Shown: positions 1 to 64,000 of the stretch, in pieces
Layout: the number at the start of each line of letters is the position of its first letter
Numbering within the stretch: position 1 is the stretch's first letter
Assembly: GCF_000266885.1 (NCBI RefSeq)
Contig: NC_018020.1
Location: 2,170,001 to 2,234,000 of the forward strand
Source: Turneriella parva DSM 21527
Lineage (GTDB): Bacteria; Spirochaetota; Leptospiria; Turneriellales; Turneriellaceae
Reading direction: 5' to 3'
Length of the DNA stretch: 64,000 bases
The notes under the pieces: generated by a model
What the model was told of the DNA's origin: nothing
What the model saw: only the letters and a program-made list of their open reading frames with translations
Databases searched by the model: none
Position numbers and translations under genes: made by a program

Positions 1-43
1 ATGGGCCAGCTGAAAACGGATTCTGCCCAATGAAGGTGTAGCC

Positions 44-520
44 ATGCAAAGCCGCCGCAAAAAAGAAAAAACTCCCCCGCCGCTCTATGACCGGGCAGTT
101 GCGCTCGCAGCACGCCGCCTGCGCAGTGCGTCCGAATTAAAGAAGAAGCTTGTGGGCGAAGGTTATGACGAAGACGAAGTCGATGTAGCATTGCAGCGGC
201 TAGGCGAAGTACACCTCATCGACGACAACCTCGTCGCGCACTCGATCTCGCGCCGTTATGCGGACCGCGGCAACCGCTTCATTGTGCAGAAAATGAAAGA
301 GAAGGGCGTCGCCGCTGAACAAGAGTCGGCAATCGAGAACCTCGCTGATGAATACGAGCGTGCGCTCGCGGCGGGCCAGAAGAAACTGCGCAGCCTCGGC
401 AAATTTGAGCCAAGAGTGCAGGGGCAGAAGCTCTACCAGCACCTGGCAATGCGCGGCTTTGCGGGGTCGGTTGTTCAAAAGGTTGTGCGCGAACTGACTC
501 GCCTCGACGATATTGAATGA
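44..520 (+). CDS. recX: RecX family regulatory protein
   Basis: This is a 158-residue RecX-type protein. RecX binds the RecA filament and limits its recombinase and coprotease activity in the cytoplasm. The sequence is basic and helical throughout. The family signature lies at about residues 20-60: LRSASELKKKL followed by LGEVHLIDD, the usual helix-turn pattern of the RecX three-helix repeats. The length is normal for the family, and the ATG start is the first in frame. RecX genes usually follow recA; only 43 bases precede this one, so that cannot be tested here. The gene converges on a lipoprotein gene with 18 bases between the stops. The identity is fairly secure. Confidence 0.85.
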   Translation: MQSRRKKEKTPPPLYDRAVALAARRLRSASELKKKLVGEGYDEDEVDVALQRLGEVHLIDDNLVAHSISRRYADRGNRFIVQKMKEKGVAAEQESAIENLADEYERALAAGQKKLRSLGKFEPRVQGQKLYQHLAMRGFAGSVVQKVVRELTRLDDIE

Positions 521-538
521 CCCCTTTGGGCCTTTCTC

Positions 539-913
539 TCATTGCGTGCTGAAGCGATAGGTGATTTCGAGTTGGCCTTCAACTTTTCTGCCCGGTTCGT
601 ATTGCAGAATGATCTCGCGGCCACTGTAGTCGATTTCAGCCGCCGCCGGTGCAATGCCGCGCGGCATACCCGCCACCACGACCGGAATCAGATATAACGT
701 CTTCAGTGGCTGCTCATTGCCCGGGGCGAGCAGATGTAGCCGCGCCTCGCCCGAAAGCAGGCCATGGACCCTGACTTCAAACGATTCAACGCCTGCGGGC
801 AGCTGCACTTTCAGCGTGCGCGGCTTTTCCGCATCGTCGATCACGAGCGATTTTTCGCGGCACGCAGTAACCAAGAGCACCGCCGAAAGCAGAACTAGAT
901 GAAAACGCAGCAT
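539..913 (-). CDS. small lipoprotein, function unknown
   Basis: The frame is open further upstream, but the ATG at 913 is chosen because it starts directly with a lipoprotein signal: MLRFHLVLLSAVLLVTAC, with the lipid-anchored cysteine at residue 18. The mature part of about 107 residues looks like a single beta-rich domain with alternating hydrophobic residues (LKVQLPAGVESFEVRVHG and later EIILQYEPG) and no catalytic motif that I recognise. It should be anchored to the inner or outer membrane facing the periplasm, or exposed on the surface. It converges with recX. I do not recognise the family. Confidence 0.7.
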   Translation of the reverse strand: MLRFHLVLLSAVLLVTACREKSLVIDDAEKPRTLKVQLPAGVESFEVRVHGLLSGEARLHLLAPGNEQPLKTLYLIPVVVAGMPRGIAPAAAEIDYSGREIILQYEPGRKVEGQLEITYRFSTQ

Positions 914-1009
914 GGGGTATGCTGCCACATGGCGATGCGCGGACAAATGTTTTGCCTCGTTCATGAGGCATGCCTTTCGGCCGCCGCACAACGTTTTGAG
1001 AATGAACCG

Positions 1010-2464
1010 TCAGGGTGCCGCGGTATTCAGTCGCCCTATGAGGTCAGCCTCAGACAACTTGCGTATCGAGCCGAATGCATATGACGGTGCCTGGCCCAAG
1101 GGTGTGCCCGAACCCAGGCCAACATAGACGTCACCCTGTGTTCCCATGACCATAAAATTGAGAATGTTCCAAAAATTATTCGCATAGACTTTTTCGGCCA
1201 TGCGCACCTTGCCGTCGGGCGAGAATAGGGCCGATGTGAGCGGGCTGTCCATAGATGAACCTGATATCAAAATGCGTTGGCTCGGCAGAATCTCGACGCG
1301 CGCCGTGTAGGTGCCTTGCCCCACGTCTATGATGGCCGAACGTGTGCCGTTAGGTTCAATGCAAATCAGAAAGGCTGCAGGCAGGCGCAAGGTCTTCTTG
1401 CCAAAGCGCACTCCCTGGTCGGCCGACCAGCCAAGCACCCACGTTTTACCCGCTGCGTTGATAGCAAGATCATAAGCATGATCGAGGGTCGGGCTGATAA
1501 CCCTGTGCTTAAAGATAATTTTCTTCTTTGGTGAAAGTTTTATCACAAAGACATCGCGATCGCCGAATTCGCTCTGCAGGTTGACGTCAACGTAGCCGGT
1601 TGCCACCACATTACCGTCTGCATCGAATCGTATTGCGCGGGCGACGCCGCTGTTTTCGGCATAGTTGTATGTCCAGAGCCTTTCACCTTTGGCATTCAGC
1701 TTAACCACCGAAAAGCCATTCAGGTTCGCCGCGACGTATGAGTTGCCTACTCTGTCGGTGACTACTGAGTAGCCCCAGTTCTGCATGCTCGGGCCTTCGG
1801 GGGCGAAATCGTTTTTCCAGATCAAATTTGCTTTTTCGTCAACGAGTGCAACAACCATACGGTGTATCACCGTCGCTTGTGGGGCAACTGGTGCTTCTGA
1901 GCGCATACCAGAAAGAATAAAGCCACCGTGCGGAAACTTAGCAATTCCCGTGTAATAATCCATCAGTCCCCTTGGCAAATAATGGCGACCTTTGAGCTCG
2001 CCGGCCTGCGTGCGCGTTTCGAGTAGCGCGCCGCAAAGACCAGAGCCCGCGGAGGTGACCAAATCACCGTGCACTACCGCAGATTGTGACGCGACGTTCA
2101 GCAGAACATCGGGCGCCCCCCAGGTGCCGGGTGGCAGCTCTGTACGATTGGCGGGGCAGGGTGACGCAGAAGGCTGGGCCGCAGAAGGCGGCGTGACAAC
2201 GGGCGGTGCGGGGAAAATTTCTGGTACCGGATCTGGTGTGGGTGAGATGCTCGGTGGGGGCACCGGTTGTTCGGGCGCGCTAACAGGGGGCGTTGAAACC
2301 GGCAGGGTGGGACTCGCAGTTGCCGCCGGCGTCGGTGTCACGACTTCACCCTCTTGCACCGGTGATTCATCGCCCTGCGAACCCGTTGTGGTCTCTGCGC
2401 AGGCAGAAACCAGGACTGCAGCCACAAAAGTGCCACATAGCAAAAACAAGCGCAGCAGCCTCAT
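1010..2464 (-). CDS. lipoprotein with Pro/Thr-rich linker and beta-propeller-like repeats
   Basis: A 484-residue lipoprotein. The signal peptide ends in the lipobox LVSAC with cysteine at residue 22. A linker of about 85 residues rich in Pro, Thr, Ser and Ala follows (about residues 28-112), which would hold the folded domain away from the membrane. The rest contains repeated blades of the form DRVGNSYVAANLNGFSVVKL, DADGNVVATGYV and NAAGKTWVLGW, each ending in a strand such as FVIKLSPKKK. This resembles SBBP-type beta-propeller repeats. Surface or periplasmic display is likely. It is divergent from the ketopantoate-reductase-like gene (86 bases between starts). The ligand is unknown. Confidence 0.75.
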   Translation of the reverse strand: MRLLRLFLLCGTFVAAVLVSACAETTTGSQGDESPVQEGEVVTPTPAATASPTLPVSTPPVSAPEQPVPPPSISPTPDPVPEIFPAPPVVTPPSAAQPSASPCPANRTELPPGTWGAPDVLLNVASQSAVVHGDLVTSAGSGLCGALLETRTQAGELKGRHYLPRGLMDYYTGIAKFPHGGFILSGMRSEAPVAPQATVIHRMVVALVDEKANLIWKNDFAPEGPSMQNWGYSVVTDRVGNSYVAANLNGFSVVKLNAKGERLWTYNYAENSGVARAIRFDADGNVVATGYVDVNLQSEFGDRDVFVIKLSPKKKIIFKHRVISPTLDHAYDLAINAAGKTWVLGWSADQGVRFGKKTLRLPAAFLICIEPNGTRSAIIDVGQGTYTARVEILPSQRILISGSSMDSPLTSALFSPDGKVRMAEKVYANNFWNILNFMVMGTQGDVYVGLGSGTPLGQAPSYAFGSIRKLSEADLIGRLNTAAP

Positions 2465-2550
2465 AACGGTACCTTACCGCTCGGAGCGCAACAGTCCGAA
2501 TTTTTGCCCGATTTGTCTTTTCAAAAGGTAGATAGAGTGCTGAATGCCGC

Positions 2551-3555
2551 ATGGCCAGCAAAGCGAAGATCGCCCTACTCGGCACGGGCGCCATCGGTGC
2601 TTCGGTTGCCCGCGCGCTCGACCTCAATAAGGTGCACTTCACGATTCTCGTGCGTGAAAAAAGACGCAAGGGGGATTTAGTAGCGCGAGGCATTCGTTAC
2701 ACATTAAAAGAAACGACACATATTGATCTGAAGCAGGGTGCCGAAGTGTTGACTTTGGCCGAGGCGCAGAAGAAAGCGGGCAAAGACAGATTCGATTTTA
2801 TTTTTCTCGGCATGAAAACTCCGCACCTGAAAGAGGCGGCGAAGACGGCAAAGGTTTTGCTCGCCAAGGGTGGCCGCATTGTTTTACTGCAGAATGGTCT
2901 GCCCGAAAATGAGCTCCGCACTTTCAAAGCAGAGCAGGTTATCTCCGGCATTGTTGGTTATAATACACAGCTTTTGCCCGATGGCAGCTATTTTCAATCG
3001 AACCCGGGGCATCTGATTCTGGCGAATGCGAGTCGCCCGCCGCATGAACTCGAGGCGCTGCTCGAACCGCACCTGCCCGTCGTAATTTCGGCAAATGCTC
3101 TCGGTTTTCGCTGGAATAAGCTGGCGATTAACTCGGTCATTAATGGTCTCGGGGCAGTTTCAGGGTTGGCGCTGGGGCCGCTCTTCGCAAAACATACTGC
3201 GCGCCGCGCCGCGATTGGGCTTATTGAAGAAGCGGCCACTGTCATGCGCGCGCTGCAAATCGAAGAGGGTATTGTGCCGGGCGCGATCTCAGTTTACCGG
3301 TTTGCGAGGCTGCCGGCGTTCATTCAGCACCTGATGCTGTTCGTACTGGGCCTTAAGTACGCGAAGATTCGCACGTCAATGTTGCAGGATGTCGAGCGCG
3401 GGGTGAAGACTGAGGTCGACCAGATTCACGGCGCGATTGTCGCGGCAGCGAAACAGGCTGGCATCGAGGTGCCGCTGACCGAGGCGATCGTGCAGCGGGT
3501 GCACGCGCTCGAGAAGGGTGAGTTGAAGCCGGGTTTGGGGTTATTGCCCAACTGA
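2551..3555 (+). CDS. ketopantoate reductase family protein (ApbA/PanE-like)
   Basis: A 334-residue cytoplasmic oxidoreductase of the 2-dehydropantoate 2-reductase family, which reduces ketopantoate to pantoate with NADPH on the route to coenzyme A. The N-terminal dinucleotide fold opens with ALLGTGAIGASVARAL, a GxGxxG loop at about residues 11-16. LLQNGLPENE and the later GFRWNKLAINSVINGL match the family pattern, in which a Lys followed by N..IN sits near the active site. The C-terminal part is helical, as expected. PanE paralogues of unknown substrate are common, so a reductase acting on another 2-keto acid is possible. No pan gene lies nearby. Confidence 0.8.
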   Translation: MASKAKIALLGTGAIGASVARALDLNKVHFTILVREKRRKGDLVARGIRYTLKETTHIDLKQGAEVLTLAEAQKKAGKDRFDFIFLGMKTPHLKEAAKTAKVLLAKGGRIVLLQNGLPENELRTFKAEQVISGIVGYNTQLLPDGSYFQSNPGHLILANASRPPHELEALLEPHLPVVISANALGFRWNKLAINSVINGLGAVSGLALGPLFAKHTARRAAIGLIEEAATVMRALQIEEGIVPGAISVYRFARLPAFIQHLMLFVLGLKYAKIRTSMLQDVERGVKTEVDQIHGAIVAAAKQAGIEVPLTEAIVQRVHALEKGELKPGLGLLPN

Positions 3556-3560
3556 GCTAC

Positions 3561-3584
3561 CCGCACCAAACTTCTGCGGTGCGG
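3561..3584. terminator. candidate bidirectional hairpin between convergent genes
   Basis: CCGCACC at 3561-3567 pairs exactly with GGTGCGG at 3578-3584 across a 10-nt loop, in the 42-base gap between two convergent stop codons. A run of pyrimidines (TTATTTCTCTTTT) follows on the plus strand, which would suit termination of the upstream plus-strand gene. The stem is short. Confidence 0.4.
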
Positions 3585-3597
3585 CATCGCAGCTGAG

Positions 3598-3822
3598 TTA
3601 TTTCTCTTTTGTCGTCCCAGTCTTTTTCGCCGATGCTTCTCCCCAGTCTGACTTCTGGTTGCCGACGGGTTTTGCCGGCCCCGTCGGTTTAACCGGCGGT
3701 CCAGGTCGTACAATGATCGTCGCATGCGGGGTTTTCTTTTTTTTGCCGCCGTCTGCGTTCTCAGCAGCGAGCAGTGTTGAAGCGAAGATTGCCAGCCCGC
3801 TGATTATACCTAATGCATTCAC
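3598..3822 (-). CDS. small secreted basic protein, function unknown
   Basis: A 74-residue product starting at GTG. It has a clear Sec signal (GIISGLAIFASTLLAAE, about residues 5-21) and a short mature chain rich in Lys, Pro, Gly and Thr (KKKKTPHATIIVRPGPPVKP) with no cysteine. The mature part looks disordered and strongly basic, which could suit binding to an anionic surface or polymer, but no function can be assigned. It lies between convergent and divergent neighbours and so is probably transcribed alone. Being short and low in complexity, it is a less certain gene than its neighbours; the signal peptide is the main support. Confidence 0.5.
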   Translation of the reverse strand: MNALGIISGLAIFASTLLAAENADGGKKKKTPHATIIVRPGPPVKPTGPAKPVGNQKSDWGEASAKKTGTTKEK

Positions 3823-3902
3823 CCTTTATACTTCGGGCAAATAATGTGCGGCCTCAACCTTAAAATGGTTTTCGTTTCGGCCGTACTCTGAGCCCTTGCA
3901 GT

Positions 3903-4715
3903 ATGAAAGTACTCGTCGTCGGCGGCAGCGGGGTTGCGGGGCAGTGTGCAATTCGCGCGGTCAGGCAATTTGACGCGCAGGCAGAGATCTGGTCGAGCAG
4001 CTCAAAATCTGCTGACGTCCCGGGTGCACACCACACCTTGCACGGTGTCGACCTGAGCAAGGCCGACGGGCTGAAGCCGCTCTTGGCTCTGACAGAAAAA
4101 TTCGATTACTTGTTCCACACGCCTGCGTTTGGTTCAGTGGGAGCTCCCGTTGCAGACGCGACAAAACCCGAGGTTGAATCGGCGTTGCAGTTTTGCCTTG
4201 AGCCCATGGTCGCGTTAACGCAGAAGCTCCGCCCCAAAATGACTGTCGCCTACACGGCTTATTATTTCAAACCACACCTGCTGGCGTTTTACGGTGCGCT
4301 TGCGTACGTGAAGTACGCGACCGAAAAGCTCGCGGTCGAAAACCCACAGCAGTACAAATGCCTGCGCATTGGTTCGTTCGTCAGCAAGGCGACGCGCGGC
4401 ATTGGCCTCTTGCTGCAGCGCATGTCAAAGACGGCCCCGCACCTGAAGCCGCTGATGGATGAGTATGCCCAATCGGGCATGAAGTTCTCGGATTTCTTCT
4501 TTAAGTATATCGGTGAACAAGAGCAGCAGAATGTTTCGCGGGGCGGCAGTTACCACATGACAACTGAGGAGGACATCGTCGCGGCACACTTGCACCTGCT
4601 GAAAGGCGAGAGATCGCCGATCATCAATGTGCTGGGGTCAGATATCTGGACAGAGCATGCACTGCCCGAGTTGCCGGTAGAGATGGCGAGGGCGGGTGAG
4701 CTGCTGGGCAAGTAA
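3903..4715 (+). CDS. NAD(P)-binding Rossmann-fold protein
   Basis: A 270-residue protein that opens with KVLVVGGSGVAGQCAIRAV, a GxxGxxG dinucleotide-binding loop of the extended/atypical SDR type. A Tyr-rich stretch later, VKYATEKLAVENPQQYKCLRIGSF (about residues 139-162), recalls the YxxxK-containing helix and following strand of nucleoside-sugar epimerase-like SDRs, with Y and K at the expected spacing (YATEK). It is therefore probably an oxidoreductase or an NAD(P)-sensing protein; the substrate is unknown. Its TAA stop abuts the stop of the convergent desaturase gene with no base between them. Confidence 0.65.
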   Translation: MKVLVVGGSGVAGQCAIRAVRQFDAQAEIWSSSSKSADVPGAHHTLHGVDLSKADGLKPLLALTEKFDYLFHTPAFGSVGAPVADATKPEVESALQFCLEPMVALTQKLRPKMTVAYTAYYFKPHLLAFYGALAYVKYATEKLAVENPQQYKCLRIGSFVSKATRGIGLLLQRMSKTAPHLKPLMDEYAQSGMKFSDFFFKYIGEQEQQNVSRGGSYHMTTEEDIVAAHLHLLKGERSPIINVLGSDIWTEHALPELPVEMARAGELLGK

Positions 4716-5801
4716 TTACCCCGCCGCCACAAATCGACGCTCGCCACCACCCCACGCATTCGCCCGGCGCATGCTGGCGAAGTCGTTGAAGCGTACACCG
4801 TAGCGGCGCAGGGCCTTTGTCACGAACGGTGCACCCCATTGCCTCAGGTAGAAGGGCTGGTTCACCACAAAGTGGTGTATACCATGCGTTGCGCCAAAGT
4901 TGAAGCAGAACAGGTGCAGCGGCAGCACGAGCCACGAGTTCAATACCTGCGTCTGTTTCACGAGCGAGTCGATCTCTACCGCCGTGGTTGGTGAGCCTGT
5001 CGAACCATAGTAGTGCATGTTCGAAGAGACGATCTGTATCGCGGCCTGCCGCAGCCAGCAGGGTACCAGGTACACCACCGCCGCAGTATTCAGAAACGTG
5101 ACGATCGGTGAAAGCCAGGCAGGCGGCGTGAAGTCAGCGCCCGCAACCATAAATCCCAAGCGCGTGAGCGAGAGCAGCAAGAAGCTGTACCAAAGCAGCA
5201 TGAAGGTTCTTTGCAACGGAATAACTTTATGTGGTGCCTTGATGCGGCGAAGTTCGGGCAGTGCGTCGCGTTTGATCTTGGGCCCCTGTATCGTCAGCGC
5301 CGCGAGCGGGTCGAGCATCACGAGCAAACGCTTCAAGCCCCAGGGCATGCCGTTCGAGATATAGCGCTCTTCGACATCGTTCTTGTGCCCCGAGACGCGG
5401 TGGTGCAGCAGGTGGATTTCTTTGCGAAACCACGGGTTCACCGTGTTGCCGCGAAAGAGCCACACGATCCAGAACATAAAATTTTGCACCCGCGCTGAAT
5501 TCTTGAAATACAGCGAGTGAATGAGGTCGTGTTCCATTTCGTGCAAGAAAGACGCGAGAATGCCGCTCACCACGATCGTGGCCCACGCAGGTACTAGCTC
5601 CGCAACATAGAGCGCACCCATTGCGATCATGCCACCGGCAGAACCGAGAGTGATGGCCAGGCCGATCTGATCTTGAAACCGCGTGAGCCAGGTATGGCGA
5701 CGGCGCAGGCGGCGGTCGCCGAAGCGAATCCATTGGATGATTTTGCTGCCGCGATCTTTATCGCTGAGACGGGCGATGCGTGCGGCCTTGGCTGTGGTCA
5801 T
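4716..5801 (-). CDS. membrane fatty acid desaturase family protein
   Basis: A membrane-bound di-iron desaturase/hydroxylase. These enzymes use O2 and electrons from ferredoxin or cytochrome b5-type donors to introduce a double bond or hydroxyl into an acyl chain. Three histidine boxes are visible: HEMEHDLIH (about residues 87-95), HLLHH with a following GH (about 130-140) and HGIHH near the C-terminus. Hydrophobic segments lie between them, as in the FA_desaturase family. The open frame extends 16 codons upstream to 5849, but the ATG at 5801 is preferred because the extra residues look unlike a protein start. The true substrate (acyl lipid, sterol-like or alkyl) cannot be told from the sequence. 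Confidence 0.8.
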   Translation of the reverse strand: MTTAKAARIARLSDKDRGSKIIQWIRFGDRRLRRRHTWLTRFQDQIGLAITLGSAGGMIAMGALYVAELVPAWATIVVSGILASFLHEMEHDLIHSLYFKNSARVQNFMFWIVWLFRGNTVNPWFRKEIHLLHHRVSGHKNDVEERYISNGMPWGLKRLLVMLDPLAALTIQGPKIKRDALPELRRIKAPHKVIPLQRTFMLLWYSFLLLSLTRLGFMVAGADFTPPAWLSPIVTFLNTAAVVYLVPCWLRQAAIQIVSSNMHYYGSTGSPTTAVEIDSLVKQTQVLNSWLVLPLHLFCFNFGATHGIHHFVVNQPFYLRQWGAPFVTKALRRYGVRFNDFASMRRANAWGGGERRFVAAG

Positions 5802-5910
5802 GACGGACTGTGGCCGGCCGGGGTGGGGTGAAAAGCAAAAATGAATCATGTGTCAAGTTTGGGCGGCGAATCGTTGTCGACGCGCGCTTCGCTGCGTGCT
5901 CACCGTACCT

Positions 5911-6849
5911 ATGGGGCTATCGTCTGCGCGCTGTCAGTTGAGGGCGGGTCTTGCTATTCTGCTCGCGACCGTGATGTCTTGCGATGTGCCGGCCAAAGAC
6001 ACTCTTCGGGATGCGCTGCACGACGAGGCGCAGCTCGCGGCGAAGATTCAGGCGCTTGATCGCGCGCACCCGCAGACGCAGATATTTCTCGATCGTGCGC
6101 TTGCCGATGCGGTTGAACGCAAGCTGCAGCGCGCCATCGTGCAGCTGAGCAAAGCGGGCGCGAACCCGCTCGGCTTCAGTGGCAGCAAATATTCAGCGCT
6201 CACCAAGGCGATTTGCCAGGGCGATGCAGCGTTGGTCAAAACTTTTTTGCAGGGCATGCCGCAAGTCGACGCAAAGACCACCGACGAAATGGTCGCCGAA
6301 GCATTTGACTGCAAGCGCGAAACTATGGCGTTCATGCTGCCCGAGGGCAAACGGCACCATGCAAATATTACCCTGGTTCATGCCTGCCGCAAGAAAGAAA
6401 TACTGCCGCGCGCCCGCGGCGCTATTTTGGCCGGTGCTGATGTAAATTACCGCGGCGCTGCCGGCGACCTGCCATTCTTTTACCCGCTTTGTCGCAGCAA
6501 CATTCCGTTGCTGTCGCTTGCCATGCGGCAGGGCCTCAACACCGAAGCGAAAAACGCCGACGGCAAAACACTCTTTGAACAGGCAGCGTGGTCAGGCGAC
6601 CTCGATGCCGTGAAGGCGCTTGTGCTGGCGGGAGTGCCAGTTAACGCAGGGGCGATGGTTGTGACCTTTGAGAATCGCACGGTTAGTGAAACCCGTACAG
6701 AGCACATTGGTGTCACCAAAACCTATGGCAAACGTAAGGTGAACGAGACCCGAAATGTGACCACAAAGACTGAAATACCGCTGCTGGACTATGCGAAGAG
6801 CCGCGACCCCAGTCTCTATCGGCTGCTAAAGGCCAGAAGAAAGCCATAA
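5911..6849 (+). CDS. ankyrin-repeat lipoprotein
   Basis: About 312 residues from the ATG at 5911; the frame is open from 5848. The chosen start gives a signal ending LLATVMSCDVPAKD, a relaxed spirochaete-like lipobox with cysteine near residue 24. The body holds degenerate ankyrin-type helix pairs, for example KLQRAIVQLSKAGANPLGF, PRARGAILAGADVNYRGAAG and SGDLDAVKALVLAGVPVNAG, with the typical A.L.AGA.VN turns. The C-terminal 60 residues break the pattern with an internally echoing ETR motif (VSETRTEHIG then VNETRNVTTK). Ankyrin repeats mediate protein binding; the partner is unknown. The 5' end overlaps the non-coding start region of the divergent desaturase gene. Confidence 0.7.
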   Translation: MGLSSARCQLRAGLAILLATVMSCDVPAKDTLRDALHDEAQLAAKIQALDRAHPQTQIFLDRALADAVERKLQRAIVQLSKAGANPLGFSGSKYSALTKAICQGDAALVKTFLQGMPQVDAKTTDEMVAEAFDCKRETMAFMLPEGKRHHANITLVHACRKKEILPRARGAILAGADVNYRGAAGDLPFFYPLCRSNIPLLSLAMRQGLNTEAKNADGKTLFEQAAWSGDLDAVKALVLAGVPVNAGAMVVTFENRTVSETRTEHIGVTKTYGKRKVNETRNVTTKTEIPLLDYAKSRDPSLYRLLKARRKP

Positions 6850-6896
6850 TGTTTCTGAAGGCTGCGCCCTGCCACCCGCATAGTACATATGCACTA

Positions 6897-6925
6897 TTGA
6901 CTGAAGCCGCAAAACAGGGTAGAAT
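6897..6925 (+). promoter_or_regulatory. sigma-70-type promoter for the DUF1554 lipoprotein
   Basis: TTGACT at 6897-6902 and TAGAAT at 6920-6925 are separated by exactly 17 bases. Each box matches the housekeeping consensus at five of six positions. The ATG of the next gene is at 6931, only five bases beyond the -10 box, so transcription would begin at or next to the start codon. Confidence 0.6.
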
Positions 6926-6930
6926 GTCTG

Positions 6931-7578
6931 ATGCGCAGCTACCAACAGAGTTTTATTGCCATGGTTTTGGCCTTTGCGCTCGCCTGCGCGGCGGGCTGCA
7001 ATAACTATGGTCTCGCAGATCAGCTAGAATCACCAGGCAAGACTGACGGCGGTTCGGGGTTCAATCTCGTCAACACGATGTTCGTGACCCAGACAACCTT
7101 TAACGGCAACCTCGGCGGGGTTGCAGGCGCTGACAACTTGTGCCGCAATGACGCCGCGAACCCGATGGGTTCTGGCAATGGCGTTTGGAAGGCGCTGATC
7201 TCTGCCAATGCGCAGCGCATCGCCTGCACCACATCGAATTGTTCGGGCAGCGGCGCGGCCGAGCATCTCGACTGGGTTTTGAAATCGAACACCACATATT
7301 ACCGCCCCGATAAGACAGTTTTGGGGTCGACCGATGCTAATGGATTGTTTACCGCGCCATTGGTGGCCACAGTGGGCACCGGGTCAGCCGTAACCTTTAC
7401 GGGGCTGACCGCCGACTGGGCGCTTTCGGGCGATACTTGCAACGCGTGGACAGACCAAAGCGTCGGCAGCTTTAATGGATTAACCGGGCTCAGCAACCAG
7501 ACCAACCAGCAATGGTTCAGTAATACCGCGAATTCATGCGATGTGCCCACGAAAGCCCTGTACTGCGTGCAGCAGTAG
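6931..7578 (+). CDS. DUF1554 family lipoprotein
   Basis: A 215-residue lipoprotein with signal MRSYQQSFIAMVLAFALACAAGC (cleavage before the final cysteine). The mature domain has the features of DUF1554, a family of leptospiral surface or secreted proteins: FVTQTTFNGNLGGVAGADNLC near the start, a paired-cysteine segment IACTTSNCSG, a WALSGDTCNAWTD motif and a final ALYCVQQ. The six mature-domain cysteines probably form disulphides, giving a compact C-type-lectin-like fold. No function is proven for the family. The promoter lies almost on the start codon, so the transcript may be leaderless. An internal ATG at 6961 would leave too short a signal. Confidence 0.85.
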   Translation: MRSYQQSFIAMVLAFALACAAGCNNYGLADQLESPGKTDGGSGFNLVNTMFVTQTTFNGNLGGVAGADNLCRNDAANPMGSGNGVWKALISANAQRIACTTSNCSGSGAAEHLDWVLKSNTTYYRPDKTVLGSTDANGLFTAPLVATVGTGSAVTFTGLTADWALSGDTCNAWTDQSVGSFNGLTGLSNQTNQQWFSNTANSCDVPTKALYCVQQ

Positions 7579-7611
7579 CTTCGGGCGCAGGTGGCCAGAA
7601 TGCTTCAGTCG

Positions 7612-7998
7612 CTAATCCAGCAGATCAATGGCGTCAACTTTTCTAAAGTGCGCATCTAGAGTATAGAGGGGTACGCCATGCTGCATCGCTAACGCAGCGA
7701 TCCAGAGGTCATTCACGGGAATAGGCGTACCCGCTTTGCGCAACTGCGCGTAGATCTTTGCGTAGTAGTGTGTCGTTTCGCTGTCCGCGAAAAGTACCCT
7801 CACTCGTTCGGAGGCGAGAAATTTTTGCAGAACCTTCTCGTTCTGTTGTGCTTTGCTGCCAGCAGCAAAGCCTGCCCTGAGTTCGCCTAAGCTAACGAAG
7901 CTCAGGTAGACATGCGTTGCCCTCTGTATTTTAGAAAGTGCCGCCGCATTGCCCCGAGCAAGTTCTGTGTACGTATTCGTGTCGAGCAAGAGTTGCAT
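7612..7998 (-). CDS. PIN-domain toxin, VapC family
   Basis: A 128-residue PIN-domain ribonuclease, the toxin of a type II toxin-antitoxin module; VapC toxins cleave tRNA or rRNA. The acidic metal-binding residues are in place: LLDTNTYTELA (first Asp, residue 5), the conserved SLGELRAGF glutamate, NDLWIAALAMQH (third acidic, with I.A) and YTLDAHFRKV (fourth Asp). Its ATG follows the TAG of the antitoxin directly (TAGATG), so the two are translationally coupled. Free toxin would be active only when the antitoxin is lost. The residues needed for activity look intact. Confidence 0.9.
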   Translation of the reverse strand: MQLLLDTNTYTELARGNAAALSKIQRATHVYLSFVSLGELRAGFAAGSKAQQNEKVLQKFLASERVRVLFADSETTHYYAKIYAQLRKAGTPIPVNDLWIAALAMQHGVPLYTLDAHFRKVDAIDLLD

Positions 7999-8238
7999 CT
8001 ATTGCCACATATCTTTGTCGATCTTGCGCTGGTCTTTCAGGGCTTTGGCCGTGTCGGCGTCTTCAAGCCAGGTGCCTGCGACAAAGTCGAGATCATGGTA
8101 TTCAGCCTGCCCAATCGATGCCTGCAATGCATCGATGAGAGTATCGTTCAGGCTCTGCCGCTTCTTTCGTGCAATCTGGCGCAGGTTGCGATCGAGCTCG
8201 GGACTGACGTTTCGCACTGTATATTGCAGGCTGGCCAT
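7999..8238 (-). CDS. VapB-type antitoxin (ribbon-helix-helix)
   Basis: A 79-residue antitoxin from the ATG at 8238. The N-terminal YTVRNVSPELDRNLRQIARK followed by QSLNDTLIDALQ is a ribbon-helix-helix DNA-binding domain. The tail, YHDLDFVAGTWLED then KIDKDMW, is the acidic/aromatic segment that typically wraps the PIN toxin. The frame stays open to a GTG at 8295 with another ATG at 8268. The ATG at 8238 is preferred because it fits the domain boundary and because the palindromic half-sites that would act as its operator lie immediately upstream. Antitoxin-toxin dimers usually repress their own promoter. Confidence 0.8.
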   Translation of the reverse strand: MASLQYTVRNVSPELDRNLRQIARKKRQSLNDTLIDALQASIGQAEYHDLDFVAGTWLEDADTAKALKDQRKIDKDMWQ

Positions 8239-8269
8239 GCCTGCAATGCAGGCAGATTTTGCAGGCATG
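8236..8269. promoter_or_regulatory. candidate autoregulatory operator of the vapBC module
   Basis: CATGCCTGCA at 8236-8245 and TGCAGGCATG at 8260-8269 are perfect 10-bp inverted repeats. A third half-site, TGCAGGCA, lies between them at 8247-8254, one base from the first. The cluster overlaps the antitoxin start codon. Ribbon-helix-helix antitoxins bind such repeated half-sites as paired dimers. Confidence 0.6.
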
Positions 8270-8357
8270 TCAAGCTGAAAATCCTCAGAGGCCACGAGCT
8301 GTCACCACTCCAGTTCACTTCTGGTTTTCAGCCTGACTTTTGCTGCGACTTTGCCCC

Positions 8358-9527
8358 ATGAAAATCAGTAATCCCAATATGACTGAGCTGTCGGCCAAGG
8401 CGCCGGCTGACCTCGGTAAGGTAAAATACAAGCAATACGGCAAATACCTCGGCGACTTCGTGGTCGGCGAGACGTACGAGCACCCGCGCGGCATGACCGT
8501 GACAGCGGGTATGATTCAGGATTTTTCGACCACGTTTCTTGAAGCGAACCCTCTTTATTTGAACCTTGAGTATGCGAAGGCACTTGGTCACCCGGCTATA
8601 CCCGCAAGCCCGATGTTGGTCTTCAACCTGCTCTTGTCGCTCGGTGTGCAGAACGACTCTGAGAAGGCGTACGCGAACCTCGGCTACTATAACGTCAAGT
8701 TTCTGAAGAATGTTTACCCCGGCGATACGATCACTTCGTTCACAAAGATCATCGACAAGAAAGAGCGCGGCGAAGGCAAGCCCGGCATCGTCACGATCAA
8801 CACTCTCGGCAACAACCAGCGCGGTGAGCGTGTTGCGCAGTACATGCGCAAGATCATGGTGCCCCCTGCACCCGCAGGCTACGAGCCGCCAAAGTTTATT
8901 CCTTCAAAGGTGGATGTACCCCCTTACGCAGACTCGGTCGAAATTGAGATTCCCGACTTTGACGCAAATAAGTGGCCGTCGACGGTGACCCGCCCCGACA
9001 CCTACTACGAAGACTTCAATGTCGGCGACATCATCGTTTCACCCAACGGCCGCACGATCACAGACGAACACTTCGCGTGGACATACCGCGTCGGCAATAC
9101 GCACCCGCTGCACTTCGACCGCCTGTACTCACAGGGTATGTCGGGTGCGATGAGCGGTGACCCGATCACTTATGGTGGTCTGGTGTTTGCCTGGCTCATG
9201 GGCCTTGCAGGTCGTGATGTATCAGAAAACGCACTCGCTGATCTTGGCTACACCGAAGGTTACCACACACAGCCGTCGAAGTCAGGCGAAACAGTCTATT
9301 GCATTCACCGCGTGCTCGCGAAAGAACCGGTTGACGGTAAACTCAAAGCCGGCGCGGTGCAGCTGCAGGTGATCGGTCTGCGCGACATCAAGCCGAAGCC
9401 GGCGATAGAAAAATACGGTGCTGACCTCTTTATCAAAGAGAACGACAAGAAAGATCTAGGCAAAGAAAAGATTCCAGAGAAAATCTTTGAGATCGAACGC
9501 CGTTTGTTGATTCGTTCGCGAGCATAA
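8358..9527 (+). CDS. MaoC-like double-hotdog dehydratase
   Basis: About 389 residues with two hotdog domains in tandem, each opening with the MaoC pattern: YLGDFVVGETYEHPRGMTVT (about residues 30-50) and YYEDFNVGDIIVSPNGRTIT (about 217-237). The second domain carries the hydratase motif GNTHPLHFD, with the catalytic Asp/His pair equivalent to R-specific enoyl-CoA hydratases. This layout is shared with mesaconyl-CoA (2-methylfumaryl-CoA) hydratase, so a role in C4/C5 acyl-CoA metabolism is possible, but no partner gene sits nearby. The frame opens at a TTG at 8340; the ATG at 8358 is preferred. A perfect palindrome follows the stop by six bases. Confidence 0.75.
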   Translation: MKISNPNMTELSAKAPADLGKVKYKQYGKYLGDFVVGETYEHPRGMTVTAGMIQDFSTTFLEANPLYLNLEYAKALGHPAIPASPMLVFNLLLSLGVQNDSEKAYANLGYYNVKFLKNVYPGDTITSFTKIIDKKERGEGKPGIVTINTLGNNQRGERVAQYMRKIMVPPAPAGYEPPKFIPSKVDVPPYADSVEIEIPDFDANKWPSTVTRPDTYYEDFNVGDIIVSPNGRTITDEHFAWTYRVGNTHPLHFDRLYSQGMSGAMSGDPITYGGLVFAWLMGLAGRDVSENALADLGYTEGYHTQPSKSGETVYCIHRVLAKEPVDGKLKAGAVQLQVIGLRDIKPKPAIEKYGADLFIKENDKKDLGKEKIPEKIFEIERRLLIRSRA

Positions 9528-9533
9528 CGCGCG

Positions 9534-9565
9534 CCGTAGAGACGCAGCATGCTGCGTCTCTACGG
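9534..9565. repeat. 32-bp perfect palindrome after the MaoC gene
   Basis: Two 16-bp arms (CCGTAGAGACGCAGCA and its exact reverse complement) meet with no loop, six bases after a stop codon and twelve before the next start. GTAGAGACGC...GCGTCTCTAC palindromes are, from memory, a recurring repeat type in several bacterial phyla. No U-tract follows, so it is not a classic terminator. Confidence 0.75.
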
Positions 9566-9577
9566 AGAAATATCGCC

Positions 9578-10018
9578 ATGGCAAAGAAGACACAGAACAA
9601 AACGGTCGCGACCAAAGCGAGCGCGGCCGCTTTCATTTCGAAGATCAATCCGCCGGCGAAACGCGCCGATGCCGAAGCGCTTGTCGCTCTCATGAAAAAG
9701 ATCACCAAGACAGAACCGAAGATGTGGGGCCCGGCGATGGTCGGTTTTGGCAGTTACCATTACATATACGCAACGGGTCGCGAGGGTGACGCGCTCGCGC
9801 TCGGTTTTTCACCGCGCGCGCAGGCTTTTTCGATCTATCTGATGCCGGGCTATCATGACAATTTACAGCCACTCTTTGAAAAATTAGGCAAGCATAAGAT
9901 GACGAAGGCGTGCCTTTATGTGAAACAACTCGCGGACGTTGACATGAAGGTTCTCGAACAGCTGATGCGGGCTTCGCTCAAGAAGCTCAAATCGCTGTAT
10001 CCGGTTGTGCTGAAGTAG
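9578..10018 (+). CDS. DUF1801 (YdhG-like) protein
   Basis: A 146-residue cytoplasmic protein of the DUF1801 family. Recognisable parts are RADAEALVALMKKITKTEPKM at about residues 28-48, the WGPAMVGFGSYHYIYATGRE segment that follows, ALGFSPRAQAFSIYLMPGY in the middle and a CLYVKQLADVDM near the end, all typical of the family's iron-chaperone-like fold. The first 20 residues are Lys/Thr/Ala rich and probably disordered. Function is unknown. A 32-bp palindrome lies directly upstream, then the start with no strong ribosome binding site. It converges with the first membrane-LRR gene (38 bases apart). Confidence 0.8.
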   Translation: MAKKTQNKTVATKASAAAFISKINPPAKRADAEALVALMKKITKTEPKMWGPAMVGFGSYHYIYATGREGDALALGFSPRAQAFSIYLMPGYHDNLQPLFEKLGKHKMTKACLYVKQLADVDMKVLEQLMRASLKKLKSLYPVVLK

Positions 10019-10056
10019 AGCAGGTGCCGCCGCGAAGACTCGGTACCGCAGGCAAC

Positions 10057-11367
10057 TTACCAATACCACCCCTGACGTTGTGAAAATTTCTTACGAAATT
10101 TCGGGTCGAGATAGGCAAATTCATTTTTCTCGGCATTAACCTCTCGCAATGGCAGCTCGAGCAGTTCGAGCGGCAGGCTCTGCAACTGGTTCTCACCGAT
10201 GATGAGTTTTTGCAGTCGTTTGAGCCTGACAATTTGCGCGGGCAATTCGCGTAGCTGATTTTCAGAGAGATAGAGAATTTTTAGGTTTGGTAACTCCAGA
10301 ATTTCATGCGGGAATACCGTGAATTTATTGCTATTGAGCGCGAGGCTTTCCAGGTTCTTGAGTTTGCCGATGTCTTGGGGAACTCGTCTTATCAGGTTAT
10401 CAGTCAAAGTCAGCTCGCGCAGATTTTCAATCCCCAAAATTTCTTCGGGAAATTGGGTCAGTTGATTCGCTCGCAGATTAAGAGTCCTGAGCTCTGTGAA
10501 CCGGGCTATTTCTTTAAGGTGAGTCAGGTCTGAATTTGCCAGATCGAGTTTTGTCACAACTTCCGGATTTTTTGCATGCTCTAAAGCCGTATCCAACACT
10601 TTGGGATCCAAGGTGCCGATCTCGGCAACCAGCAATAACCAAATGACGAATAGTCTGAGCGTGTGAAATAGAAATTGCCGACCATCGCGGTCTACCATAC
10701 TTTCCTGAATGAATTCAAATAGCCGCGTGGGCAGATAAAGCATGGAAACAAGCAACAAAAATGGCCATATGTCGAAAGGCCTCTCGGTTAGGTGCTGCCA
10801 TGTTAAGCCACCCATATCGTGCATAAAAATATAGCTGCTCGTTGCCATACAGAACATGCTAGCGAAGAGAATCACTTGAACGAGGCGATATAGCCAACTT
10901 GGCGCATCAAGCTTCCGCGTTATGACGCCACCGATAAATATGTTGGCATATGCCAGATGGCCGAGAATCCAGAAGGCTATGACGATCAGGCAGAGAATCT
11001 CGGCCTCGTTGATCAATGGCATCGCGACCGGAAATATGGAAAAGATGCGCAAGAAGCTGATGACTGCGGGAAACGGTAGTTCTGAATTGTACATATGCTG
11101 GCGATGCATTGCCATGCGTACGTAAAAATACAGCAATATGACCTCAACACCCGCGAGAATGACCGTTGTGTACCGAAACACTCGCCCGGTCATGGGAAAT
11201 ATTTCGGGCAGCGAGACCCGTGCGTGCAGCCACGGCGTCAAAAAGGCGAGCAGCGCCATAAAAACCAGGTCGGGGCCGTAATCAGCAAGCATCGAATACA
11301 GGCCAGGCACGAATGCCCGCAATCGCACCGAGGTCGATTGCTCAGGTTTCTGTTTTTGTTTCTTCAT
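10057..11367 (-). CDS. polytopic membrane protein with C-terminal leucine-rich repeats
   Basis: A 436-residue protein in two parts. Residues about 33-250 hold six or seven hydrophobic segments (for example LVFMALLAFLTPWL, ILCLIVIAFWILGHLAYA, TLRLFVIWLLLVAEIG). Residues about 270-420 form six leucine-rich repeats of 23 residues of the plant/SDS22-like bacterial type (LRTLNLRANQLTQFPEEI, LRELTLTDNLIRRVPQDI, LKILYLSENQLRELPAQI). The positive-inside pattern cannot be settled by eye, so the LRR side of the membrane is uncertain. It is divergent from, and clearly paralogous to, the gene at 11403: the last membrane segment and first repeats align (YLPTRLFEFI/YFPVRIYEML; KLDLANSDLTHLKEI/HLDLTRSDLSRIAEI). 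No enzymatic motif is seen; a sensor or scaffold is likely. Confidence 0.75.
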   Translation of the reverse strand: MKKQKQKPEQSTSVRLRAFVPGLYSMLADYGPDLVFMALLAFLTPWLHARVSLPEIFPMTGRVFRYTTVILAGVEVILLYFYVRMAMHRQHMYNSELPFPAVISFLRIFSIFPVAMPLINEAEILCLIVIAFWILGHLAYANIFIGGVITRKLDAPSWLYRLVQVILFASMFCMATSSYIFMHDMGGLTWQHLTERPFDIWPFLLLVSMLYLPTRLFEFIQESMVDRDGRQFLFHTLRLFVIWLLLVAEIGTLDPKVLDTALEHAKNPEVVTKLDLANSDLTHLKEIARFTELRTLNLRANQLTQFPEEILGIENLRELTLTDNLIRRVPQDIGKLKNLESLALNSNKFTVFPHEILELPNLKILYLSENQLRELPAQIVRLKRLQKLIIGENQLQSLPLELLELPLREVNAEKNEFAYLDPKFRKKFSQRQGWYW

Positions 11368-11402
11368 TGAGCTAAAATTCTTTCAGTTTCTGAATTGACA
11401 TC

Positions 11403-12578
11403 ATGGAAACCATGATAACACCCAAACGCGTGACAGCAACGCAAAAAGATTGGCTCCGCTTTGGGCTTGAAATGATTCCCGATGCCATTATGCTGCTATT
11501 CATTGGTTGGGGAGTGCCGGCAATCATCGGACGCTTGAGGTTATTCGAATATTTCAGAGTGTCGATGGCGGTATTTGTGAGCTTAACGGCATTATTGTCT
11601 TTGGCAGAAGTTATAGCGTTGGTTTATTTTCTGAAGCACTATCTCTGGTGGCACCGGCAGCAGGGGAATATTGTTTCTGGTAGCAAATTTCTGGCAGTCA
11701 TGGCGCTGGCGCGCGTCTTTCCGACATTGATGCCCGCCATGGCGATCGGCGAGGCGTTTGGCAGCTTCAGATGGGGTGTTATGTATGCCGCCTTTGCTGC
11801 GCTCGCAGGATTTTTCTTTTGCGGCTTGCTTTCTGATCCCGCAGAGTTTCTTGAATCCCGCCAACTCAGGCGCCCGCATCTGTTGCTGGTGCATCTGCTT
11901 CTCTTTGCAAATATGTGCTGTTTGTGTGTGTTGGGATTCGCCTTATTGGATGGCGTCGGTGATCTGGACATCATTCGTGCTCTCTCGGAGACTCCGTCGG
12001 ATGTGCCCCTCATTCTCATCGTCATGCTTTTCTTTTATTTTCCGGTGCGAATCTACGAAATGCTGGACGATGGTTTGATTTCACGGTCAGGAATACCGCG
12101 CATCTGGTATGGCTTGCGAATGGTTGTTGTGTTTCTTCTCGTGGTGTGGGAGACCGGCTCTCAGGTGCCTTCAGTGATCGACACTGCTCTCGATTCGATT
12201 GATAAGCCACTGCGCGTTACACATTTAGACTTAACGCGCTCTGACCTATCTCGCATCGCAGAAATTTCCAAATTTGAGAGCATCCGGCATCTATCCTTGG
12301 CAGCGAACAGGCTAACCGAGGTTCCAGAAGGCGTTTGGAAGCTGAAGAGCCTAGAGACTCTCGATCTTCGCCGCAACCAATTGACACGAATTTCGCCCGA
12401 TATCACTGGTCTTCAGAAACTCACGGTTCTAAAGATTTCACACAACAATCTTGCCTCTTTGCCTGAGGCTCTGTTGCTTCTGCCGCTGCGCAAGGTTGAA
12501 GCAGAAGGGAATCCGTGGAATGGGTTGAGTGAGCGAATCGAACAGCGTTTTGCTGAAGAGCCGGCTTGGCAGAAATAG
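11403..12578 (+). CDS. polytopic membrane protein with C-terminal leucine-rich repeats (paralogue)
   Basis: A 391-residue paralogue of its divergent neighbour. Six or seven hydrophobic segments occupy about residues 23-250 (AIMLLFIGWGVPAIIG, LLLVHLLLFANMCCLCVLGF, VPLILIVMLFFYFPV, MVVVFLLVVWETGS). A shorter leucine-rich-repeat block of about four repeats runs from 270 to 372 (IRHLSLAANRLTEVPEGV, LETLDLRRNQLTRISPDI, LTVLKISHNNLASLPEAL). Compared with its partner it has lost about two repeats and ends in an acidic tail. Only 35 bases separate the two start codons, so the promoters must overlap the leaders or coding ends. A second ATG three codons in (11412) is an alternative start. Function unknown. 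Confidence 0.75.
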   Translation: METMITPKRVTATQKDWLRFGLEMIPDAIMLLFIGWGVPAIIGRLRLFEYFRVSMAVFVSLTALLSLAEVIALVYFLKHYLWWHRQQGNIVSGSKFLAVMALARVFPTLMPAMAIGEAFGSFRWGVMYAAFAALAGFFFCGLLSDPAEFLESRQLRRPHLLLVHLLLFANMCCLCVLGFALLDGVGDLDIIRALSETPSDVPLILIVMLFFYFPVRIYEMLDDGLISRSGIPRIWYGLRMVVVFLLVVWETGSQVPSVIDTALDSIDKPLRVTHLDLTRSDLSRIAEISKFESIRHLSLAANRLTEVPEGVWKLKSLETLDLRRNQLTRISPDITGLQKLTVLKISHNNLASLPEALLLLPLRKVEAEGNPWNGLSERIEQRFAEEPAWQK

Positions 12579-12591
12579 TGGTCCCCTTTAT

Positions 12592-13133
12592 TCATGCAGC
12601 GCACTTTTGCTGGTGAGAATACTTTCTCTTCTCCTTGAGGTATCGTCGGTAGCGCAGCCAGATGTCAAGATAGAGCTTGAAATAAAGAATCGCAATGACA
12701 TATCCAACTGCCGCAAATCCGAATAGTAGGACGGCATTAAAGGGCATCCATGAGATACCTTCTCGCAGTTCGGCAATCTGTGGATCTGCAGATGAATAGG
12801 CTACGTCAACCAGTTCGCCAATATCCGGCGACATCTGTGATTCAGAAGTTGACGTATAGCTTATGCCAGCCACGCTATAAGTAAAGACAGGGTGGTAATA
12901 GTCATGGCAGTCGGTATAAGCCTGACTGCGTTTGTCGTATGAACACGCGGTGCTCTTGGACTTGCCGGTTATTTTGCCTTGGTTGCTTCAGCCTGTTGCC
13001 AGAATGAACGATGAGATAAAAATATGTAGCCCCCGGCTAAACCCGGTATGCTCGCAATAGCAAATATGATCAGGCAATTTTTCAGAAGCGGCCACGAATT
13101 CTCTTTTGCAGCCTCAAACTTATTAGTTGCCAT
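12592..13133 (-). pseudogene. DUF3592 membrane protein gene interrupted by a -1 frameshift
   Basis: The 5' frame starts at the ATG at 13133 (MATNKFEAAKENS), carries a membrane segment (NCLIIFAIASIPGLAGGYIFL) and stops at TAA 12969-12971 just after QQAEATKAK. The protein resumes one base back: ITGKSKSTACSYDKR, then YYHPVFTYSVAGISYTSTSE, VDVAYSSADPQIAEL and a second membrane segment ending in a basic tail, stopping at 12592. Joined, this is a standard DUF3592 protein of about 180 residues: two membrane helices around a periplasmic beta domain. The break falls at four As (12972-12975 on the plus strand as T), where a single A deletion, or -1 slippage of the AAA codon beside the stop, would explain it. 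It follows the enoyl-CoA hydratase gene by 13 bases. Function is unknown. Confidence 0.65.
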
Positions 13134-13146
13134 GAGTTGACTGACC

Positions 13147-13950
13147 TCAGGTTTTCTTCTTTCTCTCCGCAAAGCCCTTCGCCATCGCAACAAACTCAGC
13201 CGACTGCAGATAGCCACTGTTGTAGAGCGCGACCATATCAAAGGCCCGGTCTGCGTCGAGACCGCGTTGCTTGTTCATCACGTATTTAACCCCACGCATC
13301 ACGAGCGCAGAGTTTTCGCTCATTTCTTTGGCTGTCTCGAGCGCCGCCGCGTACGCGGCGTCTTTGTCGGGTAGTATTTTTGTGATGAGGTTCAGGCGCA
13401 GTGCTTCTTCGGCAGTGATGTCGCGACCGGTGAGCGCGAGTTCGCGTGTGGGGCCTTCGCCAATGAGATAGGGCAGGCGTTGCAGCGAGCCCATATCAGC
13501 AACAATCGCGACCTTCACCTCGCGCAGCGAGAAGATCGCATCGGCGGCTGCGTAGCGAATATCGCAGGCCGAAATCAGGTCGAGCGCCCCGCCAATGCAA
13601 TGGCGCTGTATCGCCGCGATTGAGGGTTTGGGTGAATCGGCGACCGCGCGCATGCCTTTTTGCATGGTGAGAATAAAATCGTGCAAACGCTGGTTACCTT
13701 CGGCACCTGTGGAATCTGCAAGCCAGGCAAAGCGTTCGACAAAGTCGGGCAGGTCGAGGCCGATCGAGAAACTTGCGCCTTTGGCGGCGACGACAAAAAC
13801 TTTGATCGAGTCGTCGGCATTAATTTCTTCGACGGCTTTTGGTAGTTCGCTCCAGAAATCCCAGTTCATGAAATTGCGCTTTTCGGGGCGGTTGAGCCAG
13901 AGTGTCGCGACAGGGCCATTCTTTTCGACCAGAAAGAAGTTGTAGGGCAT
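13147..13950 (-). CDS. enoyl-CoA hydratase/isomerase family protein
   Basis: About 267 residues of the crotonase superfamily, which binds acyl-CoA and stabilises an enolate in an oxyanion hole. LNRPEKRNFMNWDFW, FVVAAKGASFSIGLDLPDF (first oxyanion element), IAAIQRHCIGGALDLISACDIRYAA (second element, CIGGA) and AIFSLREVKVAIVADMGS match the family. In the last segment an Asp follows VA where hydratases usually have Glu. The Asp (VADMGS) resembles delta3,5-delta2,4-dienoyl-CoA isomerase (ECH1), which fits the SIGLDL motif as well. A dienoyl-CoA isomerase role is therefore the best guess. The frame opens at 13998; the ATG at 13950 is chosen because it begins the conserved domain. Confidence 0.8.
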   Translation of the reverse strand: MPYNFFLVEKNGPVATLWLNRPEKRNFMNWDFWSELPKAVEEINADDSIKVFVVAAKGASFSIGLDLPDFVERFAWLADSTGAEGNQRLHDFILTMQKGMRAVADSPKPSIAAIQRHCIGGALDLISACDIRYAAADAIFSLREVKVAIVADMGSLQRLPYLIGEGPTRELALTGRDITAEEALRLNLITKILPDKDAAYAAALETAKEMSENSALVMRGVKYVMNKQRGLDADRAFDMVALYNSGYLQSAEFVAMAKGFAERKKKT

Positions 13951-14036
13951 GGGGGAGCACTCATGTCTCATGGCGGACGCGTAAAGTAGTTTGGACAACT
14001 CTTGCCTTCACAAGAGAATTCTTGGCAATCATGCCC

Positions 14037-14065
14037 GCGAACACTTCGACGGGCTCAGTGCTCGC
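14037..14065. repeat. imperfect palindromic repeat (GCGAACACT...AGTGCTCGC)
   Basis: Nine-base arms at 14037-14045 and 14057-14065 pair with one mismatch around TTCGACGGGCTC. Read in the reverse frame it encodes ASTEPVEVFAG, a peptide string often seen where this dispersed repeat falls inside spurious ORFs. It lies in the 230-base gap between the enoyl-CoA hydratase and DUF937 genes. Confidence 0.5.
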
Positions 14066-14095
14066 GCTTATCTGGATGTGCGTAAATGTGATTAG

Positions 14096-14115
14096 ATTTC
14101 CGCTTTCGCGGGAAT
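14096..14115. repeat. dRS3-like palindrome (ATTCCCGC...GCGGAAAT)
   Basis: On the minus strand this reads ATTCCCGCGAAAGCGGAAAT, an 8-bp inverted repeat with one mismatch and a 4-base loop. It closely resembles the ATTCCC-N8-GGGAAT repeat family best known from Neisseria, whose translation HSRESGNL also appears here. It lies 30 bases from another palindromic repeat. Confidence 0.5.
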
Positions 14116-14180
14116 GACCTGGGGCGATCGAATAAGCCTTCTCAGTTGACAACACATGAGCACCTGATATATCCTCATCT

Positions 14181-14585
14181 ATGTCATTAATGGAAACACT
14201 TGGTGGGCTCGCCTCACAACTCTCGGGCGAAGGCTCTGACAGCGAGCTTTTGACCCTCGCAAAAGATCTGCTCTCGAAAGGCGGCAGCGGTTCGAATGTC
14301 GAATCGATTCTCGGCGCGCTCAAAGAAGGCGGCTATGCCGATACGATTTCAAGCTGGATAGGTAATGGTGAAAACCAGAGCATCACCGGTGCAGCGATCA
14401 AGAAAGTTTTGGGCAGCGATGCGATCGCCGACATTGCCGAAAAGACAGGGCTTAGCCAGTCGGAGCTGCCGGCACTGCTGGCCGACCTGATGCCCTTGCT
14501 CGTCAACAAAGCAACACCCGACGGTCAAGAACCGGGAGGCGGTTTGCTCGCAGCCGGCGCGAGTATTCTCAAAGGCCTGCTCTAA
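14181..14585 (+). CDS. DUF937 (YidB-like) protein
   Basis: A 134-residue cytoplasmic protein of the DUF937/YidB family. It is small, acidic and Gly-rich, with GGLASQLSGEG at the start, the central GGYADTISSWIGNGENQSIT (family hallmark W.G.G.N..I) and the helical LSQSELPALLADLMPLLVNKATPDG leading to a Gly/Leu tail. No catalytic residue is evident, and the family's role is not established, although the repeats suggest a structural or oligomeric function. The ATG sits at 14181; a further ATG three codons in could also be used. A 17-bp-arm palindrome begins three bases after its stop. Confidence 0.85.
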   Translation: MSLMETLGGLASQLSGEGSDSELLTLAKDLLSKGGSGSNVESILGALKEGGYADTISSWIGNGENQSITGAAIKKVLGSDAIADIAEKTGLSQSELPALLADLMPLLVNKATPDGQEPGGGLLAAGASILKGLL

Positions 14586-14588
14586 AAC

Positions 14589-14625
14589 TATCAGGATAGA
14601 ATGCCTATGGCATTCTATCCTGATA
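14589..14625. repeat. perfect 17-bp-arm palindrome after the DUF937 gene
   Basis: Arms 14589-14605 and 14609-14625 are exact reverse complements around the loop TAT, beginning three bases after a TAA stop. Downstream bases (CATCACAAAAGAC) contain no U-tract. The arm sequence is unrelated to the other palindromes in the window. Confidence 0.75.
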
Positions 14626-14677
14626 CATCACAAAAGACTTGTCGTGGCGTATTTTCTGCCGCCACGGTCTCGCGTTG

Positions 14678-15367
14678 ATGCGCGCTTTCTGTCTTCTCTG
14701 CTTCTCGGCACAAATCTCGTATCTCGGGGCAGTGAACTATCCATCGCCCCCGCAAGAACCGACGGTTGCGCAACCAATGAGCGATTCTGTCGAAAAAATA
14801 CCGGGCAAAAAAAAATCACAGAAAGCCGAATCAGTGCCGCAGACTGCGGTGAAGCTGCGCATTCACCTCGGCGACAAGAGCGTGCTTTTGGCTGAGACAC
14901 AGATACCGGCGACCTATTCGTTCACACACAAGAAAGGCCAGATTCAGTATAACCAGACGATTCGGGCCGAAGATATTCGCGAGCTCGCCATTGAGAACTA
15001 CCGTGCGCGCAAACTCAGCACCGGGAAAGATGGGGACGTCTACGAGTTTGAACCGTCAACAGTGCGCATTGAGCTGAAAGACGGACAGGTATTCAAATTA
15101 GGTTATCTCTTCAAAGATATGCGCAAGCTGCGGGCGCGCAATGCCGATGGTGTTTTTTCAGTATTCGCTTTTTTTGCCGACACCTGGAAACCGCGAACGG
15201 GCTGGTCAGAGCGCCCCGCGATGGGCGCAGCATACCCACCTGACGATGCGCGCCAAAACTTCGCAAAACCTGCGCACCCCGCTGCATATACCCGGCTGGA
15301 ATACTTTGAGCCGATCGATAAGGCAGGCGCAGACAACGCACGTGAAGGCGGAAATCAGCAAAAGTGA
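14678..15367 (+). CDS. secreted protein of unknown function
   Basis: About 229 residues from the ATG at 14678; the frame is open from a TTG at 14639. The chosen start gives a plausible signal peptide, MRAFCLLCFSAQISYLGA. A low-complexity stretch of Pro, Ser and Lys follows (to about residue 58), then a domain with alternating strands: VKLRIHLGDKSVLLAETQIP, YSFTHKKGQIQYNQTIRA, VRIELKDGQVFKLGYLFKDM. The tail is Pro/Ala rich. No family is recognised. Its TGA overlaps the GTG start of the glycosyltransferase gene (GTGA), so the two are translationally coupled and may share a cell-envelope role. Confidence 0.65.
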   Translation: MRAFCLLCFSAQISYLGAVNYPSPPQEPTVAQPMSDSVEKIPGKKKSQKAESVPQTAVKLRIHLGDKSVLLAETQIPATYSFTHKKGQIQYNQTIRAEDIRELAIENYRARKLSTGKDGDVYEFEPSTVRIELKDGQVFKLGYLFKDMRKLRARNADGVFSVFAFFADTWKPRTGWSERPAMGAAYPPDDARQNFAKPAHPAAYTRLEYFEPIDKAGADNAREGGNQQK

Positions 15368-16548
15368 AGCGTAAGAATAACGCGGTTGCCCTGCCCGAAC
15401 AAATTCTGGGCCCGGTGGCGCATGTGATGACATCGGTATCGCGCGGGGGCCTTGAACTCTATGTGCGTGAGCTCATTTTGAAGTTGCATGCAAAAAAAGT
15501 GCAACAGGTCATCGTCTGTGATCAGCATGCCTTCATGCAGGCGGAGTTCAAGGCGCTCGGAATACCCGTCGAGTTTTTGACTGCAGGCTCACGCTACAGC
15601 CCCGCGCGCATGTGGCGTCTGCACGCCATTCAACGCGCGCATGGCATCAAAATCTGGCACAGCCACCAGCGCGACGACATGATTCTGGTCTCTTTGGCCT
15701 TTTTCTTTGCGAAGAGGTTTCGCCACATCTTCAGCCTGTACATGGGGTTTGCACGTAAGAAAGATCTGCTGCACCGCCTGGTCTACCGCCGCGTCGAGAA
15801 ACTGGTCACAACGTCTGAGCTGATGAATTCGTTGGCGCGCGAACGCCTGCCGGTTACTGCCCGGCAGATTGCGTGCATCCGCTACGGCCGGGACGACACG
15901 GCATTTGCTGCCTCAGCGGCTAAAATTAAGGCGGTGCGCAAGATGCTGGGCGCGCGGCCCGGGCAGAACATTGTGATTTCTCTTTGCCGTTTAGACCCGA
16001 TGAAGGGCGTGCGCGAATTCGCCGAAGCGGCACGTCTGCTCGATTACCGTATGCGCGGCAAGTTTCTGTTTGTGCAGATCGGCGAGCGCACCATCACGGG
16101 TTTTGACGGCGAAGGCCGCCCGGTATATTTGCCTGAATCAGAGGGCGTCTACCGGGAACTCGTCGCCGCAGAACGCGGGGCGCAAAGCACCGCCTATTTT
16201 AAGCTGTTGCCGTTTCAAAAAGACTTTGTGCCGTTTCTGCTGGCTTCTGATTTCTTCGTGCTCGGCAGCTATGATGAAATGTATTCGCTCTCGATGATAG
16301 ACGCCATGATGGCCGGTTGTTTCGTCATCGGCACGAATAACGGTGGCACGACCGAGCAATTGCAGAACGAACGGGGATATCTCGTAGAATCGAAGAGTGG
16401 TGCGGCAATCGCAGATGCACTCATTCGTGCCACCAGAAACGCAGCAGAGCGCAAGGCGATGCAGAAGGCTGCGCAGGCCTGGATTCTAAAAGAGCACACC
16501 TGGAAAGCTGTGCTGCCACAGTGGCTGGCGCTTTACGCCGGTCGTTGA
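15364..16548 (+). CDS. glycosyltransferase, GT-B fold (GT4-like)
   Basis: A 394-residue glycosyltransferase with the GT-B layout: an N-terminal acceptor domain (VMTSVSRGGLELYVRELIL, GGxE-type loop) and a C-terminal nucleotide-sugar domain (IVISLCRLDPMKGVREFAEAA, then FVLGSYDEMYSLSMIDAMMAG). The last segment corresponds to the EX7E motif of GT4 enzymes, with Asp replacing the second Glu (E-x7-D). The product should add a sugar to a lipid or polysaccharide intermediate at the inner membrane; donor and acceptor are unknown. The start is GTG, overlapping the upstream stop by four bases. The PhoD-like gene follows within ten bases. Confidence 0.85.
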   Translation: MKRKNNAVALPEQILGPVAHVMTSVSRGGLELYVRELILKLHAKKVQQVIVCDQHAFMQAEFKALGIPVEFLTAGSRYSPARMWRLHAIQRAHGIKIWHSHQRDDMILVSLAFFFAKRFRHIFSLYMGFARKKDLLHRLVYRRVEKLVTTSELMNSLARERLPVTARQIACIRYGRDDTAFAASAAKIKAVRKMLGARPGQNIVISLCRLDPMKGVREFAEAARLLDYRMRGKFLFVQIGERTITGFDGEGRPVYLPESEGVYRELVAAERGAQSTAYFKLLPFQKDFVPFLLASDFFVLGSYDEMYSLSMIDAMMAGCFVIGTNNGGTTEQLQNERGYLVESKSGAAIADALIRATRNAAERKAMQKAAQAWILKEHTWKAVLPQWLALYAGR

Positions 16549-16556
16549 AAGCGATC

Positions 16557-17567
16557 ATGCGATGGTTTATATGGGTTTTGGCCCTCGTTCTGTTTGCCTG
16601 CACGAAAGCTGAGCGCTCGTCGGCAACCGATGAATTCGTCATCGCATTCTCTTCATGCCTGAACCAAAGATACGATAGCTCTTACTGGGCGACGATCGGC
16701 GAGGCGAGGCCCGCGCTGTTTCTTTTTACCGGCGACACCGTGTATGCCGATACGCTCGATCTGAATGTCAAGCGCGCTGCATTTGCCGGGTTGAAGCGCG
16801 AGCCGCATTACCGCAAATTTAGGCAGAATACCCGAATCATCGCCGTGTGGGATGACCATGATTACGGTTACAACGATGCCGGCGGCAGCTATCGCCACAA
16901 AAGAGCGATGCAGAAAATTTTTCTCGATGCGTTCGATGAGCCGATCAATTCGCCGCGCCGTGCCCGTGAGGGCATTTACACCAGCGAAGAGCTGGCCTTG
17001 AAAGGCAAGATCATACAGATCATCGTGCTCGATGCCCGATATTTTCGCAGCAACTGGATCTATGGTGAGCGCATACCGCCCTATTCGCGCACTTACCGCG
17101 AAGACAGCCGCGAGATTTCAACCATGTTGGGTGAGACTCAATGGCAGTGGCTCAAGGGTGAAGCGCAGAAAAGGGCTGACCTGCGCATTCTGGTTTCATC
17201 GACTCCTGTGCTCAGCGATGACTACAAAGGCGAACGCTGGGGGGCTTTTCCCCGTGAGCGCGCCCGGCTCTACGAAGCCATGCGCAGTGCGGGGGGCAAA
17301 TGGCTGATCGTGACGGGCGACCGCCATTTTGGGCAAATCTCTGAGCTGACTGGTGTCTTGCCATACCCGTTGGTCGAGGTCATGGCGAGCGGAATGAATA
17401 CCGTCTGGGAAGACGGGGCAAAAGAAACAGACCGATATCGTGTCGGGGCGACTGTCGCAGACATCAATTTCGGTCTGTTACGCATCGATGCGAAAGCGGG
17501 CCACGTCGCCTATTCAGTACACGACGGCAGCGGACTCGCACGCCTGACCGGTGCCATGAAATTCTGA
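16557..17567 (+). CDS. PhoD-like metallophosphoesterase lipoprotein
   Basis: About 336 residues of the PhoD/alkaline phosphatase D superfamily, calcineurin-like enzymes that hydrolyse phosphomono- or diesters with bound metals. Metal-site motifs are visible: FLFTGDTVYAD (GD), WDDHDYGYNDAGGSY (the strongest PhoD signature) and IVTGDRHFGQIS. The N-terminus MRWFIWVLALVLFAC is a lipoprotein signal with cysteine at residue 15, which is why the ATG at 16557 is preferred to the GTG-type start at 16521 inside the preceding gene. It should act at the cell surface or in the periplasm, perhaps on phospholipid or teichoic-like substrates or to scavenge phosphate. Confidence 0.85.
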   Translation: MRWFIWVLALVLFACTKAERSSATDEFVIAFSSCLNQRYDSSYWATIGEARPALFLFTGDTVYADTLDLNVKRAAFAGLKREPHYRKFRQNTRIIAVWDDHDYGYNDAGGSYRHKRAMQKIFLDAFDEPINSPRRAREGIYTSEELALKGKIIQIIVLDARYFRSNWIYGERIPPYSRTYREDSREISTMLGETQWQWLKGEAQKRADLRILVSSTPVLSDDYKGERWGAFPRERARLYEAMRSAGGKWLIVTGDRHFGQISELTGVLPYPLVEVMASGMNTVWEDGAKETDRYRVGATVADINFGLLRIDAKAGHVAYSVHDGSGLARLTGAMKF

Positions 17568-17623
17568 AATCCTCATTGAGTTTGCTGATGACAGCTGAGT
17601 GTCATTGCCGGCAACGGACGTGA

Positions 17624-19129
17624 ATGGCAGAGCAGCACGTCTACACGACCGACGAAAAGTTCGATGTTATACGCAGTCGCGTCGGATTGATACTCGGGCC
17701 GGCAGTGGCTGTGCTTGTGTACTTTTTGCCGCTCGCGGGGCTTTCGCAGGCCGCGCATGTGCTGGCAGCGGTGCTGAGCCTGGTGATTATCTGGTGGATC
17801 TCAGAGTGTATTCCAATACCGGCGACTTCGCTTTTGGGTTTGGCGCTCTGCAGCGTCATGGGGGTCGAGACGCCGCGCAAGGTTTTTGCTGCGTTCGCAG
17901 ACCCCGTGATTTTTCTGTTTATTGGCAGTTTTATTCTGGCGCAGGCGATGAGCCGCCACGGGCTCGATTCGCGCCTCGCCTACAGCATCTTGTCGGTGCG
18001 CGCAGTTTCGGCGCGGCCGTTCACGATTGTGCTCGCATTCGGCCTGCTCTCGGCGGTGCTGTCGATGTGGATCAGCAACACGGCCACGGTGGCGATGCTG
18101 ATACCGATCAGCGTCGGAGTGATGCAGACGATATCACGCGCCTCTGAAAAGGCGATTGATCTGAAGAACTCGCGTTTAGCGTCGGCGCTCGTGCTCGCGG
18201 CGGCTTTTGGTGCGAGCATCGGCGGCATCGCGACGCCTGTCGGCAGCCCGCCCAACCTTATCGGCCTGGGCCTTATCAACGAAGTTTTGGGCGTACGCGT
18301 ATCTTTTTTTCAATGGATGCAGTTTGCCCTGCCGATGACGCTCGTGATGCTCGTCGTACTTTTTATTATACTCGCGCTGTTCTCGCCGTCAGAGGTTAAG
18401 TCGACGAAGGCAGTGGCCGGCTATCTGGCCGAAAACCGAAAATCGTTGCCGAAATTTTCACGCGCTGAGTTTAATGTCTTGCTGGCATTTGCTTTTACCG
18501 TGGCGCTTTGGGTGCTGCCGGGAGTACTCAGCGCAATCTTCAGCAAAGACCACGCGCTTGTGGCGTGGCTCGAGCACCACATACCCGAATCGGTAGCGGC
18601 ACTCTTGGGGGCATCTCTGCTCTTTATTCTGCCCGTTAATTTTCGAGAACGGGAATTCACAACGGATTGGGTACAGGCTTCGCAGATCGACTGGGGCACA
18701 ATTATGCTCTTCGGCTCAGGCCTGGCATTCGGCGCGCTGATGTTCCAGACCGGGCTTGCCGAAAGTGTTGGCAAATCGCTGCTCTACGCCGCGGGTGCAC
18801 AAAGCAGTTGGAGTATCACTCTTCTCGCGATTGCGCTCGCGGTAACAATCACCTCGTTTGCTTCGAATACGGCTTCGGCCAATATGGTGATTCCCGTCGT
18901 TATCTCGCTCGCGAAAGCCGCGAATATCGATCCGGTGCCGCCGGCGATGGGGGCCTGCCTCGGCGCGAGTTTCGGCTTCTTATTGCCCGTTTCAACTCCG
19001 CCGAATGCGCTCGCCTATGCATCGGGCCTCGTGCCGATCACTCGGCTCATTAAACTTGGCCTGCTGCTGAGTATCGCAGGAATCTTCGTGCTCTTCGTTG
19101 GTATGTACCTGTTACCGCTGAAACACTAA
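17624..19129 (+). CDS. DASS-family sodium/anion symporter
   Basis: A 501-residue inner-membrane transporter of the divalent anion:Na+ symporter (SLC13/CitT/INDY) family, which imports di- or tricarboxylates or sulphate with Na+. The two signature SNT motifs are present: WISNTATVAMLIPI (about residue 150) and FASNTASANMVIPV (about 415), each at the tip of a re-entrant hairpin. GGIATPVGSPPNLIGLGLINE and LPVSTPPNALAYASG are the matching substrate-site loops. About eleven hydrophobic segments are visible. A cytosolic N-terminus of about 25 residues precedes them. It is followed by the cation antiporter after eight bases, so co-transcription is likely. Confidence 0.85.
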   Translation: MAEQHVYTTDEKFDVIRSRVGLILGPAVAVLVYFLPLAGLSQAAHVLAAVLSLVIIWWISECIPIPATSLLGLALCSVMGVETPRKVFAAFADPVIFLFIGSFILAQAMSRHGLDSRLAYSILSVRAVSARPFTIVLAFGLLSAVLSMWISNTATVAMLIPISVGVMQTISRASEKAIDLKNSRLASALVLAAAFGASIGGIATPVGSPPNLIGLGLINEVLGVRVSFFQWMQFALPMTLVMLVVLFIILALFSPSEVKSTKAVAGYLAENRKSLPKFSRAEFNVLLAFAFTVALWVLPGVLSAIFSKDHALVAWLEHHIPESVAALLGASLLFILPVNFREREFTTDWVQASQIDWGTIMLFGSGLAFGALMFQTGLAESVGKSLLYAAGAQSSWSITLLAIALAVTITSFASNTASANMVIPVVISLAKAANIDPVPPAMGACLGASFGFLLPVSTPPNALAYASGLVPITRLIKLGLLLSIAGIFVLFVGMYLLPLKH

Positions 19130-19137
19130 GCGGCTAC

Positions 19138-20235
19138 ATGACTGATTTTCATATAACCTTGCTGATACTGGGCGGCCTTGTTGCGCTCGTCGTCGGCGGG
19201 GAGTTTTTAGTACGCGGAGCCACTGGTCTTGCTGTTGCTGCAAAGGTCTCTTCGCTTGTGATTGGCCTGACCGTTGTCGCTTATGGTACAAGCGCTCCAG
19301 AACTCGTCGTTTCTATACAGGCCGCCGCAAATGGCTCACCCGAAATTGCCATGGCGAATGTTGTCGGCAGCAATATCTTCAATCTGCTATTCATTCTCGG
19401 TATCTGCGGACTCATTGCTCCGCTCGCGGTTTCTTCACAGCTGCTGCGCATTGACGTGCCGGTCATGATTCTGGCCTCTGGTCTGGTGTGGGTCTTTGCG
19501 ATACCGGGAAAAATCGCGCCCTGGCAGGGAGCATTTCTGCTGGCAGTCATCATTGTCTACACGACATTCATCGTGAGAAGCAGCCGTAAAAAGTCCCGCA
19601 AGGTGAAGGCTGAATATGACAAGGCACTGAAAGACGAAAAAGAAGAAGTCGCTGGCTACCCGATTTGGCTCAGTCTGGTCTTTGTCGCGCTCGGCCTCAC
19701 GGTTCTGGTTTTTGGGGCGCGCTGGCTGGTCGAAGGCTCAGTAACACTCGCCCGCCGTTTTGGGGTCAGTGAAACCGTCATTGGCCTCACGATTGTTGCG
19801 GGTGGCACTTCGCTGCCTGAACTGGCGGCTTCAGCTGTGGCCACATTTCGCGGCGAGCGCGATATCGCAATCGGCAACCTCGTCGGCAGCAACATTTCAA
19901 ACCTGCTGGTGATTCTCGGCATTGCACCGCTGATGGGTGGCGGGCTGCAGGTAGCGCCGCAATTACTGCAGTTCGATATTCCTGTGATGGTCGCTTCGGC
20001 GATCGCGTGTTTGCCGCTCTTTTTCGTCGGCCACAAATTCAGTCGCGGCGAGGGCATGCTGTTCTTGCTGAGCTATTTGAGTTATGCGACCTACCTCATT
20101 CTATTGGCAACCGGCAGCGGTGCAATCGGCGGCTTTCAGCAGATGATGCTCACCGTCGCATTACCGATCGCCGCATCTTTGCTGCTATGGATAGTTGCTG
20201 TCAAGTACCGCAAGGCCCGAGGCGCACCAGCCTGA
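19138..20235 (+). CDS. calcium/sodium antiporter family protein (CaCA, YrbG-like)
   Basis: A 365-residue membrane protein with the two inverted alpha-repeats of the Ca2+/cation antiporter superfamily: VVAYGTSAPELVVSIQAA with NVVGSNIFNLLFILG, and VAGGTSLPELAASAVATF with NLVGSNISNLLVILG. The Glu residues in TSxPE bind the transported ion. About ten hydrophobic segments are visible, with a charged cytosolic loop (SSRKKSRKVKAEYDK) between the halves, where the usual exchanger has its hinge. It extrudes Ca2+ or another cation in exchange for Na+ or H+. The gene starts eight bases after the symporter stop; a Na+-linked pair is plausible. Confidence 0.85.
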   Translation: MTDFHITLLILGGLVALVVGGEFLVRGATGLAVAAKVSSLVIGLTVVAYGTSAPELVVSIQAAANGSPEIAMANVVGSNIFNLLFILGICGLIAPLAVSSQLLRIDVPVMILASGLVWVFAIPGKIAPWQGAFLLAVIIVYTTFIVRSSRKKSRKVKAEYDKALKDEKEEVAGYPIWLSLVFVALGLTVLVFGARWLVEGSVTLARRFGVSETVIGLTIVAGGTSLPELAASAVATFRGERDIAIGNLVGSNISNLLVILGIAPLMGGGLQVAPQLLQFDIPVMVASAIACLPLFFVGHKFSRGEGMLFLLSYLSYATYLILLATGSGAIGGFQQMMLTVALPIAASLLLWIVAVKYRKARGAPA

Positions 20236-20306
20236 TTGGTTTCAGACTGCATAAAAAGTAGTTGAAAGACTGATTTCGAACGCTGATGCTAACCGCCTGA
20301 GGCAAA

Positions 20307-20630
20307 ATGGCTGAGAAAAATGAATCTACTCTGATATCTGACGATATGGTATTTCGCGGTTCGGTTGAAACCGACCACCCGGTCGTGGTCGAAGGCAAAC
20401 TGACCGGGACTTTAATCGCCCGCGGGCGAGTTCAGATCGTCAGCGGTGCCTCTGTACAGGCGAATATCAGCGCGCGCGAAGTCGAGATCGAAGGCGAAGT
20501 GCAGGGCAACATTCTTCACGCCGATACCGTTGTGATGCAGGCTGGCTCGCGCCTCACGGGTGATATCAGTTGCACGCAGCTTGAGATTCAGCGTGGTGCC
20601 AAACACACCGGCACGACCGTAATGAAATAA
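20307..20630 (+). CDS. bactofilin family cytoskeletal protein
   Basis: A 107-residue bactofilin (DUF583). These proteins form filaments by stacking right-handed beta-helices and organise cell shape or envelope enzymes. The core is repeated: VVEGKLTGTLIARGRVQIV, SGASVQANISAREVEIEGEV, QGNILHADTVVMQAGSRLTG, DISCTQLEIQRGAKHTGT. There is a short hydrophilic N-terminus and almost no tail. The length is at the short end of the family. A good ribosome binding site (GAGG) precedes the ATG. The RecJ-like gene starts eight bases after its stop. Confidence 0.9.
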   Translation: MAEKNESTLISDDMVFRGSVETDHPVVVEGKLTGTLIARGRVQIVSGASVQANISAREVEIEGEVQGNILHADTVVMQAGSRLTGDISCTQLEIQRGAKHTGTTVMK

Positions 20631-20637
20631 CCGCCGC

Positions 20638-22689
20638 ATGCTCGATTGGCATGCTTTGATTGCGGGCAGAAAGGCCCCATACGCCGAAACCGTTTACCAG
20701 AGATTTCTGGCGAGGCTAAGCGAGTATACGTCAGATTCTTTGGGCGATGAACTGAAGCGCCAGCATGCTTTGCGATATCTGGTGCCCACACTGCACCTGT
20801 TAAAGAGCCCGTTCGAATTTCCCTCGATGCAGACTGCAGTTGACCTGCTGCGTGAATTCATGCGACGCGATACGGGTAAAAAACTGGTGATCTACGGCGA
20901 CCGCGATGCCGACGGAGTTACCTCGGCTTCGATGTTGACGCTCTTCTGCCGCGAACAGCTGAAGCTCGGGCGTGATGAGATTGTCACGCTGGTGCCCCGC
21001 GAAGAAGACAAATACGGCATCACCCGCGACGTCGCTGCACGCATTATTGCAGAGAAACCTGACCTGTTATTCACGCTTGATTGTGGTTCGTCGAACCGCG
21101 CCGAAATCGGTGAGATACAGGCAGCCACTGGCTGCCAGACGATCATTATCGATCACCATTTTATTCCGCCGAGCCCCGCAGACTATCCGCGGGTCGCGGC
21201 CTTTATTAACCCCAAACTGAATGCCGAGGGCGATTTCACGCGCGATTATTGCACGGCGGCAATCACGCTGCGGTTTATTCAGGCAGTGCTCTATTCGTAC
21301 AGCCGCGAATATAACGAAACAATCTGCATCGAGACCGATTCAGGCAAGATGTTTGTGCGCAATGGCGTTCCATTAGCTAATGACCATTCAGGCGCCGTCA
21401 CGCGGGTGTACCACCTGCACCAGTCTGACACCTCAGAACAAACGCGGCACGACCTCTGGAAAATCTTCGAACACTGCGCGCGGGAGAACTTTGAACTGAA
21501 GCGCCTCGCCGACCTCGCGCACAAAGCGCCAGAAGCCGTCTCGGCGCTTGAAATCTTTAATGCCGTGCAATCGGTGAGTTTTCGCAAGTCGACGGCAATT
21601 CTGCAGGCTTACCTGCCACTGGCGGCTATTGGGCTCGTTGCCGACCTGATGCCGGTTTATGCCGATAACCGCATTCTCGTGCGCGAGGGGCTGTTGGCGA
21701 TGACGCGCAGCGCAGACGCATTGCCCGCGGGGCTTGCTGCGTTGCTCAAAAAACAGAACCTTGCAGCGGCAGTCACCGAACAAGACCTTGCGTTCAGCAT
21801 TTGCCCGGTCATCAATGCAGCAGGCCGCATGGGCAACGCTGCACTTGCGCTCTCTGCGCTCATCGAGACAGACCCATTGGCGGCGACAAAAGCTGTATTT
21901 CAGCTGGCCCAGGTCAATGACGCCCGCAAGCAGGCATCACAAGATTCGCTCGATCTTCTTTCGGCAGCGCTCGATACGCGCTCAGAGTCAGCGCCGGTCG
22001 CGGTCGCTGTGCACGAGAAATTTCACCGAGGTATTTCAGGCCTTATCGCGTCAAAAATCGCCGAAAAGCTCATGAAGCCGGCGCTCGTGCTTGTGCCCGA
22101 TGGCGAATGCTACCGCGGTTCGGTGCGTGCATTTCGCAATGAAAATGTGCACGGCCTCATCGATGCGCTGCAAGAACATCTGATACAGTTCGGCGGCCAT
22201 CGCCAGGCTGCGGGTTTTTCTGTAGCGCATGATAAAATCGAAAGCTTTGTCACGGCGGTGTTCGAGAAAGCCGCACAGCTATTTCAGGCAGAAGAAAGCG
22301 CAGATTCTGAAAATGCTGCGATAGACCCGTTTAGAAATTTTAATCCCCCTCTCGAAATTGAAAGCCAGCACATGCGCACCCCATTGTGGGACGAGCTTCT
22401 CACCCACGCGCCTTACGGCGTCATGAACCCGCACCCGGTGGTCGCACTCAAAAAACCAGGCAAAGTTGAAGTCGCGAACCTCGGTAAAACCGGCGCGCAT
22501 GCGCTCATTAAGTTCAGTGCGCCCGTTGACCGCAATATCGAAGGCGTTTGGTTCTTTCACAACGGCGAAGCGCACAGCGTTGCCACGCAAGAGAATCTTG
22601 AAATCAGCGGCGAGCCGCAGGTCGGGCGATTCATGGGGCGCACGCAATATCGCCTGAAGATCACGCGCGTCAGCGCGACCCCGTCTTAA
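20638..22689 (+). CDS. recJ: RecJ-like single-stranded-DNA exonuclease (DHH/DHHA1)
   Basis: A 683-residue DHH-family nuclease, RecJ-like. RecJ degrades single-stranded DNA 5' to 3' in recombination and repair. Catalytic-domain motifs are YGDRDADGVTS (about 86-96), LLFTLDCGSSN (about 143-153) and TIIIDHHFIPP with the DHH at 172-174. The C-terminal DHHA1-type domain has FGGHRQAAGFSV near residue 520. The usual link between these is interrupted: about 100 residues (from near CIETDSGKMF to the LPLAAIGLVADLMP segment) lie where RecJ proteins have a short connection. It could be a RecJ variant or a related DHH nuclease. The gene is eight bases after the bactofilin gene. Confidence 0.8.
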   Translation: MLDWHALIAGRKAPYAETVYQRFLARLSEYTSDSLGDELKRQHALRYLVPTLHLLKSPFEFPSMQTAVDLLREFMRRDTGKKLVIYGDRDADGVTSASMLTLFCREQLKLGRDEIVTLVPREEDKYGITRDVAARIIAEKPDLLFTLDCGSSNRAEIGEIQAATGCQTIIIDHHFIPPSPADYPRVAAFINPKLNAEGDFTRDYCTAAITLRFIQAVLYSYSREYNETICIETDSGKMFVRNGVPLANDHSGAVTRVYHLHQSDTSEQTRHDLWKIFEHCARENFELKRLADLAHKAPEAVSALEIFNAVQSVSFRKSTAILQAYLPLAAIGLVADLMPVYADNRILVREGLLAMTRSADALPAGLAALLKKQNLAAAVTEQDLAFSICPVINAAGRMGNAALALSALIETDPLAATKAVFQLAQVNDARKQASQDSLDLLSAALDTRSESAPVAVAVHEKFHRGISGLIASKIAEKLMKPALVLVPDGECYRGSVRAFRNENVHGLIDALQEHLIQFGGHRQAAGFSVAHDKIESFVTAVFEKAAQLFQAEESADSENAAIDPFRNFNPPLEIESQHMRTPLWDELLTHAPYGVMNPHPVVALKKPGKVEVANLGKTGAHALIKFSAPVDRNIEGVWFFHNGEAHSVATQENLEISGEPQVGRFMGRTQYRLKITRVSATPS

Positions 22690-22757
22690 CACTCTTTGCA
22701 AATTGTCTTGCCTCAAGCGCGGCAGCTCAAGATCGGTCGCAACAAGAAGGGGGATCT

Positions 22758-23192
22758 ATGAAATTCATGATCACGGTTTTAGGTTTGTTTATCTTCGCAG
22801 GCGTACTCGGTGCACAGGCGGTAGAAAAAAAATGCACGCTCGCGGGCACCTGGGTAAGCCAGGGCAAAGCCAAAGGAAAACTGTTGTGGAAAGTTAAGGT
22901 AAACTGGAGCCAGGGCGAAGGCAACAACGGGCACGGTTTCGGTATCGCCAACAACGGCACGAACAAAGACAGTTTCGGAGCGTTCAAGCTCGAAGGCGGG
23001 TGTTCTGAAGGGTTTTGTACATTTGACCAGACTTACCTCTCGGGCAAATTCAAAAACCGCGTTTATAAATATACCACCGGCTATGAAACGCTGGCCCCCT
23101 TTAAGATCAGTGGCGATTACCAGCGCGTCGAGGGCGACAACAATGTTGCCGAGGGTAAATTCACTCTCGACAATATGACCTGCGGAAAGTAG
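22758..23192 (+). CDS. small secreted protein with four mature cysteines
   Basis: A 144-residue product with a clean signal peptide (MKFMITVLGLFIFAGVLGAQA). The mature part is Gly/Lys rich, with VEKKCTLAG at its start, EGGCSEGFCTFDQTYLSGKF in the middle and NMTCGK at the end. The four cysteines probably form two disulphides. It looks like an eight-stranded beta domain (WVSQGKAKGKLLWKVKVNW, FKISGDYQRVEGDNN), but no family is recognised. An excellent ribosome binding site (AAGGGGG) lies seven to thirteen bases before the ATG, suggesting strong translation. It should be periplasmic or released. A hairpin follows its stop and precedes the iron operon. Confidence 0.7.
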   Translation: MKFMITVLGLFIFAGVLGAQAVEKKCTLAGTWVSQGKAKGKLLWKVKVNWSQGEGNNGHGFGIANNGTNKDSFGAFKLEGGCSEGFCTFDQTYLSGKFKNRVYKYTTGYETLAPFKISGDYQRVEGDNNVAEGKFTLDNMTCGK

Positions 23193-23204
23193 GTTTTCTC
23201 AAAG

Positions 23205-23238
23205 CCCTACCGGCTAGATTAAACCACAGCTGGTAGGG
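23205..23238 (+). terminator. hairpin terminator after the small secreted protein gene
   Basis: CCCTACCGGCT (23205-23215) pairs with AGCTGGTAGGG (23228-23238) over 11 bp, with one G-U wobble and a 12-nt loop. It is followed by GGAATCTTTT. This fits an intrinsic terminator, separating the small secreted protein gene from the Fur-controlled operon. Confidence 0.6.
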
Positions 23239-23245
23239 GAATCTT

Positions 23246-23299
23246 TTGACCCAGCAATACAATATTAAATGATAATGATTCTCAGTATATATATCATTT
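23246..23299 (+). promoter_or_regulatory. Fur box and promoter of the TonB/iron operon
   Basis: TGATAATGATTCTCA at 23270-23284 matches the 7-1-7 Fur site TGATAATGATTATCA at 14 of 15 positions; as the 19-mer at 23271-23289 it matches 15 of 19. A TTGACC at 23246 and a GATAAT at 23271 could be -35 and -10 (19-base spacing), placing the Fur box on the -10. An outer inverted repeat (AAATGATA/TATCATTT, 23267-23299) brackets it. Confidence 0.7.
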
Positions 23300-23323
23300 G
23301 AAGGGTGTCCTCAGGTTACAGCA

Positions 23324-23998
23324 ATGAACGAAATCTTCAAAAAAGCCGCCTTGGTCGGCGATACCTGGGTGCTCTGGCTGCTGCTCGCGGCGAGCGTCCT
23401 CTCTGTTGCGGTCATGCTCGACCGCTGGCGGCTGTTTCGGCAGAACCGCATCGACTTCGCCGGGTTCTTGGGCGGGTTAAAAGAAAAGCTGGAGCAGGGC
23501 AAAGCCGATGCCGCGCTCGCGTATTGCACTGGGTTTGCTGCTATGGAAAACCGTATCGCGGCCGAGGGGCTCAGGAATTTTACCAAGGGCGCACATTCGG
23601 TCGAAGAGGCGATGAAGTCGGCGCTGGTCATCGAGCGCGGTATATTCGAGAAGAACCTGATCGTGCTTTCGACGATGGGCAACAACGCCCCGTTCATCGG
23701 CCTCTTGGGTACCGTGCTCGGCGTCATTAAAGCATTCAGCGATCTCGGCACTGCCGGCAGTGCGGGTGTGTCGGTTGTCATGACCGGTATCTCCGCAGCG
23801 CTGATTGCGACTGCGTTCGGTATTCTGCTCGCTATACCCGCGGTGATCGCGAATAACTATTTTCAGACACGGCTCAAGCGGATGGCGGCCAATACGCAGA
23901 GCCTGATACACCTGATGCAGGTGTATCTGCGCGCCGACAATAAGGCGGATTTCTCAAGTTCTGTGGGTACTACCTTTGGAGCAGAGCATGCACGCTGA
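23324..23998 (+). CDS. exbB: ExbB/TolQ-type proton channel subunit
   Basis: A 224-residue inner-membrane protein of the MotA/TolQ/ExbB family. With ExbD it forms the proton channel that energises TonB. The N-terminal segment TWVLWLLLAASVLSVAVML, the signature IVLSTMGNNAPFIGLLGTVLGVIKAF (about residues 110-135) and the third segment VVMTGISAALIATAFGILLAIPAVIANNYF give the usual three membrane helices. The middle loop carries the cytoplasmic domain. It is the first gene behind the Fur box, so expression should rise when iron is scarce. The ExbD frame starts at 24005 or 24044, just beyond its stop. Confidence 0.9.
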   Translation: MNEIFKKAALVGDTWVLWLLLAASVLSVAVMLDRWRLFRQNRIDFAGFLGGLKEKLEQGKADAALAYCTGFAAMENRIAAEGLRNFTKGAHSVEEAMKSALVIERGIFEKNLIVLSTMGNNAPFIGLLGTVLGVIKAFSDLGTAGSAGVSVVMTGISAALIATAFGILLAIPAVIANNYFQTRLKRMAANTQSLIHLMQVYLRADNKADFSSSVGTTFGAEHAR

Positions 23999-24043
23999 TA
24001 CAGGATGGATACGGGTCAGACGCGGCCATGGAGGGCCGAGCGT

Positions 24044-24442
24044 ATGACCACTGATACCGAAGAAGACGGCGTAGTCACCGGCATTAATGTCACGCCACTC
24101 GTCGACATCACTCTTGTGCTGCTCATCATCTTCATGGTGACCGCGCACTTTGTCACCGACACCGGCGTCAAAGTGAACCTGCCGAAAGCCGCGGCGGCTG
24201 AGGTAAACCCGACACCGGCGCTGACGCTAAACGTGGGTAAAAACGGTGAACTTTCGCTCATGGGCCAGAAGGTCGATGCCAATGGTCTTAAAGCCAACAT
24301 GGCGCGTGAAGCAAAGCTCAACCCAGGCGTGCGCGTGGTCGTCGCCGCCGACGAAGCGCTCATCTACAAAGACGTCATAAAAATTCTCGACCTCATTAAA
24401 CAGGCTGGCGTCACCCGCGTTGCGCTGTCTTCGGAGAAATGA
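24044..24442 (+). CDS. exbD: ExbD/TolR-type proton channel subunit
   Basis: About 132 residues from the ATG at 24044; the frame is open from 24005. The chosen start has a GAGG sequence about ten bases upstream. The hallmark NVTPLVDITLVLLIIFMVTA carries the membrane Asp essential for proton movement (about residue 25). A periplasmic domain follows (VKVNLPKAAAAEV, VVVAADEALIYKDVIKILDLI). It works with ExbB to drive TonB. The stop TGA is followed directly by the tonB ATG (TGAATG). Iron-regulated through the upstream Fur box. Confidence 0.9.
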   Translation: MTTDTEEDGVVTGINVTPLVDITLVLLIIFMVTAHFVTDTGVKVNLPKAAAAEVNPTPALTLNVGKNGELSLMGQKVDANGLKANMAREAKLNPGVRVVVAADEALIYKDVIKILDLIKQAGVTRVALSSEK

Positions 24443-25183
24443 ATGGCAGATACCGGCAATGATTCCGAAAACAAGAAAGGCCCCGCAATTTGCCAAGGGC
24501 AAACTGCTGCTAAAGCGCGAAGACGCTGCCTTTCGTGTTTTCGGTTGCCGGTATCTGCTTTCAGTTTCCTTGTCAAGGAAACTGTCAGCAAATTCACATC
24601 AGCCTCTCTGCTGGCATCGGTAGCATTGCACGCCTCGGCCGGGAGCTCATTCTACCTCTGGATTACGCTCGGGCGCAATTCTCATCTGCTCGAAATCGAA
24701 CTCGATAATTCGCCGCTCGTGCCGCGTTCAGCGAACCGCCAGGCGCCCACACAGATCGACGATGAATGGTTTCTGGTGCAGAAGAACCGCATGGCGGCAA
24801 AACCTACGGATCAACAGAAAGAGATTCCGCGCGAGGCAAATGCCTGCACGGGCAGGTGCCCCGAGAGCAGCACGGGTTTCGGTGACGCCATACAGGCGAG
24901 CGACGCGCACCGCAAGCCCCGCTGGGTAGGTAATTTTATCACTGCGAACGATTACCCGCTCATCGCCGCGCAGCAGGGCAAAGACGGACGCGTTGTGCTG
25001 AGCATCATCATAGACGATGAGGGCAGGGTGCGTGACGCTCAGCTGCTCGAGGGCAGCTATGACGCACTCAATGAAGTTGCGCTCGCGAAGGTGAGAGATG
25101 CCGTGTTTTCACCGGCGTATGACAAAGACGGCAATGCGGTCGCATGCCGGGTGAGAATACCAATAAAGTTCGAGTTGAGATAA
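24443..25183 (+). CDS. tonB: TonB-type energy transducer with repeat-derived N-terminus
   Basis: A 246-residue TonB-like protein that links the ExbBD motor to the outer-membrane receptor. The membrane anchor is at about 52-77 (FTSASLLASVALHASAGSSFYLWI) and the C-terminal TonB domain at about 168-246 (GKDGRVVLSIIIDDEGRVRDA, EVALAKVRDAVFSPAYDKDG). The linker between them is not the usual Pro-rich EP/KP repeat. Residues 2-47 are encoded by a compound palindrome (24446-24584) and look unlike TonB sequence (four Cys, Arg-rich). No ATG, GTG or TTG lies in frame between the element and the anchor, and the ATG at 24443 has a good GGAG site, so the extension is probably made. Confidence 0.8.
   Translation: MADTGNDSENKKGPAICQGQTAAKARRRCLSCFRLPVSAFSFLVKETVSKFTSASLLASVALHASAGSSFYLWITLGRNSHLLEIELDNSPLVPRSANRQAPTQIDDEWFLVQKNRMAAKPTDQQKEIPREANACTGRCPESSTGFGDAIQASDAHRKPRWVGNFITANDYPLIAAQQGKDGRVVLSIIIDDEGRVRDAQLLEGSYDALNEVALAKVRDAVFSPAYDKDGNAVACRVRIPIKFELR
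24446..24584. repeat. compound inverted repeat inside the tonB 5' end
   Basis: The outer arms are 24446-24481 and 24528-24558. They match as 14 perfect bases, a 5-base insertion in the left arm, then 17 bases with one mismatch. The loop holds a small TTTGCC/GGCAAA hairpin (24489-24503). A second palindrome follows at once: CAGTTTCCTTG, T, CAAGGAAACTG (24562-24584). The whole is in frame with tonB and starts three bases after the exbD stop. Confidence 0.75.
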
Positions 25184-25184
25184 G

Positions 25185-25224
25185 CTCCCGCTAGCCCATG
25201 AATTAATTCATGGGCTAGCGGGAG
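25185..25224. repeat. 40-bp perfect palindrome between tonB and the receptor gene
   Basis: Twenty-base arms meet with no loop (CTCCCGCTAGCCCATGAATT at 25185-25204, exact reverse complement to 25224), beginning one base after the tonB stop. The ribosome binding site for the receptor (AAGGAG) lies just beyond. It is the longest uninterrupted palindrome in the window. It has no U-tract. Confidence 0.8.
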
Positions 25225-25244
25225 GGGAAAAGAACAAGGAGTAA

Positions 25245-27407
25245 ATGAGAATGAGAATCAATTTAATATATGGAGTGGCTGCAATTTCTGCAGCCGCAGT
25301 CTTCGCGCAACAAGGGAAGCCACAGCCGAAAGAGAAAAAACCGGCGCCTGCAGCAGTAAATCCGCCTTCAGCCGCCACGCCTGTGCCCAATGAGCAGGCA
25401 GCACCTGCCCAGGCACAGCTCGACGAAGTTGTGGTGCAGGCGAACTCGCGCGTCACGGGTTCAAAGACCGACGTGCCGATTCATGACACGCCGGCGTCGA
25501 TTGTGGTCGTGCCGAAAGAGATTATCGAAGACCAGCAGTCGGTCGACATGAACCAGATGGCGAAGAACGTCAGCGGGCTGACGACGACGCTTGCGGGCGG
25601 TTATGGTTTTTCTGACAGCTTTATGATGCGGGGCCTCAGCATGCGCTTCATGCGCGACGGCCTGCCCGACGGCAACACCTGGAACGGTTACATGCGCACG
25701 AACACCGACGTCGAGAGCGTCGAGGTCTTGAAGGGGCCGGGTTCGGCAATCTATGGCCGCGCCGAACCGGGTGGCGTGGTGAATATCACGACGAAAAAGC
25801 CGATAGATAGTTTCGGCGCATCGCTCGAATCAATGGGCGGTTTCTGGAATACGTACCGCGGCGTACTCGACGTCGGTGGCCCACTGGGCACCGAGGCTTT
25901 GCCTGCGCGGCTCAATGCTTCGTACTACCACACCGATGGCTATCGGGGTTTGAATCGCACGATCGCGGAGTTCTTACCCTCATTCACGTGGAAGATCAAC
26001 GACAAACATTCGATCACTGTTGATTACGACTACCGCAATATCAAGGCGCGCCCCGACAACTACGGTATTCTTTTTGGTGCGGATCGTTCACTTTTATCAG
26101 TTAGTCGATCGAACACCTACTATTCGCCCTTCAACACTGCGTCGCAGCAGGTACACCGGGCTGTCGTATCTCACGAGGGTGTGTTTTCACAGAAGTTCAA
26201 ACTGCGTTCGGCCTTAATCTATGACAACCGCGATCTGTACCTGATGCGCAATGCGGGCGGTGCGGTGAACGCCGCGGGCACACAGATGACCGGACGCACC
26301 GCGCGCGAGCAGGGTGATAGATCCTCTGACATTGTGTACCAGAGCGAAGCTGTGCTCAAATTTCTGACGGGTGAAATGGCGCACACGCTGCTTGCGGGTA
26401 TCGAAGCGCAGTCATACCGTGTGAATACCTGGCGCACCGACTACAACCTGCCGTCGATCACGAACCTCGCGGCGCCGGTTATTGTCGAACGCAGCGCGTA
26501 TGACTACGCCGCGATACCCTCATTCGACCGCCAGATCACCAACCAGACCGTGAGCGCCTATGCGCAAGAGCAGGTCGCAGTGACCGATTATCTGAAACTG
26601 CGCGCGGGTGTTCGCCTCGACCATGCAGAGATCAAAGATGATGGCTGGCAGGGCGCCGCGAAAACGCAGCGCACGATTGCGATGGCGCGCGATCTTGTGA
26701 GCTGGCAGACCGGTGCGGTGCTGCAGCCATGGAAGCCCGTATCTTTTTATGGCGGTTATTCTGAAGGGCGCTTCATGGCGATACAGACCGAATCGACAGC
26801 GCTTTCTGTTGAACCCGAAAAATCGTCGCAGATTGAACTCGGTAAAAAGCTCAATCTTTTCAAAGACAAGCTGCAGACTAATCTGGCGTTCTTTAAGACA
26901 ACCCGCGAAAATTATTATGTGACCGATGCGGCAGGCGTTGTGAGCCCGGTCGGAAAAAGGCTCACCGACGGTATCGAACTCGATATCATGGGCAATCCAC
27001 TCAAAGGGCTTTGGCTTACGCTCAGCAGCGCATTCTACGACGCGAAGATCAAATCGACCGAACGCGTCTCGGGCGTGAACACCGAAGGCAAGGCGCCGCA
27101 GTACGTGCCCGAATATACTGGCAACTTCTGGATCACCTACGAACTGCAATCAGGTTTTTTCAAAGGCCTTGGCTTCGGTGGCGGACCGACGGTGAAGTCG
27201 GGTGTCTATGTTGATGCGCTGAACCTTTTGCGCGTGCCCGGTTACGTAGTGGCAGACGCGGTGCTGTTTTACAAACGGCAGAACTGGCAGGTGCAGGCGA
27301 ACTTTCGCAATATCACAAACGAAGTTTATTTCGCGACACCGACTTTTTCGGGCGCACTACCGGGCGAGCCGTTCAACTTCATGGTTTCAGCCAAGGCGAG
27401 GATTTAA
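25245..27407 (+). CDS. TonB-dependent (siderophore-type) receptor
   Basis: A 720-residue outer-membrane receptor. The signal peptide ends near AVFAQQ (residue 21), and a Pro/Ala-rich linker (to about 57) precedes the TonB box LDEVVVQA (about 59-66). The plug domain follows (VVVPKEIIEDQQSVDMNQMAKN, MMRGLSMRFMRDGLPDG, VLKGPGSAIYGRAEPGGVVN, ending NITTKKP). The last 500 residues are the 22-stranded barrel, closing with a terminal strand that ends in NFMVSAKARI. The closest family in feel is the ferrichrome/FhuA-type siderophore receptors, but the ligand cannot be read from the sequence. A second Fur-like site covers its start codon. A second in-frame ATG is at 25251. Confidence 0.85.
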   Translation: MRMRINLIYGVAAISAAAVFAQQGKPQPKEKKPAPAAVNPPSAATPVPNEQAAPAQAQLDEVVVQANSRVTGSKTDVPIHDTPASIVVVPKEIIEDQQSVDMNQMAKNVSGLTTTLAGGYGFSDSFMMRGLSMRFMRDGLPDGNTWNGYMRTNTDVESVEVLKGPGSAIYGRAEPGGVVNITTKKPIDSFGASLESMGGFWNTYRGVLDVGGPLGTEALPARLNASYYHTDGYRGLNRTIAEFLPSFTWKINDKHSITVDYDYRNIKARPDNYGILFGADRSLLSVSRSNTYYSPFNTASQQVHRAVVSHEGVFSQKFKLRSALIYDNRDLYLMRNAGGAVNAAGTQMTGRTAREQGDRSSDIVYQSEAVLKFLTGEMAHTLLAGIEAQSYRVNTWRTDYNLPSITNLAAPVIVERSAYDYAAIPSFDRQITNQTVSAYAQEQVAVTDYLKLRAGVRLDHAEIKDDGWQGAAKTQRTIAMARDLVSWQTGAVLQPWKPVSFYGGYSEGRFMAIQTESTALSVEPEKSSQIELGKKLNLFKDKLQTNLAFFKTTRENYYVTDAAGVVSPVGKRLTDGIELDIMGNPLKGLWLTLSSAFYDAKIKSTERVSGVNTEGKAPQYVPEYTGNFWITYELQSGFFKGLGFGGGPTVKSGVYVDALNLLRVPGYVVADAVLFYKRQNWQVQANFRNITNEVYFATPTFSGALPGEPFNFMVSAKARI
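25247..25265 (+). promoter_or_regulatory. Fur-like site over the receptor start codon
   Basis: GAGAATGAGAATCAATTTA at 25247-25265 matches the 19-bp Fur consensus at about 14 of 19 positions and overlaps the ATG at 25245. It could bring a second layer of iron control in the operon, or be chance resemblance in a Met-Arg-Met-Arg-Ile start. Confidence 0.4.
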
Positions 27408-27409
27408 AA

Positions 27410-28078
27410 ATGAAACGAATATTCACTCTGCTGGCAGCAGCTTTGCTGCTGCCATGCTTTCTCTCAGCGCACTATATTTGGATCGAGCGTGATGGCACCA
27501 CCGCGCGTGTTTATTACGGTGAAATTCAGGACGGCGAGCGCGAAAAATCTCCCGGTAAACTCGACAAGATTAAGGGACTACGCATGTTCGCGGTCGATAA
27601 AAATGGCCAGCGCAAAGAATTAAAAAACGCCAAGACTGAGGCGTGCTTCACCGCCGACACTGGCAAAACCGAGTTTGTGCTCGCGGCGAGCCTCGAGGTG
27701 CCGGTGAGCGACATGAAGAAATATAACTGGGGCATGGTAAAGCCGATGTACTATGCACGCCACGGTGCACGCACGGCGGTTGCGGCCGCCAAGGCGGTGC
27801 ATGCGCTCGATATTCTGCCGGTCGCCGGCAGCGAGAATGTGTTTCAGGTCTATTTCAACGGCGCGGCACTCAACGGCGAAAAGCTGATGGTCTATGCGCC
27901 GAATACCTGGGCAAAAGAGTATAAGACCGACGCCGAAGGCAAAGTAAAACTCGAAACGCCCTGGGTTGGGCAATACGTGCTCGAAGTCGTATACACCCAA
28001 AAGACGCACGGTAAGTTCGAAGGCAAGGACTACGAATCGGTACGCCACCGGGCGACGTATACCTTCATAAAGAATTGA
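27410..28078 (+). CDS. DUF4198-like periplasmic protein of the iron operon
   Basis: A 222-residue secreted protein (signal MKRIFTLLAAALLLPCFLSA) resembling the DUF4198 family, often found beside TonB receptors and metal uptake genes. Mature features are HYIWIERDGTTARVYYGEIQ near the start (the H.IWI...VYYGE pattern is typical), the central EFVLAASLEVPVSDMKKY and the later KLMVYAPNTWAKEYKTDAEG, followed by WVGQYVLEVVYTQ. It is beta-rich with a carboxypeptidase-like region of the kind that binds ligand. It may hand metal or siderophore on in the periplasm; this is inference. It starts three bases after the receptor stop. Confidence 0.7.
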   Translation: MKRIFTLLAAALLLPCFLSAHYIWIERDGTTARVYYGEIQDGEREKSPGKLDKIKGLRMFAVDKNGQRKELKNAKTEACFTADTGKTEFVLAASLEVPVSDMKKYNWGMVKPMYYARHGARTAVAAAKAVHALDILPVAGSENVFQVYFNGAALNGEKLMVYAPNTWAKEYKTDAEGKVKLETPWVGQYVLEVVYTQKTHGKFEGKDYESVRHRATYTFIKN

Positions 28079-28080
28079 AA

Positions 28081-28827
28081 ATGTTAAATACGCAGTACAG
28101 CTCCCCCTCTCCTGTCAGGAGAGGGGGCTGGGGGGTGAGGTTCTGGCACCGCCGCATCGCAATTCTCTCCGCCGGTTTTCTGCTGCTCACCGCGGTAACC
28201 GGCATTCTGTGGGCATACGCGCCACACCTGTATTTCAAAGAAGGCTATTTAAAGAAGAAAAGCCTGAAGGCTGCACCGTCCTTATCTGCTGCCCGGCTGG
28301 CTCCGCAAGAGGCAATACGGCTGGCAGAGGCCGCCGGCAAGGTGGGCCCGGCCGAATCGGTGGTATTGCGCGCCGAGGGAGGCAGGCTTGTCTTTGAAGT
28401 GGTGCGGCGCGAGGGCAAGGCGGCGCATTCACAACTGGTCGACGCCATTTCGGGAGAAAAGCTGAGCCCGCTTGACGAGAAAATGGCAGCGGCAGTAGCC
28501 GCTGAGTATGTCGTGGGAAATCCTACTCTAAAAAATGCCACGGTTATCGATAACTACCGCCACCGCAGCGGCAAGCTCGTGCCGTCGGTCTACCGCGTGG
28601 CGTTCGTGGCATCGGGTAATCCCGAAATCTATATCGACCGCAATTCGGCGGCGATTGTCGAAGAGAGCGACGATGCGCGCGCATTCCATTTCTGGGTGAT
28701 GAAGCTGCACCAGCTGCAATTCTTTGGTACGAAGAAGGAGCTCACGCTGATTCCGGGGCTGGCGCTGATTCTTCTGGTGATTACGGGTATGCTTATCTGG
28801 TGGCGCAGATACAGGGCGCTCAGCTGA
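28081..28827 (+). CDS. PepSY-type membrane protein with repeat-derived N-terminus
   Basis: A 248-residue membrane protein of the PepSY-associated TM family, often found with TonB systems and thought to act as ferric reductases or in haem/siderophore handling. It has a membrane segment at about 27-46 (AILSAGFLLLTAVTGILWAYA), PepSY-like periplasmic sequence (AIRLAEAAGKVG, RLVFEVVRREGKAAHSQLVD) and a final segment LIPGLALILLVITGMLIWWRR. Residues about 8-21 (SPSPVRRGGWGVR) are encoded by a palindromic repeat. The ATG at 28081 follows the previous stop by two bases; an in-frame TTG at 28075 would also serve. It is the last gene of the iron operon, as far as can be seen. Confidence 0.75.
   Translation: MLNTQYSSPSPVRRGGWGVRFWHRRIAILSAGFLLLTAVTGILWAYAPHLYFKEGYLKKKSLKAAPSLSAARLAPQEAIRLAEAAGKVGPAESVVLRAEGGRLVFEVVRREGKAAHSQLVDAISGEKLSPLDEKMAAAVAAEYVVGNPTLKNATVIDNYRHRSGKLVPSVYRVAFVASGNPEIYIDRNSAAIVEESDDARAFHFWVMKLHQLQFFGTKKELTLIPGLALILLVITGMLIWWRRYRALS
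28103..28127. repeat. G/C-rich palindromic repeat inside the PepSY gene
   Basis: CCCCCTCTCCTG (28103-28114) and CAGGAGAGGGGG (28116-28127) form a 12-bp perfect stem around a single T, followed by CTGGGGGGTGAGG. The CCCCTCTCC...GGAGAGGGG palindrome with a trailing GGGGGTGAGG is, from memory, a repeat seen in many genomes. It is read in frame as SPSPVRRGGWG. Confidence 0.7.
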
Positions 28828-28896
28828 GAGGCTGCAAATCGGCGGCCTGATTCTTAAAACTGGCTTTCGCGCTGTTTTTATGCTAAATTATGGCCC

Positions 28897-29307
28897 GTGG
28901 CAGAAAACAAGCAACCTCTTATTGTTCCGATAAACCAGCTGCTGCCGCCTGAGCTTTTTATTCTACCGGTACGGCACCGGCCGGTTTTTCCCGGCATGGT
29001 CACGCCGCTTGTGATTGCCGAAGGCAAAATAGCCGAAGCGATTGAGAACGTGCACAAGCAGAATCAATACCTCGGGCTCGTGCTGCAGCACGATGATACG
29101 AATACCGAAGTTGGGCCCGATCAGCTGTTTAAGGTCGGCACTGCGGCGAAGATACTGAAGCGCATTAACCTGCCAGAAGGCGGTATGCACCTGCTGGTGA
29201 ATTCGCTCGAGCGTTTCAAGATTAACTCATTTACCCTCAGATCGCCGCACATGCTCGCGAAAGTCGATACCAGATTGAGGCGACAGAGGTGCGCGATAAA
29301 GAACTGA
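28897..29307 (+). CDS. lon: ATP-dependent protease Lon, N-terminal fragment (frameshifted)
   Basis: This frame of 136 codons starts at GTG and holds the start of the Lon N-terminal substrate-binding domain: LFILPVRHRPVFPGMVTPLVIAEGKI, then NQYLGLVLQHDDTN, VGTAAKILKRINLPEGGMHLLV and LERFKINSFTLRSPHMLAKVD. At about 29268 the reading frame breaks: after LAKVD it should continue YQIEATEVRDKELIALM, which lies in the -1 frame. One T appears missing (GAT ACC for GAT TAC). The frame then runs 13 meaningless codons to a stop. The rest of the protein is the next feature, which overlaps it. Confidence 0.85.
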   Translation: MAENKQPLIVPINQLLPPELFILPVRHRPVFPGMVTPLVIAEGKIAEAIENVHKQNQYLGLVLQHDDTNTEVGPDQLFKVGTAAKILKRINLPEGGMHLLVNSLERFKINSFTLRSPHMLAKVDTRLRRQRCAIKN

Positions 29308-31232
29308 TCGCGCTGATGCGCAGCGTGTTGAATCAGGCGAAAGAGATGATGACTGAGAACCCGTACTTCACCGAAGAGATGAAGCTGACTCTCATCAACG
29401 TCGAAGAACCTGGCAAGATTGCCGATTTCGTGTGCTCAGTCTTGAATCTCAAGCGTGAGGAGTTTCAAGAGATACTCGAAACCTTCGACATTCGCCGCCG
29501 GCTCGAGCGTACGCTGCAATTTTTGGCGCGTGAGCTCGATCTCGTCAAATTGCAACGCAAGATTCAGGGCAAGGTAAATCAGGGGGTTGAACATAACCAG
29601 CGCGAATATTATCTGCGCGAACAGCTCAAGGCAATCAAGAGTGAGCTGCGCGGCCCTGAAACGCGCGATAAAGATGGCGAGTATTACCGCCAGAAGATCG
29701 AAGCTGCAAAGTTGCCGCCCGAAGCAAACGAACGCGCGCTCGATGAATGCTCGAAGCTCGACTATGTCGACCCGAGCGCACACGAATATACGGTCATTCG
29801 CAACTATCTCGACACGATTCTCGATTTACCATGGAACGTACCGGCGATCGATGCGATTGAACTGCCCTATGCGCGGCAGGTGCTGAACCGTGACCACTTC
29901 GGCCTTGACGACGTGAAAACGCGCATTCTCGAATACCTCGCCGTGAGAACACTCAAGGCCGATGTCAAAGGGTCGATTCTCTGCCTTGTCGGCCCGCCGG
30001 GTGTTGGCAAAACTTCGCTCGGGCGCTCTATCGCGGCCGCGATGAAAAAGAAATTCTTTCGCTTCTCGCTTGGGGGTATGCGAGACGAGGCCGAAATCAA
30101 AGGCCATCGCCGTACCTATATCGGGGCCATGCCGGGTAAGATTATCCAGGGGCTCAAGAGCACCAAGTCGCGCGACATGGTGCTGATGCTCGACGAAATA
30201 GACAAACTCGGGCGTTCATACCATGGCGACCCGGCGTCGGCATTGCTCGAAGTGCTCGACCCGCAGCAGAACTTCGAGTTTCGCGATCATTTTCTCGATC
30301 TGCCATTTGACCTCTCGCAAATTACTTTTGTCACGACGGCCAATACGCTCGATTCAATACCCGAACCGCTGATTGACCGCATGGAAGTTATCAGGCTACC
30401 GGGCTACATTCTCGAAGAGAAGATGCAAATCGCAAAGAAATATCTCGTAGGCCGGGCGATCAATGATTCTGGCCTCTCGAAAAAATACGCCCCGGTGATT
30501 TCGACTCAGGGCATGCGATTTCTGATCGACTCGTATGCGCGCGAAGCAGGCGTGCGCCGGCTCGAAAAAGAAATTCAGAAGCTCTACCGCAAGGCTGCTG
30601 CAGCGCATGTAGAAAAAAGATCGTTTCCGAAGGTTTTGGGGCCTAAAGAAATACCCAAATACCTGGGTAAGCCAGTATTCACACGCGCAGACGAATTCAC
30701 CAAACTCAGCATCGGTTCGGCGCTGGGTCTTGCCTATACCTCGATGGGTGGCGCGACGCTGACAATCGAGTCCCGTAAATTCTCTGGCCGCGGCCGCGTG
30801 AAATTTACCGGACACATCGGTAAGGTGATGAACGAAAGCGCCGAGATAGCCGTGAGTTATGCGCGTTCTCTGGAATCCGATGAAAAATTCTGGACCAAGA
30901 ACGACATACACATTCACGTGCCCGACGGGGCGACACCAAAAGATGGCCCGTCGGCTGGCATCACAATCACCACCGCGCTGCTATCTCTGCTGCGCAACAA
31001 GAAAATCAAGGCGGGTTTCGCTATGACAGGTGAAATTCGTCTTTCGGGTGACGTCTTGCCGATCGGCGGTCTGCGCGAGAAAATCGTCGCGGCCCGGCGC
31101 GTGGGTATCAAGAAGGTCATTTTCCCGTTCGATAACCTGCGCGACTTTGAAGAGCTACCCGGCGACCTAAAAAAAGGAATCAAAGTGTTTCCCGTAAAGC
31201 ACTACAGTGAAATTGAAAAGTTACTCTTCTGA
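29289..31232 (+). CDS. lon: ATP-dependent protease Lon, main fragment (AAA+ and protease domains)
   Basis: A 647-codon frame starting at a GTG that covers the rest of Lon: the coiled-coil linker (REYYLREQLKAIKSELRG), the AAA+ module with Walker A GPPGVGKTSLG (about residue 234 onward) and Walker B VLMLDEIDKLG, and the protease domain with the catalytic Ser in DGATPKDGPSAGIT and the Lys in GGLREKIVAARR. Catalytic residues look intact. With the N-terminal piece the full protein would be about 778 residues, normal for Lon. If the frameshift is real, the organism could make this part only from the internal GTG, lacking the substrate-binding N-domain. Lon degrades misfolded and regulatory proteins. 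Confidence 0.85.
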   Translation: MRDKELIALMRSVLNQAKEMMTENPYFTEEMKLTLINVEEPGKIADFVCSVLNLKREEFQEILETFDIRRRLERTLQFLARELDLVKLQRKIQGKVNQGVEHNQREYYLREQLKAIKSELRGPETRDKDGEYYRQKIEAAKLPPEANERALDECSKLDYVDPSAHEYTVIRNYLDTILDLPWNVPAIDAIELPYARQVLNRDHFGLDDVKTRILEYLAVRTLKADVKGSILCLVGPPGVGKTSLGRSIAAAMKKKFFRFSLGGMRDEAEIKGHRRTYIGAMPGKIIQGLKSTKSRDMVLMLDEIDKLGRSYHGDPASALLEVLDPQQNFEFRDHFLDLPFDLSQITFVTTANTLDSIPEPLIDRMEVIRLPGYILEEKMQIAKKYLVGRAINDSGLSKKYAPVISTQGMRFLIDSYAREAGVRRLEKEIQKLYRKAAAAHVEKRSFPKVLGPKEIPKYLGKPVFTRADEFTKLSIGSALGLAYTSMGGATLTIESRKFSGRGRVKFTGHIGKVMNESAEIAVSYARSLESDEKFWTKNDIHIHVPDGATPKDGPSAGITITTALLSLLRNKKIKAGFAMTGEIRLSGDVLPIGGLREKIVAARRVGIKKVIFPFDNLRDFEELPGDLKKGIKVFPVKHYSEIEKLLF

Positions 31233-32268
31233 AAATGCGGCTGCGGTAGCCGCGCATTCGAACGATGCAGCTGGCTTTCCCTGGAGCCGGGTGTCGATCG
31301 CGCCGATGATGGATATCACCGACAGGCGCTTTCGCTATTTCATGCGACTGATTAACCCGAAGGTTCGGCTCTATACCGAAATGATCGTCTGCCATGCGAT
31401 CGTGCGCGGCGATCGCCAGCGATTGCTCGAATACGATGCCTCGCAGCACCCGGTAGTTCTGCAGCTGGGGGGCGACGACCCGCAGTTGATGGCAGAGGCC
31501 GCCGCGATTGCTGAGGGTTTTGGTTACGATGGCATCGATATTAATTGCGGATGTCCGAGTACACGGGTTGAGAGCGGCAATTTCGGCGTTTGCCTCATGC
31601 GTTCACCCGATCTCGTCGCGCAGATTGTGTCTGCCGTCAAGAATAGAGTGGCGATTCCGGTCACAGTGAAGTGCCGAATCGGCATTACCGGTGAGTTCTC
31701 AGAAGATACATTGGCACGTTTTGCCGGTGGTGTGTTTGCTGCAGGGGCTGACTCATTGACCGTGCATGCGCGCACTGCCACGATCGGTGGCCTGCGTAAC
31801 GCAGATGACACTCTTGGCGAAACGCGATTTGCGGCGCTGACACCGAAACAGAATCGCGAAATACCTCCGCTGCAATATGACGTCGTCTACCGCCTCAAAG
31901 ACCTGATGCCAGCGCGCACCATCGAAATTAACGGGGGTATTAAGACGCGCGAGGCAATTCAAGCTCACTTGCAGAAGGTCGATCGCGTGATGCTGGGCCG
32001 TTTGGCGCACGAAGACCCCTGGTTCTTTTACGAGCCGGCAGCCGGCGGTGTCGAAACTCGCTGGCAGGTTCTCGACAAAATGGCCGAATATGCGAGCCGG
32101 TACGAGAAACCAGATTTATCCGCATCGCGCTTTTTCACGAACATGCTGAATTTGTTTCATGGCATACCCGGCGCACGCCATGTCAGGCGCTTTCTGAGCG
32201 AAGAGGGGCGCACGCTGACCCCGGCTGCGGCCGTTCACGCGCTGCAGGCCGCAGGCGTTGTTGCATAA
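31207..32268 (+). CDS. dusA: tRNA-dihydrouridine synthase (DusA-like)
   Basis: A 353-residue flavin enzyme that reduces uridine to dihydrouridine in the tRNA D-loop. VSIAPMMDITDRRFRYFMRL followed by VRLYTEMIVCHAI is the DusA signature start; PVVLQLGGDDPQLMAEAA, GYDGIDINCGCPSTRV (with the catalytic Cys), IPVTVKCRIGI, DSLTVHARTATIGG and IEINGGIKTRE build the FMN-binding TIM barrel, and HEDPWFFYE is near the helical domain. It starts at a GTG that overlaps the 3' end of lon by 26 bases, so the extreme N-terminus (about 25 residues before VSIAPMMD) is uncertain. Confidence 0.85.
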   Translation: MKLKSYSSENAAAVAAHSNDAAGFPWSRVSIAPMMDITDRRFRYFMRLINPKVRLYTEMIVCHAIVRGDRQRLLEYDASQHPVVLQLGGDDPQLMAEAAAIAEGFGYDGIDINCGCPSTRVESGNFGVCLMRSPDLVAQIVSAVKNRVAIPVTVKCRIGITGEFSEDTLARFAGGVFAAGADSLTVHARTATIGGLRNADDTLGETRFAALTPKQNREIPPLQYDVVYRLKDLMPARTIEINGGIKTREAIQAHLQKVDRVMLGRLAHEDPWFFYEPAAGGVETRWQVLDKMAEYASRYEKPDLSASRFFTNMLNLFHGIPGARHVRRFLSEEGRTLTPAAAVHALQAAGVVA

Positions 32269-32304
32269 ACGCTTTGCCCCCCGTGACGGGCTTTTCTTTA
32301 GACC

Positions 32305-33033
32305 GTGTCACCGAAGCAGCTGATTCGCGGCGGTCTGCTCTTCACGCTGGGTGGCCTTGTCTTTTCGCTCGCGGCTGATGCCCGCTATTTCAGATGCCGG
32401 GCAGTCGACCCGCGCAGCAGAAGCGTTATCTTCACCTGCTCAGGCACCGAGATTGGCGAGGGCTCTCGCATTCTGCGCGCCGACATCGTCTACCGCGACA
32501 ACAAGGGCAAGGTGTTTGCCCGCGAGAGTATCCGGTACCGCAAAGACCAACTTGCCCCAAATGTGACGCTCACGGACTCGAGCGATGGCAGGCGCGAGAT
32601 CGTCGAGCGAACTGCCGGGCACTTTCTGCTGGTGACGCAGGCAAACGCGAAAGCGGCGGCGATGACTACACTCGTGAATTTCGCTGATGCAGACTACGCC
32701 ACGCTGACGTTGCCGGGAATTCCCCGTTACCTTATCGCTCAAATGGGCGATAAGCCCGTCGAAACACGGCACGTCTTTTATTGCCTGTTCGTGCAAGAGA
32801 AGAAGCTCTTGCGCTTGCGCGCAACCGTTGAAGCGGCGCTCAAGTACCGCGGCAAAGATGCGCTGCGCATTCGGCTGCAGCCCGATAACTTTGTTTACCG
32901 TTGGTTTTCAGAGCCGGTGCGCGTGACGCTGCAAAAGAAAACCGGGCGCATGCTGCGTTACGAGGGCCTTCACTATATCAGAGACCCTCGTTCTGGCCAC
33001 GGCAGCATCGTCGACGTGACGTTCAGCTGGTAA
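32305..33033 (+). CDS. secreted protein of unknown function
   Basis: A 242-residue protein from a GTG start with a signal peptide (LLFTLGGLVFSLAADA). The mature part reads as a beta-rich domain: SRSVIFTCSGTEIGEGSRIL, RADIVYRDNKGKVFARESI, then ALRIRLQPDNFVYRWFSEPV near the end, with two Cys early on (FRC...FTC). A resemblance to DUF3108-like periplasmic proteins that sense or bind outer-membrane components is possible, from the final strands (VTLQKKTGRMLRYEGLHYI), but is not secure. It converges on the RND pump gene with eight bases between stops. Confidence 0.6.
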   Translation: MSPKQLIRGGLLFTLGGLVFSLAADARYFRCRAVDPRSRSVIFTCSGTEIGEGSRILRADIVYRDNKGKVFARESIRYRKDQLAPNVTLTDSSDGRREIVERTAGHFLLVTQANAKAAAMTTLVNFADADYATLTLPGIPRYLIAQMGDKPVETRHVFYCLFVQEKKLLRLRATVEAALKYRGKDALRIRLQPDNFVYRWFSEPVRVTLQKKTGRMLRYEGLHYIRDPRSGHGSIVDVTFSW

Positions 33034-33041
33034 TGCATTGA

Positions 33042-36000
33042 TCAGCGCTTACGTTTTTTCTTTTTTTTGACCGGTTCTTCTTCGTCTTCGGCGAAACTCA
33101 CCGGTTGGTCTGCGGCCCCGACCGTCGAGATAACAGCCGGGCTGGCAGCAGGTGTGCCCGGCAAATTTCTGCGGCGCGTGAATATCATGGTATAGAGCGC
33201 AGGCAAGAGTAACGCGGTCAGCATCGTGGCGATGATTAATCCGCCGATCACAACACTGGCGAGGGGTTTCTGAACTTCAGAACCAAGCCCCGAGTTGATC
33301 GCCATCGGCAAGAAGCCGAGACCGGCAACGAGCGTCGTGATGACAACGGGGCGAAAGCGATCAAGCGTGCCCTCGAGAACGAGTTTCTTAACCGATTCGC
33401 CCGGAAATTTCTCCAACAGCTCGTCGTAGTGACTGACGAGCACCAGGCTGTTCAAAATCGCAATACCCATGAGGGCGATGAATCCGACACCTGCAGAGAT
33501 GCTGAAGTTCATACCCACAACGCTGAGCGTCAACACGCCGCCCACGATCGCGGTGGGTATGCCCATGAACACCAGCAGCGACTGGCGATAGCTGCCGAAA
33601 TAGCGTATCAACAGCAGAAAGATCGCCGCGAGTGTCAGCGGCACGATAATGCCAAGGCGCGCCTTGGCGCGCTGCAGGTTTTTGAACTGCCCGCCCCAGG
33701 TTATCTGGTAAAATTCTGGCAGCTTCAGTTCTTTGTTGATGGCAGCCTGCGCGTTCTTCACAAAGGTTTCAACGTCGATGTCGTCGAGGTTAATCGATAG
33801 GGCTGCGTAGCGCCGCCCCTGACTGCGCGCAATCGTTGAAACCTGATCGCGCTCCTCAATATTTGCGACCTTGTAGAGAGGCACGCTGCCACCGGCGTCG
33901 AGACCAACCGGAATATTGCGTATCTGTTTCACATCGTTGCGCAATTTCGGGTCGAGTCTTGTAATGATGGGAAAGCGGTAAGCGCCTTCATACAAGTTGC
34001 CTATCTTGTGCCCGCTCATCGCCATCTCGACGACCTTGTTGACGTCTTCAAGATCGAGGCCGTAATACGATATCTGGTTATAGTTCAGTTCGATATCGAG
34101 CACCGGACTTTTGGAAAGCGCGATAATGGGGTCTGACTGAACGCTTTCGACGCCCTTAATTTTTTCAATGATTGCCTTGCCCTGCGTTGAGATTTCAAAG
34201 AGTTTATCAAGATCAAGACCATAAATGCGCATGGTGACGTCAGCGCGAGAACCCTCGAGCATTTCATTGAAACGCATCTCAATCGGCTGCGTGCTTGAGG
34301 CCTCTTGTGCGCCGACAGACTTGTCTGACTCGATCGCATCTACCATTTCTTTATAGAGCGCTTCTTTAGTAATGGTTTTCCCATTTTTCTTGCGCCATTT
34401 CGAAGTGTCTTTTTCGAGGATTACAAACGTATCCGCAAAGAATACGCCTGCGGGGTCAGTCGCCGATTGCGGCGTACCAAAGCGGCTATAAACTTCTTTC
34501 ACTTCGGGAAAACTTGTAATGATATTATCCGACTTTTTCTGCGTAGCGAGTACCGCATCGAAACTCGAATATACGGGGCGGCTGAAGTTGATCACCATAT
34601 CGCCTTCGTTCAGCTGGGGAATAAAGTCACCGCCCATGCGAAAGAAAAGCCCAATCGAGATAACCGTCAGCGCCAAGGTCGGCAGAATAATCGGATACGG
34701 CCGGTTTAACGCAAATTTCAGCAGGGGTTCATAACCCTTGAGAATGTACTTCAGCAGCAGCGGTGTGCCATGGTGCGCACCATGCTCTCCCGGTTTAACC
34801 TTGAGCTTGAAGAACATGTAGCCCAAAACGGGCATGAGCACGATTGCTAAAAGCAGCGAGGCGAACATCGCCAGAAGCACAGTCTGCGCCATGGGCCGAA
34901 ACATTTTGCCCTCTACGCCCTCGAGTGCCAGCAGGGGAATAAAGACGCCCATGATGATTAGAAGAGCCGTGATGATCGGCCGCAATACCTCAAGCGAAGA
35001 TTCTAAAATCAGGTTTCGCTTGCGGTTGCCTTCAAGCGGCAGGGTGAAGTCGTGTTCTTCCATGCGCCTGATAATATTTTCGAACATGACCACAGAGCCG
35101 TCGACAAGCAGGCCGAAGTCGATGGCCCCGAGACTCATTAAGTTGCCCGAGACATTGAAGTAGTTCATGCCGATAACGGCAATGAGCATCGATATCGGTA
35201 TCGCGAGCGAGACGAGAATCGCGGCGCGCACATTGCCGAGAATCAGCATCAGCACGATGACGACAAAACCGGCGCCTTCTGCCAGGTTCTTGAAGACAGT
35301 CTTGACTGTCGCGTTGACGAGATAATCGCGTGAGTAGAGTGTCTTTACCTGCACATCTTGCGGCAGGTCGAGGTCTTTAAATGCCTCACCGATCGCAGCA
35401 GCCACATTTCGGCTGTTGGCACCCGCAAGCATCATAGGCATGCCGATGACGGCCTCTTGCCCGCGATAGGTTGCGCCGCCGAGCGGCTGCGGATGGTGAA
35501 TTGTGACTTCGCAGATTTCACCGAGCTTAATCGGTGCGCCAAAGAATGAGCGTTTTACCGGCACCTTGCGAATCTTGTCGAGGTCGGTGACGCGGCCGAG
35601 GGTACGAATGACTATCTGCTTTCCCTCGCGCTGAATGTAGCCGCCCCCGTAGTTTTCGCCGATGGTATTGAGTCTTTCTGCGACCTGTTCAATTGTCAGG
35701 CCATATTGTTCGAGCTTTTTGGTGTTGATATTAACATGAATTTCTTTTGGGTAGCCGCCGAACGTATCGACGTCGGCTACACCCTTAACACCCTTGAGCT
35801 GGCGTTTTATGACGTAATCCTGCACGGTACGCAGGTAGATGAGTCGGTCTTTCTCGGGCTTTTTTGCGAGTTCGCTGTCGGGCTTTGCTTCGACGACATA
35901 GAAGAATACCTCACCAAGCCCGGTTGAAAGCGGCGCGAGTTCGGGTACGATTCCCGGCGGCAGGCTGTCGGTTACCTGGTTGAGCCGCTCGCTAATCTGC

Positions 36001-36323
36001 TGGCGAGCCAGATAAATGTTCGCGTCTTCTTCGAAAACAATCGTGATGAGCGAAAGGCCGTATTTCGAGATCGAACGAATCTCTTCGACTTTCGGTATAC
36101 CCTGAAGTTCAGTTTCGATAATGTAGGTGACGGTTGCTTCGACCTTTTGCGGGTCGAGGGCCCCGGTTTTGGTAATCACCATTGACTGCACGTTGGTGAC
36201 GTCGGGCACCGCGTCGACTGGCAGCCGCAGCGCCGAAAAAACGCCGGCGATGCAGAGCATCGCAATCGCCCCCAGAACCAGCGGGCGGTTATGCAGCGAC
36301 CAATCAATGAGCCTGGAAAACAT
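33042..36323 (-). CDS. czcA: heavy-metal efflux RND pump (CzcA-like)
   Basis: A 1093-residue RND pump of the heavy-metal (HME) group, exporting divalent cations such as Zn, Co, Cd or Ni by proton antiport. The transmembrane segment DFGLLVDGSVVMFENIIRRM has the Asp-x5-Asp-x6-Glu spacing of the CzcA proton/metal relay (D402, D408, E415 in CzcA), which separates it from the Cu/Ag CusA type. Two large periplasmic domains follow the repeat layout expected (GAPIKLGEICEVTIHHPQPL, AGGSVPLYKVANIEERDQ). The tail is a Glu/Lys-rich cluster ending KKKKKRKR. A strong ribosome site (AAGGGG) precedes the ATG. It overlaps the TolC-like gene by 20 bases. No adaptor gene is present. Confidence 0.9.
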   Translation of the reverse strand: MFSRLIDWSLHNRPLVLGAIAMLCIAGVFSALRLPVDAVPDVTNVQSMVITKTGALDPQKVEATVTYIIETELQGIPKVEEIRSISKYGLSLITIVFEEDANIYLARQQISERLNQVTDSLPPGIVPELAPLSTGLGEVFFYVVEAKPDSELAKKPEKDRLIYLRTVQDYVIKRQLKGVKGVADVDTFGGYPKEIHVNINTKKLEQYGLTIEQVAERLNTIGENYGGGYIQREGKQIVIRTLGRVTDLDKIRKVPVKRSFFGAPIKLGEICEVTIHHPQPLGGATYRGQEAVIGMPMMLAGANSRNVAAAIGEAFKDLDLPQDVQVKTLYSRDYLVNATVKTVFKNLAEGAGFVVIVLMLILGNVRAAILVSLAIPISMLIAVIGMNYFNVSGNLMSLGAIDFGLLVDGSVVMFENIIRRMEEHDFTLPLEGNRKRNLILESSLEVLRPIITALLIIMGVFIPLLALEGVEGKMFRPMAQTVLLAMFASLLLAIVLMPVLGYMFFKLKVKPGEHGAHHGTPLLLKYILKGYEPLLKFALNRPYPIILPTLALTVISIGLFFRMGGDFIPQLNEGDMVINFSRPVYSSFDAVLATQKKSDNIITSFPEVKEVYSRFGTPQSATDPAGVFFADTFVILEKDTSKWRKKNGKTITKEALYKEMVDAIESDKSVGAQEASSTQPIEMRFNEMLEGSRADVTMRIYGLDLDKLFEISTQGKAIIEKIKGVESVQSDPIIALSKSPVLDIELNYNQISYYGLDLEDVNKVVEMAMSGHKIGNLYEGAYRFPIITRLDPKLRNDVKQIRNIPVGLDAGGSVPLYKVANIEERDQVSTIARSQGRRYAALSINLDDIDVETFVKNAQAAINKELKLPEFYQITWGGQFKNLQRAKARLGIIVPLTLAAIFLLLIRYFGSYRQSLLVFMGIPTAIVGGVLTLSVVGMNFSISAGVGFIALMGIAILNSLVLVSHYDELLEKFPGESVKKLVLEGTLDRFRPVVITTLVAGLGFLPMAINSGLGSEVQKPLASVVIGGLIIATMLTALLLPALYTMIFTRRRNLPGTPAASPAVISTVGAADQPVSFAEDEEEPVKKKKKRKR

Positions 36324-37599
36324 GGAGATCCCCTTTATAATCTGCGCTGTCGCCCATGAGATAAATCATTTGGGTAATGACGCGTACCAATTCAAGCTGT
36401 GTGGAATAATACGAGCTCAGAGCCTCATGTGTTTGCAGTTCGAGTTCAAGATACGAAAGCAGGTCGATGCGGCCGAGCTTCAGCTCGCGGTCGGCGAAGC
36501 GCATCTGGTTTTCAAGCGATGTAATTTTTTCAGAATCAAAATCATCGAAGAGTTTCTTTTTCTGCTGGTATTCGGCGTGCGCAGCCTTTGCGAGCTGCAC
36601 CACCTCGCGCCTGATATAGTGCTGCTCGGCCCGCGCCGCTTCGAGTTTCTTCTCGGCAGATTCAACACCGGCACGGTTGGCATTCAAGACTGGTATCGGT
36701 ACCGTCACCGCGCCGCCAAAGAACTGGTTGATACCCGGGTTCTCGAGGGCCTCTCTGCGGTAAAAAGCGCTCACCGATACATCGGGCAGCGGCACGCGTT
36801 TTTCGTACGAGACTTCGGCCTCAATGCGCGCAATCTCGCTCTGCTTTGCCTTGAGGCGGCGGTTACCCGTACGTACTTTTTCGAGGTAAGATTCGAGCGG
36901 CAGGTCTTTCAGATCGCTCAGCCACGGCGTCACAACCTTGACTTTTTCTTTCTGGTTCAGGTAGATATTCAGTTTCTGCCACGAACTTTCGGTTTCGGCG
37001 AGAGCCGTGTTGAGGCTTTTTTGCAAGGCGATCAGCTGGTTGTTCACGATATTGCGCTGAACTACCTTCGCTGGCGAGGCATAGGCCTGCGCCCTCATGT
37101 AAGTACGCATGAGAGACATGCGCTTAATGCGGTTGTTGATCTGCGAAGATCGCAGCTCTGCGATACTGAATGCATAGGCGTAGTATGCCGCCTCGAGCGT
37201 CAGCGACGAGGTGAGATCAAGACCCTCGAGCTGTTGCCTTTCGGCCTCGCGTTCGAAAACTTCGAGGCGCTTACCCATCTTGCCGGGAAAGTAAATGGGT
37301 TGCGTGACACGTAAGTCGTAAGTCATGTTGTTGTTCATCGTGTCTTTGAGGCGCCCGAGTTCGGCAGTCACGAGCGGGTTCTGCCAGGCAGTCGTCTGCC
37401 GCCCCTGAGCCTGCGTGCTCTCGATTTTCAGTTTTTGCGCGACGACGAGCTCGCTGTGCTCGCGTACCCGGGTTGCGATCTGCTCGAGAGTAAACTCGGT
37501 GCGCTCGTCGCTCTCTTCTTCAGCTTCAATCAGCTCTTGGCTTTGCACTGTCGCCAGCGGAAAAGTAATCAGAATCAACAGAACACGATAAAATCGCAT
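36304..37599 (-). CDS. czcC: TolC-family outer-membrane channel (CzcC-like)
   Basis: A 431-residue TolC-type protein with a signal peptide (MRFYRVLLILITFPLATVQS). The body has the two duplicated halves of OEP proteins, each with long amphipathic helices and short strands: FTLEQIATRVREHSELVVAQ, PLVTAELGRLKDTMNNNM, VTQPIYFPGKMGKRLEVFER (the hallmark FPGK), DVSVSAFYRREALENPGI and the helices LRAEQHYIRREVVQLAKAA. It forms the outer-membrane conduit for the RND pump that follows and overlaps it. Translational coupling is likely. Its start is an ATG 30 bases after the stop of the SDR-like gene. Confidence 0.85.
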   Translation of the reverse strand: MRFYRVLLILITFPLATVQSQELIEAEEESDERTEFTLEQIATRVREHSELVVAQKLKIESTQAQGRQTTAWQNPLVTAELGRLKDTMNNNMTYDLRVTQPIYFPGKMGKRLEVFEREAERQQLEGLDLTSSLTLEAAYYAYAFSIAELRSSQINNRIKRMSLMRTYMRAQAYASPAKVVQRNIVNNQLIALQKSLNTALAETESSWQKLNIYLNQKEKVKVVTPWLSDLKDLPLESYLEKVRTGNRRLKAKQSEIARIEAEVSYEKRVPLPDVSVSAFYRREALENPGINQFFGGAVTVPIPVLNANRAGVESAEKKLEAARAEQHYIRREVVQLAKAAHAEYQQKKKLFDDFDSEKITSLENQMRFADRELKLGRIDLLSYLELELQTHEALSSYYSTQLELVRVITQMIYLMGDSADYKGDLHVFQAH

Positions 37600-37629
37600 A
37601 TAGGCACTCCGGTAAAATTTGTTAGGGCG

Positions 37630-38391
37630 TTAACTCTTTAACGGGTCGAGGCCCACACCTTCAAAATAGCTTTTGTATTGCGGCCTGAAGCCCGTCGCGA
37701 AAAGTTTTTCAGCGCTGATGCGCCGTTTTTCGCCCTGAACTGCCTGAGGTGCTGCGAGACCCAGGCGCTGCAAAATGGCGCTTCGCCATTGGGGATTTCC
37801 ATCGTGAACGTTATAGATGCCCTTGAGCTTTCTTTCCGCTGCAAACTGTGCTGCGGCTGCGGCGTCATCGCGGTGAATAAAGTGTACCAATTTGTCCTCT
37901 GTGTATGCGCCGGCAGAGCTGCCATAAATCGGTCGCTCTGCACTGTATAGGCCCGCCAGGCGCAATACGCATGCATTCTGGCGGACCGCAATCGTTTCGG
38001 CATCGAGCAGAACTTCTGCCCGCTCTGAATGTTTCGACCCATCTTGTTCGGCATAGGTTCCCGTTTTTTCGGGGTAAACGGCAGTGCTCGAAATATAGAT
38101 GTACTCAGCAGCCTGCTGATTCTTCAGAAAATTTTGCTGCGCATCGCAATATGTCTTGCGGTAAAGGTCAGCGGATCGCATTCCCGGTGCGAGGCAGAAT
38201 ACAGCAAGGTCGAAATCCCCCCCCGGCAAATCTGGTGGCGACTGCATCAGATCACACTGAACAAATTTGATGCCAATGGTTTCAGGGCCGCGGGCGCTGC
38301 GGCGAATGACCGTCAGCTCGTAGCCACTCGCTCTGAGTCTTTCAGCAATGCGCTGCCCGAGAAAACCAAAGCCCGCGATGACAGCCTGCAT
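37630..38391 (-). CDS. NAD(P)-dependent epimerase/reductase-like SDR (YeeZ-type)
   Basis: About 253 residues from the ATG at 38391; the frame opens at 38469, inside the divergent murF region. It begins MQAVIAGFGFLGQRIAERLR, a G-x-G-x-x-G dinucleotide loop, has a YIYISSTAVYPEK serine/tyrosine segment of extended SDRs and IYNVHDGNPQWRSAILQRLG in the second half. YeeZ-like proteins are related to nucleotide-sugar epimerases. The active-site Tyr-x-x-x-Lys is not obvious (TGTYAEQDGSKHSERAE has Y-x6-K), so catalysis may be altered. It lies upstream of the czcCA pair on the same strand. Confidence 0.7.
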   Translation of the reverse strand: MQAVIAGFGFLGQRIAERLRASGYELTVIRRSARGPETIGIKFVQCDLMQSPPDLPGGDFDLAVFCLAPGMRSADLYRKTYCDAQQNFLKNQQAAEYIYISSTAVYPEKTGTYAEQDGSKHSERAEVLLDAETIAVRQNACVLRLAGLYSAERPIYGSSAGAYTEDKLVHFIHRDDAAAAAQFAAERKLKGIYNVHDGNPQWRSAILQRLGLAAPQAVQGEKRRISAEKLFATGFRPQYKSYFEGVGLDPLKS

Positions 38392-38467
38392 GAGGTTAGG
38401 GCCAATGTGCGAAGCAGGTCTACGAGAAAAAAGTGACGGAGCCTCTGCCAGAGCGAATCTGGCCCTC

Positions 38468-39859
38468 ATGTTCGCGGCGATCGATTATGACCTCTTCACC
38501 GTGCGCCGCGTTGTTGCCCCCGAGGCATTGCATCTCGACGCGCCGAATACGAAACTGACGTCGGTGACAACCTCTTCGCTCGAAGTCAAGGCGGGTTCGC
38601 TGTTTGTGCCGCTCGTCGATCGCCGTGACGGCCATGAATTCATCGCAGATGCCGTCGCGCGCGGGGCAGCGGCTTTTTTTCTGAAGCGAAATCATTCGGT
38701 GGCGAAAAAATTGCCGCAGCAACTTCTCAGCAAGGCGATTGTTGTGAGCGACCCGCTGAAGGCGCTGGGCGATCTGGCGCATTTTCATCGGTCAAGGTTC
38801 ACCCCGTTTGTCGTCGCCGTCACCGGTTCTAACGGCAAGACCACGACCAAAGAAATGCTCGCGCAGATGTTTAAGGCGGCCCTCGGCAAAGGTTTAATCA
38901 GCACCGAAAAAAATTACAACAACCACATCGGTGTGCCTTTCACGCTGTTGCGAATCGGTCGGGCGACCCGCGTCGCCGTCGTTGAAATGGGCATGAACCA
39001 TGCAGGTGAAATTGCCTACCTGTCGCGCCTTGCAGAGCCGCATGCGGCGGTCATCAGCAGCATCGGCCACGCGCACATTGAATTTCTCGGTTCACGGCGC
39101 GCGATCGCGGCTGCCAAAGCCGAAATACTTGAAGGCATGCAGAAAAAAGGGGGATTTCTCTACCTGCCTAAATCGGTCGCCGAAGCCGATGTTCTGGCTG
39201 CAGCCGCGAAAAGAGCGGGGGCGAAGGTCAAAAAAGTGGAGGCTTCACGAACTTCACGCCTGAAGATTCTTCATGTGTCGCCGAAAGGTTTTTTACTGCA
39301 ACTGGGCAAAGTGCAGACTCAATTCAGGCACGCGAACGCTGCCTGGCTGTCGAATCTGGCCCTAGCCACCGAAGTGGCTCTCGATGCGGGCATTGAAACA
39401 CAAAAGATTGCGCGCGCAATTTCGCTCTTCAGGCCGGCAGCCGGACGCATGCAACTTCGGCGCGGCCGATTGACCGTGATCGACGACGGGTATAATGCAA
39501 ACCCTGATTCGGCGATCGCGTCGATTGATTCGGCGATGCTGATATCGGGTAAAAACCCCGTGGTATGCGTATTCGGTGAATTCAAAGAACTCGGTAAGCA
39601 CAGCAAATCGTTGCACTCCCTGACCGGGCATGAGGCTGCCCTAAAAGGTGTCTCGGCTTTCTATGCGATGGGTGAAGATATGCGCCACGCGGTGCATGCG
39701 TTCAAAAAGGCATCTGCTGGTCGTGACAGCGCCTGGTTCGATCGCACCGACACCGCGGGTCTCGCGAAGGCGCTGCAGAAATATCCCCGTGGTACCGTCG
39801 TGCTCGTTAAGGGTTCGCGTTCGATGAAAATGGAAGAGATTGTCGATTTGCTGGTTTAA
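38468..39859 (+). CDS. murF: UDP-MurNAc-tripeptide--D-Ala-D-Ala ligase (MurF)
   Basis: About 463 residues from the ATG at 38468, where the conserved MurF N-domain begins (MFAAIDYDLFTVRRVV). It adds D-Ala-D-Ala to UDP-MurNAc-tripeptide in the cytoplasm, the last soluble step of peptidoglycan precursor synthesis, using ATP. Motifs: TGSNGKTTTKEMLAQ (P-loop, about 118-132), TEKNYNNHIGVPFTLLRI, VAVVEMGMNHAGEIAYLSRL, IDDGYNANPDSAIASID and VLVKGSRSMKMEEIV. The frame is open from 38348, but those 40 codons are overlapped by the divergent gene and do not match MurF. Its TAA overlaps the stop of the convergent rmlB by two bases (TTAA). Confidence 0.9.
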   Translation: MFAAIDYDLFTVRRVVAPEALHLDAPNTKLTSVTTSSLEVKAGSLFVPLVDRRDGHEFIADAVARGAAAFFLKRNHSVAKKLPQQLLSKAIVVSDPLKALGDLAHFHRSRFTPFVVAVTGSNGKTTTKEMLAQMFKAALGKGLISTEKNYNNHIGVPFTLLRIGRATRVAVVEMGMNHAGEIAYLSRLAEPHAAVISSIGHAHIEFLGSRRAIAAAKAEILEGMQKKGGFLYLPKSVAEADVLAAAAKRAGAKVKKVEASRTSRLKILHVSPKGFLLQLGKVQTQFRHANAAWLSNLALATEVALDAGIETQKIARAISLFRPAAGRMQLRRGRLTVIDDGYNANPDSAIASIDSAMLISGKNPVVCVFGEFKELGKHSKSLHSLTGHEAALKGVSAFYAMGEDMRHAVHAFKKASAGRDSAWFDRTDTAGLAKALQKYPRGTVVLVKGSRSMKMEEIVDLLV

Positions 39860-40881
39860 CTGTATTTTTTCAGGTACCACTCGACAGTCTTTTGGATGCC
39901 GCTTTCAAAGTTCTCGGCCGCTTTCCAGCCGAGTTGCGTTTCAATTTTTGTAGCGTCGATCGCATAACGGCGGTCATGCCCGGGCCGGTCTGCGACAAAT
40001 GAAATGAGTTCTTTATAGTGGCCGATTGCGAGGCCGCGCGAGCCTGGCGGGGCGACATGCTGCAGAATGTCAGTGATGGTACCGACGATCTGCAGATTAT
40101 TGCGCTCGTTTCGCCCGCCGATATTGTATGTTTCACCTGCTGCACCCTTATGAAATGCAAGGTCGATGCCGGAGCAATGGTCACGCACGTAGAGCCAGTC
40201 GCGCACGTTTTTGCCGTCGCCGTAAATTGGTATTTTCTCACCCGCGAGAGCCTTGCGAATAATCGTCGGTATCAGCTTCTCGTCGTGCTGGTGGGGCCCG
40301 TAGTTATTCGAGCAATTGGTGATCACGGCGTTCAGGCCATAGGTGTGAAACCAGGCGCGGGCTAAAAAATCACTCCCCGCTTTCGAAGCACTGTATGGGC
40401 TATTGGGGGCATAAGCTGTGTCTTCGCGAAAAAGGCCGGTGTCGCCGAGCGAACCATAAACTTCGTCGGTGCTCACATGCAAGAATCGACAGTGTTCTTT
40501 GCCGGGTTTTGGCTTAAACGGAGCATCGAGCCAGTGAGCGCGGGCTGCTTCAAGCAGCGACAACGTGCCCTTGACGTTCGTTTCGATAAAAACCGCCGGC
40601 CCTGAGATTGAATTATCGACATGCGACTCAGCGGCGAAATGGATAACGCCCGCAAAATCGTGTTTGGCAAACAAACTGAACAGAAGGTCTTTGTCGAGAA
40701 TGTCTCCCTGTACGAGCTCGTATCGGCTATCCGATTCAACTGCTGACAGATACTCGCGCTTCGCCGCGTAGGTCAGTTTATCGAGGTTCACAACGCGGTA
40801 GTCTTTGTATTTTTCCAAAAGATGCAGAATAAAGTTCGAACCGATAAACCCGGCGCCGCCGGTCACGAGAATATTTTTCAC
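39856..40881 (-). CDS. rmlB: dTDP-glucose 4,6-dehydratase
   Basis: About 341 residues of an extended SDR that converts dTDP-glucose to dTDP-4-keto-6-deoxyglucose. VTGGAGFIGSNFILHL (NAD loop), FAAESHVDNSISGP, FLHVSTDEVYGSL, the YSASKAGSD Tyr-x-x-x-Lys pair, and TNCSNNYGPHQ are diagnostic. The start is the GTG at 40881 (VKNILVTGG): an excellent AAGGAG site precedes it and it overlaps the rmlD stop as GTGA, while the longer frame to 40941 has none. It is the last gene of the rml set, coupled to rmlD. Confidence 0.9.
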   Translation of the reverse strand: MKNILVTGGAGFIGSNFILHLLEKYKDYRVVNLDKLTYAAKREYLSAVESDSRYELVQGDILDKDLLFSLFAKHDFAGVIHFAAESHVDNSISGPAVFIETNVKGTLSLLEAARAHWLDAPFKPKPGKEHCRFLHVSTDEVYGSLGDTGLFREDTAYAPNSPYSASKAGSDFLARAWFHTYGLNAVITNCSNNYGPHQHDEKLIPTIIRKALAGEKIPIYGDGKNVRDWLYVRDHCSGIDLAFHKGAAGETYNIGGRNERNNLQIVGTITDILQHVAPPGSRGLAIGHYKELISFVADRPGHDRRYAIDATKIETQLGWKAAENFESGIQKTVEWYLKKYS

Positions 40882-41774
40882 TTTTGAGCTCCTTCGATTT
40901 TCTTGTATGCGGCAACTGCATCGGCCAATGCTTCTCGCCATTCTCTGATTTCGAATTGAAAGTCGCGCGAGAACTTGCGGGGCCAGAGCGCGCTATAAGC
41001 GGGTCGTGGGGTGACCACCGGGTATTCGCTCGTTAAAATCGGGTCGATCGGAGTTTCGATTTCGGCGAGCGCAAGAATCGATTTCGCAAAATCGTACCAG
41101 GTTGTAACGCCGTAGTTGGCGAAGTGGTAGATGCTGATGCCCTGCGGCCTCTTGCCTGCAGACCACGTTTCGATCATTTTCCAGATGCCGCGCGCAAGAT
41201 CGGCCGCATACGTGGGCGACCCATGCTGGTCGGCGATGACCGTCAGTTTCGGTTTATCGGTACCCAGCCTGATCATCGTCTTCATGAAGTTTGCGCCGAA
41301 TTCAGAATAGAGCCACGCAGTGCGAACTATAGCCCCTTGCGCGCCCGAATGCATCAGCGCCGCTTCACCAGCCGCCTTGCTTTTAGCGTAAACACCGACA
41401 GGGTTCGGCTGCTGCTCTTCATCGATGGGGCGGTTGAAATCACCGTGAAAAAGAAAATCAGTTGAAACGTGAATCAGGTAAATGCCAAGGTCGCGGCAGA
41501 CAGTCGCCAGAGATTTGACGGCCATTTCATTTGCCAAAAAAGCTGCGGATTCTTCACGTTCTGCGAGATCAACCTTCGTGTAAGCCGCCGCATTGACCAC
41601 ATAGTCAACCGGGTTTGCCTCAAGATACGCCCGCAGCCGGGCTTCATCGCCGAGGTCAAGAGTCTCGCGAGAGGCATAATGGACGTCGGGCGCCGCAGGC
41701 TGCGTTCTTTTCAGGCAGGTGGCGAGTTGACCGCTACCTCCCGTGACAAGAATGCGCGGGCGGCTCTCAGGCAT
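40878..41774 (-). CDS. rmlD: dTDP-4-dehydrorhamnose reductase
   Basis: A 298-residue SDR performing the last step to dTDP-L-rhamnose with NADPH. LVTGGSGQLATCLKRT (dinucleotide loop), VNAAAYTKVDLAEREESAAF, STDFLFHGDFNRPIDEEQQP, YAKSKAAGE (Tyr-x-x-x-Lys) and VRTAWLYSEFGANFMKTMIRL are the standard RmlD elements. It overlaps rmlC by eight bases and rmlB by four, so the cluster is tightly coupled. dTDP-rhamnose feeds O-antigen or another surface polysaccharide. Confidence 0.9.
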   Translation of the reverse strand: MPESRPRILVTGGSGQLATCLKRTQPAAPDVHYASRETLDLGDEARLRAYLEANPVDYVVNAAAYTKVDLAEREESAAFLANEMAVKSLATVCRDLGIYLIHVSTDFLFHGDFNRPIDEEQQPNPVGVYAKSKAAGEAALMHSGAQGAIVRTAWLYSEFGANFMKTMIRLGTDKPKLTVIADQHGSPTYAADLARGIWKMIETWSAGKRPQGISIYHFANYGVTTWYDFAKSILALAEIETPIDPILTSEYPVVTPRPAYSALWPRKFSRDFQFEIREWREALADAVAAYKKIEGAQK

Positions 41775-42315
41775 GGGCGAAAAGCTCCGCGTCTTGCATC
41801 AGCGGCAGTGCCCTGTCTTTTTCTGAGGTCAAAAGTTCGTGTGGCTGCAGCTGCCAGTCAATCTTCAGGGCCGGGTCGTTATACAGAATGCCCCGCTCGT
41901 GTTCGCGCGAATAGAAATTATCGACCTTGTACTGAAAAATCGCCGTGTCTGAAAGCACCGCAAAGCCGTGTGCGAAACCACGGGGAACAAACAGCTGCTC
42001 GTGTTTTTGGTCGTCGAGCAGGTAACTGTAGACGCTGCCAAAATGCGGCGAAGATTTTCTGATATCGATCACGACATCGAGCACTTTACCGACCGCGACG
42101 CGCACGAGTTTTGCCTGGGCCATTTCACCAATCTGGTAGTGCAGGCCGCGCAAAACGCCGCGCGAAGACAGCGATTCGTTATCTTGAACGAACACGTCGT
42201 CGATACCCCATTTGTTTATGAATGTGTTTCTATTGTACGGCTCAAAGAAATAGCCACGGGCGTCACCGTGTACCTGCGGTGTGATCAGAATGGGTTTGGG
42301 GTACTTTAGCTCCAT
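41767..42315 (-). CDS. rmlC: dTDP-4-dehydrorhamnose 3,5-epimerase
   Basis: A 182-residue cupin that epimerises C3 and C5 of dTDP-4-keto-6-deoxyglucose. [17 protein letters not shown] is the start signature, [18 protein letters not shown] contains the catalytic His (GLHYQ), [16 protein letters not shown] and [22 protein letters not shown] the active-site Tyr/Lys region. The length is usual. It overlaps rmlA by ten bases and rmlD by eight. Confidence 0.9.
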
Positions 42316-43196
42316 GGCGACGGATTTTCTGCCAGGCGAAGAAGGTATTTACCGTACTCGATCTTTTCGAGCGGCTTCGCCAGTTTGATCAGCTGCTCGC
42401 GGTCGATGTACTTTTTGATATAAGCGATTTCTTCGATACACGCAACCTTCAAAGCCTGCCGCTTCTCGATGAGGCTGACAAAGTGCCCCGCGTCGAGCAA
42501 CGAATCATGGGTGCCGGTATCGAGCCAGGCATAACCGCGGCCCATGATGTTCACGCGCAGCCGTTTTTGTTCGAGAAATACCCTGTTGAGGTCGGTAATT
42601 TCAAGTTCGCCGCGGGCCGAAGGTTTTAAGCGTTTCGCTTCTGCCACGACGCTGTTGTCGTAAAAATAGAGCCCGACAACCGCATAGTTGCTCTTGGGTT
42701 TGGCAGGTTTTTCTTCGATAGAAAGCGCGTTGAAGTTCTTATCGAATTCGACCACCCCATAACGCTCAGGGTCATGCACAGGGTATGCGAAAACTTCGGC
42801 GCCGCCCTCGCGTTCGGTACGGTTCGCGGCCGCGGTGAGAAGTTCGGTAAGGTGGTGGCCGTGAAAGATGTTGTCTCCCAAAACCAGCGCCGCCGCGTCG
42901 TTGCCGATAAAGTCTGCGCCGATGATAAAGGCCTGGGCGAGCCCGTCGGGCGAGGGCTGCTCCGCATAACTGAATTTGAGACCGAGCTCTTCGCCCGAGC
43001 CCAACAGCTCGCGAAAGCGCGGCAGATCATGCGGCGTCGAGATGATGAGAATTTCGCGAATGCCCGCGAGCATCAGCGCAGACAGCGGGTAATAGATCAT
43101 CGGTTTGTCATAGATCGGCATCAGCTGCTTCGAGATAACGCGCGTCACCGGGTAGAGGCGCGTGCCCGACCCGCCGGCAAGAATGATACCCTTCAT
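42306..43196 (-). CDS. rmlA: glucose-1-phosphate thymidylyltransferase
   Basis: A 296-residue nucleotidyltransferase making dTDP-glucose from dTTP and glucose-1-phosphate, the first step to dTDP-rhamnose. It opens [19 protein letters not shown] (the GGxGTRL nucleotide loop), continues with the [13 protein letters not shown] Lys-containing motif, [19 protein letters not shown] (metal-binding Asp) and [19 protein letters not shown]. It is the first of four overlapping genes rmlA-rmlC-rmlD-rmlB, and overlaps by four bases the membrane-protein gene before it (ATGA). Confidence 0.9.
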
Positions 43197-43666
43197 TTGT
43201 GTTTCCCTTTCTTGGCGGGTGCCCGTTTCGGCGCCGGCTTCACAGAGGCAGGGGCCACCGCGACGGGCAGCTGTTGGTTTGTGCTGTGTTTAAGCTTACG
43301 TGTCTGCGCGTATGTCAGGCCCGCGAACGCCGCGATAATGCCCAAAGCCAGCAACACCGCGATATAAAGAAAACGGATGCGCTCGGCAGCGACGCGTTCT
43401 GCGTTTCGCCGGTAAGATTCTTCAATAAGCCAGAACAGGCGCTGCTCAGATGCCGGGTGCGCTTTCTTGAAAGCGGTGGTGATCTTCTGCAGGTCTTCGT
43501 CGCTGAACGCTGCCATCTGCGCGCGTGCGCGGCCGGTCTCTGCCGCGAAAAACTTCTGCGTCTCAGCAGCCAGACTTTCAGGCAATACATCCACATCAAA
43601 ATCTGCGGCATTGGCAGCCGAGGCAGAGAGAAAAAGCACGAGCAGGATTTTATTCGTCATGTTCAT
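43193..43666 (-). CDS. secreted/membrane protein of unknown function beside ccmC
   Basis: About 157 residues from the ATG at 43666, with an alternative ATG two codons later and an open frame to 43720. A signal peptide ([14 protein letters not shown]) is followed by a helical, charged domain ([40 protein letters not shown]), one membrane segment ([22 protein letters not shown]) and a Pro/Ala/Lys-rich tail ending KKGKHK. It overlaps the end of ccmC by about 17 bases, so it may be a CcmD-like partner of longer form; that is inference from position. The basic tail would lie in the cytoplasm. No family is recognised. Confidence 0.6.
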
Positions 43667-44318
43667 TGTAGACCGTCCAGGCAGTTTCAAACCGAAACTT
43701 TGCAACCAGAATGCAGACAAAGAGCAGGCTGAAAGCAGAAAAATTGAGCCAAAAGGCGCGCCGCATCATGGGATCGAGAACTCCACCGCCGGCCTTTTGC
43801 ACAAACACAGGCCCCGGATGCGACGCGGTTTTCCAGATATAGATCGCAGCCACAACCAGCACGGCATTTGCCAGTGCCAGCAAGGCGAGCACGGCGCCGA
43901 TGCGCGCGCCTTTTTCAAAATCCTGAATGGTTGCGCGCAGCAGAATGTAGCCGTTATACATCATCCACATGACAAAAAAAGAAATCAGGCGCTCGTCGCC
44001 CCAGTTCCAATACGTGCCCCAGACCGGTTTTGCCCACAGCGGGCCCGTGACAAGCACCGTCGTCGTGAATGCCCAGCCCGTCTTGATAAACGCCCGCGCC
44101 CAGGCGTCGTCGGCCATGCGGCGCGATTTCAGGTAGCGTATGCTCATGAGAGCGCCACCGATGAAGGCGACGAAAGATACCCAAACGAGTGGTACATGAA
44201 AATAGAAGATACGCTGCACGTTACCCTGCATCGCGTCGGCCGGGGCTGCAATGAGCGCACTATGCGCTGCATAGGCACCGACGGCGAATGTAATTACAAG
44301 CAGCAGGTAATACAGCAT
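43650..44318 (-). CDS. ccmC: haem exporter/cytochrome c assembly protein CcmC-like
   Basis: A 222-residue inner-membrane protein of the CcmC/CcsA family, which presents haem at the periplasmic face during cytochrome c maturation. Six hydrophobic segments are visible. The tryptophan-rich WGTYWNWGDERLISFFVMWMMY is the WWD-like motif (about residues 103-124), and HVPLVWVSF near residue 41 and HPGP near 168 supply the conserved His. The presence of ccmC without ccmA, B, E, F in this stretch suggests that the other genes are elsewhere. It starts nine bases after mtnA and overlaps a small membrane-protein gene. Confidence 0.85.
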   Translation of the reverse strand: MLYYLLLVITFAVGAYAAHSALIAAPADAMQGNVQRIFYFHVPLVWVSFVAFIGGALMSIRYLKSRRMADDAWARAFIKTGWAFTTTVLVTGPLWAKPVWGTYWNWGDERLISFFVMWMMYNGYILLRATIQDFEKGARIGAVLALLALANAVLVVAAIYIWKTASHPGPVFVQKAGGGVLDPMMRRAFWLNFSAFSLLFVCILVAKFRFETAWTVYNEHDE

Positions 44319-44327
44319 GCGTCTGAA

Positions 44328-45368
44328 CTATTCGAGCGTTTCGTCTTCTGAAAAAATAGCGGTAATGTTGACCTGCGGTGTGACGTCGAAGCTGTAGTTG
44401 ACCACGGGTACTTTGGGGGCGATGACGCGGCCTGCGATCTCGAGCACTTCGACTGCAGCACGTTCTTCGACGACAATCTTGTCGCCGTTCTCAATCTTGT
44501 TATCGAAAGTTGATTTGGGCGCGACGACAAAAAACGGAATGCGGTGTGCTTTTGCCAGCACCGAAAGCGAATATGTACCGATCTTGTTCGCGACGTCGCC
44601 GTTAGCCGCGATGCGGTCGGCGCCGACAAAAACAGCATCGATCATTTTCTTCTGCATCAGGTACGCGGCCTGAGAGTCGACGGTGAGCGTCACAGGAATC
44701 TTGTCTTTCAGAAGTTCAAAGGCGGTCAGGCGCGAACCTTGCAGATAGGGCCGGGTCTCATCTGCGTAGACCATGTTGATTTTGCTCTTTTCATGCAGCA
44801 CGCGAATGGCGCCGAGCGCAGTGCCGATGCCACCCGTTGCCAGCGAGCCGGTGTTACAATGCGTCAGAATATTATATTTTTCTTTCGGGTATTTCGTGAG
44901 CAGATATTTCACCGCGTTGTTCGACATTTTGAGGCAGCGTTCTGCATCATCGTTGTGAATTTCGAGGGCTTTTTCGTAAAGTGCGAGCAAAAGCTTCAGG
45001 TGTGCATCTTTTGCCTTTGAAGGTTCGCCCGCAAAAAACGGAGTCGCCACCTGAAGCATCTGTTCGGTCGCCCACATGAGGTTCACGGCCGTTGGGCGCG
45101 CAGCATCGAGTTGCTGTTTTTGTTTCTTCAGCAGGTCAAGGGTCAGCTTCTTGTTCTTTTTCGACGCTTCCCAGGCGGTGAGGTACATACCATAGGCTGC
45201 ACTGATGCCAATCGCAGGTGCGCCGCGAACGACCATGTCTTTGATCGCTTTGGCGACATCGGCCCCGTTTGAGCAGACGACATAGTCGAGCTTGTGCGGC
45301 AGCAGTTTCTGGTTAAGCAGCTGAATCTTGTCGCGGGCTGCCTTGATAAAAGAGAGATTCGTCTTCAT
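44328..45368 (-). CDS. mtnA: S-methyl-5-thioribose-1-phosphate isomerase
   Basis: A 346-residue aldose-ketose isomerase of the methionine salvage pathway that turns methylthioribose-1-phosphate into methylthioribulose-1-phosphate. MVVRGAPAIGISAAYGMYL, NLMWATEQMLQ, NILTHCNTGSLATGGIGTALG (catalytic Cys), VYADETRPYLQGSRLTAFEL and DAVFVGADRIAANGDVANKIGTY (catalytic Asp) are the family motifs, and the order is normal. An eIF2B-alpha-like fold is expected. No other salvage gene is nearby. It is in the minus-strand series between lysS and ccmC; 74 bases separate it from lysS. Confidence 0.9.
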   Translation of the reverse strand: MKTNLSFIKAARDKIQLLNQKLLPHKLDYVVCSNGADVAKAIKDMVVRGAPAIGISAAYGMYLTAWEASKKNKKLTLDLLKKQKQQLDAARPTAVNLMWATEQMLQVATPFFAGEPSKAKDAHLKLLLALYEKALEIHNDDAERCLKMSNNAVKYLLTKYPKEKYNILTHCNTGSLATGGIGTALGAIRVLHEKSKINMVYADETRPYLQGSRLTAFELLKDKIPVTLTVDSQAAYLMQKKMIDAVFVGADRIAANGDVANKIGTYSLSVLAKAHRIPFFVVAPKSTFDNKIENGDKIVVEERAAVEVLEIAGRVIAPKVPVVNYSFDVTPQVNITAIFSEDETLE

Positions 45369-45442
45369 GGTCTTTCCTGAATGTTGTTTATATTTTTGTT
45401 TTTTCTATTGTTGCGCTGGTCATTGCCCTTGCTTTCCGCAGC

Positions 45443-47014
45443 TTAGTCTGCCCCTTCGTGCCGTAGTGGCCTCAGCAATGGAAACAATATAACGTCTTTG
45501 ATGCTCGCCTTGTTGGCGAAAAGCATGACGAGGCGGTCGATGCCGAGGCCGAGCCCGCCGGTGGGTGGCATACCGACTTTCAGCGCTGTCACAAAATCGT
45601 CATCGGTGGCCATCGTTTCTTCAGCTCCACTCGCCTTCTGTGCTGCCTGTTCGCTGAAGCGCCGGTCTTGTTCGAGCGGGTCGTTCAGCTCACTGAACGC
45701 GTTGCCCATCTCGCGCCCGGTGATATACGGTTCAAAGCGTTCGACCAGATGTGGGTTGCCGGGAATCGACTTTGCAAGCGGCGATATCGCCTTGGGGTAG
45801 TGCATGACGATCGTCGGCTGAATCAGGTTCGGCTCGACTTTTTCCGAGAAGACAAGGTCGACGACCTCCCAGAAAGTGTGCAGGGCTTCGGCTTTGAGCC
45901 CGATCGAAGCAGCCATCTTTTTGGCCTCAGCAGCCGACGGGTTTTCATCGCCGAGAAATTTTTCAAAATCAAGACCGGTTGCCTCTTTGATACTTTCGAG
46001 GTAGCCGATGCGCTTCCAGGGTTTTTTGAGCGAAATGGTTGCGTTGCCGTAGGGCAGCTCGGTCGAGCCGATGAGTTTAGTCGCAAGTGACTCGAATATA
46101 TCTTCGGTCAGCTGCATCATCGTGTTGTAGTCCGCGTAGGCCTGGTAAATTTCAATCATCGTGAACTCAGGGTTATGCTTTGTGCTAATGCCTTCGTTAC
46201 GAAAGTTGCGGTTCATCTCGAAAACTTTTTCGTAGCCGCCGACGATCAGGCGCTTCAGATACAGTTCGGGGGCTATCCTCATATAGAGGTCGATGTCGAG
46301 CGCGTTATGGTGCGTCGTGAACGGGCGCGCCGCTGCGCCAGAGGCGATCGCCTGCATCATCGGCGTTTCAACTTCCATGAAGCCGCGGCGATGCAGCAAA
46401 TCGCGTATTTCGCGCAAGATGGCCGAGCGTAACGCAAAGGTTGCGCGCGCATCGGCATTGACCGCGAGATCAATATAACGCTGCCGGTAACGCAGCTCAA
46501 TGTCGCTGATGCCGTCGTAAGTCTCGCCGTCTTTTTCTTTCACGACCGGCAATGGGTGCAGGTTTTTTGCGAGCATGGTGAGTTCGTCGGCGTGAATGCT
46601 CGGTTCACCCGTCTTCGTGCGAAAGGGTTTGCCGCGAATTCCGATGATGTCGCCGAGGTCGAGCTGGCGCAAGACAAAATAGTCATTCTCGTTCAGAGTC
46701 TTGTTGCCCGCATAAAGCTGAATGCGCCCGCTCTGGTCTTGAATCTGCAAGAATTGCGCTTTGCCCATGTCGCGAATTGCCACCACGCGGCCGGCAGTCG
46801 CGACTGGGGCGACGCCTTCGGTGGGGGTGAGATCATTGTTCGCCCCGAAGTGAGTCTTTCTGATCTGTGCGATTTCTTCTTTATCAGTGAACCGGACGGG
46901 GTAGGGGTCGATACCGTGGGCTATCAATGCATTCAGCTTGCCGAGTCGCTGCGCCGCCAGCTGGCTGAGGTCTGCCTCGGTTGATTCAGGGGGGGTGCCG
47001 GGCGATTCGCTCAT
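45443..47014 (-). CDS. lysS: lysyl-tRNA synthetase, class II
   Basis: About 523 residues from the ATG at 47014; the open frame runs to 47041. It charges tRNA-Lys. The N-terminal OB-fold anticodon domain has GRVVAIRDMGKAQFLQIQDQ and the class II core has RYIDLAVNADARATFALRS (motif 1 region), FRNEGISTKHNPEFTMIEIY (motif 2) and GLGLGIDRLVMLFAN (motif 3). The first 25 residues are acidic and disordered. It follows the unknown 505-residue protein gene by 57 bases on the same strand, and may be in the same transcript as lolA-like and AsmA-like genes. Confidence 0.9.
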   Translation of the reverse strand: MSESPGTPPESTEADLSQLAAQRLGKLNALIAHGIDPYPVRFTDKEEIAQIRKTHFGANNDLTPTEGVAPVATAGRVVAIRDMGKAQFLQIQDQSGRIQLYAGNKTLNENDYFVLRQLDLGDIIGIRGKPFRTKTGEPSIHADELTMLAKNLHPLPVVKEKDGETYDGISDIELRYRQRYIDLAVNADARATFALRSAILREIRDLLHRRGFMEVETPMMQAIASGAAARPFTTHHNALDIDLYMRIAPELYLKRLIVGGYEKVFEMNRNFRNEGISTKHNPEFTMIEIYQAYADYNTMMQLTEDIFESLATKLIGSTELPYGNATISLKKPWKRIGYLESIKEATGLDFEKFLGDENPSAAEAKKMAASIGLKAEALHTFWEVVDLVFSEKVEPNLIQPTIVMHYPKAISPLAKSIPGNPHLVERFEPYITGREMGNAFSELNDPLEQDRRFSEQAAQKASGAEETMATDDDFVTALKVGMPPTGGLGLGIDRLVMLFANKASIKDVILFPLLRPLRHEGAD

Positions 47015-47071
47015 TAGGGCCAGAAACCGGTATTTTGACACCCTGTAAAGGCATGCGCCCCTGCCTCGGGC

Positions 47072-48589
47072 CTAACGGGGGTCTTGCGATTTGGCGATTT
47101 GAATCGGCAAATAGAAGAAGTCTTGCCCCAGAAAGCGCAGTATTTTGACGTGATAAATGTAGGATATCTCACTTTCTACCAGGTGCCCGAGTGTTTTGAC
47201 ATCGTGTATGTTCAATGCCCGCAGCAAAACTGGATCTTTTTTAATCTTCAAGAGTAGCCGAAGCTGGTGTTCTTGCCATTCGCTGCGAATCGAGTCAAGC
47301 AGGCGATCGTAGGCGACATAACTATTGCGTTCGGTGCGCGGTACCTGCGTATAGACGTTTTCGTCCCACCAGTCTTTGAGCACATATTTGACGTACTCGA
47401 ATGGCAGCTCGCGCACCATTTGGTTGCGTTTCAGGTGTCGGTGCACGTACCCGGTTCTGCCGACGCGCATAAAGTGAGTGCATACTTTGATGAAGAATAC
47501 CGGACCGAAATGGTACAGAAAGAAGTTCTGGTCGTTTTCGTCGAGATTCGTCTGCTGCATCAGCAGGGTGTCGCGCGTGAACTGAAAATAACTGTGCAGA
47601 AATACCAGGTATTCACCCACGCGGTCTTTGTTGCGGGCTGCCGAAATGAACTTTCTGATGATATCTTGCCGCAGAGCATCGTCTTCTGCGCCCAAATGCG
47701 TTTCGACATAGATCGAACGCCTGACTTTCGCCTCTTCAATATCGTAGCGTGACTGGTTGATTTCGAGCACGTACGCGTGTGTCTGGTTGAAATGTTCGGT
47801 GCCCCGTGTGTCGAGCAGGTAAGGCGACTTAACCGCAGTGTCACGAATTTCTTTCGGTGGTTCTGCGGCGCGCGCGCGCGTTTCAGTGCGCTGCGACTGG
47901 GGTACAAACCCTTCGATAATTTCTGCGAGGTCTTCTCTGAATATCGCCGAATAGGTATAAGATATCTGGTTGGTATAGTGGCCCTTGACGCTTACTTTGC
48001 CGCCGACCGTCTGTTCAGAATCGAGTTTCAGCAGATAACCTAGGCGGCGCAGCAGCAGGTTGGTGAGGTTACAGAGATCGATTCGCGGATACACCCTGTA
48101 TGTGAGCAGCTGCTCCATAAAATGCTTTTCGGCGTTTGACACGTTCATCGCCTCAAACAGGTTCGCGAGTTTCCACCAGTGTTCAATGACTGCCGTATTG
48201 AATTCGCGGATGATCTCATATGACCTGATGAGTTTTGCGAATTCGATTTTCGGTTCTTCGATATCGGCGTCGCTGAAGTGATTATAATATTCGCGGTTGG
48301 CTGTCGTGTCGAGTGATCGCGCCGAAAGCTCTGACTCAACGTTGCTGTAGAGCCGCATGATCGCCACGAGCGCCGAGTCAATTTCTTTGATATTCTTGTT
48401 GATATCTTTGCGGGTTTCTGGTGGTGCAGTCGACAGAAATTTCTGAATATTATCTGCGTTGACGAGATGCGCTTCGAGTCCCTTGAGAAATCCCCCTTTG
48501 AATGGCAACAGGTGTTTTGCCGCTTCTGCAGAGTCGGCAGCGTTTACACCGTCGTAGTTAAACTCGGGCTGGTATGAGAAGGTAGCCAT
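47072..48589 (-). CDS. conserved-looking cytoplasmic protein of unknown function
   Basis: A 505-residue protein with no signal peptide or membrane segment, rich in charged residues and long helices (REYYNHFSDADIEEPKIEF, IREFNTAVIEHWWKLANLFE), with a break of low complexity near residue 230-260 (QRTETRARAAEPPKEIRD) and a second helical half (DIIRKFISAARNKDRVGEYL, FVYHLHF-like YHFGPVFFIKVCTHFMRVG). No motif was recognised. Its ATG has a good AAGGA site. It sits 17 bases after the AsmA-like gene and before lysS, so it may serve envelope biogenesis or a scaffold role; this is inference from neighbours only. Confidence 0.65.
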   Translation of the reverse strand: MATFSYQPEFNYDGVNAADSAEAAKHLLPFKGGFLKGLEAHLVNADNIQKFLSTAPPETRKDINKNIKEIDSALVAIMRLYSNVESELSARSLDTTANREYYNHFSDADIEEPKIEFAKLIRSYEIIREFNTAVIEHWWKLANLFEAMNVSNAEKHFMEQLLTYRVYPRIDLCNLTNLLLRRLGYLLKLDSEQTVGGKVSVKGHYTNQISYTYSAIFREDLAEIIEGFVPQSQRTETRARAAEPPKEIRDTAVKSPYLLDTRGTEHFNQTHAYVLEINQSRYDIEEAKVRRSIYVETHLGAEDDALRQDIIRKFISAARNKDRVGEYLVFLHSYFQFTRDTLLMQQTNLDENDQNFFLYHFGPVFFIKVCTHFMRVGRTGYVHRHLKRNQMVRELPFEYVKYVLKDWWDENVYTQVPRTERNSYVAYDRLLDSIRSEWQEHQLRLLLKIKKDPVLLRALNIHDVKTLGHLVESEISYIYHVKILRFLGQDFFYLPIQIAKSQDPR

Positions 48590-48606
48590 TTATCCTTCTC
48601 GTCGGG

Positions 48607-51600
48607 TCAGCTGCCGGGAGACGATGCCGGCGCGCGGTACGTGCTCGCTTCGTTCGAAATGCGCTGAAAAAATTCTGGAATATTGATGCGCCGGTTCTTG
48701 ATCTCGTCGGGCGAGAAGAATATGGTGCCCACCGCCCCCTTTTTGATAGGGATATCAGAATAGACAAAGCCGTCGCGCAGTTCGATATCAATCTTGCGTG
48801 GTATCGCGGTATTCGTCGCGACAGAATTGATCAGGTCAGATTGTTTCGGTTTGACGGCTTTCATCACAGCTTCGGCAAATTCGGGGCCGATGCGAAATAT
48901 CGAGAGATAGCCATTAAGATTTTCAACAGGCTTGTCGAGCCGGTTACCAGTCAGCAAGATATCAATCCGCAATTTGCCGTCGGTAATTGTGTCGGCCTTC
49001 TCTTTCAGCATCAGCGGTTTCAGGTCGATGTCTTTCACCTGAATCGTTGACGAGTATTCCATTTCGCTCGGCCTGAGCCGGCCGAGGTTAAAGAGCGTGT
49101 CTGAAATGGTCACCACGCCATTCAGCGTGTAGAGTTGCAAAACAGGCATGACGAAGACATTGTCTTTGTATTCCATCGAAGCGCCGATTGCAGGGTATTT
49201 ACCCCGCGAATAGATTAGGTTAAGCCATTCTCTGCTGTTATTCGGGTCGGGTATCTCAATATTTTCAATCGTGAAGTTATAAGCGCGGTTGAAGTTATAA
49301 TTCTTGATGATACGTTCTTTGTTGCCCGCCCGCAGGTTCAGCGTCTTTTTGAGTTTCAGGTCGTGCTTGAACGGAAAGTCAAGGTTCACCTTGTGCACTT
49401 TGACTTTTGGGTTGCGAAAACTCAACGCGTCGATCTTGACGAGGCCATTGACCAGGTTTCCCTTTGCTGTGCCGGCAATCGAAAACAAGCCTACCAGAAA
49501 CGTGTCATCGAGAATTTCGCTCTCTTGTGTGCGCGCCAGTTCGACTTTGTACTTGAGATCGGGTGTTTTTACTGCCGCGCGCTGCTTCTTGCCTGTGACC
49601 GGGTCTTCGACCACCTCGCTGCCGTCTTTCAGCTCGCCGCTCGCGCTGATGCTGAGCGCCTTTCTGAGCCCAGTAATCGTGAACTGGTCGAGGTAAGTGT
49701 AGGGCGGCGCCATGCGCGCCTTCGCCTTGATCTGAATGTCGTCGACGTGTACGTCGGGCAGGGCAATCTGCGTGACGTGCTGAATCTGCTGCTCTCTGCC
49801 TGAAATCGTTACGTTGGTTTCACCGTCTGCCCGCAGTGTGCGGCCAGGGTTTACTGTCTTGATGAGCCCGCCGATCTGCTCCTGAAGGCCCGCAGGCATT
49901 GTCCCGATCAGTTCTTTGAACGACACGATGAGAGAATCGAGCTGGTATTTGATATTTATCGAGTCCGCTTTTTCAACGTGCACCTGCGATTTCAGGTCAA
50001 CGGCAGTTGCGTATTCTTTGTCTTTGTCGGTGAAACTGATGACTGGCAGGTCGATCGTGGTGTTCTTGAAATCTTCGCTGCTTTTGACGCTTCCCTTGGC
50101 GTTAAAGTCGATGCGGTTAACCCCCGATCTGCCTCGGTCGACGAAATAATGCAGCTCGGGTGAATAGACGCGCAGATTAATTGCCAGATTCTGCGGTGAC
50201 TCGCCGCTGGCATTGAATGTTGTGTTGATAGTGCCCGTAGCGGCGCCAGCAGAAAAGGGAGCAATGTTCAGGCCTTTGAGATAAAAAGCTGCCTGCGTCT
50301 TGCGGTCAGCCGCGAGTTTCGCATCGAGCCCGAGGCCTGCACCGTTCAGATTGCCCCTGACTTTCAGCTCGGCAGTTTTCACAGGCAGGGGCTTGAGCGA
50401 CTGGTCGATATCGGCGGCATGGTCGATCTCGAGGTTCGGTATCGAAACATAGACGCTGCCGGCGCGCACTGCTACCCGTTCGAGCTTCAGCCCACCCTGG
50501 TCTTCGATCTTGTTCCCCTGAATCGAGACGCGCGTTGGCTTAACCGAGAAGAAGCCTGAGAACGCGGGGTCGCGCTTAGACGTCAGGTGCGACACGACCT
50601 CGTGAATTTTGCCGAGATTCACGCGTGACGCGGTCGTTTCAATTTTGATGCTGCGGCCTGGCTTCAGCAGTTTTTCGCCTGTTCCCGTGAGGGCAAGCAG
50701 CGTATCGCGCAAGAATTCGATATTGAAGTCTTCGATCTTGAGACGGTCTTCTTTCGCTTCGTAGTCGATTTTATGGCCCAATCTGAACGGCAGGTTCTGC
50801 GCTTTGCCCCTGCCGAGTGCCACGGGAAAAGTATCGTTACCGAAATTCATGCGCGAAACAAATTCGGGTTTTTTCGACTGCCCGTCGTAGAAGAGCAACC
50901 AGAAGAGATCAAGGTTCGATCTCACCGAGGCGGCCGCGCCCTCGTAGTCAATGGCAACAGACTTTTGCGGGTTCAGCTGTATCGCGAATGTGTTCAGCAG
51001 TGCAACCATCGCCGCGATGTCGTTCGTCTTGATCTTGCTGAAATCATTTGTCAGCAGCGAAGTCACAAAATGAAAATTCTTCAGGTGCGCGTATTGTTTA
51101 TTCTTGTTGGTCTTGTCGCGTGCGTCAAGGGTGAAGTTAAAATTCTGCAGGGCGATGCGCGCGAATATCTGCACATCGAAAAACCACGATACCACGCCAT
51201 CACCTGGCTCTTTGGCGGCTTCTTCTTCTTTTTCTCTCTCGGGTTTTTCTTCACCCGGTTTGGCCAGTGCCGCAGCATTGAATATATTGTTCTTCTGTTC
51301 GAGAAAAATCTCGGTATCTTTCAGCGAGAATTCATGTATGCCGAATTTGCCGCGAAAAAAGCCGAAAACATTATAGAGAAGATTGAGCTCGCCGGCTTTC
51401 AGAATCGGGGTGTCGCTATAACCTTCGGGAGCGTGCACGACGACATTACGAAACTGAAACCCGGTAAAAAGAGAGGTCTTCGCGACGGTAACCTCGAGCC
51501 GGCCGTTGGTCGATTTGGCAAATGTGTCGATAATCACCGGCTGCAAGAATGCCGGGCGCATCACGTAATTATACGCAATAACGATGCCCACAATCACCAC

Positions 51601-51696
51601 CGCGACGGTGTAGCGCAAGACGCGCAGAATCTGGCTCAGACGGCCGGTTTTGCTTTTAACTTCGGGGGTTAGGCTACCGTCGGGAAACTCATTCAT
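48607..51696 (-). CDS. AsmA-like membrane-anchored protein
   Basis: A 1029-residue protein with a short cytosolic N-terminus, one membrane segment (VLRYTVAVVIVGIVIAYNYVM, about 26-46) and a long periplasmic region. The start of the periplasmic part (GRLEVTVAKTSLFTGFQFRNVVVHAPEG) and the repeated short strands are typical of AsmA-like proteins, a group now linked to lipid transport between inner and outer membrane (bridge-like, related to TamB/YhdP). A Glu/Lys-rich low-complexity loop lies at about residues 147-167. It lies 40 bases after the lolA-like gene. A role in moving lipids to the outer membrane is inference. Confidence 0.75.
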   Translation of the reverse strand: MNEFPDGSLTPEVKSKTGRLSQILRVLRYTVAVVIVGIVIAYNYVMRPAFLQPVIIDTFAKSTNGRLEVTVAKTSLFTGFQFRNVVVHAPEGYSDTPILKAGELNLLYNVFGFFRGKFGIHEFSLKDTEIFLEQKNNIFNAAALAKPGEEKPEREKEEEAAKEPGDGVVSWFFDVQIFARIALQNFNFTLDARDKTNKNKQYAHLKNFHFVTSLLTNDFSKIKTNDIAAMVALLNTFAIQLNPQKSVAIDYEGAAASVRSNLDLFWLLFYDGQSKKPEFVSRMNFGNDTFPVALGRGKAQNLPFRLGHKIDYEAKEDRLKIEDFNIEFLRDTLLALTGTGEKLLKPGRSIKIETTASRVNLGKIHEVVSHLTSKRDPAFSGFFSVKPTRVSIQGNKIEDQGGLKLERVAVRAGSVYVSIPNLEIDHAADIDQSLKPLPVKTAELKVRGNLNGAGLGLDAKLAADRKTQAAFYLKGLNIAPFSAGAATGTINTTFNASGESPQNLAINLRVYSPELHYFVDRGRSGVNRIDFNAKGSVKSSEDFKNTTIDLPVISFTDKDKEYATAVDLKSQVHVEKADSINIKYQLDSLIVSFKELIGTMPAGLQEQIGGLIKTVNPGRTLRADGETNVTISGREQQIQHVTQIALPDVHVDDIQIKAKARMAPPYTYLDQFTITGLRKALSISASGELKDGSEVVEDPVTGKKQRAAVKTPDLKYKVELARTQESEILDDTFLVGLFSIAGTAKGNLVNGLVKIDALSFRNPKVKVHKVNLDFPFKHDLKLKKTLNLRAGNKERIIKNYNFNRAYNFTIENIEIPDPNNSREWLNLIYSRGKYPAIGASMEYKDNVFVMPVLQLYTLNGVVTISDTLFNLGRLRPSEMEYSSTIQVKDIDLKPLMLKEKADTITDGKLRIDILLTGNRLDKPVENLNGYLSIFRIGPEFAEAVMKAVKPKQSDLINSVATNTAIPRKIDIELRDGFVYSDIPIKKGAVGTIFFSPDEIKNRRINIPEFFQRISNEASTYRAPASSPGS

Positions 51697-51736
51697 CAGG
51701 TTTGTGGTTTCATGGACTTAGCACGGGTACAGGCGG

Positions 51737-52327
51737 TCAATTGTTCAACGGATTCTCGACGATTTGAGCTCCTGCTGGTTTGTAATTGAACATCGCACCT
51801 GAGATACCCGTATCGATTGTCATGCCCGAGAAAGAATAGGTCGTGGTTTCGTCGCCGTGCTTGAGGCGCACGCTGCGCACCATACCGCTCGCGACCTGCA
51901 CGACAATTTCTTCGTAGTGCGCACCCTTCTTCTTGAAAATATATGTATTGCCCTGAATCGTACCCTCGTAAGAGGCGAGAATGCCCAGCAGGCCGCCGCC
52001 GGTGCCTGAGACATCTTGCCGGGCGCAAAGCGGAGAACTCTTGTTATGAACCCAGAGGTGAGTTCCATTGGTTGCAATCACGCCTGTGCCTGTTTCAACG
52101 CGCAACCTACCCGGATACTGGTACATTATCTTGCCGGTCTGAATCTGACCCGACGACGACGTGACTGCAAAGGTCGCCCTGAATGATGAGTAAAGTCCCT
52201 TTACCTGACCTTTGAGCGATTCGTATGCACCATCGGCATGTAATGGCGCAAATGAGCAAATGAGCAGAGCCAGGCCGATGGCGCGGGTCAAAAATGTATG
52301 TCTGCCGTCAGGTGAAGTGCCGTTCAT
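51737..52327 (-). CDS. lolA: LolA-like outer-membrane lipoprotein carrier
   Basis: About 196 residues from the ATG at 52327; the frame is open to 52531 but that part overlaps the divergent gene. A signal peptide (AIGLALLICSFAPLHA) is followed by a LolA-type half-barrel: VKGLYSSFRATFAVTSSSGQ, TGKIMYQYPGRLRVET, VIATNGTHLWVHNKSS (the usual YxPxxLRxE...DGxxxWxY pattern), then TYSFSGMTIDTGISGAMF. LolA ferries lipoproteins across the periplasm, fitting a lipoprotein-rich organism. It may instead be a paralogue acting with the AsmA-like protein downstream. An in-frame TTG near 52287 would also give a signal peptide. The start codons of the two divergent genes are only 24 bases apart. Confidence 0.75.
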   Translation of the reverse strand: MNGTSPDGRHTFLTRAIGLALLICSFAPLHADGAYESLKGQVKGLYSSFRATFAVTSSSGQIQTGKIMYQYPGRLRVETGTGVIATNGTHLWVHNKSSPLCARQDVSGTGGGLLGILASYEGTIQGNTYIFKKKGAHYEEIVVQVASGMVRSVRLKHGDETTTYSFSGMTIDTGISGAMFNYKPAGAQIVENPLNN

Positions 52328-52351
52328 AAAGATACGAAGGCTTATATCGTT

Positions 52352-52921
52352 ATGATTGCCTGTAAAGCACGATTCACCTGGCGCTGTCTTGCCTTTCTGC
52401 TCACTTTGGCGGGGCTTTCGACTCTGCACGCGCAGGATTATCTGGTGCCACCGCCTTTTGGTCTCGACCGGCAGGTGCGCGACTATACGCAGCGGCACTT
52501 GAGCGACAATGTCCGATTTTTGCTGTTCCATTCGGCCTTCACCGTGCGCCAGACCGGCTACTCGAGCAACTCGGGCAACCTCGTCAACCTCGTGATCGCC
52601 ACCGACTTCGCGCAGCTGGCGACAACCGGCATGGCAGGCCTTGCGCCGAGCAACATCGACCGCGATCTCTACAATGCAGAAAGGTTCACGGTATTACTCT
52701 ACGAAAGTTTTGCGCGCCGCTGGGAAAACCTGAACCCGATACCGGGGCTCTTCTATTCGTTGGTGATACGCAGCCCCGCTTACCCCTTTATCTTCATGCA
52801 GGGCCTCGAAGATTACGCCTGGGATTTCGGAACCTTTCCGTTTACTGATGACGAAAGCTTCAAGCAGCAGTCGCTCGCCTCGCGGCAATATGGCTTTGCG
52901 TTTCGTATTATGATCTATTGA
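52352..52921 (+). CDS. secreted protein of unknown function
   Basis: A 189-residue product with a signal peptide (CLAFLLTLAGLSTLHAQ). The mature part begins DYLVPPPFGLDRQVRDYTQR and contains the LVIATDFAQLATTGMAG and DLYNAERFTVLLYESFARRW segments. No cysteine in the mature part, no catalytic motif. The aromatic, Phe/Tyr-rich C-terminal end (FGFAFRIMIY-like, QYGFAFRIMIY) resembles the final strand of outer-membrane proteins, but a barrel is not shown. It is divergent from the lolA-like gene and converges on hisZ. Confidence 0.55.
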   Translation: MIACKARFTWRCLAFLLTLAGLSTLHAQDYLVPPPFGLDRQVRDYTQRHLSDNVRFLLFHSAFTVRQTGYSSNSGNLVNLVIATDFAQLATTGMAGLAPSNIDRDLYNAERFTVLLYESFARRWENLNPIPGLFYSLVIRSPAYPFIFMQGLEDYAWDFGTFPFTDDESFKQQSLASRQYGFAFRIMIY

Positions 52922-52947
52922 ACGCTTTTTGAGAAAAAATCAGCATG

Positions 52948-53940
52948 TCAGATCGCCAATAGGTCTAGCGCAAAGCCGCAGGCCTCTGCCTCGACGGGGG
53001 CATACCTTTTCACGAGCTCGTGGTATTCGCCGCCGCGCGCGATCGGGTCGGTGAAACCCGCGACGAAGGTCTCAAAAAACACACCACTGTAATAGCTGCT
53101 GCGCGGCTCGGCAAGCGGCTGCCAGAAAGTGCGGATTTTATTCTTTGCTGCGTCTGCTACTTTTGCCTGTGCTGCGCCCTCGCTCTGCTGCAGCGCCCGG
53201 CGAATTGCCTCTGGCAAATCTGCGACCGCAGCAGGCGCAGCTTCATTCTCTTGCGGATACAAAAGCCAAAGCGCGAGCGACGAAGCAGAAGCCGTGGTTA
53301 CTCCTAGTTTTTCGGCCAGCAGACTCCCAAAGTAGGGCGCATCACGGCGGGCAACTGCTTCGGCCAATGGGGCGCCGAGTGCTTCAAAAAATGCATTGTA
53401 GAGCGAAACTTCGGTGATCTGCGTCACCGCTTGCAGCGAGAAAACCTTCTTCAAAATTTCGTCGCTGATGGCAATGAGCCGACCGAGTTCGGCCGACGCC
53501 TTTTCACCGACAACCTCACAGCCGATCTGGTAAATTTCGCGTGGCAGCGGGTAGTTTTTGCGCACATCTTTATACACGGGGGCCGCATAATAAAACCGGC
53601 GCAGCTTCTGGCCGCTTTTCTCGCTGATCTGCCGCACATAACCCTTGATAACCTGAGAGGTAATATCGTTTCGCAGCGCCAGCCGTTCGCCGCTGTTGTC
53701 TTTCATCGTGAACATCTGGGCGTGCGTGCCTTCAGAAAATGTTTCGGGAAAATCAACCATCGCAGGCATAATACGTTCAAAGCCGTGCGCGCGCACTATA
53801 TCCTGCGCATGACGGCTGGCCTTCTCAATCGCCGCGGTGGCTTCGACATCGTACATGCTGAAGCCATAAGGTGACGAAACCTTTCTGTACGCTTCGACGG
53901 CGCTGCCCTGCGCTTGCGGTGTGTTTGCCGAACCACTCAT
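52948..53940 (-). CDS. hisZ: ATP phosphoribosyltransferase regulatory subunit (HisZ-like)
   Basis: A 330-residue protein with the catalytic-domain fold of class II histidyl-tRNA synthetases but without their anticodon domain. HisZ serves as regulatory subunit of short HisG in histidine synthesis. FERIMPAMVDFPETFSEGTH, the ERLALRNDITSQV motif-2-like segment, FYYAAPVYKDVRKNYPLPRE and PIARGGEYHELVKRYAP (HisRS-like GGxYDxL, here GGEYHEL) are recognisable. A tRNA synthetase role is less likely because the C-terminal domain is absent. The start overlaps the glyS stop as ATGA, giving a coupled glyS-hisZ pair. Confidence 0.75.
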   Translation of the reverse strand: MSGSANTPQAQGSAVEAYRKVSSPYGFSMYDVEATAAIEKASRHAQDIVRAHGFERIMPAMVDFPETFSEGTHAQMFTMKDNSGERLALRNDITSQVIKGYVRQISEKSGQKLRRFYYAAPVYKDVRKNYPLPREIYQIGCEVVGEKASAELGRLIAISDEILKKVFSLQAVTQITEVSLYNAFFEALGAPLAEAVARRDAPYFGSLLAEKLGVTTASASSLALWLLYPQENEAAPAAVADLPEAIRRALQQSEGAAQAKVADAAKNKIRTFWQPLAEPRSSYYSGVFFETFVAGFTDPIARGGEYHELVKRYAPVEAEACGFALDLLAI

Positions 53941-56039
53941 GCGAGCTGCTCCAGATCGAGAAGATTTCTGACCGCCGCAATTGTGTGCGTGACGAGTGCG
54001 AGTCGGTTGGTGCGAATTGCTGCATCTTCATGGTTTACCATGACGTGCGTGAAGAAGTCGTCGACTGTCGGTTTTCCCGCCGCAAATTCAGCGAAAATTT
54101 CTTTGTAGTGGCGCAAAAGATCGTCTGCCGCCACAGCGCTGCGTTTGTGCAAACCCTCGGCGAACGCATAGAGTTGTTTTTCTTGCTCGGTGGCAAATTT
54201 GGCAGGCTCAACCTTTGCTTTTGCGTCGGCTTCTTTGCTGATATTGGCCATGCGCTTGAAGGCGGCAAGCAGCGCATCAAAGCTGGTGCGGTCTTTTTCG
54301 GCGATTACCTTCAGCGCCGATGCGCGCGCGAACAGATCATACGCATCGTCGCCACCCGAGAATACCGCCGCGCGCGTCAGTTTTTTATCGAAACCTTCGC
54401 TTTCGAATATCGTGGCCAGCCTGCCCTTAAAGAATTGCAGAACCTTGTCGGCGAGCGATGCGCCCGCATCACCTGCACCCGCAGGGTATTTTTTGAGCGC
54501 GGCCGCGATGAAGGCCACGAGCGAAAGGCGAATTTTCTGAGCGACCAGAATTTGAATGATATACAGCGTCTGGCGGCGCACTGCGAACGGGTCTTGCGAC
54601 GCGGTAGGTTCTTTGCCGAGCACGAACGCCGCGAGGGCATTATCCCATTTATCGGCGAGAGAGATCAACGCACCGAGTTCGCTCTGTGGCAGACTGTCGC
54701 CCTGAAAGCGCGGCAGGTAATGCTCGTGAATCGCGGTCACAATTTGTGGTGCGACGCCGGCATGCGCGGCATAGACAGAACCAATTTCACCCTGCAGGTG
54801 GTCGAATTCATAAACGAGCGCAGTGGTGAGGTCTGCCTTGGCGAGCCGGCTTGCCTGCTGCAGTAGATCCCTCGGTACTTTATCACCGGCGATCAGTGAC
54901 GCAAATTCTGCCATGCGATCGACCTTCTCGCGGTATGTGCCGAGGCCTTCGTGAAACACGATCTGCTTCAGGTCGTCGACGCGTTCGCCGAGCGGACGTT
55001 TCAGGTCTTCGTCATAAAAGAACGCGCCATCGGCAAGGCGTGCACGTAACACACGTTCATTGCCCTCGCGTATATTTTTTACCGCAGCGGCATCGGCAGT
55101 CATGGCATTCGCCACGATGAGAAAGCGGTTGCTGAGCCGACCCGATGCATCGCGCATGCCGAAATAGCGCTGGTGCTGGTTCATCTCTGACAGAATCACA
55201 CCGTCGGGCAGGCGCAGAAAATCGGGGGCAAACGTGCCGACTACGACACCCGGGCGCTCGACGATAAAATTGACTTCATCGAGCAGCGCTTCGTTCTCGA
55301 TCAATTCAAGTTTTTCGCCCGCGGCCGCTGCGCGCAAGAGTTTACCGATCTGTGCCTTGCGTTCAGCCGCATCGGCGATAATCTGGTGCGAGGCGAGAGC
55401 TGCCGCGTATGCCTCAGCGCTCGGCACACCGACGGGCTTTGGGTCGAGAATAAAATGACCCCGCACTGGTCTGAAAGGAATATCAGCGAGCAGCGTGTTC
55501 TGCAATTCAGCCGGCTCGAACTTCCACTCGTTCTGACCATAGAGCGCGAAATAGCCTGCAATCGGGCGCGCGTATATATTCGCCAGGTCTGACCAGCGCA
55601 TCGAGCGCGCAAACTTTACCCCACCGGCAAGCTCTTGAATAATGCCCGGCAACGCAGAGCGAAGTGCTTTGCCCGGCCGCGTCACCGTTGCGGTCGCATA
55701 GCTGCCTTTAGGCGATTCAATAAAAGACACCGCCTCGGGCGCGATGCCTGCTTTTTTCGCAAAGCCCACGAGTGCCGGCGTTGGTTTGCCCGCTGCGTCA
55801 AGCGCGGCGCTCTTTGCCGGCCCCTGCAGAGTTTCGGTGGTGTCTTCGCCTTTATCGGCGATGGCGCTCACTGTGAAGGCGATGCGGCGCGCCGTCGCAA
55901 ATACATGGATAGTACCGTGCGCCAGACCCGTTGCCTTGATCAGGGCAGGCAGCCGCTTCTGCCAGTCTGCCAGTGCATTTTTCTGGTACGCCGCAGGTAT
56001 CTCTTCGGTCGCAAGTTCAAATAACAGCGTCTCTGCCAC
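53937..56039 (-). CDS. glyS: glycyl-tRNA synthetase beta subunit
   Basis: A 700-residue GlyS from a GTG start. In the alpha2beta2 enzyme the beta subunit binds tRNA-Gly. The N-terminus MAETLLFELATEEIPAAYQKNA is the family signature, followed by GKPTPALVGFAKKAGI and EMNQHQRYFGMRD (usual MxxHQRYF), and an HD-like region SLADKWDNALAAFVLGKEPTASQDPFAVRRQTL. The C-terminal helical domain ends in VTHTIAAVRNLLDLEQLA. The alpha subunit (glyQ) is not in the window. It is divergent from an OsmC-like gene (100 bases between starts). Confidence 0.9.
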   Translation of the reverse strand: MAETLLFELATEEIPAAYQKNALADWQKRLPALIKATGLAHGTIHVFATARRIAFTVSAIADKGEDTTETLQGPAKSAALDAAGKPTPALVGFAKKAGIAPEAVSFIESPKGSYATATVTRPGKALRSALPGIIQELAGGVKFARSMRWSDLANIYARPIAGYFALYGQNEWKFEPAELQNTLLADIPFRPVRGHFILDPKPVGVPSAEAYAAALASHQIIADAAERKAQIGKLLRAAAAGEKLELIENEALLDEVNFIVERPGVVVGTFAPDFLRLPDGVILSEMNQHQRYFGMRDASGRLSNRFLIVANAMTADAAAVKNIREGNERVLRARLADGAFFYDEDLKRPLGERVDDLKQIVFHEGLGTYREKVDRMAEFASLIAGDKVPRDLLQQASRLAKADLTTALVYEFDHLQGEIGSVYAAHAGVAPQIVTAIHEHYLPRFQGDSLPQSELGALISLADKWDNALAAFVLGKEPTASQDPFAVRRQTLYIIQILVAQKIRLSLVAFIAAALKKYPAGAGDAGASLADKVLQFFKGRLATIFESEGFDKKLTRAAVFSGGDDAYDLFARASALKVIAEKDRTSFDALLAAFKRMANISKEADAKAKVEPAKFATEQEKQLYAFAEGLHKRSAVAADDLLRHYKEIFAEFAAGKPTVDDFFTHVMVNHEDAAIRTNRLALVTHTIAAVRNLLDLEQLA

Positions 56040-56138
56040 CCCTGCAAAAGCGCTTCGCGAGACGCTGCGTAAAGTGCAAAGTCGCGGGCAGGCCGCAAGT
56101 TTGCGTGACGAACCAGAGAGCCCCGCAGATCATGGCCC

Positions 56139-56528
56139 ATGAGCGATCAGGTTGCCGTTAAGTCAAAAAGTCATGCTGAAAAGTACCGCGTAGAAATCAA
56201 TGCACGAACCCACAAGATTCAAGCCGACGAACCCAATGACAAAGGTGGTGCCGATACAGCAGGCACGCCTTACGAATTGCTTTCGGCGGCACTGGCTGCA
56301 TGCACATCGATTACAGTGAGGATGTATGCCGAACGCAAAGGCTGGCAAACCGGCCAAATCGGCGTCGATATCGATTTTGAAACAGAGAAGAGCGTCACAA
56401 AATTCAAGCGGCGATTGAGTTTCGAAAACGCATTGCCTGAAGAGCAACGTGAGCGGCTGCTCGCAGTCGCCAATGCATGCCCCGTGCACAAGGTCTTAAC
56501 TGGTACCATCGCGATTGAAACTTTTTGA
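56139..56528 (+). CDS. OsmC/Ohr family protein
   Basis: A 129-residue OsmC-like protein, a small thiol peroxidase family that reduces organic hydroperoxides. The two conserved cysteines are present: LSAALAACTSITVRMYAERK (first, in the long helix) and VANACPVHKVLTGTI (second). KIQADEPNDKGGADTAGTP is the substrate-facing start, with the usual Asp-rich GGxDxGxxPxxLL spacing (GGADTAGTPYELL). It is followed after 19 bases by a secreted protein gene on the same strand. Confidence 0.85.
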   Translation: MSDQVAVKSKSHAEKYRVEINARTHKIQADEPNDKGGADTAGTPYELLSAALAACTSITVRMYAERKGWQTGQIGVDIDFETEKSVTKFKRRLSFENALPEEQRERLLAVANACPVHKVLTGTIAIETF

Positions 56529-56547
56529 ATAGGGTGGGCTTCTTCGC

Positions 56548-57054
56548 ATGTTTATAGACGCCAGACATCGCCGTATACTACTACTTCTTCTCGTAGGTAC
56601 TTCTCTCACGGCGAACGATATGGCTGCTGCGCAAGGCGTGCGCGTGTCTTCAGGGGGCGGGGCAAGCCCCAAAACCGACGAACGCGCGTCGCGTCGGGCC
56701 ATCGCGATTGCAGAAGTGAAGCAGTTGCTCATCGATATGACCGGCAAAACCAACAAATTGACAGCAGAACTTAATGTTGCGAAAAAAAGTAAGGCCGTTC
56801 TCAAGGCGCTCGACGGCTGGGCGAACTATCTCGACAAATGGAAAAGCCAGGTTAAGGCACTCGAAGGCAGGCAGGGCTTTGAATTGCTCAAAGCTGCAGA
56901 GCCGCCAGAAGAACTCAAGCGTGAGCTTGACGTTTTCATGGCTTCGATAACAAATATGTCTGCAACGCTGCAGGCTAAGGTCGAAAACTTCAAGGGCGAT
57001 CCGAGTTTTCAAAAGCGCATTAACCAGGTTCTCGGAAAACTAAAAGATATGTAA
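56548..57054 (+). CDS. secreted helical protein of unknown function
   Basis: A 168-residue product with a signal peptide (ILLLLLVGTSLTANDMAAA). The mature part is Lys/Ala/Glu rich and almost entirely helical (KTNKLTAELNVAKKSKAVLK, WANYLDKWKSQVKALEG, then KRELDVFMASITNMSATLQA) with heptad-like spacing, so a short coiled-coil bundle is likely. There are no cysteines and no enzymatic motif. Its 3' end borders a palindrome with 18-bp arms that begins one base after the stop. Function unknown. Confidence 0.65.
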   Translation: MFIDARHRRILLLLLVGTSLTANDMAAAQGVRVSSGGGASPKTDERASRRAIAIAEVKQLLIDMTGKTNKLTAELNVAKKSKAVLKALDGWANYLDKWKSQVKALEGRQGFELLKAAEPPEELKRELDVFMASITNMSATLQAKVENFKGDPSFQKRINQVLGKLKDM

Positions 57055-57055
57055 A

Positions 57056-57095
57056 GTTTTTTCGCGCGTGGGCAAATGCCCACGCGCGAAAAAAC
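57056..57095. repeat. perfect 18-bp-arm palindrome after a secreted-protein gene
   Basis: Arms 57056-57073 (GTTTTTTCGCGCGTGGGC) and 57078-57095 are exact reverse complements with the loop AAAT, one base after a TAA stop. The T-tract is on the 5' side and the A-tract on the 3' side, so the transcript does not end in U on either strand, which argues against an ordinary intrinsic terminator. Confidence 0.75.
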
Positions 57096-57145
57096 CTCTC
57101 TAACATTCTGCTTTACACATACTCTCTTCACCTCGTCTCTGAAAT

Positions 57146-58732
57146 ATGTCAGAAGCCGAGCAGTACGTTCTTGCCATCGATTTGGGTACCTCGGGGCCGA
57201 AGGTTGCCATTGTGCGCGAAACCGGTGAGGTTCTGCACTGCGAAGTTGAAGCAACCGAACTTATTCTGCTTCCCGAAGGCGGCGCCGAGCAAGACCCTGA
57301 AGACTGGTGGCAGAAAATCTGCCGCGCCTCAAAGCGGCTCATTGCTAAAAATCTCGTACCCGTAGAGCAGATCACCTGCGTCGCCGTCACATCTCAATGG
57401 TCGGGCACGGTCGCTGTCGGCAAAGACGGCAAACACCTCTATAACTCGATCATCTGGATGGATTCGCGCGGCGCAAAGCACGTCGCCAAGATGGTCGATG
57501 GGCTCTTGAAATTTCAGGGCTACGATGTCGTGAAGCTGGCACAGTGGGTTCTCTTGACGGCAGGCATGCCGGGCCTTTCGGGCAAAGACCCACTGGCGCA
57601 TATTCTCTTTATCAAGAATGAAATGCCCGATCTTTATCGCGATACCTATAAATTTCTTGAACCGAAAGATTACCTCAATCTGAAGCTAACGGGTAAATTC
57701 GCCGCAGCGCAAGATTCCATCGCGCTGCACTGGGTTACAGACAACCGCGACCTCAGCAAAGTATATTACCACCCTTCGCTCATTCAGGCGACCGGACTCG
57801 ACGTGAATAAGCTGCCCGACCTCTACAGCTCGACCGATATTTTAGGCAATATTCTGCCCGACGCGGCACACGACCTCGGGCTCACGGCAAACGCCCGGGT
57901 CGTACTCGGCACGCCAGACGTGCAGTCGGCGGCAGTCGGCTCAGGCGCGGTCGACGATTTCGCGACGCACCTTTATATCGGCACCTCTTCGTGGCTCACC
58001 TGCCATGTACCGTTCAAAAAAACTTCGCCCGAATACAATATGGCGACGATTCCTTCGGCGATACCGGGGCGTTATCTCGTCGGCAACGAACACGAAACGG
58101 CAGGTTATTGCCTGACCTACCTGCGCGACAAGGTTTTCTACCCAAAAGACGCGCTCACCCCTGACGGGGCACCCGCAGATGCTTACCAGAAATTTAATGA
58201 ACTGGCCGCATCGGTGCCCGCAGGCAGTGAAAAACTCATCTTCACTCCCTGGCTGATTGGTGAGCGCACGCCGGTTGAAGACCATACGATACGCGGTGGC
58301 TTCTTTAATATGTCTCTCAGCACGACCCGCGCGCACATGGTGCGCGCCGTGTTCGAAGGTGTTGCCTACAATTCGCGCTGGCTGCTCGAGGCAGTCGAAG
58401 ATTTCGTCGGCAGAAAAATACCACGCATCAACATGATCGGTGGCGGCGCGCGCTCAGACCTTTGGTGCCAGATTCACGCCGATATTCTGAACCGTGAAAT
58501 TCTACAGGTTGAAGACGCGATTCAGGCGAACGTGCGCGGTGTCGCACTGCTTGCCGGCGTTTCTTTGGGCAGGTTCAAGTTCAAAGATATTTCCAGTCGC
58601 GTCGCGATTCAAAAAACCTACCATCCGAACCCTGCGAACCGGCGGATATATGACGAACTTTATACAGAATTCAAGAACGTGTATGCTGCCCACAAGAAAA
58701 TACATGAGCGATTAAACAAAGATCATTCATAG
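57146..58732 (+). CDS. FGGY-family carbohydrate kinase (xylulokinase-like)
   Basis: A 528-residue sugar kinase of the FGGY family: ATP-dependent phosphorylation of a pentulose or related polyol. YVLAIDLGTSGPKVAIV is the N-terminal ATPase loop (DLGT.G.K), WSGTVAVGKDGKHLYNSIIWMDSRG the substrate-binding start with the conserved WMD.R, GTPDVQSAAVGSGAV the second domain and INMIGGGARSDLWCQIHADIL the phosphate-2 and adenosine region (GGGARS). Its stop lies inside the left arm of a long palindrome, and the S1P-lyase-like gene follows after 41 bases, making a probable two-gene operon. The sugar cannot be told. Confidence 0.85.
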   Translation: MSEAEQYVLAIDLGTSGPKVAIVRETGEVLHCEVEATELILLPEGGAEQDPEDWWQKICRASKRLIAKNLVPVEQITCVAVTSQWSGTVAVGKDGKHLYNSIIWMDSRGAKHVAKMVDGLLKFQGYDVVKLAQWVLLTAGMPGLSGKDPLAHILFIKNEMPDLYRDTYKFLEPKDYLNLKLTGKFAAAQDSIALHWVTDNRDLSKVYYHPSLIQATGLDVNKLPDLYSSTDILGNILPDAAHDLGLTANARVVLGTPDVQSAAVGSGAVDDFATHLYIGTSSWLTCHVPFKKTSPEYNMATIPSAIPGRYLVGNEHETAGYCLTYLRDKVFYPKDALTPDGAPADAYQKFNELAASVPAGSEKLIFTPWLIGERTPVEDHTIRGGFFNMSLSTTRAHMVRAVFEGVAYNSRWLLEAVEDFVGRKIPRINMIGGGARSDLWCQIHADILNREILQVEDAIQANVRGVALLAGVSLGRFKFKDISSRVAIQKTYHPNPANRRIYDELYTEFKNVYAAHKKIHERLNKDHS

Positions 58733-58760
58733 ATTGCGCACGCGCAATCTATGAATGATC
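58721..58760. repeat. perfect 19-bp-arm palindrome spanning the kinase stop codon
   Basis: GATCATTCATAGATTGCGC (58721-58739) and its exact reverse complement (58742-58760) are separated by two bases. The left arm contains the last codons and the TAG stop of the kinase gene; the right arm ends 13 bases before the next ATG, and the next gene's GAAAGGA site follows directly. Confidence 0.75.
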
Positions 58761-58773
58761 GAAAGGATAAACC

Positions 58774-60315
58774 ATGGACCCAGAAATCATTGCCGAATAC
58801 CAGAAGAAATTTCCCGAAGTTTTTTCGATAGTCGAAGGCATTCTCGAGCGCTTTCCCGAGCTCGATAAGTTGCTTAAATCGCAGGGCGCAGTTAAAGAGC
58901 AGATCGAAGCCCAGTCGAAGCAGGTGCTCGAAGCTGTCGCGAAAGACATGAAGCCTTACCGCGACCAATTCGAGACTTTTCGTCAGTTGCCTGCAGAAGG
59001 GCGTGCCCGCGCCGATGTCTTGAAAGAACTCAAGACGATGCAACAGGCCGAGATCAAAAAATGGAAAGAAGGTTATGTCTCGGGTGCGGTTTACCATGGT
59101 GATAACAGCCATATCGAATACCTGAACGAAGCCTATGCAATCCATTCGCAGTCGAATCCGCTGCACACCGACCTGTGGCCAAGCGCGAGCAAGTTCGAGG
59201 CCGAAGTCATATCGATGGTCGGACGCATGCTGTCAGAAGGCGCGGGTGAATCGGTGCAGTCAGAACTCTGCGGTTCGGTGACATCGGGTGGCAGCGAAAG
59301 CATTCTGCTCGCGATGAAAACCTACCGCGACATGGCAGAAGCCGAGCGCGGCGTCAAAAACCCCGAGATGGTGGCTCCCGTGACCGCGCACGCGGCATTC
59401 GACAAGGCGGCTCAATATTTCAAGATTAAACTGCGAAAGGTACCGGTCGATGGCAGCTTTCGCGCCGACGTAAACGCCGTGAAGAAAGCGATCAACGGCA
59501 ACACCGTCGTGGTCATCGGCTCAGCACCGGCTTTTCCGCACGGTGTCGTCGACCCGATCGAAGAGATGTCAGAACTTGCGCGCGCGAAAAATATTCCGTT
59601 TCATACCGATGCATGTCTAGGCGGGTTTGTTCTGCCGTTCGCGCGCAAACTCGGGTACAAGGTGCCAAAGTTCGATTTCAATCTGCCGGGTGTGACTTCT
59701 ATATCCGTCGATACGCACAAATATGGCTACGCGGCAAAAGGCACTTCGGTAATTCTCTACCGCAATGCTAAAATTCGCCACCACCAGTTCTTCACCGTGA
59801 CCAACTGGCCGGGCGGCATGTATTTTTCGCCGACGTTCGCCGGTTCGCGCCCCGGCGGTCTCAGCGCTGCGGCCTGGGCGGCGCTCGTGTCGATCGGCGA
59901 AAAGGGTTATCTCGAAGCGGCCAGAAGAATTCTCGAAACTGCGGATTTCATAAAGAAAGAAATCGTCAAGATACCCGAACTGAAACTTCTCGGTGACGCT
60001 CTTTACGTAATTGCCTTTGCTTCAGATTCTCTCGACATCTATAAAGTAATGGAGCACATGACACACAAGGGCTATTCACTGAACGGTCTGCACCGGCCCG
60101 CTTGCGTGCACATTGCGCTGACACTGCGCCACGCAGAACCGGGAGTCAAAGAACGGTTCATCGAAGACCTCAAGGCAGCAGTTCTGCACGTGAAGGCGAA
60201 CCCGTCTGAAAAGGGCAGCTCGGCGCCGATCTATGGCATGGCAGCTACTTTGCCGGTGCGCAGCGTTGTCGGTGATATTCTTAAGACCTATATGGACGCG
60301 TATTACAAAGTCTGA
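58774..60315 (+). CDS. sphingosine-1-phosphate-lyase-like PLP enzyme
   Basis: A 513-residue group II PLP decarboxylase-type enzyme with clear similarity to sphingosine-1-phosphate lyase, which splits a phosphorylated long-chain base into a fatty aldehyde and phosphoethanolamine. GSVTSGGSESILLAMKTYRD (about 168-187), THAAFDKAAQYF-type HAAFDKAAQYFKIKL (about 206-220), IPFHTDACLGGFVLPF (about 274-289) and TSISVDTHKYGYAAKGTSVI (PLP Lys at about 316) match the family almost segment for segment. A helical N-terminus of about 100 residues replaces the eukaryotic membrane anchor. Glutamate decarboxylase relatives are more distant. A GGAT ribosome site precedes the ATG. It likely shares a transcript with the FGGY kinase. 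Confidence 0.85.
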   Translation: MDPEIIAEYQKKFPEVFSIVEGILERFPELDKLLKSQGAVKEQIEAQSKQVLEAVAKDMKPYRDQFETFRQLPAEGRARADVLKELKTMQQAEIKKWKEGYVSGAVYHGDNSHIEYLNEAYAIHSQSNPLHTDLWPSASKFEAEVISMVGRMLSEGAGESVQSELCGSVTSGGSESILLAMKTYRDMAEAERGVKNPEMVAPVTAHAAFDKAAQYFKIKLRKVPVDGSFRADVNAVKKAINGNTVVVIGSAPAFPHGVVDPIEEMSELARAKNIPFHTDACLGGFVLPFARKLGYKVPKFDFNLPGVTSISVDTHKYGYAAKGTSVILYRNAKIRHHQFFTVTNWPGGMYFSPTFAGSRPGGLSAAAWAALVSIGEKGYLEAARRILETADFIKKEIVKIPELKLLGDALYVIAFASDSLDIYKVMEHMTHKGYSLNGLHRPACVHIALTLRHAEPGVKERFIEDLKAAVLHVKANPSEKGSSAPIYGMAATLPVRSVVGDILKTYMDAYYKV

Positions 60316-60316
60316 T

Positions 60317-61219
60317 TTATTCTCTTCTGGCTACGGGCGTAAGCCCGTGGCCAAAAGATACGTTCTCACCGGCTTCGAGCAGCAAGATGCGCTCGCTCGC
60401 GCCCGAGATGGCAATTGAATCTTTGATCATATCCATCTCGAGACCACCCCGGCGGTAGAAGGTGCTGTGGTGAATGGGTATCATGTAGCGCGCGCCGCAG
60501 TCGCGAAAGATCTGTAAGGCGCCGTAAGGGTTCACGTGCACTGCGTTGCCGAAACCAGAACCTGTGCCGAAGCCGCCTGAGGGCCCAACCGGAATCAGAG
60601 CCATGTCGATCTTGAAATGTTTCTTCAGCTCCCTGAAGTGTTCTTCGTGGTAACCCGTGTCACCTGCGAAGAACACCGTGATACCTTTGTACTGAATGAT
60701 ATAACCGGTATACGGTTCTCCATCCCACAGATTATCGACAAGCAGGCGCCCACCGAAGTGCGCAACAGGTACCGACGTGATCTTGAGCCCGTCTTCTTCA
60801 TGCGAGTAGCCGGGTGAGACCCGGTGTTCGACGCGCATGAGTCCGGTGGGTATATACGCATAACCACTTTTGGGGGCAAAGATGTGCTTTGAACCCTTGA
60901 GCATTTCGAGTGAAGGCGCATCGAGGTGATCAAAATGGTTGTGAGAGATGACAATCGCATCGACAGGCCTGATCGAGGCAATGTCGATGCCCACGTCGGT
61001 GAGCCTCTTCACAACGCCGCCGGTGCGCGGCGAAAAATTGGGGTCGGTAATAATCCATTTGTCGTGAATGCGCATGAGCACGGTCGCGTGACCGACCCAC
61101 CAGAATTCGATTGCATCACCCGAAGGTGTCAGTTGAGGGGTGGGTTTTGCAGTCTTAACCGTCGCTGAGAAATTGCCGCATGCTGTGGTTGCCAGCAGCA
61201 GAAACAGAAATAATCGCAC
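60317..61219 (-). CDS. metallo-beta-lactamase-fold lipoprotein, NAPE-PLD/UlaG-like
   Basis: About 300 residues from the GTG at 61219; the frame is open to a TTG at 61255. The signal ends LLLATTACG, a lipobox with cysteine near residue 14. The MBL fold carries WWVGHATVLMRIHDKWIITD (the GHAT...TDP pattern), the metal motif SHNHFDHLDAPSLEML, the TVFFAGDTGYHEEHFREL segment and a later IPIHHSTF. This arrangement is that of N-acyl-PE phospholipase D and UlaG-type hydrolases. The last dozen codons (GHGLTPVA) are encoded by a palindromic repeat. It ends one base from the convergent lyase gene. A lipid or lactone hydrolase at the cell surface is likely. Confidence 0.75.
   Translation of the reverse strand: MRLFLFLLLATTACGNFSATVKTAKPTPQLTPSGDAIEFWWVGHATVLMRIHDKWIITDPNFSPRTGGVVKRLTDVGIDIASIRPVDAIVISHNHFDHLDAPSLEMLKGSKHIFAPKSGYAYIPTGLMRVEHRVSPGYSHEEDGLKITSVPVAHFGGRLLVDNLWDGEPYTGYIIQYKGITVFFAGDTGYHEEHFRELKKHFKIDMALIPVGPSGGFGTGSGFGNAVHVNPYGALQIFRDCGARYMIPIHHSTFYRRGGLEMDMIKDSIAISGASERILLLEAGENVSFGHGLTPVARRE
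60328..60353. repeat. palindrome inside the 3' end of the hydrolase gene
   Basis: TGGCTACGGGC (60328-60338) pairs with GCCCGTGGCCA (60343-60353) around GTAA, with one mismatch in eleven. It lies inside the last codons of the minus-strand metallo-hydrolase gene, encoding HGLTPVA, nine bases before its stop. Confidence 0.65.
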
Positions 61220-61310
61220 CTTCTGAAGATAACGCGAAAGTCGCCATGCGCCCAAAAGCTCTGTTACGTAAGCCTATTTCGCCCGCGTGGCGGCAGAAAT
61301 AGACAGTCCT

Positions 61311-62363
61311 CTATTCAAGCCCGATGCGTTGTTCGCCCTTGTAGCGGTAGAAGCCCTCGGCTTCTTCGGTGGCAATCGCCTCAGCTTCGGCGCCAAAGTA
61401 TTTTTGCCTCAGTTCATTGAGCGCGGCTTCAGAATTGCCACCGGGGTTCGCGGCAAGTTTTTCGCGTTCGGCAAGGTAGTTCTTGCCCGTCGCCCAGCGG
61501 TTCTGGCGTTCGTAATCGAGGGCGTCCCACCTTTCGAGGGCGGCTTTATCCATACCCATTTCTGTGCGAATGGTGCGCAGCGCGTGCTTCTGCTGCGTGG
61601 GGCTGAGCGCCTTCAGGTCATCCTGCACTGCGGTTAGAACTGCGTTTGTCAGCTCTTGCTGGTGGCGTTCGACATATGCCTTCGCCTGGTCGCCGAAATT
61701 CTCGTTGAGCGAATTTTTGAATGCACTGAGTTTTGTCGACAGGTCTTTGCCCTTCGCCTCTTTCATGTCTTCGAGCGTGTTGCGCAGTGCCTCGACCCGT
61801 ATCTCATTTGCCCAGATGTCCTTGGCGTTTTCTTCGCCAAAGAGTTTGCCGCGCATTTCGTTCAAAAGCTTTTGCCGGTCTTTGCGGCTCATCTTGTCGA
61901 GTTTGTCTTTATTGCGCGAAAGCCAGTCGTTATACCTCACAAGCGATGATAGCTGGTTAAAGAGCTTATCTGACAGATTCGGAAAAGCCGCACCCGCCAA
62001 TTCGTTGGTGCACGCGACCCAGTCATCGGGGCGCTCTTTCTTGCAGAGGTTCATGATCTCTTCGAGCATCTTGACCTGCATATAACCTTTGTCGATGTGC
62101 TTGCTCCACTTGTCGCGCAGCAATGCCAGTTTCTGTTCAAACGTGAGTTCGCCGACAATGCGTTTGGTGCCGGCTTCGCTCATTTCGTAGCGAATTTTTT
62201 CGACTTCAGATTCCTGATATTCGCGCATCGTGCGGGGTCCGCGTTCGAGCGCCTTCAGCTGCCTGACAGCGTCTGAATCGCGATTGAGCCAATAGATCAG
62301 TAAACCAATAGAGGCTCCGATGAGAATGCCGGTGAGCCACGGCCTGGATTTAAAGAAGTTCAT
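61311..62363 (-). CDS. lipase-specific foldase (Lif/LipB-like chaperone)
   Basis: About 350 residues from the ATG at 62363; the open frame runs to a GTG at 62378, inside a palindrome, so the later ATG is preferred. A single N-terminal membrane segment (WLTGILIGASIGLLIYWL) anchors a long, charged, helical periplasmic domain. KLALLRDKWSKHIDKGY and the C-terminal LNELRQKYFGAEAEAIATE (the E-A-x-x motif of Lif proteins) resemble steric chaperones that fold secreted lipases. The gene follows a lipase gene on the same strand, the classical lip-lif order. The family identity is from gross features and context. Confidence 0.7.
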   Translation of the reverse strand: MNFFKSRPWLTGILIGASIGLLIYWLNRDSDAVRQLKALERGPRTMREYQESEVEKIRYEMSEAGTKRIVGELTFEQKLALLRDKWSKHIDKGYMQVKMLEEIMNLCKKERPDDWVACTNELAGAAFPNLSDKLFNQLSSLVRYNDWLSRNKDKLDKMSRKDRQKLLNEMRGKLFGEENAKDIWANEIRVEALRNTLEDMKEAKGKDLSTKLSAFKNSLNENFGDQAKAYVERHQQELTNAVLTAVQDDLKALSPTQQKHALRTIRTEMGMDKAALERWDALDYERQNRWATGKNYLAEREKLAANPGGNSEAALNELRQKYFGAEAEAIATEEAEGFYRYKGEQRIGLE

Positions 62364-62374
62364 GAATAAAGAAT

Positions 62375-62409
62375 GCACGATTGTTCGGGCAAAGCCCGAA
62401 CAATCGTGC
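62375..62409. repeat. perfect 16-bp-arm palindrome between lipase and foldase genes
   Basis: Arms 62375-62390 (GCACGATTGTTCGGGC) and 62394-62409 are exact reverse complements around AAA, starting nine bases after the lipase stop (read on the minus strand). The foldase start follows by eleven bases, so the hairpin separates the two cistrons and may set their relative dose. Confidence 0.75.
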
Positions 62410-62418
62410 GATCAATTT

Positions 62419-63525
62419 TTAGTCTTTAGCAGCAATAAAGTTGAAAATCGCTGCGTAGAATTCCATCTCGTCGAATGTGTCTGGCGGTACGCCGACGACG
62501 TCGAGGTGGTCTTGGTTAATAACGCTTGAAGCAGATGTCATCTGTAATGACGTAGGTGCGTTCAGGTTCGTTACGTTACCTGTCGTAGAATCTTGTGTGA
62601 TATAGTCGAGGCACAGTGTGCAACCGTTATATTTCAGACGGTAGCCCATTTGCTGCGAGTTGATGCCCACAAGACCGTCGTCGTCAAGGTCGGTTGCCGT
62701 ACCGTTGCCTTTGCCGCCTGCGCCGTCGTTATCGCAGTCATCTACACAGTAGCCATTGCCGTCGATGTTGAAGAAACCGTTACGCAGAATAAAAAGAGCA
62801 GGGTTCACTGAAACGCCGGTTTGTGCCGTCACGAATGACCCATAATAAGCTGCGTATGTTGAGCTTACGGGATTGTTGACGTTAAAGGCTTTTGCACCAG
62901 TAGTCAGGCCGTCAGTCGCGCTGTAGTCGTTATACACGAGCTGCTTGGCGCCGGCGAATGCATCATTACCGCTGCGATAGATCGAGTTGCCGAAAATTGT
63001 TGCGAGCGCCGCAACCACATTCGTTACGCCTGGTTTCAGGTCGAGAATGTATTTTGCAACCGGTGAACCACGGTGGGGTGATGAGATAGAGATCAGAACT
63101 CTCACGACCTGGCGGCCTTTGCGCTGGTACAGCACTTTGGCAGCCTTGCGAATGTCTAGACCGCCCTGTGAGTGACCGACGAGGTTGATGTAGCTTACAC
63201 CTTGCGATGTCATGTACGCTTCAACCTGATTTGCTACATCGAGGCCACGAACCTCAGATGATTGAAAAGGATAAGTCTGTGTTTGAAATGCCTTTTGGCC
63301 GCTATTGATGTTGCCGTTGCAGGTGACCTCGAGCAATGCATCGCAGGGGTCGCCCACGAACACGCCATAGTCATCACCCCAGTAATCGTAACCCAGCAGG
63401 TCGTCAAAACCTGCCATGCCGTGTGCGAACACGACCGGGTAAGTTGTTTTCGCCGCCGCCGCAGACACCATTGCCGGTGCAGCCAGGGCCAGAACCAAGA
63501 GAGAGATTGTGCTCAGTTTTCGCAT
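62419..63525 (-). CDS. secreted triacylglycerol lipase (family I, LipA-like)
   Basis: A 368-residue secreted lipase with signal peptide (LSTISLLVLALAAPAMVSA). FAHGMAGFDDLLGYDYWGDD is the family I oxyanion start, VGHSQGGLDIRKAA holds the nucleophile (Ser about 119), DDDGLVGINSQQMGYRL the acid of the triad and QDHLDVVGVPPD the catalytic His, in the order of Pseudomonas-type lipases. An Asp-rich loop (DDCDNDGAGGKGNGTATDLD) may bind Ca2+. An AAGGGG site precedes the ATG. Paired with the foldase gene downstream. The secretion route (type II) is inferred from the family. Confidence 0.9.
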   Translation of the reverse strand: MRKLSTISLLVLALAAPAMVSAAAAKTTYPVVFAHGMAGFDDLLGYDYWGDDYGVFVGDPCDALLEVTCNGNINSGQKAFQTQTYPFQSSEVRGLDVANQVEAYMTSQGVSYINLVGHSQGGLDIRKAAKVLYQRKGRQVVRVLISISSPHRGSPVAKYILDLKPGVTNVVAALATIFGNSIYRSGNDAFAGAKQLVYNDYSATDGLTTGAKAFNVNNPVSSTYAAYYGSFVTAQTGVSVNPALFILRNGFFNIDGNGYCVDDCDNDGAGGKGNGTATDLDDDGLVGINSQQMGYRLKYNGCTLCLDYITQDSTTGNVTNLNAPTSLQMTSASSVINQDHLDVVGVPPDTFDEMEFYAAIFNFIAAKD

Positions 63526-63603
63526 TAGAAAATTTCCCCTTCACGCATTATTTTCGAGCATGACTATATAGGCGCAGGCGTATGACTCGCGCCAAAATAA
63601 GAG

Positions 63604-63617
63604 TGAACAAGTGTTCA
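63604..63617. promoter_or_regulatory. palindromic operator candidate TGAACA-AG-TGTTCA
   Basis: A perfect 6-2-6 inverted repeat lies in the 150-base region between the divergent lipase gene and the 5' part of the next gene, 79 bases before the lipase ATG. Such half-sites suit a TetR-type or similar dimeric repressor. The regulator is not in the window. Confidence 0.4.
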
Positions 63618-63675
63618 ATGTCGGATATCCCAAACTTCTTTACGTGTTATGCGGTGCACGAAATAGTTCACGTTG

Positions 63676-64000
63676 ATGTTGCAAAAGAGCGTGCAGCTGT
63701 TCGTCGGGATTAGTGTGCTTATGGGCGCATCGGTCGCGCCGGTTTTTTCAGCGGGCGAAGAACAGAAAACCAAAACATCCGCACCGGTTGTAATCGAGGC
63801 CGACAAACAGGGCCCGGCGGCAGCGCCTGTCGTGAAGAAACTTATCTTTCTCGATTTTTATAATGAATCGAATGACCCGAACGTCAAGTGGCTGACCGAC
63901 TCTATCGGCGAATCGATTTTTGAGCTGACGAAAAGCAAATACAATTACGTGCGCATCGAACCGAAGGTGTGGCGTGAATATGCGAAGACGAAAAATTTCA
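63676..64000 (+). CDS. secreted protein, 5' part only
   Basis: The frame from the ATG at 63676 stays open to the end of the window (108 codons). It begins with a signal peptide (LFVGISVLMGASVAPVFSAG), a short low-complexity stretch of Thr, Pro and Ala, then KKLIFLDFYNESNDPNVKWL, DSIGESIFELTKSKYNYVRI. The FxNxSNDPxxxWLxDSIxE pattern recalls the TolB-like N-domain of adenylate-cyclase-associated and tetratricopeptide proteins that sense a nucleotide or ligand. The rest is out of view, so no function is assigned. Confidence 0.6.
   Translation, partial: MLQKSVQLFVGISVLMGASVAPVFSAGEEQKTKTSAPVVIEADKQGPAAAPVVKKLIFLDFYNESNDPNVKWLTDSIGESIFELTKSKYNYVRIEPKVWREYAKTKNF

Follow-up and report, generated by a model that had tools for sequence, protein, structure and literature searches.

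The lon gene of Turneriella parva at positions 28897–31232 of the window (the whole stretch of DNA analysed here, 64,000 nucleotides, positions 2170001–2234000 of contig 1) does not run through in one reading frame, and this raises the question of whether the break is a programmed or working arrangement, a mutation or an error in the sequence, and of what Lon the strain is left with. The genome comprises 4,409,302 bases in two contigs, with contig 1 accounting for 4,384,015 bases; an excerpt of the published report on the genome of type strain H (DSM 21527; GenBank CP002959) gives a chromosome of 4,384,015 bases and a second replicon of 25,287 bases (PMC3746428). The strain lives freely and is reported to be non-pathogenic, and the closest relatives of the genome are Turneriella-type spirochaetes.

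Open reading frames with translations revealed two pieces in different frames (ORF1 and ORF2, Table 1), with ORF2 opening at a GTG at 29289, 16 bases before the stop codon of ORF1 (29305–29307). Both pieces match a single Pfam profile, LON_substr_bdg (ORF1, profile positions 1–111; ORF2, positions 125–200), and therefore represent one gene that has been split. The upstream frame is free of stops from 28855 to 29305, while the open stretch of the downstream frame reaches back no further than a stop at 29223. BLASTn against the nearest relative (L005) returned 86 % DNA identity over 2381 columns with exactly one gap, located at the break, and alignment with 11 relatives placed a one-column gap at approximately 29267–29269, through which 11/11 relatives read straight. 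The one-base frame break near 29268 proposed in a sequence-only reading of this DNA is thus borne out by the two frames, the single gap and the 11 unbroken relatives. That reading also named the missing base as T, which disagrees with the codon found at the break in most of the 11 aligned relatives.

Table 1. Features of the broken lon locus and its surroundings (positions within the window)
Feature	Position	Strand	Description
lon 5′ piece (ORF1)	28897–29307	+	136 aa; N-lobe of the Lon substrate-binding domain followed by ~12 residues out of frame, up to a stop
One-base frame break	29266–29269	+	Relative to all 11 aligned relatives
GAGG, Shine–Dalgarno-like	29277–29280	+	8 bases before GTG 29289; computed duplex energy
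lon 3′ piece (ORF2)	29289–31232	+	647 aa; helical part of the N-terminal region, AAA+ ATPase, lid, S16 protease domain
Next gene, presumed tRNA-dihydrouridine-synthase-like	31207–32268	+	Longest ORF; overlaps lon end by 26 bases (31207–31232)

The protein encoded across the two pieces has the same domain order as LonA-type ATP-dependent proteases (MEROPS S16; NCBIfam TIGR00763, endopeptidase La), but in T. parva the coding sequence lies in two frames and the N-lobe is unjoined. The N-terminal substrate-binding, AAA+ and S16 domains that make up a LonA chain are all present across ORF1 and ORF2, split over the two frames, and are joined in a single chain in 11/11 aligned relatives. As the sequence-only reading had it, the ATPase and protease parts all belong to the downstream frame: the Pfam matches to AAA, Lon_lid and Lon_C fall on ORF2, which thus keeps both the AAA+ module and the S16 protease domain intact, and in its translation we could read what we take to be the Walker A and Walker B motifs and the Ser and Lys motifs. 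ORF2 alone scores 829 bits against the curated LonA family model TIGR00763 (cut-off 608.05), compared with 890.5 for the intact Lon of the nearest relative. From the same start as 28897, the latter protein is 778 aa long, in agreement with the proposed full length of about 778 residues.

An orthologue of the broken lon is present in 17/17 other genomes of the order (61–97 % identity), and its frame is unbroken in 16 of these, with open frames of 779–835 aa; 11 of the 17 were assessed by alignment and the other six by open-frame length alone. The remaining genome (G006, 54 % complete) has a match that starts at base 1 of a contig and stops short of the break site. The order of lon and the next gene is kept in 5/5 named Turneriella-type loci tested, and an RND gene beyond the next gene in 4/5. 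We take the product of the next gene from its sequence, without a family search, to be tRNA-dihydrouridine-synthase-like. Its longest ORF shares 26 bases with the end of lon, so expression of this gene could also suffer from a stop within lon.

A decaying pseudogene would be expected to combine a frame lesion absent from its orthologues with relaxed constraint or additional lesions. The first feature is present (16/17 orthologues unbroken, one cut at a contig end); of the second there is no sign, with one gap in 2381 columns and dN/dS values of 0.01–0.02. Compared with the nearest relative, both pieces are under strong purifying selection (dN/dS 0.0098 for the 5′ piece, 123 codons; 0.0207 for the 3′ piece, 647 codons), and no further stops or indels were found beyond the break in the region aligned with this relative. 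The codon comparison drew on six relatives. The 18 amino-acid differences in the 3′ piece divide into six derived in the window sequence, six derived in the relative and six unclear, so that the window branch of this piece has no excess of replacement changes. The four differences in the 5′ piece (three window-derived, none derived in the relative, one unclear) lean slightly towards relaxed constraint in the window, in counts too small to weigh. With 12 window-side changes (95 % upper bound 19.4), the unconstrained share of the window branch is at most ~2.9 %, or at most 3.9 % if all 18 differences are counted, a bound on age that is rough because the window branch was taken as half of a dS of 0.911. 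Constraint on both lon pieces rules out an old decaying pseudogene and, together with the lack of any other lesion, leaves two readings: the break arose very recently in a gene used until then, or the gene is still in use and the assembly is wrong.

Programmed ribosomal frameshifting or transcript slippage could in principle yield full-length Lon from such a locus, as a single one-base slip anywhere in 29226–29304 would join the two open frames. However, 29200–29309 contains neither an X XXY YYZ heptamer, whichever frame is read, nor four equal bases in a row, and the 11/11 aligned relatives need no slip, which makes this explanation negligible. A programmed −1 frameshift gene was therefore rejected: the slippery heptamer is lacking, and the split is not conserved, the relatives being in one frame. 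Judged from the sequence, one of two lon paralogues carries either an ordinary frameshift of recent date or a sequence error, and not a programmed device.

The second paralogue lies on contig 1 at 1968800–1970653, 230 kb from the broken lon, as an open frame of 843 residues, and is ~45 % identical to the first. Two Lon genes were found in 17/18 genomes of the order searched, T. parva included, and the incomplete genome G006 shows only one; a literature search on bacteria that carry two lon genes yielded nothing relevant among the matches listed. The sequence-only reading considered a loss of Lon; loss of all Lon is rejected, and on this evidence we would not expect strong general effects on stress tolerance or persistence, given that the other Lon is intact. 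The suggested link to antitoxin turnover has a basis in the window, where we detected a VapC-like PIN-domain match (7633–7989, minus strand, 49.2 bits), but it is a general and not a local one: PIN matches number 31 across the T. parva genome, of which 30 exceed the family cut-off, so finding one near lon means little. For a free-living spirochaete, this is a large VapC-like set.

The GTG at 29289, which had been proposed as a possible opening of a Lon without its N domain, is preceded by a strong Shine–Dalgarno (SD)-like sequence. Its computed SD energy, obtained with the letters that we assume for the 16S tail, is −7.4 kcal/mol, a value matched by 4.6 % of 3853 internal start codons in the 464 kb around lon, although this yardstick is rough, since true starts were represented by whichever site scored best within the first 80 codons. 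At the same place in the 11 relatives, SD energies range from −0.1 to −3.9 and a start codon is present in 3/11. Of the seven positions in the SD test, 29361 and 29364 were excluded as they are not start codons; with six in-frame candidate starts near the break, the chance of one equally strong SD site is ~0.25. Restart at GTG 29289, giving a Lon that lacks the N-lobe, is plausible from these features. At the native GTG start of lon (upstream region 28877–28896), computed SD pairing is near nil (−0.9), as it is in L005 (likewise −0.9), while L006 and L009 show strong pairing at this position; the comparison places the start at a constant distance from the break and is inaccurate for relatives that start elsewhere.

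For the properties of such a product, we turned to E. coli Lon. In an alignment to the 784-residue chain 6u5z, which we take to be this protein, the break falls at residue ~115 and GTG 29289 at ~122. Excerpts of a study of truncated forms place the N domain of the E. coli protein (EcLon) at residues 7–118 and the next domain at 124–302, and describe Lon-d106 (EcLon without residues 1–106) as retaining processive proteolysis with intensive autolysis and Lon-d172 as unstable (PMC7800598). The predicted T. parva restart product would fall between these two; they were made in the laboratory, whereas the T. parva truncation arises from a frame break. By analogy, the restarted T. parva Lon would be reduced to an unstable core that does not capture damaged proteins selectively.

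These features could also be read as a working split Lon, in which coupled translation yields an N-lobe peptide together with an N-lobe-less Lon and the cell uses both products. The strength of the SD-like site at GTG 29289, the lack of a comparable site in the relatives and the position of the break at the border of the N-lobe all point this way, as does the downstream gene, which would otherwise lie behind 1.9 kb of mRNA that is not translated. On the other hand, one such site among six candidate starts could arise by chance, the arrangement was found in no other genome of the order searched, and the age limit leaves little time for adaptation, so we regard a functional split as very improbable. 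We are just as sceptical of its more specific form, in which a lineage-specific SD–GTG overlapping the first stop would provide a coupled N-lobe-less Lon that does not select damaged proteins while the paralogue performs quality control.

The choice is then between a mutation and an error in the assembly, the latter having been raised in the sequence-only reading and still a serious contender. If a residual base error is responsible, the strain makes a normal full-length second Lon. The rest of the broken gene is intact and constrained, as a pure sequence error would equally leave it, and the break is unique to one assembly, with 16/16 informative relatives unbroken. Excerpts of the genome report describe a 454/Illumina hybrid assembly whose error rate is put below 1 in 100,000 (PMC3746428), which allows up to ~44 errors in the T. 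parva genome. Against this stand the very deep Illumina polishing (1,675x reads) stated in the same excerpts (PMC3746428), a site without a homopolymer and the state of neighbouring genes. No run of at least four equal bases occurs in 29200–29320, ruling out a long-homopolymer miscall or polymerase slippage as the cause. Among 88 orthologue-like genes in the 464 kb around lon, none other is split, in a regional comparison for which one relative supplied 705 ORFs from 800 kb, so the sampled assembly is not full of breaks and a frameshift-ridden assembly is ruled out for this region. On balance, we favour a genuine one-base indel of very recent origin in the sequenced stock that split one of the two T. 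parva LonA paralogues (probability roughly 0.58) over an assembly error, which is a substantial but less probable alternative. Literature searches gave nothing about this lon gene of Turneriella, judged by titles, and nothing on the T. parva locus under truncated or frameshifted Lon, judged by the matches listed.

If the indel is real, translation from 28897 would yield no more than a short N-lobe peptide, ending at 29307, and any Lon from this locus would have to come from restart at GTG 29289 and would lack the N-lobe. This product may keep the active core but, to judge from truncated E. coli Lon, would probably be unstable and poor at catching damaged proteins, and general Lon work would fall to the intact paralogue elsewhere. 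In this account, the break, the unbroken relatives, the constraint on the two pieces and the second paralogue are observed; we infer that the base change is real, that restart occurs and what the product would be like. A parallel is provided by E. coli B, a natural lon-deficient laboratory strain. There, too, lon is disrupted in a laboratory stock, but T. parva keeps a second lon and its lesion is one base and not a larger change.

Until reads are at hand, annotators should label this locus a lon paralogue with a broken frame, and not the strain's only Lon. An error would mean that a single base of a reference genome has to be reviewed. A real base change would make the strain a natural test of the role of the second Lon in this spirochaete order, with the other Lon untouched.
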